From positions 1 through 20,135 of IMG/VR virus record IMGVR_UViG_3300042544_002473: 20,135 bases of DNA, one strand, 5' to 3'. The notes under the pieces are model-generated. The model was not told the origin of the DNA and ran no database searches. It saw only the letters and a program-made list of their open reading frames with translations. Position numbers and translations under genes: made by a program. Position 1 is the first letter of the stretch; each line of letters opens with the position of its first letter. The DNA comes from a virus. Positions 1 to 20,135 of this stretch are shown in pieces.

Positions 1-1510
1 TAAGCCAGTTGTTCACAAGGAACTGCTGGGTGGTTTGTGTCTTCACGGGCGGAATGGCAGCGTGATATAGGCCAAAATAGGCCGCATTTCGGGCTTCCAC
101 ACGATCAATGAGGTTGAAGGCGAGTGCGGGATTTCCCTGGGGCGGCGAAAGGAATGTGTAATCATCCGGGGTAGTAACCGGGAGTAAGCCACCCGGCTGG
201 ATGATATTCTGAGTGCCAAGGCGCTTCTTAACCTTGATAGGGGGAAGCGTTTCAAAGGCCGTGCGGTCACGGATAGAGTCGTGCTGCGCCTTGATCTCCA
301 TCTGATCGGTGTAGGCAATCTCAGGAATGCCACGGGACTCAATAATGCTGCGGCGAAGACGCTCACGGCGGAACTCGATGAACGGGTACTGTCCGTGTGC
401 GTACTCAAGCATTTCGTGCTTGGCGTACAGTTCTTCGCTAACCTGGGGGCAGAAGACTGTGTAGTAGATGCAAGGAATGCCGTCTTCGTTGATCTGGCGT
501 GTATAGGCGTAAATAATCTCAACGAGATTGTCAGCCCGGTGCAGAGTGTTCGTGATATTAGTCGTGGTAGGGATCAGGTTAGGATCAGCATACCAGGACG
601 ACTTTCCGGCGCAGTTAGCGGCCTCTTCAACGAACTGAGCGTTCCAGCCGTCAGTTTCGATGAGTTCACGCATCTCCACCTCGGTCATATGAGTCCGGCG
701 GAAAATCACACGGGCATCCTGAAGATCTAGCGTTTCAGGAGGGAAAGCGATTTCATCAAACGGCTTCAGGGCAGCAACGGCAGGAATGTTGCTGACGGCA
801 TATTGTTCACGATATGTCGATGTGCCGGAGGCCAGGAGTTCTTCAGCAATTCGCATTCCGTCCTTCTCGGAGCATCCGATGGCGTTAGAAAGCAGGTTGG
901 CGGTAAGATCGCTCGGGCCTGTGGCGTTCAACTGAATGACAGCCTGACCAGCCATCATATCTCCGCTCTGCGCACGCATTTCCAGTTCAGGAAGCGTGAT
1001 GGTGACTGTGCGAGTGCCAAGGCGACGCTCCCAGCCGATGTGGACGGCAGACCAGCCAAACTGGAGTGTGTACTGCGCCCAGAGTTCAGCCTCACGCTCA
1101 AGGTCGGCACGCAGGCGGTTAGAAACGATCCAGTTGGCGAGGTTTTGAATAGAACCAGCAACTGTCACATCACCAGATTCTGTTCCGGCGATGCGCAGGC
1201 GACCCAATTGCCAGGAGGATACGAGGAGAACGACCAGTTCGTTGATCGTCTGGTCAACCAGACGGCAGCGTACATCGGAAGCACCCTCGAAAGGAAACAC
1301 AGACTGACCTTCGTATCCTTTGCTGGAATACTTCTTGCCATCGTCAGACTGGCCTTCCCAGCGAGCCAGGCGGATGTCGTCATTGCTGTTTAGTCGGGCG
1401 ACATTGCCGCCATTGTACAGGGAACGCTCAAGTTCCTTGCGAAGGTAGACAAGATCAGGGGAATCTGAGGCAAAAGTCAGTTTGTCTCGTTGGGAGTCTC
1501 TGTCGAGCAT
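1..1510 (-). CDS. Phage portal protein (3' end outside window)
   Basis: The frame is open from the ATG at 1510 to the window edge (503 codons seen, no stop). By family, the portal is the dodecameric ring at the capsid vertex through which DNA is packaged and to which the terminase docks. The N-terminal part has a portal-like stretch around residues 73-95 (PFEGASDVRCRLVDQ), followed by a hydrophobic helix (INELVVLLVSSW). Long alpha/beta regions without transmembrane segments follow. It lies directly downstream of TerL and one small HTH gene, which is the usual terminase-portal order. An in-frame TAA lies five codons upstream, so 1510 is the first possible ATG; it overlaps the end of the HTH gene by 34 bases. 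No clear Shine-Dalgarno sequence precedes it. The family call rests on motif resemblance and position, not on a search. Confidence 0.82.
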   Translation of the reverse strand, partial: MLDRDSQRDKLTFASDSPDLVYLRKELERSLYNGGNVARLNSNDDIRLARWEGQSDDGKKYSSKGYEGQSVFPFEGASDVRCRLVDQTINELVVLLVSSWQLGRLRIAGTESGDVTVAGSIQNLANWIVSNRLRADLEREAELWAQYTLQFGWSAVHIGWERRLGTRTVTITLPELEMRAQSGDMMAGQAVIQLNATGPSDLTANLLSNAIGCSEKDGMRIAEELLASGTSTYREQYAVSNIPAVAALKPFDEIAFPPETLDLQDARVIFRRTHMTEVEMRELIETDGWNAQFVEEAANCAGKSSWYADPNLIPTTTNITNTLHRADNLVEIIYAYTRQINEDGIPCIYYTVFCPQVSEELYAKHEMLEYAHGQYPFIEFRRERLRRSIIESRGIPEIAYTDQMEIKAQHDSIRDRTAFETLPPIKVKKRLGTQNIIQPGGLLPVTTPDDYTFLSPPQGNPALAFNLIDRVEARNAAYFGLYHAAIPPVKTQTTQQFLVNNWL

Positions 1511-1701
1511 AGCGTAGGTGATTTAGATTCGATGTAAGATAAAAGGGATGCTTTGTGGAAGCGGTGCTGTCCACCAAGGGTAGTGTAACACCGGATACTG
1601 CCAGATTTGCGCAATTTGTCCAATTCTCGGACATCAATGCCAGTAAGTCGCTCAGCCATAGACCGGGAAAGCAACATAGGGTACTCCTCAGGATTTTTCA
1701 T
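1477..1701 (-). CDS. Small MerR/excisionase-like HTH protein (74 aa)
   Basis: The 74-residue protein carries a helix-turn-helix of the MerR/excisionase/BldC kind at about residues 11-58. LSRSMAERLTGIDVRELDKL forms the helices and YTTLGGQHRFHKASLLSYI resembles the wing (G-x-x-R/H-R-Y/F followed by a helix). Such domains bind DNA and, in phages, often act as regulators or small terminase-associated factors. The start at 1701 shares one base with the TerL stop (TGATG), so translation is probably coupled. A longer frame extends upstream to 1830, but that part would lie entirely inside TerL in another frame. The position between TerL and portal is unusual for a transcription regulator. Function is not established. 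Confidence 0.72.
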   Translation of the reverse strand: MKNPEEYPMLLSRSMAERLTGIDVRELDKLRKSGSIRCYTTLGGQHRFHKASLLSYIESKSPTLCSTETPNETN

Positions 1702-3341
1702 CAGTAAGAGCCGCCCCCCTTGCACTTGAACGCTTCTGGGGCATATTGTTCCGGCTGCATAACCGCCAAGTACCGAAGGCAGTCGATAGGGTCTTTTGAA
1801 GCGCCCTTTTCGCCGTCTGCACCCGTCCATTCACGAAGTGAATAGATAAGGTTTTCACACTTTTTGGATATATACAGTTTCGGTTCATTAATCGTAGACA
1901 ACGGCTGTCCTGGGTCGTGCGAAAGAGCGTCATTGATGATCGCAACGCCTTCCTCGATGCGCACGCCTGCTGCTTGCTGGAAATACATAGGTTCAGGGTC
2001 TTCGTCTAAGAGTTCGATAAGGGAACTGCCTCCCTCCTTAGTTGCAGCCTGCGTAGCGCCTGCACGGGGGTCAATATATCGCTCTTCGACCACCTCATCC
2101 CCTTCTAGTTCACGGATTAGTTCCTTGTACTCGATAAGACCCCTGCCACCGCCTGCACGCTGTGCTGGGCCAGCCTTTCCGTCTAGTTTGCTGTCCGGCA
2201 GCGCCCATTCCCCGTAAGTGACATCAGGCCACTCCCGATAGACATACCACTTGGTATTTTCCCCTTGGCCTACCGCTCGCAGCCATACCATAAACCAGTT
2301 TCTGGCTCCGGCAGGGTCAACGACCATATAATTCGTCCCTTCCTTAGGAATCTTGTCCGGGTCGATCTCATTTAGGTCGCCAAATCGAGGGAATTGAGCG
2401 CCAGCCAGGCCATCAGCCCATCCATAGGCACGAATCTTCCGTTCGTACTGAGTTTTGCCCTCAAGCGTGCGGCAAAGTTCATCAAAAGGGTTGTAAGGGT
2501 TGAACTGGGAGTGAAACCACATCACCCCGGCATCTTTTCCTCGGGATTTAGCCCGATAGGGCATATGTCCGTGCGGAACGCCTGGAGTATGCTGGATTTT
2601 CTGATCTAAAATGGTAGCAACCCGGCTTTCCAGCACCTTGCAGCCGGAAATATACTCCTTTACGACATTAGTATAGCCTGAAATCGGGGTGAAAGTGACA
2701 ATAAGTTTGCCACGGCGAGTAACGATTCGATATCGGAGTGTTTCGATCCAGTCCAGAGGTACAAGTTCATCGCACCAGATGATATCGCATTCGCCGCCTT
2801 CGATAACTCGTTTCTCCTGCGCATAATTCATAAAATAGCACTGGCTTCCATTAGGGAAGATAAAAGTGCCATCAGAGAACCCGTTTTTCTGGGAATATTG
2901 AATGTTGGTAACCCGACCCTTCTTTAAGCCTTTGTATTCCGGGGGGATGTACTTCCAGATAACATTCTGCTGCATCTGGATCGAGGATTGAGATGTCGTG
3001 TGAAGACACCACACACGGGCATTAGGTGTGTTCACCATCGCAGCCACGATGCGCTTCGCAGCCCACTCAGTCTTACCAGCACGATTGCCGCCAAGCACGC
3101 AAAGTTCCTGGTGCTTCGCAAGCAGCGAGTCTGCATCTTTCCAATGGAATGGCTCGTATCCGTGACGATAAGGGTCTTGTTTCTCCGCTAAGATCTTCTC
3201 CTCCCGGATTCGTAGAATCCGGGCGACTTCGTCAGAACCGACTTTTTCGGCCAAAACACGCAGTTCTTCCGTACTCGGCAACTTGATTACCGGGTGCGGA
3301 GAGAGTTTCACGCCTGCCGGGTTTACGGCTTGCGAGGACAT
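1701..3341 (-). CDS. terL: Terminase large subunit (TerL), packaging ATPase-nuclease
   Basis: The 546-residue protein is a typical TerL length. The ATPase domain shows a Walker A at residues 84-91 (GGNRAGKT), a Walker B at about 185-192 (CDIIWCDE, with the acidic pair) and a TFTP coupling motif at about 217-220. The C-terminal RNase H-like nuclease shows the expected spaced acidic residues: D342 in YMVVDPAG, D424 in RYIDPRAG and D517/D520 in KDPIDCLRYL. By family, it pumps DNA into the prohead through the portal and cuts concatemers. The ATG at 3341 lies inside the end of a 31-codon ORF, suggesting coupled translation, because no good ribosome site precedes it. No frameshift or missing motif is seen. 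The best small-subunit candidates are the HTH proteins ending at 4023 or 13049. Confidence 0.95.
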   Translation of the reverse strand: MSSQAVNPAGVKLSPHPVIKLPSTEELRVLAEKVGSDEVARILRIREEKILAEKQDPYRHGYEPFHWKDADSLLAKHQELCVLGGNRAGKTEWAAKRIVAAMVNTPNARVWCLHTTSQSSIQMQQNVIWKYIPPEYKGLKKGRVTNIQYSQKNGFSDGTFIFPNGSQCYFMNYAQEKRVIEGGECDIIWCDELVPLDWIETLRYRIVTRRGKLIVTFTPISGYTNVVKEYISGCKVLESRVATILDQKIQHTPGVPHGHMPYRAKSRGKDAGVMWFHSQFNPYNPFDELCRTLEGKTQYERKIRAYGWADGLAGAQFPRFGDLNEIDPDKIPKEGTNYMVVDPAGARNWFMVWLRAVGQGENTKWYVYREWPDVTYGEWALPDSKLDGKAGPAQRAGGGRGLIEYKELIRELEGDEVVEERYIDPRAGATQAATKEGGSSLIELLDEDPEPMYFQQAAGVRIEEGVAIINDALSHDPGQPLSTINEPKLYISKKCENLIYSLREWTGADGEKGASKDPIDCLRYLAVMQPEQYAPEAFKCKGGGSY

Positions 3342-3418
3342 CTCAAAAACATTACGGACTGAAGGTCAGTCATATCAGGCTCCCACTCGTCATCTTCATC
3401 GAGATTGAGCGGGAGCAT
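3323..3418 (-). CDS. Small acidic ORF upstream of and overlapping terL (31 aa)
   Basis: The ORF encodes 31 residues beginning MLPLNLDEDDEWEPDMTD and ends 18 bases inside terL in another frame. It starts six bases after the position where the preceding basic ORF stops. It has one of the few good Shine-Dalgarno sequences in the window: GGAGG, about 10 bases before the ATG at 3418. The N-terminal half is strongly acidic and the end is basic. No family is recognised. It may encode a real small protein, or serve mainly as a leader cistron that delivers ribosomes to the terL start. Evidence is limited to the ribosome site and the tight spacing. Confidence 0.5.
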   Translation of the reverse strand: MLPLNLDEDDEWEPDMTDLQSVMFLRCPRKP

Positions 3419-3421
3419 AGA

Positions 3422-3562
3422 TCACTTTCCTCCCTTGTAACCCTTGAAGCCTGCGCCACGATTTGATCCGTGCATAGACTTCTCCATCATCTCCATCATC
3501 GAGTGACCGGACTTCTTGGGTGCGCCCTTCTTGGGCTTCGATCCTTGCTTCTTAGACTTCAT
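3422..3562 (-). CDS. Small Lys/Gly-rich basic protein (46 aa)
   Basis: The 46-residue ORF is very basic: an N-terminal Lys-Ser-Pro stretch (MKSKKQGSKPKKGAPKKSG), a Met/Glu helix (MMEMMEKSM) and a Gly-Lys end (GFKGYKGGK). The composition suggests a nucleic-acid-binding or capsid-associated small protein, but no family is recognised. A TTGACT box lies 32 bases upstream of the ATG (3595-3600), just beyond the tRNA 3' end, so this gene probably starts a transcript that continues into terL. Its last codons provide the ribosome site of the following acidic ORF. Confidence 0.55.
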   Translation of the reverse strand: MKSKKQGSKPKKGAPKKSGHSMMEMMEKSMHGSNRGAGFKGYKGGK

Positions 3563-3594
3563 AGTTGCTATAAGTTGTGCTGATGGCGGTCATA

Positions 3595-3600
3595 AGTCAA
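3595..3600 (-). promoter_or_regulatory. TTGACT box upstream of the terL-proximal genes
   Basis: TTGACT reads leftward, 32 bases before the ATG at 3562 and 8 bases past the encoded CCA of the tRNA. A TATAGC sequence lies 21 bases further on, rather far for a standard -10 element. It is listed because the same box recurs at the same distance before other genes in the window. Promoter function is inferred. Confidence 0.4.
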
Positions 3601-3608
3601 GGTGAAAG

Positions 3609-3683
3609 TGGAGCCTTGGGTCGGAGTCGAACCGACAACCCCCTGTTTACAAAACAGGCGCACTGCCATTGTGCTACCAAGGC
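3609..3683 (-). tRNA. tRNA-Thr, anticodon UGU, CCA encoded
   Basis: The full cloverleaf can be folded by eye. The acceptor stem GCCTTGG pairs with CCAAGGC over 7 bp, and the D stem is GCAC/GTGC. The anticodon stem CCTGT/ACAGG encloses the loop TTTGTAA, giving anticodon TGT (Thr, codon ACA and by wobble ACG). The variable region is GGGTT. The T stem GTCGG/CCGAC has loop TTCGACT. The 3' end is T followed by an encoded CCA, the form usual for bacterial tRNAs. It lies inside the leftward packaging operon between a basic small gene and the TTGACT box of the next genes, so it is probably processed from the operon transcript. Confidence 0.93.
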
Positions 3684-3738
3684 CAAAAACGACCACCCCA
3701 GAGAAACCATTGTTAAGAGGGCGGGATGGTACTGAAAA

Positions 3739-4023
3739 TCAGGCTTCCCAGGAGGACGCACCCTCCGGGCCTTCAAGAAGCGCCCTTGCGCCGATGTTCA
3801 AGGCGCTGGTCAGGACACCATCGAACTCTTCCTTGGCTTCCCCGTGTCCGAAAGTAACCACCTTCCATCGATCATTGGGGGTATGGACGATCATAACCCC
3901 CTTGTCGCAGTAGGGTTTGATCTTCATCAAGGCATCCATCACCGCAGCCTCCATCTGCTCGTCCAGGTGCGTGGAATAATCAGGGATCTTGGGCTTCTTC
4001 CGGCTCCGCTTCTTCTTAGCCAT
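3739..4023 (-). CDS. Small protein with basic N-terminus (94 aa), unknown
   Basis: The 94-residue protein has a Lys/Arg-rich first dozen residues (MAKKKRSRKKPKIP), then a helix with acidic and Ala residues (LDEQMEAAVMDALMKI). A beta-like segment follows (GVMIVHTPNDRWKVVTFG). The start ATG shares a base with the stop of the upstream HTH gene (TAATG), so the two are translationally coupled. No family is recognised. Its place just before the tRNA and terL suggests a packaging or head-related role, which is only inference from position. Confidence 0.7.
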   Translation of the reverse strand: MAKKKRSRKKPKIPDYSTHLDEQMEAAVMDALMKIKPYCDKGVMIVHTPNDRWKVVTFGHGEAKEEFDGVLTSALNIGARALLEGPEGASSWEA

Positions 4024-4460
4024 TACCAGCGGCCTCCGAATCGGGGGTGCTTGGCAGCGACCCAGCGCTGACCATCAGACCGAAGGGGTACTTTCATCCC
4101 GACCACGAAGTTCTTGCTGTCCCTAACCAGCACATTCACGGGCTTGACATCCTTGCCGGAATGCAGGTCGCACAGAATGATACGGGTGTTGCGAAACTTT
4201 CCCTTGACGATCCCGTAGGTCTCGCTCGGTTTAGCCTCCTGGCCTTTCAGTTCCTCGACCACCTCGTCTTCGACCTTAGCCTTCTCCTTCAAAAAGCCAA
4301 TGCCAGCCTCAGTCCACATCACAGGCCACATATCCTTGTTCCCGTTTCGAGGCATCCTGCGCCAATGCAAGCCCTCAGCAGCCTGCTCTCGCAACGCTCG
4401 TAGTTCAGTCCGGCTCAATCCTAAGATCCGGCACACTTCAGTCTCTTTCCATTCGGTCAT
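4023..4460 (-). CDS. HTH-domain protein heading the packaging operon (145 aa)
   Basis: The 145-residue protein opens with a helix-turn-helix-like segment at about residues 5-28 (ETEVCRILGLSRTELRALRE), like MerR-type or Nu1-type DNA-binding domains. A charged linker follows (KVEDEVVEELKGQEAKPS), then a beta-rich C-terminal part (about 80-145) with alternating hydrophobic residues. It is the first gene of the leftward unit that contains terL. This makes it a candidate small terminase subunit, the DNA-recognition partner of TerL, though TerS proteins diverge too much to call by eye. It could equally be an operon regulator. A TTGACG/TCTAAT promoter sits immediately upstream, leaving almost no 5' leader. 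Confidence 0.75.
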   Translation of the reverse strand: MTEWKETEVCRILGLSRTELRALREQAAEGLHWRRMPRNGNKDMWPVMWTEAGIGFLKEKAKVEDEVVEELKGQEAKPSETYGIVKGKFRNTRIILCDLHSGKDVKPVNVLVRDSKNFVVGMKVPLRSDGQRWVAAKHPRFGGRW

Positions 4461-4468
4461 ATCTCACC

Positions 4469-4496
4469 ATTAGACCTATTAATGAGACTTCGTCAA
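4469..4496 (-). promoter_or_regulatory. Promoter of the packaging operon
   Basis: Reading leftward, TTGACG (4491-4496) and TCTAAT (4469-4474) are separated by 16 bases. They match a bacterial -35/-10 pair well. Transcription would start only a few bases before the ATG at 4460, so the mRNA would be nearly leaderless. This is the best-formed example of the TTGAC box that precedes many genes here. Confidence 0.6.
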
Positions 4497-4547
4497 TCCT
4501 GTATTCCCCAAGAGTTATCGTTTCGCTCTGCTCCACAATAACCCTTT

Positions 4548-4594
4548 CCCCCTCTGGGGGACTAAAGGGGGGAATAGGGGATTATTAAGGGGGG
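4548..4594 (+). other. G-rich hairpin and four-run G-tract (plus strand)
   Basis: A CCCCC-TCT-GGGGG hairpin (4548-4560) can be extended by flanking CCTTT and AAAGG with a bulge. It is followed by three further G runs, giving runs of 5, 6, 4 and 6 G separated by 6, 4 and 8 bases (4556-4594). Four G runs of this size can form a G-quadruplex on the plus strand, though the last loop is long. It sits upstream of the packaging-operon promoter in a gene-free region. Confidence 0.5.
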
Positions 4595-4712
4595 CGACAG
4601 CACACCTGTCAAGCCGATCAAAGCCCCCAGGCCAGGGTATTAGACGGCCTAATGACCAGTACCAGCAGGGCTTATTGCAGAAAAAGTCCAGGTGGGTGAA
4701 TCCGCCCGGTGG

Positions 4713-4747
4713 CCCCCCACCCCCCTCCCCCCTCCCCTCCCCCCCCC
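4713..4747 (-). other. C-tract: G-quadruplex motif on the minus strand
   Basis: Five C runs of 6, 6, 6, 4 and 9 bases are separated by single A or T bases. On the minus strand this is a G-quadruplex motif with one-base loops, a class known for high stability. The opposite strand could form an i-motif. The run is followed directly by GGGG, so its end is also palindromic. Homopolymer length may be uncertain because of sequencing error. Confidence 0.6.
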
Positions 4748-4756
4748 GGGGTCGTC

Positions 4757-4824
4757 CATAGGGAAAAGGCTATGCACCGGCCGGATCCATAGACCGGCCT
4801 CAATCCTATAGGGAAAGGCCTATG
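4757..4824. repeat. Repeated imperfect palindrome (two copies)
   Basis: CATAGGGAAAAGGCTATG at 4757-4774 recurs with small changes at 4806-4824 (core ATAGGGAAAGGCCTATG), 50 bases apart. Each copy has inverted CATAG/CTATG or TATAGG/CCTATG arms, as operator or protein-binding sites often do. Part-copies of the arm (CCATAG, CCTATGG) lie at about 4787-4792 and 4838-4844. No gene lies within 400 bases on either side, so the role is open. Confidence 0.45.
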
Positions 4825-4904
4825 ATCGAATCCTGACCTATGGCCCGATGATTAGCAAAGGTTATCAGGCCGATCAGTTTCCGTTGTCCAGCTCGGGTTG
4901 ACTG

Positions 4905-5323
4905 TCGCCCAGGCCCAGGCCCAGGATCCGGCCGGATCGGCCAGGCCGCCGGGCTTGTTGGCCGGTCGGCCCAGGCTGCCGGACGGGTCACCAGGCTGCC
5001 CAGGATGGCCCAGGAAGCCCGATCAGCACGGGGCCGGGCCGATCGGCCGATCCGGAGATCTGGCGGGCCTGGTGGGCCGGTTGTTTGTTAACTTTGGCGA
5101 GATCCAGGGCGGAGGCCCGGGCCGATCCTGGCCGATCCTGGCGGATCCGGTCGCCCGATCTCCGGAGATCCGGACGGATCCGGTCGGATCCTGGCCGATC
5201 CTGGAGGCCTGGCGGCCGATCTGAGGCCTTGCGATCCTGCCGGAGGCCTGGCGGCCGATCCTGGCGATCCTGGCGGATCCTGGGCGATCCTGGCGGCCGA
5301 TCCGGAGATCCGGAGGCCCAGGC
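4905..5323. repeat. GATC/GGCC/CCGG/CCTGG repeat island 1
   Basis: This gene-free stretch is built from a small vocabulary of short words (GATCCTGG, GATCCGG, GGCC, CCGGCC, GGCCCAGG) in changing order. About 20 GATC sites fall within 5041-5320 by eye count, against roughly one expected. The left part (4905-5060) is richer in GGCCCAGG and GGCCGG, the right part in GATC. Open frames run through it on both strands, but their translations are only Gly/Arg/Pro/Asp/Ser shuffles, so none is called. It lies just downstream of the terminator of the unit ending at 5381. Confidence 0.85.
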
Positions 5324-5353
5324 AACAAAAAGGCCGCCCAGGATCGGGCGGCC
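5324..5353 (-). terminator. Intrinsic terminator of the 6536-5381 unit
   Basis: Leftward, an 8-bp perfect stem GGCCGCCC/GGGCGGCC with a 6-base loop (5332-5353) is followed by TTTTT-GTT. It lies 28 bases after the stop of the 34-residue membrane peptide. This is a textbook rho-independent terminator. Confidence 0.88.
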
Positions 5354-5380
5354 GTGGCCGGTGATCTCGGCAGCGCAGGA

Positions 5381-5485
5381 TCAGATCAGACCGGCAGCGA
5401 TCGCCACGATCAGCCAGATCGAGGAGATCAGGAGGCCGATGGCGATCCAGGCGATCAGACCGGCAGCGATCTCGGCGGCCTTCAT
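5381..5485 (-). CDS. Tiny membrane peptide (34 aa)
   Basis: The 34-residue ORF is almost wholly hydrophobic (Ile, Leu, Ala, Gly, Trp) after MKAAE, so it would span the membrane once. It contains an internal repeat: IAAGLI near the start and again at the end. Its ATG overlaps the TGA of the 121-residue gene by four bases (ATGA), and a strong terminator follows, so it is the last cistron of a three-gene unit. Much of it is encoded by GATC words (CTG-ATC, GCG-ATC). A second unit (see 9067-9129) also ends with a tiny membrane peptide. A lysis, toxin or membrane-anchoring role is possible; none is shown. Confidence 0.6.
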   Translation of the reverse strand: MKAAEIAAGLIAWIAIGLLISSIWLIVAIAAGLI

Positions 5486-5847
5486 CGGTTGCCTCCTTTC
5501 TTGCGGCCGGGCTTGGCGGCCTTGCCATCAGTCCAGAGGCTACCGAGGGCCAGGGCTACCTTGCCAACCGAAGGGGCGGGCTTGGCGGCCTGGGCGGCCT
5601 GATCGGCAGCGATCCGCTCGGCCCGGGCCTTAGCCTGGGCCTGGGCGATCTTCTCGGCCGAGATCGCCAGGAGGCGGGCCGTGGCCCGCTCCTCGGATTT
5701 GAGGTTATGGATCGCCAGGGCGAGATCGGATCTCTGAGCCAGGAGACCATCGGCCAGGTCGATCAGGCCGAGCCATCGGGCTTCCCGGGCGGCCGACAGA
5801 AAGGCCTCATCCTGGGCGGCCGAGAGATCATCGAGCCAGTGGCTCAT
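5482..5847 (-). CDS. Ala-rich helical protein (121 aa), unknown
   Basis: The 121-residue protein is rich in Ala, Leu, Lys and Arg and is predicted mostly helical. An extended charged helix lies at about residues 45-95 (EERATARLLAISAEKIAQAQ), with a basic C-terminus (AAKPGRKKGGNR). It overlaps both neighbours by ATGA junctions (5844-5847 upstream, 5482-5485 downstream), so the three genes are translationally coupled. No family or catalytic motif is recognised. Its codons carry many GATC and GGCC words, unlike the genes right of 12 kb. Confidence 0.72.
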   Translation of the reverse strand: MSHWLDDLSAAQDEAFLSAAREARWLGLIDLADGLLAQRSDLALAIHNLKSEERATARLLAISAEKIAQAQAKARAERIAADQAAQAAKPAPSVGKVALALGSLWTDGKAAKPGRKKGGNR

Positions 5848-6536
5848 CGGATCGCTCCTTTCTGATCGGCGGCGGCCCGGTCGTCCTTAATCGCCTGATC
5901 GGCCTTGCGGTCGGCCTCCTGATCCTGGCGGATCTCGGCCTGCGTGGCAGCGATCTCGGCGAGATCCAGGCCGGAACAGTGGATGATCTGAACCAGGTCG
6001 TCAAAGGCCTTCGCCTTCGTTTGCAGGATCGCCTCGGAGGCCTGGGCACGGCGGAAGGCCCGGCGGGCCGGATTGGGATCTTCCTGGGATTCCCGATCTC
6101 CGGCGATCCGGTGATCTTCGGCGATCTCGAGCGCCACCTTAACCCGGTGCTGCATATCGGCGATCGGTTGAGCGGCCTGGGATCGGGCGGCCTCGAGCCA
6201 ATACTCGCAACGGCCACGCCATTGACTGATCCGCTCGGCCTTCCTGGTCAGGAAAAACGAAAGGCGGATCGCTTCCATCGCTACCCGGAAATTGAGATCT
6301 CGGATCTCCTCGGGCCGGATCGGGCGGCCGATCGCCGGAACATCGCCGGTTTCGTCATCGGCGGGCGGATCGATCCGCTCGGCCAGATCGGCAGCACGGG
6401 AGGCGATCTTGACCAGGCTTGTGATCGGGTCGTAGTTCGCCGGGATCCGCACATTGAGGAGATCCTGGAGGGTGGCCGAAGTCTCGGCCGGGAGGTTTGC
6501 AGGCTGGCCGCCTGCGGGCGTGATCGGGTGATTCAT
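5844..6536 (-). CDS. Helical protein (230 aa), first gene of its unit, unknown
   Basis: The 230-residue protein is mostly helical. The N-terminal 20 residues are low-complexity (Pro/Ala/Gly). A central region (about 80-170) contains RVAMEAIRLSFFLTRKAERI and QWRGRCEYWLEAARS, and the C-terminal 40 residues are a charged coiled-coil-like stretch rich in Asp, Ala, Gln and Lys. No family is recognised. The ATG at 6536 lies 31 bases after a TTGACT box, and the frame stops in an ATGA overlap with the next gene. The DNA is full of GATC and GGCC words, which in this frame give Glu-Ile, Asp-Pro, Ala-Ile and similar pairs. Confidence 0.75.
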   Translation of the reverse strand: MNHPITPAGGQPANLPAETSATLQDLLNVRIPANYDPITSLVKIASRAADLAERIDPPADDETGDVPAIGRPIRPEEIRDLNFRVAMEAIRLSFFLTRKAERISQWRGRCEYWLEAARSQAAQPIADMQHRVKVALEIAEDHRIAGDRESQEDPNPARRAFRRAQASEAILQTKAKAFDDLVQIIHCSGLDLAEIAATQAEIRQDQEADRKADQAIKDDRAAADQKGAIR

Positions 6537-6567
6537 CGGGGCCGATCCTGGGAAGCCCGGCCGGATT

Positions 6568-6573
6568 AGTCAA
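6568..6573 (-). promoter_or_regulatory. TTGACT box before the 6536 gene
   Basis: GGTTGACT reads leftward with 31 bases between the box and the ATG at 6536. No clear -10 is seen at 16-18 bases. It marks the left edge of repeat island 2. Promoter function is inferred from recurrence of the box at this distance elsewhere. Confidence 0.45.
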
Positions 6574-6618
6574 CCCCTCAGAAAACCCGTTCACCTGGTA
6601 TTTACTGATCCAAAAAAA

Positions 6619-6980
6619 ACGGCCGATCCGGCCGATCTGGCGATCCGGCCGATCCTGGGATCTGGAGATCCGGAGATCTGGAGATCCGCCGGGCCGGTGA
6701 TCCTGGCCGATCCGGAGATCCGCCGGATCCTGGATCTCGGCCGGTGGCCGATCTGATCCGATCGGATCCTTGCGCTGGATCTCGGCCGGTGATCCTGGCC
6801 GGTGATCTCGGCCGGTCGGCCTGGCCGGTCGCCGGATCCGGCGGGCCGGTCGCCGGGCCTGGCCGGTCGGCCGATCTCGGCCTGGGCCTGGGCCTGGGCC
6901 TGGGCCTGGGCGGGCCTGGGCGGGCCTACCGGCCTACCGGCCTACCCATCGCCTACCGGCCTACCGGCCTACCGATCTAC
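6619..6980. repeat. GATC/GGCC repeat island 2 with ordered sub-blocks
   Basis: This gene-free island lies between the terminator at 6984 and the promoter at 6568. From left to right it has a GATC-dense block (6619-6815, about 20 GATC), then GGCCGGTC-type words (about 6805-6875). A GGCCTG hexamer array follows (6879-6910), and then an 8-base GGCCTACC array (about 6922-6973, interrupted once). An A8 run lies at 6611-6618. Frames across it translate to simple Gly/Leu/Pro/Arg repeats and are not called as genes. Confidence 0.88.
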
Positions 6981-6983
6981 CGG

Positions 6984-7013
6984 AAAATAAAAAGCCCGCC
7001 GGGCGGGCGGGCT
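6984..7013 (-). terminator. Intrinsic terminator of the 8167-7035 unit
   Basis: Leftward, the stem AGCCCGCC/GGCGGGCT (8 bp, 5-base loop, 6993-7013) is followed by TTTTATTTT. It lies 21 bases past the stop of the 130-residue gene. The hairpin is flanked directly by the GGCCTACC array. Confidence 0.88.
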
Positions 7014-7034
7014 TGTCTGATCTACCGGCCAGGA

Positions 7035-7427
7035 TCAGGAGGGGCCAATCGGGAACGGCGGTTCATACCAATTTCGGCCCCGTTCGTGATCGGTCAACAG
7101 GCGACCGGCCTCGGCGATATCCAGGCGGCGGCAGGCCTCGGCAGCACCGGCCAGATCTTCGGCCTGCTCGGTAAACCTACGAACCCAGGCCTGATGTTGG
7201 GCCTTCGAGCAGGTCGGCGGGCGATCCGCCGGGATCGTGCGGACGAATGAGGCGGCGGCCCGGGCGGCCTTCGCCACGGCGGCGAGATCCTTTCGCTTGG
7301 CGGCGGAGGTGATCCGGCGGGCTACCTCACCGGCGGCCACGGATTCCGGGATGTTGGCAATACAGATCCAGCCGAGGCAACCGGCGAAGGATCGGGCGGA
7401 CTTGAATATCTCTAGGGTCATTTTCAT
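7035..7427 (-). CDS. Ala/Arg-rich helical protein (130 aa), unknown
   Basis: The 130-residue protein is helical and rich in Ala and Arg. It has scattered Cys (CLGWIC near residues 17-22, and later single Cys), a basic helix (RRITSAAKRKDLAAVAKAAR) and a Pro-rich end (WYEPPFPIGPS). No family is recognised. ATG 7427 is chosen because it lies three bases past the stop of the 245-residue gene; a second ATG at 7421 is also possible. A frame extending to 7649 would overlap that gene heavily and is rejected. It forms a two-gene unit with that gene, closed by a strong terminator. Confidence 0.72.
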   Translation of the reverse strand: MKMTLEIFKSARSFAGCLGWICIANIPESVAAGEVARRITSAAKRKDLAAVAKAARAAASFVRTIPADRPPTCSKAQHQAWVRRFTEQAEDLAGAAEACRRLDIAEAGRLLTDHERGRNWYEPPFPIGPS

Positions 7428-7429
7428 TT

Positions 7430-8167
7430 TTATTTTTTGGTGGGGGAAAAGGAAGCGGCATTGATCTCGGCCTTGCGGGCCTGGGATCCGTGGAACCGGA
7501 AACCGATCAGCACGGCCCGGCCGGGCCTGCTGCATAGGCCGCAAGTTGCGCAAGAGATATTGTCTCGGGTCTGAGCCGGGCAAACGATACCACGGCGACC
7601 GGCCGGGGTAGTGAATCGCTCCGGCGTGCTTTCCGGAACAGTCACACAAACCGGCAGGCCGAGATCGGCGATCTTGTCGGCGTGCTGCAAATTATTCGCC
7701 GAGGCGTTGACGATCAACCCGGCGGCGATCGCTGCTTTGATCGTGGCGAGATTGGCACGGGCGGCCGGATCCTGGCCGGGCAAGATCGGTTTATGCGAAT
7801 AAGTGAAACCGGTTTTTCCGGCGGCCTTCGAGGCCTTCGCCAATTGCAGCACGGCACGGCGATCAATCTTGTTTCCCAGGCCCGGGAGATCTCCGGCCTG
7901 ATTGTGTCGCCAGATCTTGAACGGCGACCGGATCAGGGCGGCCTTGAGATCGGCCAGGAAGTCGGCCCAGGTCAGGCCACGATCACCGGCCGAGATCTTC
8001 GCCCAGTGGATCGCAAGCGGGCCGCCTGCGGCATAGCAGCCGGTGACGAAGAAAGGGCAGCCGCTCCAACAGGTTTGCTTCCCTGATGTTGTGACGACAA
8101 GCGGGCCGGTTTTCTGATTATCAGATCGGGCGGTGATATGGAAACGGACGGGATCGGGCGGGTTCAT
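7430..8167 (-). CDS. Conserved Cys-rich phage protein (245 aa), function unknown
   Basis: The 245-residue protein has two Cys clusters. The first is C33-x3-C37-x6-C44 (CWSGCPFFVTGCYA) and the second C196-x9-C206-x2-C209-x2-C212 (CPAQTRDNISCATCGLC). Between them are motifs I associate with a widespread uncharacterised phage family, which I recall as DUF7227: FKIWRHNQAGDLPG, GFTYSHKP, and VNASANNLQHADKIADLG. The Cys arrangement suggests a metal site, either zinc or an iron-sulfur cluster; radical-SAM CxxxCxxC is not present. The ATG at 8167 is preferred over an in-frame TTG at 8182. It is the first gene of its unit. The function of the family is not known to me. Confidence 0.78.
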   Translation of the reverse strand: MNPPDPVRFHITARSDNQKTGPLVVTTSGKQTCWSGCPFFVTGCYAAGGPLAIHWAKISAGDRGLTWADFLADLKAALIRSPFKIWRHNQAGDLPGLGNKIDRRAVLQLAKASKAAGKTGFTYSHKPILPGQDPAARANLATIKAAIAAGLIVNASANNLQHADKIADLGLPVCVTVPESTPERFTTPAGRRGIVCPAQTRDNISCATCGLCSRPGRAVLIGFRFHGSQARKAEINAASFSPTKK

Positions 8168-8211
8168 AGGATCAACAATCAAGGCGATCTCCTCGGCGAA
8201 GTAAACCAGGA

Positions 8212-8217
8212 AATCAA
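8212..8217 (-). promoter_or_regulatory. TTGATT box before the 8167 gene
   Basis: GGTTGATT reads leftward, 44 bases from the ATG at 8167, at the left edge of repeat island 3. It is inside a 12-base palindrome, CAACCGATCGGTTG. The box is a variant and the distance is longer than for the other TTGAC boxes, so this call is weak. Confidence 0.3.
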
Positions 8218-8221
8218 CCGA

Positions 8222-8508
8222 TCGGTTGATCTGATCAGATCGGGCGGATCCTGGCGGCCGGTGATCCTGGGCGGATCGCCTGATCTGATCCTGGCGGCCG
8301 ATCCGATCCGCTCGGATCCTGGCGATCGTGCGCTGGCCGATCCGGAGATCCGCCGGGCCGGTCGGCCTGGGCCGGTCGGCCGATCCTGGGCGGCCGGTGA
8401 TCCGCCGGGCCGGTCGCCGATCTCGGCCGGTCGGCCGGTCGGCCTGGCCGGTCGCCTAGCCTGGCCGGTCGGCCTTGCCTACCCACCTACCGGCCTACCG
8501 GCCTGGAA
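8222..8508. repeat. GATC/GGCC repeat island 3
   Basis: This gene-free island lies between the terminator at 8511 and the promoter at about 8212. It shows the same order of blocks as island 2: GATC-dense (about 8222-8355), GGCCGGTC words (about 8355-8475), then GGCCTACC words (8477-8503). The GGCCTACC type reappears beyond the terminator. Long frames exist but encode only simple Gly/Arg/Pro/Ala mixtures. Confidence 0.86.
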
Positions 8509-8510
8509 AC

Positions 8511-8534
8511 AAAAAGCCCCCGGCGTGCGGGGGC
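8511..8534 (-). terminator. Intrinsic terminator of the 8986-8563 unit
   Basis: Leftward, the stem GCCCCCG/CGGGGGC (7 bp, 5-base loop, 8516-8534) is followed by TTTTTG. It sits inside the GGCCTACC repeats, 29 bases after the stop of the 63-residue gene. Confidence 0.88.
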
Positions 8535-8535
8535 G

Positions 8536-8567
8536 GGCCTACCGGCCTACCGGCCTACCGGCCTACC
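8536..8567. repeat. Four perfect GGCCTACC units
   Basis: Four exact 8-base units lie in tandem between a terminator stem and the 3' end of a gene. The last unit supplies the TAG stop (8563-8565 on the minus strand) of the 63-residue protein. The same unit occurs in islands 2 and 3. Confidence 0.92.
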
Positions 8568-8754
8568 GGTCATCGCTCCTGGCGGCCTGGATCTTAACGC
8601 ACCAGTGATGGCCCGGGATCGTGATATCAATGTAGGCATCTACCCAATCCCTACCACCGGCATCCCGGTGATCCTTGATGACCTGCTTGATGAGGGCCAG
8701 TTCATCCTCGGCCTGCTTGCGGCCTTCCGGAGTGTTGATCGGTTGTTTGCTCAT
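8563..8754 (-). CDS. Small protein (63 aa), unknown
   Basis: The 63-residue protein has a helical N-terminal half (TPEGRKQAEDELALIKQVIK) and a short beta-like C-terminal half (DWVDAYIDITIPGHHWCVKI). It starts four bases after the stop of the 75-residue gene. Its last codons and stop lie in the GGCCTACC array, so the array may have replaced the original 3' end. No family is recognised. A frame extending to 8835 would run over the upstream gene and is not used. Confidence 0.68.
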   Translation of the reverse strand: MSKQPINTPEGRKQAEDELALIKQVIKDHRDAGGRDWVDAYIDITIPGHHWCVKIQAARSDDR

Positions 8755-8758
8755 CGAA

Positions 8759-8986
8759 TTATTCTCCGACCTGGAATTCAAGGGAAACCAGGAGCCGCTC
8801 CTGTTCGGAAAGGCGGCTGCGAATATCGAGAACATATTCGCCCTGCTGATCGATGTAGAAAGGATCCTCCCTCATCCTGATCATTTCATTGTGTTTGTCG
8901 TCCTCCTGGGTGAGCAGGGCGGACAATTGGACGATCGACCTTTTGGCGAGGTGGATCCGGGTGGCGAGATCTAGTGGATGTTTCAT
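8759..8986 (-). CDS. Small coiled-coil protein (75 aa), unknown
   Basis: The 75-residue protein is helical and charged, with likely coiled-coil segments (TRIHLAKRSIVQLSALLTQ and LDIRSRLSEQERLLVSLEF). The ATG at 8986 lies 33 bases after a TTGACT box, which supports this start over the longer frame to 9208. First gene of a two-gene unit. No family is recognised; the helical shape would fit a phage accessory protein acting by binding a partner, but no partner can be named. Confidence 0.68.
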   Translation of the reverse strand: MKHPLDLATRIHLAKRSIVQLSALLTQEDDKHNEMIRMREDPFYIDQQGEYVLDIRSRLSEQERLLVSLEFQVGE

Positions 8987-9019
8987 AAGCAGGCCGAAGA
9001 TCGACCGGCTTGCCAGGAT

Positions 9020-9025
9020 AGTCAA
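9020..9025 (-). promoter_or_regulatory. TTGACT box before the 8986 gene
   Basis: GGTTGACT reads leftward, 33 bases before the ATG at 8986 and immediately downstream of the terminator of the preceding unit. Here terminator and promoter abut with no repeat island between them. A -10 is not obvious (GATCTT at 17 bases). Confidence 0.45.
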
Positions 9026-9030
9026 CCGAA

Positions 9031-9060
9031 AAGAAAAAGGCCCGGTGGTGAGCCGGGCCT
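9031..9060 (-). terminator. Intrinsic terminator of the 11264-9067 unit
   Basis: Leftward, the stem AGGCCCGG/CCGGGCCT (8 bp, 7-base loop, 9038-9060) is followed by TTTTCTTTTC. It starts 6 bases after the stop of the 20-residue membrane peptide. Confidence 0.88.
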
Positions 9061-9066
9061 GGTGGG

Positions 9067-9129
9067 TTATCGTTTGCGGTAGATCAGGCCGAGGATGAAC
9101 AGCACGATCATCGTCCCGATCGGGATCAT
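9067..9129 (-). CDS. Tiny membrane peptide (20 aa)
   Basis: The 20-residue ORF MIPIGTMIVLFILGLIYRKR is a single hydrophobic helix ending in a positively charged YRKR. That suggests an N-out/C-in single-pass peptide. Its ATG overlaps the TGA of the 156-residue gene by four bases (ATGA), and a strong terminator follows directly. The arrangement is the same as for the 34-residue peptide at 5381-5485: last cistron, ATGA overlap, then terminator. It is too short for family assignment; the case rests on the coupling, the composition and the repeated layout. Confidence 0.5.
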   Translation of the reverse strand: MIPIGTMIVLFILGLIYRKR

Positions 9130-9596
9130 TCCAGGATCTCCTCCCATCCTTCGGCCACGATGATCTCCCGGGCGAGACCGGCGGCCTCAGTCCACATCCG
9201 GCCTGCAAGCACCGGGCGCTGCTGATCTGTTGCGGCCACGATCCCGATCACCAGATCTTCCAGGGTGTCGAGGGCATATCCGTACTCCTCCGAATCCGGG
9301 AGGCAGGTGATCAGTTCGGGCGGCAGGCCTACTCGGCGGAGGCCGGACTCGAGGATGTCCTTGGCTACATCCCTGGTGTTGCGTTTGCCTACCTTGACCC
9401 TGGCGTGGGTCAGCATACCCAGGCTGATTGCGGAATACCGGCAGCCATCGAGTTTAGGTCTACCCATCGCCCGATCGGCCTCGATGCACACATTGCTGAA
9501 TGCATTCCAATCGCTCTTGGTCTGGAGCGGATGGCAAACCTGGCCGCCCATCTTCTCGGCCAGATCCGCCGGGAGCGTGATCTTACTTTTGCTCAT
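9126..9596 (-). CDS. Unknown protein (156 aa)
   Basis: The 156-residue protein is mixed alpha/beta with helices at both ends. Features include CHPLQTKSDWNAFSNVCIEAD, a basic stretch (HARVKVGKRNTRDVAKDI) and an acidic C-terminus (EGWEEILE). No family or catalytic motif is recognised. The start at 9596 overlaps the previous stop by 14 bases, and the stop overlaps the tiny membrane peptide. It is the fifth gene of a six-gene leftward unit (11264 to 9067). Confidence 0.7.
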   Translation of the reverse strand: MSKSKITLPADLAEKMGGQVCHPLQTKSDWNAFSNVCIEADRAMGRPKLDGCRYSAISLGMLTHARVKVGKRNTRDVAKDILESGLRRVGLPPELITCLPDSEEYGYALDTLEDLVIGIVAATDQQRPVLAGRMWTEAAGLAREIIVAEGWEEILE

Positions 9597-10053
9597 TGTT
9601 GTCGAATCGGTTGGCGTGGACGCTGACGGGGGACGGCGTGGGCTTGCTGCCGAATTGATCCTCGAAGCAAGTGACGATGCCAGGATGAACATAACCATCG
9701 CAGGCTTCGACGATCGCACGCTGGCGGCCGATGGCAACCAGGCGGATCCACCACATCGCCTGCCGCATCACTGCGTCCCGATCGGCCATCGCCGGACTGA
9801 CACCATCACGATCAATGTTTGCGCAACCGGTCGGGCCGGTGCGAATGATCATCGTAGCCAGGGCGGCGTTGAGCAGCCGGTCGGCCTCGAGCAGGAGATT
9901 GACTTCCCGCTGGAGGATCGAGGTGGCGTTCCGCACAGTGTTGAAACTGTAATTCTTCGGATCGGCCGCCTGCGTACCGGGGTAGATCAGGTTGATGTGC
10001 TTGGCTTCTTCGGCGATGTCGCCGAGGAGTTGTTTGATTTCTTGGTCGGTCAT
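9583..10053 (-). CDS. Unknown helical protein (156 aa)
   Basis: The 156-residue protein is mostly helical: an N-terminal helix (TDQEIKQLLGDIAEEAKHI), a central long helix (RNATSILQREVNLLLEADRL) and another region (DAVMRQAMWWIRLVAIGRQR). It ends in a Ser/Pro-rich loop. No family is recognised. The ATG at 10053 follows a 20-base gap that carries the AACCCAGCA leader shared with two upstream gaps. The longer frame to 10143 is rejected because it would override that gap and the previous gene. Confidence 0.72.
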   Translation of the reverse strand: MTDQEIKQLLGDIAEEAKHINLIYPGTQAADPKNYSFNTVRNATSILQREVNLLLEADRLLNAALATMIIRTGPTGCANIDRDGVSPAMADRDAVMRQAMWWIRLVAIGRQRAIVEACDGYVHPGIVTCFEDQFGSKPTPSPVSVHANRFDNNEQK

Positions 10054-10073
10054 TTTTTTGCTGGGTTGGGAGA
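10054..10073 (-). promoter_or_regulatory. AACCCAGCA intercistronic leader, copy 1
   Basis: Leftward, the gap reads TCTCCCAACCCAGC and a run of A before the ATG at 10053. The same CCCAACCCAGCA core fills the two neighbouring gaps. It is not a Shine-Dalgarno sequence, and the conserved part lies about 6-15 bases before the start codon. Confidence 0.55.
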
Positions 10074-10487
10074 TTAGAATCGCTCGAGATCGTTGTCCTC
10101 GCCGAGATCGGGGATCACCTGGTAGCCTGCGGATCCGGCCCACTCGAGGAGATCATCATTCATATTGTCCCAGACCTCCTCCCACTGGCGGAGCCAGGCG
10201 GCCTCGTCTTCCTTGGCGATGTCCTCCTTGGTGATCAGGAGTTCGATGTCGAAATGGAATCGCTCCTTGTCGCCATCGCCGCCTCCTTCCTCAGGATCGA
10301 GCAGGGGATACAGATCGGTGATCGTGATCGATCCGATGTGGATCTTAACGCCGAATTCCTTGAACGGCTTCCTCTTGATCAGTTTGAGGAAGTAAGGCAT
10401 CTCGGCCTTGTAGAGATCTTGGATCTTCACCCCTTCTTCGTGGGCGGGATCGGCGTATCGGGTGAGGTTTGCTTTGATTCGGATCAT
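10074..10487 (-). CDS. Unknown acidic protein (137 aa)
   Basis: The 137-residue protein has a beta-rich N-terminal part (MIRIKANLTR; FGVKIHIGSITITDLYPLL). An acidic Gly-rich loop (DPEEGGGDGDKE) and a further beta strand (RFHFDIELLI) follow. The Trp-containing acidic C-terminal half includes DEAAWLRQWEEVWDNMNDD. No family is recognised. The start at 10487 follows a 19-base gap with the shared AACCCAGCA leader. Member of the 11264-9067 unit. Confidence 0.72.
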   Translation of the reverse strand: MIRIKANLTRYADPAHEEGVKIQDLYKAEMPYFLKLIKRKPFKEFGVKIHIGSITITDLYPLLDPEEGGGDGDKERFHFDIELLITKEDIAKEDEAAWLRQWEEVWDNMNDDLLEWAGSAGYQVIPDLGEDNDLERF

Positions 10488-10506
10488 ATGCGTGCTGGGT
10501 TGGAAA
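10488..10506 (-). promoter_or_regulatory. AACCCAGCA intercistronic leader, copy 2
   Basis: Leftward, the 19-base gap between two genes reads TTTCCAACCCAGCACGCAT, directly before the ATG at 10487. It differs from copy 3 by one deleted C and one base change. Conservation in a non-coding gap suggests a function in translation or RNA processing, or simple duplication of the gap. Confidence 0.6.
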
Positions 10507-10788
10507 TTATACTCGGTATCCTTCGGCCGGATCCACGCCGAGTTCTTTGCAGCGCGACTCGAGCCAGTAACGGATCGTGCCGATCTCGTCCCACCTTTGG
10601 CGGACTGCGGCCAGGGCACGCTCGGCCCGCTCGATCTCCTTCTTGGCGGCCGGGACATCGTACTCCTCCAGGTCGTTTTCTTCGTTGAAGGTATCATTGA
10701 CGAGTACCTGGAGCATCTTGCCATCGGTCATCGCCTGGATCTTCTCCAGGGTGAGTTCGGTGACGGATTCTTCGTAGGGTTTGGACAT
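10507..10788 (-). CDS. Coiled-coil protein (93 aa), unknown
   Basis: The 93-residue, acidic, helical protein has a long coiled-coil candidate at about residues 42-78 (DVPAAKKEIERAERALAAVR then RWDEIGTIRYWLESR). No catalytic motif is seen. It has the AACCCAGCA leader immediately before its ATG at 10788 and stops 19 bases before the next gene, so it is a regular member of the six-gene unit. Family is not recognised. Confidence 0.72.
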   Translation of the reverse strand: MSKPYEESVTELTLEKIQAMTDGKMLQVLVNDTFNEENDLEEYDVPAAKKEIERAERALAAVRQRWDEIGTIRYWLESRCKELGVDPAEGYRV

Positions 10789-10808
10789 ATGTGTGCTGGG
10801 TTGGGAAA
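10789..10808 (-). promoter_or_regulatory. AACCCAGCA intercistronic leader, copy 3
   Basis: Leftward, the 20-base gap reads TTTCCCAACCCAGCACACAT, directly before the ATG at 10788. This is the third occurrence of the element in three successive gene junctions of one operon. Confidence 0.6.
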
Positions 10809-11264
10809 TTAGCCGAAGATCACTTCGCCGTAGACGGCGATCTGGAGGATCGCACCGGAATCGACCACATCCATATCACCGGCGACATCCTCGTCACCGG
10901 CGATCAGGCGGGCGATGAAGGCCCGGTGGTGTCCGGCGATCTTGGGATCAAGCAGGCGGAGGTACAGGCGGCGGCCGAGTTCCTCCGGGGTGAGCCGGAT
11001 GTCCGGCAGTTGGGCATTCTCCGGATGAGCGTCCGGGCTGGGCGAGACAGTTACCTCGGCACGGAAGTACTTCTCGCTGACGAGCGATCCGTTGACCATC
11101 GAGGCCAGGAGCGTATCGCCGTGCTTGTAATTCTTCCATTCGCTGTAGTCCTCCCGAGTGTAGTGACCGCCCTCCGTGGCGGTGACGATGACATTGGAAA
11201 GAGCCTCAAGAGCCTTTGCGGAGAAGACCTGAAGCGTGGTGGGATGTTGATCTGGGTTGTGCAT
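10809..11264 (-). CDS. Unknown protein (151 aa), first gene of its unit
   Basis: The 151-residue protein has an N-terminal part with HNPDQHPTTLQVFSAKALEA, a central beta-like region (YFRAEVTVSPSPDAHPENAQ) and a helical segment (LTPEELGRRLYLRLLDPKIA). It ends in an acidic/hydrophobic stretch (DVAGDMDVVDSGAILQIAV). No family is recognised. The ATG at 11264 lies 33 bases after a TTGACT box; an in-frame alternative start at 11306 would include that box in the coding region and is not preferred. It leads the six-gene unit. Confidence 0.7.
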   Translation of the reverse strand: MHNPDQHPTTLQVFSAKALEALSNVIVTATEGGHYTREDYSEWKNYKHGDTLLASMVNGSLVSEKYFRAEVTVSPSPDAHPENAQLPDIRLTPEELGRRLYLRLLDPKIAGHHRAFIARLIAGDEDVAGDMDVVDSGAILQIAVYGEVIFG

Positions 11265-11297
11265 AAGCCCGATCTTTCTCGGGCCTAGCACCGGGCC

Positions 11298-11303
11298 AGT
11301 CAA
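11298..11303 (-). promoter_or_regulatory. TTGACT box before the 11264 gene
   Basis: GTTGACTGG reads leftward, 33 bases before the ATG at 11264. The first bases after the box (GGCCCGG) resemble those after the boxes at 13017 (GGACAGG) and 6568 (AATCCGG). No strong -10 is visible. Confidence 0.45.
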
Positions 11304-11322
11304 CACATCATTTAACTTTTTT

Positions 11323-11347
11323 CAAAATGATCCGGCGGCCAGGATCA
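11323..11347 (-). terminator. Possible weak terminator of the 12980-11357 unit
   Basis: Leftward, a 6-bp stem TGATCC/GGATCA with an 8-base loop is followed by TTTTGAAAAAAG. It starts 10 bases after the stop of the 94-residue gene. The stem is short and the T run only four bases, so it may be inefficient, and the following unit may be read through. Confidence 0.4.
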
Positions 11348-11356
11348 CCGGCCTGG

Positions 11357-11641
11357 CTACGATCGCCGAGATCGCCGGGGTCGCTTCGACCGGCCCGGCC
11401 GATCTTCAGGTTGCGCAACACCGGCCGTGATCCAGTCCTGCCTGTAGTCCACGCCGAAGCCCATCGGGGCCAGGCCGAGGATATTATAATCGACCCATTC
11501 GACAGCGTCCTCGGCCGACAGTTCGTAGATCTTCTCGCAGACCTCGATCAGGGCGTAGTAGTTGTAGGTGATCCTACCCTTCTTGGATCGTCTGACGATC
11601 GCCTTCTTGAATTCCTTGTGCGGTTCTAGTTTGATGTTCAT
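11357..11641 (-). CDS. Small conserved-type phage protein (94 aa), unknown
   Basis: The 94-residue protein has a core (about residues 22-60: GRITYNYYALIEVCEKIYEL then DAVEWVDYNILGLAPMGFGV) that resembles a common small phage protein of unknown function with an A-V-E-W/Y-x-x-Y-N motif. The last 20 or so residues (EDRPGRSKRPRRSRRS) are a basic low-complexity tail encoded by GATC/CCGG words, so the repeat vocabulary appears to have spread into the gene's 3' end. It starts 13 bases after the methyltransferase stop behind a pyrimidine-rich TTTTTCCTCCA leader. Confidence 0.68.
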   Translation of the reverse strand: MNIKLEPHKEFKKAIVRRSKKGRITYNYYALIEVCEKIYELSAEDAVEWVDYNILGLAPMGFGVDYRQDWITAGVAQPEDRPGRSKRPRRSRRS

Positions 11642-11654
11642 TGGAGGAAAAATT

Positions 11655-12326
11655 CTATTGGCCGGTCGGCCGGTCGGCCGGTCGGCCTGGGGATTGTAAG
11701 CCTACCTCGGCAGCGATGCATACCTCGAGGGCCAGGCTGTATGGTACTTCGGCCCGCTCTGCGGCGGAGATGTCCTGGGCGATGCCTTGCTTCATACCGG
11801 CGTACTTCGGCGTGTGGCAGGGAGATCTGTGCCTACAGGTGGGCTTCAGCACCAGGGTCTCGGGGAATATGCCGAAGAGATCTGTCGGCTTCTGCCAGGT
11901 CATACCATACTGGCAATAGGTTACAGTACGGCGCTCGTACTTCTGGATGCATTGCATATACCTCATCTTGGCCCTGGGGTTTTCAATGATGACATACCTG
12001 GGTGCAAGTTGATCGATCAGGGAGATCGTATGCTCGAGTACCTTGAGTGCCAGTTTCGCCTTTATCGTCACCGGCTGATGCGGTGTTTCGTGATTGCGAT
12101 CAGTCCAGTTGGCCCAGCACCTGAGCAGGCTGAATGTTTCGCAAGGCGGAGAGGCCAGGATGATGTCCGGCCTCCACGGGAAATCGCCTACCTTGACATC
12201 GAGTATGTTCTTACAGATGTCCGGTTTGAAGCGCTTGGAAAAATCTACGCTCAGGACTTCGTGACCACGATCCTTGAATGCCGTACCCCAGCCACCAAGT
12301 CCTGAGAATAGATCGACTACCTTCAC
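11655..12326 (-). CDS. C5-cytosine DNA methyltransferase (223 aa)
   Basis: By family, this class transfers a methyl group from S-adenosylmethionine to C5 of cytosine in a specific site. Motif I is DLFSGLGG at residues 5-12, the catalytic Pro-Cys motif IV is SPPCETFS at 59-66 (Cys62), and a motif VI-like ENP is at 115-117 (ENV in classical enzymes). An R-x-T-x-x-YCQYG block follows at about 133-141. At 223 residues it is short for the family, with a reduced target-recognition region (about 147-175, containing C164, C170 and H171). The start is a GTG in a GTGA overlap with the upstream gene. The last 12 residues are encoded by a GGCCGGTC array. No restriction partner is seen, so it looks like an orphan, possibly self-protecting, phage enzyme. 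A non-standard role is possible because of ENP. Confidence 0.85.
   Translation of the reverse strand: MKVVDLFSGLGGWGTAFKDRGHEVLSVDFSKRFKPDICKNILDVKVGDFPWRPDIILASPPCETFSLLRCWANWTDRNHETPHQPVTIKAKLALKVLEHTISLIDQLAPRYVIIENPRAKMRYMQCIQKYERRTVTYCQYGMTWQKPTDLFGIFPETLVLKPTCRHRSPCHTPKYAGMKQGIAQDISAAERAEVPYSLALEVCIAAEVGLQSPGRPADRPTGQ
11660..11687. repeat. GGCCGGTC array in the 3' end of the methyltransferase gene
   Basis: Three and a half exact GGCCGGTC units lie inside the coding region, three bases before its TAG stop. They encode the tail PGRPADRPTG. The same unit is frequent in islands 2 and 3. Confidence 0.9.
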
Positions 12327-12682
12327 TCTTGGATGATGGCCTGGAGGAATCGTTTGCGAAACTCAGCAACATCTTCGCCTACCTCAGGCTGGCACTTGAT
12401 GTCATTGATCTTGCTGCCGTACAAACGGGTGGCCTCGCAGATGGAGGCCCACAGTTTGTCGTACCTGCGGTACATCATAACCTTCTGGGACAGGGTCATC
12501 TCCTTGGCTGTGGTCTTGGGGTCACGGCAGGCAAACGCCAGCGCCCGGAGGGTATTCCAGTTGAGGCTGGAGATGATGTCTTGGCTGACAGCGGCGGCGA
12601 ACCTTTCCTTCGCCCGGGGGAGAAGGCTGAAGTATTCGGCTACCTCGTTGATATTGCTGGGCTTATTTTTGGTCTTGGTCAT
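12323..12682 (-). CDS. Unknown helical protein (119 aa)
   Basis: The 119-residue basic helical protein has NINEVAEYFSLLPRAKERFA near the N-terminus, a central LNWNTLRALAFACRDPKTTA, and a C-terminal stretch with Arg/Lys (VAEFRKRFLQAI). No family is recognised. ATG 12682 is chosen because it overlaps the preceding gene by only 20 bases, while the longer frame to 12775 would cover about 110 bases of it. Its stop overlaps the methyltransferase GTG start (GTGA), so it may work with the methyltransferase. Confidence 0.7.
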   Translation of the reverse strand: MTKTKNKPSNINEVAEYFSLLPRAKERFAAAVSQDIISSLNWNTLRALAFACRDPKTTAKEMTLSQKVMMYRRYDKLWASICEATRLYGSKINDIKCQPEVGEDVAEFRKRFLQAIIQE

Positions 12683-12980
12683 TGGGAGAGATCGGCTTGA
12701 TTGCGGAAGTCTTAACATCGAACTTGGCAGCGACATAGTCCATATGTCCGCCCAGGTACATATACCTGGCATCAACGGCGGTGACTGTCATCGGAATGAT
12801 GGTCACGGCGAAATGCAGAGTGTTGAACTCGTTTCTGGCAAGGGTTTGGGCAGCGTACTCTTCTGCCTTCTCCTTGGTTTCGTATGTGATCAGGAAGTTC
12901 GCAAGGTCATTGGAGACATTGGAAAACCTGCTGATGATGACATTATAGAATGTCCGGGTGTTGGGATCGGTGTTGCTCAT
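12663..12980 (-). CDS. Unknown protein (105 aa)
   Basis: The 105-residue alpha/beta protein has alternating beta and helix segments: TFYNVIISRFSNVSNDLANF, YETKEKAEEYAAQTLAR, FNTLHFAVTIIPMTV. The helix-forming KEKAEEYA with flanking strands resembles small ferredoxin-fold domains, but this is only a structural guess. The ATG at 12980 is preferred over an in-frame TTG at 13022, which would start inside the TTGACT box. First gene of the unit that includes the methyltransferase. Confidence 0.72.
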   Translation of the reverse strand: MSNTDPNTRTFYNVIISRFSNVSNDLANFLITYETKEKAEEYAAQTLARNEFNTLHFAVTIIPMTVTAVDARYMYLGGHMDYVAAKFDVKTSAIKPISPNDQDQK

Positions 12981-13016
12981 AGGAAGGACAGCGACAAGAA
13001 CATCGCTGACCTGTCC

Positions 13017-13022
13017 AGTCAA
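13017..13022 (-). promoter_or_regulatory. TTGACT box before the methyltransferase unit
   Basis: GTTGACTGG reads leftward, 36 bases before the ATG at 12980. TCTTGT at 17 bases is a poor -10. The box falls between the stop of the 156-residue gene (13049) and this unit, where a new transcript would be expected. Confidence 0.45.
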
Positions 13023-13048
13023 CTACCAATTAACGCCTTTTTGATTTT

Positions 13049-13519
13049 TTATTCCGGCGGCTTTTTCTCCGGCGGAATATCAATAATCGGCCCGTATCCT
13101 AGCAGTTTGTTGATGTCATCGGCCGAGATCTTGAGTTCGGCCTTAACATTTACAGTCGGTGCAGCGTCCGTAACCTTGTCCAACTTATCGATGGCGATGG
13201 CAGCGGATAGCATTAACTGACCGATGGGAATACTGTCTACCTCCGAGTCAAGCCGGTTGAGACCCTTGTCGATGAAGGAGGCCAGGCGTGCAGCGGTGCG
13301 GCGCTTGAACGCCAGCATATCCAATTGGCCTGCGTCCTGTAGGTTGTTGCGGATACCACGGACGACATCACCATCGACAGCCACAAGCCGGGCAGTCTCA
13401 GCCGGAGGTGTACCCTGCTTTAAAAGGCTCTCGATCCGCTTCTTAGTGGCAGGGGGCAGGGTGCGACCGGCCTCTTTCGGCGTGTCGTCTAGTCGCTCGT
13501 ACTGGGGATCTGTATCCAT
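13049..13519 (-). CDS. HTH protein, possible terminase small subunit-like (156 aa)
   Basis: The 156-residue protein has a homeodomain-like helix-turn-helix at about residues 24-60 (TKKRIESLLKQGTPPAETAR then VDGDVVRGIRNNL). A helical middle follows (GQLMLSAAIAIDKLDKVTDA), with a proline-rich end. The A-I-A-I-D-K-L pattern after an HTH reminds me of phage HTH proteins annotated as terminase small subunits or DNA-binding proteins. It is far from terL (10 kb) and transcribed divergently from the replication genes, so a regulator of the divergent promoter is an equal alternative. The ATG at 13519 is the natural start. Confidence 0.72.
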   Translation of the reverse strand: MDTDPQYERLDDTPKEAGRTLPPATKKRIESLLKQGTPPAETARLVAVDGDVVRGIRNNLQDAGQLDMLAFKRRTAARLASFIDKGLNRLDSEVDSIPIGQLMLSAAIAIDKLDKVTDAAPTVNVKAELKISADDINKLLGYGPIIDIPPEKKPPE

Positions 13520-13571
13520 ATACTAAAACTACTGGGTTGACTTAAATTTGCAAGCACCATAAGCCGGGCTA
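13520..13571. promoter_or_regulatory. Divergent promoter region between leftward and rightward modules
   Basis: This 52-base AT-richer gap separates the leftward HTH gene from the rightward RusA gene. Rightward, TTGACT at 13537-13542 lies 29 bases before the RusA ATG, with TAAGCC at 17 bases. Leftward, the palindromic TTGCAA at 13548-13553 lies 28 bases before the HTH ATG. The two promoters would overlap, so only one polymerase could bind at a time. This is the switch point of gene direction in the window. Confidence 0.55.
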
Positions 13572-14021
13572 ATGCATAAATACATCCTACCGATCGAGCC
13601 TCCCCCTACCCACCAGGCCGCCTTGCGGATCCTCAAGACAAGGGACGGCAGGCAGTTCATCGGGAAGATGGCGAAGTCTTCTGCCAAGAAGTGGGCAGTG
13701 GCTGCCACGCTGATGCTCAGCCAGCAGCGGACGATCAAGCAGGCTGAGACCATTGATGCTCCCTGCATCGTCAGCATTACATTCTACTACCCTCATACCA
13801 AGGAGAGCGAGAAGTTCTGCAAGCGCACGAACCAGACCCACATCGCCAAGGCTACCCGACCTGATCTAGACAACCTAGCCAAGTCCGTGCTGGACGCTAT
13901 GGTCGATGCCGGTGTGCTGAAGGATGACGGGGCGATCGTTGAACTTGGCCTGGCAAAGTATTATGCAGCGGAACCAAAAGTAGTGGTTGACATTGATGTT
14001 CACCCTGTGTTTGACTCCTGA
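13572..14021 (+). CDS. rusA: RusA-family Holliday junction resolvase
   Basis: The 149-residue protein is close to the RusA family length. RusA dimers cut Holliday junctions made during phage recombination or replication. The defining motif is present at residues 96-102 (RPDLDNL), followed by helix KSVLDAMVDAGVL and the paired DD at 118-119, then K129 in GLAKYYA. These are the Asp/Lys active-site positions of the family. An N-terminal strand with Pro-rich loop (ILPIEPPPTHQA) fits the family's first beta strand. First gene of the rightward replication/recombination operon, 9 bases before the exonuclease gene. Confidence 0.9.
   Translation: MHKYILPIEPPPTHQAALRILKTRDGRQFIGKMAKSSAKKWAVAATLMLSQQRTIKQAETIDAPCIVSITFYYPHTKESEKFCKRTNQTHIAKATRPDLDNLAKSVLDAMVDAGVLKDDGAIVELGLAKYYAAEPKVVVDIDVHPVFDS
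13987..13992 (+). promoter_or_regulatory. TTGACA box before the exonuclease gene
   Basis: A perfect TTGACA lies in the 3' end of the resolvase gene, 38 bases before the ATG at 14031, with TTTGAC at 17 bases. It is inside coding sequence, so it may be chance; it is listed because it fits the recurring distance. Confidence 0.3.
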
Positions 14022-14030
14022 TCTCTCCCT

Positions 14031-14834
14031 ATGAGTACCAAAAATAAAGTCGTTAAGAACCTGCCCTTCGCCCAGTATAAGAGCGAGCCTGCTGTCAACG
14101 CTTCTTTCCTCAAGAAGTTTGCGGTGTCTCCCCTGTACGCCAGCACTGACGAGTTCTCCTCCTCCGCCGCCACCGATCTGGGTTCGTATGTCCACGCCCT
14201 GACCATTGACCCGGCTAGCCTTGAGAACTTTGCCTGCCTCCCGACCACGGGAGAAGGTAGCAAGAAAGCCCGTGACGAGTGGCGTAAGAATAACCCGGAG
14301 GGCGTGCTGATCTCTCCTTCCGCTATGGAGCAGGGCAAGGCTACTGCCCAGGCGCTCAAGTCTTACTCTCCGTTCGCCGACCTGATGAGCCGTGAGCCTG
14401 ACACCGAGGTTTCTATCTTTGCCCAGCATCCCAGGTATGGATGGGATATCAAAGCCCGCATCGACATCCTGCTCGATGATGGCGACCTGATGATCCTTGG
14501 GGATGTGAAGACATATGGCAAGCCGCTCACCAAGAAGTCGCTGTTCTGGGATATCCGTGACCGGGGCTATGACCTGCAACTGGTCTTCTACCGCCGGATC
14601 ATCCAGACTGTCCTCAATCGCACGCCGGATGAGATGGCTTTGTACTTTGTCGAGACCGAGACCAGCGCCCACGATTGCGTCAAGGTCACGCTCGATGAAG
14701 GCTGGCTTGCCCACGCCGAAATGCGTCTGGACGAGTACTTCCGGTTGTATGACGAGTGCCACAGCACGGGGATCTTCCCTGGCTTCAACTTCGGCAAGCC
14801 GCTCACCCTCTCCCTGGGAGACAACTTGTCGTGA
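14031..14834 (+). CDS. PD-(D/E)XK exonuclease (RecE/exodeoxyribonuclease VIII-like)
   Basis: The 267-residue protein has a PD-(D/E)XK nuclease core. H55 lies in GSYVHAL, E126 in DTEVSI, D145 in the KARIDILL strand, the D158-x-K160 signature in LGDVKT, and the downstream Q183-x-x-x-Y motif in DLQLVFYRR. This arrangement is that of RecE C-terminal/exodeoxyribonuclease VIII-type phage exonucleases, which resect double-stranded ends to leave single strands for an annealing protein. The Rad52-like gene 2.6 kb downstream would be that partner. It ends in a GTGA overlap with the initiator gene. Confidence 0.85.
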   Translation: MSTKNKVVKNLPFAQYKSEPAVNASFLKKFAVSPLYASTDEFSSSAATDLGSYVHALTIDPASLENFACLPTTGEGSKKARDEWRKNNPEGVLISPSAMEQGKATAQALKSYSPFADLMSREPDTEVSIFAQHPRYGWDIKARIDILLDDGDLMILGDVKTYGKPLTKKSLFWDIRDRGYDLQLVFYRRIIQTVLNRTPDEMALYFVETETSAHDCVKVTLDEGWLAHAEMRLDEYFRLYDECHSTGIFPGFNFGKPLTLSLGDNLS

Positions 14835-15490
14835 ACGAGCCTAAGGAAGGATTCGGCCTCTGGATTCCAGGGGCTGTCCTCTCACGCACTGACATCAGCC
14901 TAGAGGAAAAGTGCCTCTACGGCCTGCTGGAGGTGCTTGACGGGGGCAAGGGGTGCTGGGCATCCAACGACTGGCTTGCGACCCGTCTGAGCGTCAGCGA
15001 GAGGGCAATCCAGCGATACCTTGCCAGGCTTGAGGAGTTGAACCTGATCGTGAAGGTGGTCAACGCCGAGGCCGGTAACCAGCGCCGGGTGCAGACCATT
15101 GGCACGCAGGCTATCGTTACCCCCTCACGCCAATCTGTCACCCCCCTCACGCCAACTTGTCGTGACCCTCACGCCAATCTGTCGTCCAAGAGTACAAAGG
15201 AGAATAAAGAAGAGTTAGATACACCCCAAACCCCATTGCCCCACGGAGAGAATTTCAAGAGGGCTTGGAACGAATGGGTGATCTATCGAACCAAGACCAA
15301 GAAGCGTCTGTCCCGGTTCGCCCAGGACAAGCAACTGAAGATCCTTGAGGGTCTCACGGAACAGGAGTGCATTGACTGCATCAACCGATCCATCGCTAAT
15401 GACTGGCAGGGACTGTTCCCAGAGAAGAACAGGAATAGTAAATCTTTTTCTAAAATTCTAACCCGTGAGGATCACAGCAATGGTTTCTAA
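14831..15490 (+). CDS. Replication initiator-like wHTH protein containing the origin (219 aa)
   Basis: The 219-residue protein has an N-terminal winged-helix domain (about residues 12-80). LSRTDISLEEKCLYGLLEVL is a helix, and WASNDWLATRLSVSERAIQR is an HTH of the phage O/RepA type. A flexible middle (about 95-130) is followed by a C-terminal helical region (FKRAWNEWVIYRTKTKKRLS onward). The GTG at 14831 overlaps the exonuclease stop. The three 22-bp-spaced iterons lie within the flexible middle, exactly as in the lambda O gene, so this protein probably binds them. The DnaC-like loader is two genes downstream. Confidence 0.82.
   Translation: MNEPKEGFGLWIPGAVLSRTDISLEEKCLYGLLEVLDGGKGCWASNDWLATRLSVSERAIQRYLARLEELNLIVKVVNAEAGNQRRVQTIGTQAIVTPSRQSVTPLTPTCRDPHANLSSKSTKENKEELDTPQTPLPHGENFKRAWNEWVIYRTKTKKRLSRFAQDKQLKILEGLTEQECIDCINRSIANDWQGLFPEKNRNSKSFSKILTREDHSNGF
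15122..15235 (+). other. Putative replication origin: three iterons plus A-rich stretch
   Basis: Direct repeats of CCCTCACGCCAATCTGTC lie at 15122-15139, 15144-15161 (two mismatches) and 15166-15183, with an exact 22-base period. Because 22 is not a multiple of three, the copies are read in three frames (PSRQSV, PLTPTC, DPHANLS). The repeat is therefore kept at DNA level. The following 15184-15235 is rich in A (AAAGGAGAATAAAGAAGAG), like an unwinding element. This matches the lambda ori plan. Confidence 0.78.
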
Positions 15491-15704
15491 GGAAGACATC
15501 GAACGCCTTGGTTTTGACGCTTGGGCTGACAATCAGTTCGTTAACCTCATCGAAAACTTTGTGATGCCGGGACACGGCAATGTGCGGATTGAGGATATGG
15601 ACTTCACAGCCAAACTCAACTGGGACGATGCTATGATCCATTGCGTCCTGCGAGCCTACACCCACGAAGGTTGGAAGACCTACGAGAAGCAAATCAAGCG
15701 ATGA
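15480..15704 (+). CDS. Small unknown protein between initiator and helicase loader (74 aa)
   Basis: The 74-residue acidic protein is alpha/beta mixed, with KEDIERLGFDAWADNQFVNL as a helix pair and then MDFTAKLNWDDAMIHCVLRA. No family is recognised. ATG 15480 is used; an in-frame GTG at 15465 with the same frame is possible. It overlaps the initiator end by 11 bases and ends in an ATGA overlap with the loader gene. Its position suggests a replication accessory role, by context only. Confidence 0.72.
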   Translation: MVSKEDIERLGFDAWADNQFVNLIENFVMPGHGNVRIEDMDFTAKLNWDDAMIHCVLRAYTHEGWKTYEKQIKR

Positions 15705-16393
15705 GCAAAGGCTACTGCAATGGTTGCAAGGGGACGCTGTCCCCTATGCTGGACACCACCAAGAATGTCCTAGTCCATCGCTACTACACCTGCAAAGCGT
15801 GCGCCGTGTCCGGTAAGACCACGCACTGGGACTACCCCTTTGCCTATGATCAGGTGATGGAGAAGCACAACCTCGTATGGCTGGATCATCACCCGGATTA
15901 TCCCAAGGCTTTCTTGGACACCGATGTGAACCTGCTCTCCGACAACCTGCGCAAGGTCATTGGCTGGTCTCCTGCTACCAAGGCCAGCCTGCTCCTGCAC
16001 GGCACGACTGGCACGGGCAAGACACGCACGGCCTGGCACATCTTTAACCGACTATGGTTGCAGAACTTCCCAGAGAAGGCAGTATGGTTACCTATGCGCA
16101 AACTGGAGATGGCTATCGAGAAGGGGTTCGATGACCACAAGCACGGACAGGTGCTGGACTACTTCTGCAATGTCCCCCTGCTGTGCTTCGATGACCTAGG
16201 CAAGGAGAGGCTCACCGCCCGTATGGAGTCTGATCTATTCGCCATCATTGATGAGCGCACCAGCAACCTGCGCCCTACAATTATCACCACGAATTATAAT
16301 GGCACTACCCTCCTCGACAGGTTCAATAACAAGGAGACTGGGGAAGCCCTCCTCCGCAGAATCCGTGAGTACTACACAGCCGTTCACGCTTAA
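15701..16393 (+). CDS. DnaC-like helicase loader ATPase with zinc-binding N-terminus
   Basis: The 230-residue protein is close to DnaC length. Residues 6-34 hold C6-x2-C9 and C31-x2-C34, a likely zinc site. The AAA+ domain has Walker A GTTGTGKT at 101-108, Walker B LLCFDD at 160-165, sensor I-like TTNYN at 196-200 and a C-terminal LLRRIREYY with candidate arginine finger. By family, it delivers the replicative helicase to the origin. No DnaB-type helicase is in the window, so it may load the host enzyme or one encoded elsewhere in the phage. The ATG overlaps the previous stop (ATGA). Confidence 0.87.
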   Translation: MSKGYCNGCKGTLSPMLDTTKNVLVHRYYTCKACAVSGKTTHWDYPFAYDQVMEKHNLVWLDHHPDYPKAFLDTDVNLLSDNLRKVIGWSPATKASLLLHGTTGTGKTRTAWHIFNRLWLQNFPEKAVWLPMRKLEMAIEKGFDDHKHGQVLDYFCNVPLLCFDDLGKERLTARMESDLFAIIDERTSNLRPTIITTNYNGTTLLDRFNNKETGEALLRRIREYYTAVHA

Positions 16394-16418
16394 ACAGACC
16401 AACTCTACCTTCCCCCCT

Positions 16419-16631
16419 ATGCGGTGGGAGGTCAGGTCTGGATCAGATTCCTATCAGGTAGACCTGCTGGACAGCGTATGCTCTTGTAGTCACTGGCGCT
16501 TCCGGCTCTTCGATAAGCCTGAGGGCGAACGCAGGTGTAAGCACATCATCGCAGCCCGTGAAGAGGCCATTAACATTGTCATCAATAGTATGAAGAAAGT
16601 GGTTGACCACAAGTTCAGCACAGGCCAGTAG
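16419..16631 (+). CDS. SWIM-type zinc-finger protein (70 aa)
   Basis: The short protein contains the C-x-C-x(n)-C-x-H pattern of SWIM zinc fingers: VCSCSHW, then after 15 residues RRCKHII. It is preceded by the usual beta strand (YQVDLL). SWIM domains bind DNA or proteins, and phage versions commonly sit in replication clusters. ATG 16419, behind a TCCCCCCT leader, is chosen; an in-frame GTG at 16365 would give 88 residues and a 29-base overlap with the loader gene. A TTGACC box for the next gene lies in its 3' end. Confidence 0.78.
   Translation: MRWEVRSGSDSYQVDLLDSVCSCSHWRFRLFDKPEGERRCKHIIAAREEAINIVINSMKKVVDHKFSTGQ
16604..16609 (+). promoter_or_regulatory. TTGACC box before the lysozyme-like gene
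   Basis: GGTTGACC lies 32 bases before the ATG at 16642, inside the 3' end of the SWIM gene. No clear -10 is seen (CAGTAG at 17 bases). It may let the lysozyme-like gene be expressed apart from the replication genes. Confidence 0.35.
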
Positions 16632-16641
16632 TCATTTACTT

Positions 16642-17106
16642 ATGAAGCGACTACTGTCATTCCTGATCGCCTGTTCAACCTGCCAGGCAAAGTCTATTGT
16701 CACCGAGGACTTCGTTAACAAGGTGGGCATCATCGAGTCTAATCTCAAGACGGACGCAGTCGGAGATGGCGGTGATAGCCTTGGCGCATTCCAGATTAGT
16801 CGCCGGGCTTGGGCTGATGCTGTTGCCTACAGTACCATCAACTCCGGGCCTCACGAATACACCTTGCCCATCGACTGGAAGGGATACGCTCACGACTTTG
16901 AGATGTCGCATCGTGCTGCCACGCTGATCCTCAAGATGCACGAAGAGCGTATGCGTAAGAACCGCATCAAGCCCACCGAGTTCAAACTTTATATGGCCTA
17001 CAATATGGGTTACTACGGAGCAGCCCAGCACGGCTTTGACATCAATCAGACCTGGGGTTTCCGCAAGGCTATCCTTACCAGGGCTAAAGTTATTCTATCA
17101 CGATGA
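16642..17106 (+). CDS. Exported lysozyme/lytic transglycosylase-like protein (154 aa)
   Basis: The 154-residue protein starts with a short signal sequence (MKRLLSFLIACSTCQA). LIAC at residues 8-11 fits a lipobox, so it may be a lipoprotein or have a conventional cleavage after CQA. The mature part resembles the goose-lysozyme/transglycosylase fold: catalytic-type Glu at 32 in GIIESNL, GDGGDSLGAFQI at 41-52 (the G-x-S-x-G-x-x-Q-I signature), and YMAYNMGYYGA later. It probably cuts peptidoglycan, either for lysis or another step. Its place among replication genes is odd for an endolysin, and no holin is obvious next to it. It ends in an ATGA overlap with the next gene. Confidence 0.75.
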   Translation: MKRLLSFLIACSTCQAKSIVTEDFVNKVGIIESNLKTDAVGDGGDSLGAFQISRRAWADAVAYSTINSGPHEYTLPIDWKGYAHDFEMSHRAATLILKMHEERMRKNRIKPTEFKLYMAYNMGYYGAAQHGFDINQTWGFRKAILTRAKVILSR

Positions 17107-17396
17107 GCGCCCGAAACATCCAGTCCATCCTGCGCATCGCACAGGAAGAAGCGAACCGCCTAGACGGGGAGATCAACATCTCCAACGAACAGGTGGTGTA
17201 TCTGTCAGACAAACTCACCAAGGTCTTCCACTCCCTGCGTCAGTTCAATGAGACTCACGGACGAGACCTCAGCCCGGATGTGCTTGACGCATTCAACGCC
17301 GCCTGGCGTAACTACGAATCCTCCTTTGATACCTGGCAGTCCTACCAGAAAAATGATCAGCAGATTTATCTGGACACCACACTCGACCTTGAGTAA
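17103..17396 (+). CDS. Unknown helical protein (97 aa)
   Basis: The 97-residue protein is helical and acidic at its end (DTTLDLE). It has a long heptad-like stretch (IQSILRIAQEEANRLDGEIN, then VVYLSDKLTKVFHSLRQF) and a Trp/Tyr-containing helix (FNAAWRNYESSFDTW). It is coupled to the lysozyme-like gene by an ATGA overlap. No transmembrane segment is present, so it is not a holin of ordinary type. Family is not recognised. Confidence 0.72.
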   Translation: MSARNIQSILRIAQEEANRLDGEINISNEQVVYLSDKLTKVFHSLRQFNETHGRDLSPDVLDAFNAAWRNYESSFDTWQSYQKNDQQIYLDTTLDLE

Positions 17397-17420
17397 TCAC
17401 ATCTTCTCCACACCACACAT

Positions 17421-18296
17421 ATGAAAGAAATCATCGAAGCACTCCGCAAGCCGTTCAGCGCCGACCGCATTGAATGGCGACTCCAATCGTCCGGCGAAAA
17501 GCAGGACGGCAGCATCTGGGCCAAGTGCCTATGCTACATCGACAATCGTGCCGCTATGGAACGACTCGATGAAGTCTATGGTATGAACTGGTCGCACTCC
17601 GAGGAGTTCAAACAGATCGGCACGCAGGCTGTCTGCACTGTGACCATCACCATCGAAGGCAACAAGGACTCCCTCTGGCCTTACCGCACTGTCTCCGGCT
17701 CTTGCGCCGTGGAAGCCAACGGCGACATCGACCCGTTCAAGTCCGCCGCATCTGGTGCGATGAAGAGGGCCGTGGTGAACCTGGGGGTCGGTCGTTATCT
17801 ATATGACTTGCCTGAGGCTTGGGCGATCATCGACCCCAAGGGTAAGTATGACGGCAAGACCAAGAATGGTACTCGCTTCCGCTGGAATCCTCCGCAACTC
17901 CCGGCTTGGGCTGGCGGTGGCGCTGACACTAACTACGCCGTCAACCAGTCTGCCGCTGTCGAAGACTTCATCGACACCCTTCCGATTGTCCCGGCTGTGA
18001 AGCCCAAGGCCGCTCCGCTCCCGGCTGGTACTGCTGATGACCCCACCATCCCGTTCGGCGATGCCAAGGGTCAGCCGCTGTCCTCCCTGCCGCTCAAGGG
18101 GCCGAAGGATAAGAAGTGCGCCGACCTCTATTACTGGGCGAAGGTGTACACCCCCAAGCCTTACAATGGAAAGATCTCGCAGAAAGACATCAACCTCAAG
18201 TCCCGTGCCGAAGCCCTGTACGCTAACGCTACTGGCGCTTCCGAAGCCCCGTCTCCTGTGGTTCAGGACGAACCGATTGACGAAGTCCCCTTCTAA
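17421..18296 (+). CDS. Rad52-like single-strand annealing protein (291 aa)
   Basis: The N-terminal 130 residues match the Rad52/Rad22 annealing fold used by phage recombinases: LRKPFSADRIEWRLQS, then KCLCYIDNRAAMERLDEVYG and, near residues 104-130, DPFKSAASGAMKRAVVNLG followed by VGRYLYDLP. By family, it coats single-stranded DNA and anneals complementary strands, working with the upstream exonuclease. Residues 140-290 are Pro/Ala-rich and partly disordered. The last residues (DEPIDEVPF) look like the acidic-Pro-Phe tip of bacterial SSB proteins. The leader before the ATG is CA-rich (CCACACCACACAT), with a TGGACA/TAATCA pair at 17-base spacing upstream. Confidence 0.85.
   Translation: MKEIIEALRKPFSADRIEWRLQSSGEKQDGSIWAKCLCYIDNRAAMERLDEVYGMNWSHSEEFKQIGTQAVCTVTITIEGNKDSLWPYRTVSGSCAVEANGDIDPFKSAASGAMKRAVVNLGVGRYLYDLPEAWAIIDPKGKYDGKTKNGTRFRWNPPQLPAWAGGGADTNYAVNQSAAVEDFIDTLPIVPAVKPKAAPLPAGTADDPTIPFGDAKGQPLSSLPLKGPKDKKCADLYYWAKVYTPKPYNGKISQKDINLKSRAEALYANATGASEAPSPVVQDEPIDEVPF
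18277..18282 (+). promoter_or_regulatory. TTGACG box before the 18315 gene
   Basis: TTGACG lies 32 bases before the ATG at 18315, inside the acidic tail codons of the annealing-protein gene, with TAACCG at 17 bases. It belongs to the recurring TTGAC series; function is inferred. Confidence 0.35.
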
Positions 18297-18314
18297 TCCT
18301 AACCGACATTCCTT

Positions 18315-18485
18315 ATGTCCAGCCCCTACGACCCTCAAGAAGAAGCCAAGTCTGTCGATGGTATGACTGGGTCTTCTCAGCCCACGGAGTTCATCACGCT
18401 CCAGGTGGTTGAAGAAGACTCGGTCAGCCTGACCGATGACGAGATTATGGAAATCCTGCGTTACGCCGGACGCATCAACCGATGA
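18315..18485 (+). CDS. Small acidic protein (56 aa), unknown
   Basis: The 56-residue protein has an acidic, Ser/Thr-rich N-terminal two-thirds (SSPYDPQEEAKSVDGMTGSS) and a C-terminal helix with basic end (DDEIMEILRYAGRINR). Its stop overlaps the next ATG (ATGA). No family is recognised. It lies between the annealing protein and a coiled-coil peptide. Confidence 0.65.
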   Translation: MSSPYDPQEEAKSVDGMTGSSQPTEFITLQVVEEDSVSLTDDEIMEILRYAGRINR

Positions 18486-18673
18486 GAAACCCGAACTATA
18501 AGCATTATAATTCTGATGCTGATCTGATCGGATGCCTCCAGGTCGAGAATGATGATCTCAAGAAGCAGGTCGCTGATATGAGATTCAAGATGGAAGAGTC
18601 GCAGCAGGAGATCAAAGCGATCATCCGTTCCCTCTACGACATCATCGAGTCCTATGCAGACAATAAGCAATAA
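18482..18673 (+). CDS. Small coiled-coil protein (63 aa), unknown
   Basis: The 63-residue protein is one continuous charged helix from about residue 13 (LIGCLQVENDDLKKQVADMR, then FKMEESQQEIKAIIRSLYDI), a likely coiled coil. It is coupled to the upstream gene by ATGA and overlaps the next start by 20 bases. Function is unknown; it may oligomerise or bridge partners. Confidence 0.7.
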   Translation: MRNPNYKHYNSDADLIGCLQVENDDLKKQVADMRFKMEESQQEIKAIIRSLYDIIESYADNKQ

Positions 18674-19127
18674 GATCATAGACCCTAAACGGGTGCGTGA
18701 ACTGATGGCTGCTATGCAGCCTAAGGACGCACCTAAGGCCGTGGTCGTCAGGACTGTCAGGCTGACTCCCGGTCAGCGCCTGGCTAACGCATACGAGATG
18801 ATCAAGAATACCCAGTGTACGCTGGGAACTTCTTCCCTCTCTTGGAAGGTATCCATCAAGGGCATCATCAAGTATGCCAAGGAAAATAACCTCCCCCTGT
18901 TATGGCAAAGGCCGGAGTTAGATCAGCAGGCCAAGGCTATCGTTGAGTCAGGCAAGTATACTAATGTGCGCCACGGCTTGCGTGTCCGTGTTGCATATCA
19001 GTTAGCCCTGAAGCACGGCGTTAGCAAGGCGTGCAGGCTTACCGGCGTTTGCAGAGAGGGGCTTTATGCTCATTGTCGTAGGTACGAAATCCCTACCCCC
19101 CTACAAGCCACAGGCATATCACGATGA
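18654..19127 (+). CDS. HTH-domain protein (157 aa), unknown
   Basis: The 157-residue, basic protein has a C-terminal helix-turn-helix-like segment (about residues 120-146: VAYQLALKHGVSKACRLTGV, then CREGLYAHCRRY). A middle region (SWKVSIKGIIKYAKENNLPL) could be a second helical DNA-binding unit. The start at 18654 overlaps the previous gene by 20 bases; internal ATGs at 18705 and 18714 are alternatives. It may be a regulator of late or replication genes, but no family is recognised. It ends in an ATGA overlap with the phosphoesterase. Confidence 0.7.
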   Translation: MQTISNKIIDPKRVRELMAAMQPKDAPKAVVVRTVRLTPGQRLANAYEMIKNTQCTLGTSSLSWKVSIKGIIKYAKENNLPLLWQRPELDQQAKAIVESGKYTNVRHGLRVRVAYQLALKHGVSKACRLTGVCREGLYAHCRRYEIPTPLQATGISR

Positions 19128-19858
19128 GCAAATATGAAGTAATCGCAATGGGTGACAATCACGGCGACCTCGCCTGTGAAGACACCCTCGACCAGGTGAT
19201 GGATATGGTCAAGCGCACCTCCCCCCGGTACAGGGTGCATCTGGGTGATAACTGGGACTTCCGATGGGCTAGGCGTGGCGTAGACAAGGACTCCTCTGAA
19301 GCCCGTGAAGGGGTCAAGGAAGACCTGGAGGCGGGAATCCGTTGGCTTGAACGCTACAAGCCTACCCATTTTTTATTCGGAAACCACGACGACAGAATCC
19401 GGCAGATCATCCACAGCACGGACTCCATCAAGACCAAGGAGGATATGCAGGAGATCCAAGACCGCATTATGCGGACGCTCCGCAAGGTAGGCTGCAAGGT
19501 CATCAAGCCCTATAGCGTCAAGCACGGGCGTGTGGTCATTGGCCCTCTGACATTTATCCACGGCTTCTCCCACGGGATGAACGCCCTGCTCAAAGATGCC
19601 CGTGCGTTCGGATCTCCTGGAGGCGGCTTCACGATGGGTCACCTGCACCGCCTGGAGCAGTTGAACAACGAGTCCTTTGAGGGCGGCGCTTCCTGGCTGT
19701 GCGGCTGTGCTATGCGCATTGACGAGGCCGAATATGCGATGCGCCACAGTTCTACCCTGAGGTGGCAGAACGGGTTTATGTGGTATCAAGTGGACGGCGA
19801 TAACTACATCGGCAAGCAAGCCCATCGCTTCGGCAAGGGCTGGTACTTCCCTGCCTGA
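19124..19858 (+). CDS. Calcineurin-like metallophosphoesterase (244 aa)
   Basis: All the metal-binding motifs of the family are in order: GDNHG at residues 10-14 (D-x-H type), GDNWD at 41-45, GNHDD at 86-90, HGFSH at 146-150 and GHLH at 172-175. The enzyme would hydrolyse a phosphoester with two metal ions. Phage members include protein and nucleotide phosphatases, and the substrate cannot be read from the sequence. It is coupled at both ends (ATGA upstream, TGATG downstream). The context suggests a DNA or nucleotide substrate, by inference only. Confidence 0.88.
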   Translation: MSKYEVIAMGDNHGDLACEDTLDQVMDMVKRTSPRYRVHLGDNWDFRWARRGVDKDSSEAREGVKEDLEAGIRWLERYKPTHFLFGNHDDRIRQIIHSTDSIKTKEDMQEIQDRIMRTLRKVGCKVIKPYSVKHGRVVIGPLTFIHGFSHGMNALLKDARAFGSPGGGFTMGHLHRLEQLNNESFEGGASWLCGCAMRIDEAEYAMRHSSTLRWQNGFMWYQVDGDNYIGKQAHRFGKGWYFPA

Positions 19859-20135
19859 TGAACGAGCAGATCAATCAAAACCTAGCCGCCAATGTGCTGC
19901 GCCTAGGAAATGAGGTCAGGGATCTGGCTGAAGAGAATGCCAGGCTTAAGGAAAAAGTGAAGCGTATGGCGATGGAATCTTTGCACGACATCAACCACAT
20001 CGCTGATCTTAAGGCCGAGGTCGAGCGGCTGACTGAACGCCTTGGCGGAGTGCGGCTGATTGTGACGGAAGAAATGTATGACGAACTCAACACGAAGTAT
20101 CTTGAGCAACAGCACGAACTTCAGAACATCGCTTT
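19858..20135 (+). CDS. Coiled-coil protein (3' end outside window)
   Basis: The frame is open from the ATG at 19858 (TGATG junction with the phosphoesterase) to the window edge, giving 92 codons. The visible part is a charged helix with leucine heptads (VRDLAEENARLKEKVKRMAM, then LKAEVERLTERLGGVRLIV), followed by MYDELNTKYLEQQHELQNIA. It is a coiled-coil protein of unknown role. Confidence 0.72.
   Translation, partial: MNEQINQNLAANVLRLGNEVRDLAEENARLKEKVKRMAMESLHDINHIADLKAEVERLTERLGGVRLIVTEEMYDELNTKYLEQQHELQNIA

Follow-up and report, generated by a model that had tools for sequence, protein, structure and literature searches.

A probable replication origin of palindromic iterons inside the HTH_36-type initiator gene of an uncultured phage

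Positions 15122-15223 of a 20,135-nucleotide stretch of viral DNA (IMG/VR record IMGVR_UViG_3300042544_002473, here called the window) very probably form a theta replication origin located within the gene for its own initiator, a protein that would bind the iterons; we put the probability of this reading at roughly 0.87. It is supported by selection at the DNA level on the repeats and the adjoining tract, by the palindromic form of the units and by their position over a linker that is predicted to be disordered. Further support comes from the uniqueness of the array in related genomes and from the exchange of the iterons in lineages whose winged helix is different. The features are collected in Table 1.

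Table 1. Coordinates of the initiator gene, its origin elements and the loader gene in the window
Feature	Position	Strand	Remarks
Initiator gene	14831..15490	+	219 aa, GTG start; HTH_36 N-terminus, probably disordered linker, helical C-terminal domain
Winged-helix DNA-binding domain	14864..15100	+	codons 12-90; AlphaFold model, Pfam, structural alignment
Low-confidence linker, probably disordered	15101..15247	+	codons 91-139; contains the whole iteron array and the purine tract
Iteron 1 (CCCTCACGCCAATCTGTCACCC)	15122..15143	+	gene frame 0
Iteron 2 (CCCTCACGCCAACTTGTCGTGA)	15144..15165	+	gene frame 1; 15147-15165 is the full palindrome TCACGCCAACTTGTCGTGA
Iteron 3 (CCCTCACGCCAATCTGTCGTCC)	15166..15187	+	gene frame 2
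Purine-rich, A+T-enriched tract, candidate unwinding element	15188..15223	+	synonymous divergence 0.008, codons 119-131
Helical C-terminal domain	15248..15487	+	codons 140-219; WxEWxxYR ... SIANDWQGLF; common to other phage initiators including phiES15 O
DnaC/IstB-like AAA+ helicase loader	15701..16393	+	230 aa; Pfam and PHROG matches

Within the initiator gene, three copies of CCCTCACGCCAAYYTGTC follow each other head-to-tail at an exact 22-bp pitch (15122-15187), and 16 of 18 columns were identical across all three at this period. When the gene was shuffled 2000 times in each of two ways, the maximum at period 22 was 13/18 columns for synonymous-codon shuffles, which preserve protein sequence and codon usage, and 10/18 for codon-order shuffles. 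The pattern CCCTCACGCCAANYTGTC, allowing up to three mismatches, occurred four times in the window versus 0.13 expected. The unit is a near-palindrome: the full form obtained from 45 pooled copies is TCACGNCAANTTGNCGTGA, with a variable centre and a left arm that is more constant than the right, and the middle iteron of the window matches this form completely. The iterons are read in gene frames 0, 1 and 2 and thus yield unrelated peptides. A previous inspection of the DNA (the sequence-only reading) had described the three copies, their exact 22-base period and their unrelated peptides from three frames; these observations were confirmed, with starts at 15122, 15144 and 15166 and a column identity above all shuffles. 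The A-rich stretch that it had seen on one side corresponds to the purine- and A-rich tract at 15188-15223.

A 13-bp match to the iteron at the gene start (14822-14834, within 14820-14837) was considered as an extra operator and rejected. Most relatives keep only part of it, not a copy, and two of them (L013 and L015) begin with ATG in a different context; we take the match as chance. Right after the purine tract, at 15224-15245, there is a C-rich stretch (CCCCTTACCCCTTCC or similar), which is found at the same place in relatives, and the O gene of phage phiES15 (L126) has AACCCCCCTAACCCCCC after its own tract. These C-rich stretches may reflect merely proline codons.

The N-terminus of the initiator matched HTH_36 (PF13730; residues 21-73, E 8e-9) in Pfam with 35.6 bits, above the curated cut-off of 25, and the protein matched PHROG 678, 'replication initiation O-like' (E 2.7e-15). 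An AlphaFold model showed a winged helix at approximately residues 12-90 (pLDDT mostly 70-87), a low-confidence stretch at 91-139 (pLDDT < 50 at residues 91-118 and 120-133) and a helical C-terminal domain at 140-200. The model agrees with the earlier placement of the array between a winged-helix N-terminus and the C-terminal part. Because the repeats and the tract encode the low-confidence stretch, the signal in the DNA falls on the part of the protein that is probably under the least constraint. Structural alignment (VIA-align) of the modelled N-terminal domain with the RepA N-terminal domains 4pql, 4pt7, 5kbj and 4pta gave Z scores of 9.0-9.8 over 92-98 residues (9.8 for 4pql/4pt7); since these scores were tied with those of many winged-helix regulators, they indicate a common fold and not membership. 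A sequence search of solved structures with the initiator returned weak matches only, to winged-helix regulators and an unrelated prohibitin chain, and Foldseek gave no match with E < 0.9 for the C-terminal domain alone. This domain recurs in other phage initiators, phiES15 O among them.

The initiator gene is followed by a 74-aa ORF and then by the DnaC-type loader gene that the sequence-only reading had recognised downstream, now identified by matches to IstB_IS21 in Pfam (E 9e-7) and to PHROG 50, 'DnaC-like helicase loader' (E 5e-25). The region 13572-18296 is a replication and recombination cluster comprising a RusA-like resolvase, an exonuclease VIII-like PDDEXK protein, the initiator, the DnaC-like loader and a Rad52/Erf-like annealing protein. 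Elsewhere in the window, a tRNA-Thr gene (anticodon TGT; 3609-3683, - strand) lies upstream of the terminase gene, and 4700-8600 has 62-70% GC versus ~54% elsewhere, and is full of GATC-rich repeats and of short units in tandem, for example GGCCTACC and GGCCGGTC. At 11660-11687, at the end of the DNA methyltransferase gene, there is a related array of 8-bp units. The GC-rich segment with its tandem units is shared with related contigs in a patchy manner only.

Comparison of the repeats in related phages had been suggested as a check. The array is kept at the same place and pitch in all 14 distinct close relatives in IMG/VR (74-88% identical), although the first copy is degenerate in L014 and the copies of L015 carry substitutions. 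Synonymous divergence in this group was 0.068 in iteron codons 98-119 and 0.008 in tract codons 119-131, versus 0.31 before and 0.36 after array and tract, and the lowest 22-codon window elsewhere in the gene had 0.186. This drop in the repeats and the tract shows that the DNA itself is under selection. A similar dip (iterons/tract versus elsewhere) was present in two independent initiator groups, 0.213/0.184 versus 0.402 in one and 0.133/0.100 versus 0.292 in the other. The sequence-only reading had deduced selection from the three reading frames. Its conclusion stands, but the argument alone does not, because a recent duplication would look alike; it is the relatives that demonstrate the selection.

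In 10 related contigs the iteron pattern occurred two to three times per contig, solely at the initiator site, and the reversed pattern, used as a control, had 0 matches. A sister clade (seven loci, ~50% protein identity) carries at the same place a different palindrome, CACGAAR-N4-YTTCRT, with a 23-bp pitch. Where the winged helix diverged, the iterons have thus been exchanged for others and not just scrambled. The one close genome match is too short for host assignment: it is a contig of 9.5 kb (L032) from a Verrucomicrobiota MAG, with the same protein as L008. A contig from a Planctomycetaceae MAG (L033) encodes an initiator whose C-terminal domain is that of the window protein, and five degenerate repeats stand ~23 bp apart at 3775-3910; an ATPase ORF lies downstream of that initiator.

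The comparison was extended to 82 initiators, gathered by HTH or C-terminal motif and grouped into 37 clusters at 60% identity; the clusters thus reflect this motif search and do not sample initiators at random. Three-copy arrays were scored against synonymous-codon shuffles (p <= 0.01), with periods from 15 to 44 allowed. Significant in-gene arrays were found in 18/37 clusters, with a period of 23 bp in nine clusters, 22 bp in six and 24 bp in three, starting anywhere from codon 83 to 136; only 2/74 control ORFs from the same loci passed, with periods of 20 and 15. The test also recovered the known iterons of lambda O. The remaining 19 clusters had no significant three-copy array, and some of these had two clear copies. 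The units exceeded shuffles in palindromy (summed arms 91 vs 59 +/- 3.4); arm length was used as the measure in place of a first score that included the central spacer and was a poor measure. The 50 bp on the 3' side of the arrays had on average 13 points more A+T than their surroundings (p 8e-5), the 5' side showed no enrichment, and the 3' side was also purine-rich (66% vs 56%). A shared tract motif was not established: the common 6-mers AGAAGA, AGATAA and ACAAAG were above the means of their shuffles, but the highest count, 9, was equal to the largest shuffle maximum. The survey, more than the single locus, is the part that a specialist might not expect.

These data bear on other possible roles of the array. 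It could be an operator and not an origin, so that the initiator, bound within its own gene, would repress transcription as a roadblock. Palindromic sites for a winged-helix protein within its own operon would fit autoregulation, and origin and operator roles can coexist. However, repression leaves unexplained both the extreme synonymous constraint on the adjoining purine tract and the A+T enrichment, which across clusters is found on the 3' side of the arrays only. Moreover, the array lies ~290 bp into the gene, and most relatives have not kept the match at the gene start as a copy. We regard an operator without origin function as unlikely. It is also quite improbable that the iterons serve another phage or host protein, for example in partition or packaging. 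The initiator is only the putative iteron-binding protein; nevertheless, the array sits in the initiator gene, its sequence changes where the initiator N-terminus differs, and direct precedents exist in lambda O and pSK41 Rep (PMC7466680, PMC5703833).

An action of the repeats in RNA, as mRNA hairpins governing translation or termination, is very improbable. The units are inverted repeats, and the second copy was paired by RNAalifold, but compensatory double changes were seen at 0/15 predicted pairs and the energy was weak (-5.3 kcal/mol). In addition, the 22-24 bp spacing across clusters, about two helical turns, points to duplex DNA. Slippage can generate tandem repeats, and a recent, functionless duplication of this kind has hardly any probability left: it is refuted by conservation, since the array persists in relatives with as little as 74% protein identity, in which synonymous sites of the rest of the gene are scrambled, and unrelated palindromes with a near-identical pitch recur in other clusters.

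Origin iterons within the initiator gene have a direct precedent in lambda O (PMC7466680), and the sequence-only reading had equated the window with the lambda O/ori plan. The layout agrees. As in lambda ori and the Stx phages P27 and 933W, mid-gene iterons made of inverted-repeat units are combined with an A+T/purine-rich tract on their loader-proximal side and a downstream loader gene; as in lambda, the iterons lie between the N- and C-terminal domains of the initiator. The N-terminal domain and the loader type do not agree. Lambda O has a Phage_rep_O domain (PF04492), which was found in lambda O and phiES15 O at 6e-36 and not in the window initiator with its HTH_36 domain, and the lambda loader is P-type whereas that of the window is DnaC/IstB-like AAA+. 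The window initiator is therefore not a strict member of the lambda O family. BLASTP of the window initiator against lambda O gave no significant match; PHROG 678, a broader family, matches both the window initiator and lambda-type O. The four iterons of lambda are 18 bp long and start 20, 24 and 23 bp apart; the window has three at exactly 22, and the iteron sequences differ. The phiES15 O protein has a C-terminal domain like that of the window initiator but a lambda-type N-terminus and repeats of its own, TTAGCCAACTCGGCTAA; consequently, the iterons do not follow the C-terminal domain.

In the staphylococcal RepA_N plasmid pSK41, Rep boxes central in rep are bound by the winged-helix N-terminal domain and encode a linker that tolerates deletion, and the C-terminal domain contacts DnaG (PMC5703833). 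The location of the window array and the disorder predicted by the model fit such an in-rep origin encoding a linker. In pPR9 Rep, the N-terminal domain and the origin were swapped together for a PF13730 (HTH_36) phage-type module (PMC5703833). We consider pPR9, in which an HTH_36 N-terminus replaced the RepA_N domain along with the origin, the nearest precedent. The C-terminal domain of the window initiator differs from those of pSK41 and pPR9, which are Firmicutes plasmids, and RepA_N (PF06970) was absent from its Pfam matches at E up to 0.01. Among phages, the initiators of Oceanospirillum phage GJ44 and Pseudomonas phage Cruim01 have, like that of the window, a PF13730 N-terminus (below the curated cut-off in Cruim01). 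Both contain in-gene repeats at 23 bp with an adjoining purine-rich tract, the iteron sequences being different from those of the window, and in GJ44 the initiator gene is followed by an AAA ATPase gene. The window fits these HTH_36 phage initiators with in-gene origins by its palindromic repeats of the 22-24 bp class in linker codons and by its downstream loader. No earlier record of the window iteron was found in the open-access literature.

By analogy with lambda O (PMC7466680) and pSK41 Rep (PMC5703833), the mechanism may work like that of lambda ori with a different DNA-binding domain. Dimers of the initiator winged helix would bind the three palindromic iterons, probably on one face of the DNA because 22 bp is close to two turns. 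The resulting complex would help to melt the adjoining purine/A-rich tract, and the C-terminal domain would recruit the DnaC-like loader and the host helicase.

Some observations count against the origin reading. GC skew, for which the sequence-only reading had suggested to look for an inflection at ~15.2 kb, has its cumulative maximum at 13507 in the window (20086 in G001), ~1.6 kb before the iterons and near the start of the rightward genes, and in G005, which has a 127-bp end overlap, the extremes lie elsewhere. GC skew is thus not diagnostic as an origin marker. In the window, the A+T content of the tract is only ~61%, and the 40 bp near the origin with the highest A+T content (75%) are at 15421-15460, in the 3' end of the initiator gene. 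Here, codons 201-210 show a somewhat reduced synonymous divergence (0.166). In the survey, half of the clusters had no significant three-copy array. The segment 15421-15460 could be an alternative unwinding site or an additional one.

Origins within initiator genes are already established for lambdoid phages and RepA_N plasmids; the arrangement itself is known, and the comparison brings out its generality and regularity. The present locus provides a confident origin prediction for a group of uncultured phages, with an iteron not recognised before. Tentatively, we suggest that HTH_36 phage initiators form a large family of self-contained initiator-origin cassettes, in which a lineage-specific palindromic iteron matched to the winged helix recurs at a pitch of about two turns (22-24 bp), whatever the reading frame, and is followed by a purine-rich unwinding tract; the N-terminal domain and the iterons would move as a unit between C-terminal domains. 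If this is true, both the origin and its recognition code are readable from sequence alone. The survey rule (palindromes in linker codons at 22-24 bp, then a purine-rich tract) could predict origins in many metagenomic phages, and the winged helices with their presumed cognate palindromes, of which there are many pairs, would be material on how initiators choose their DNA.
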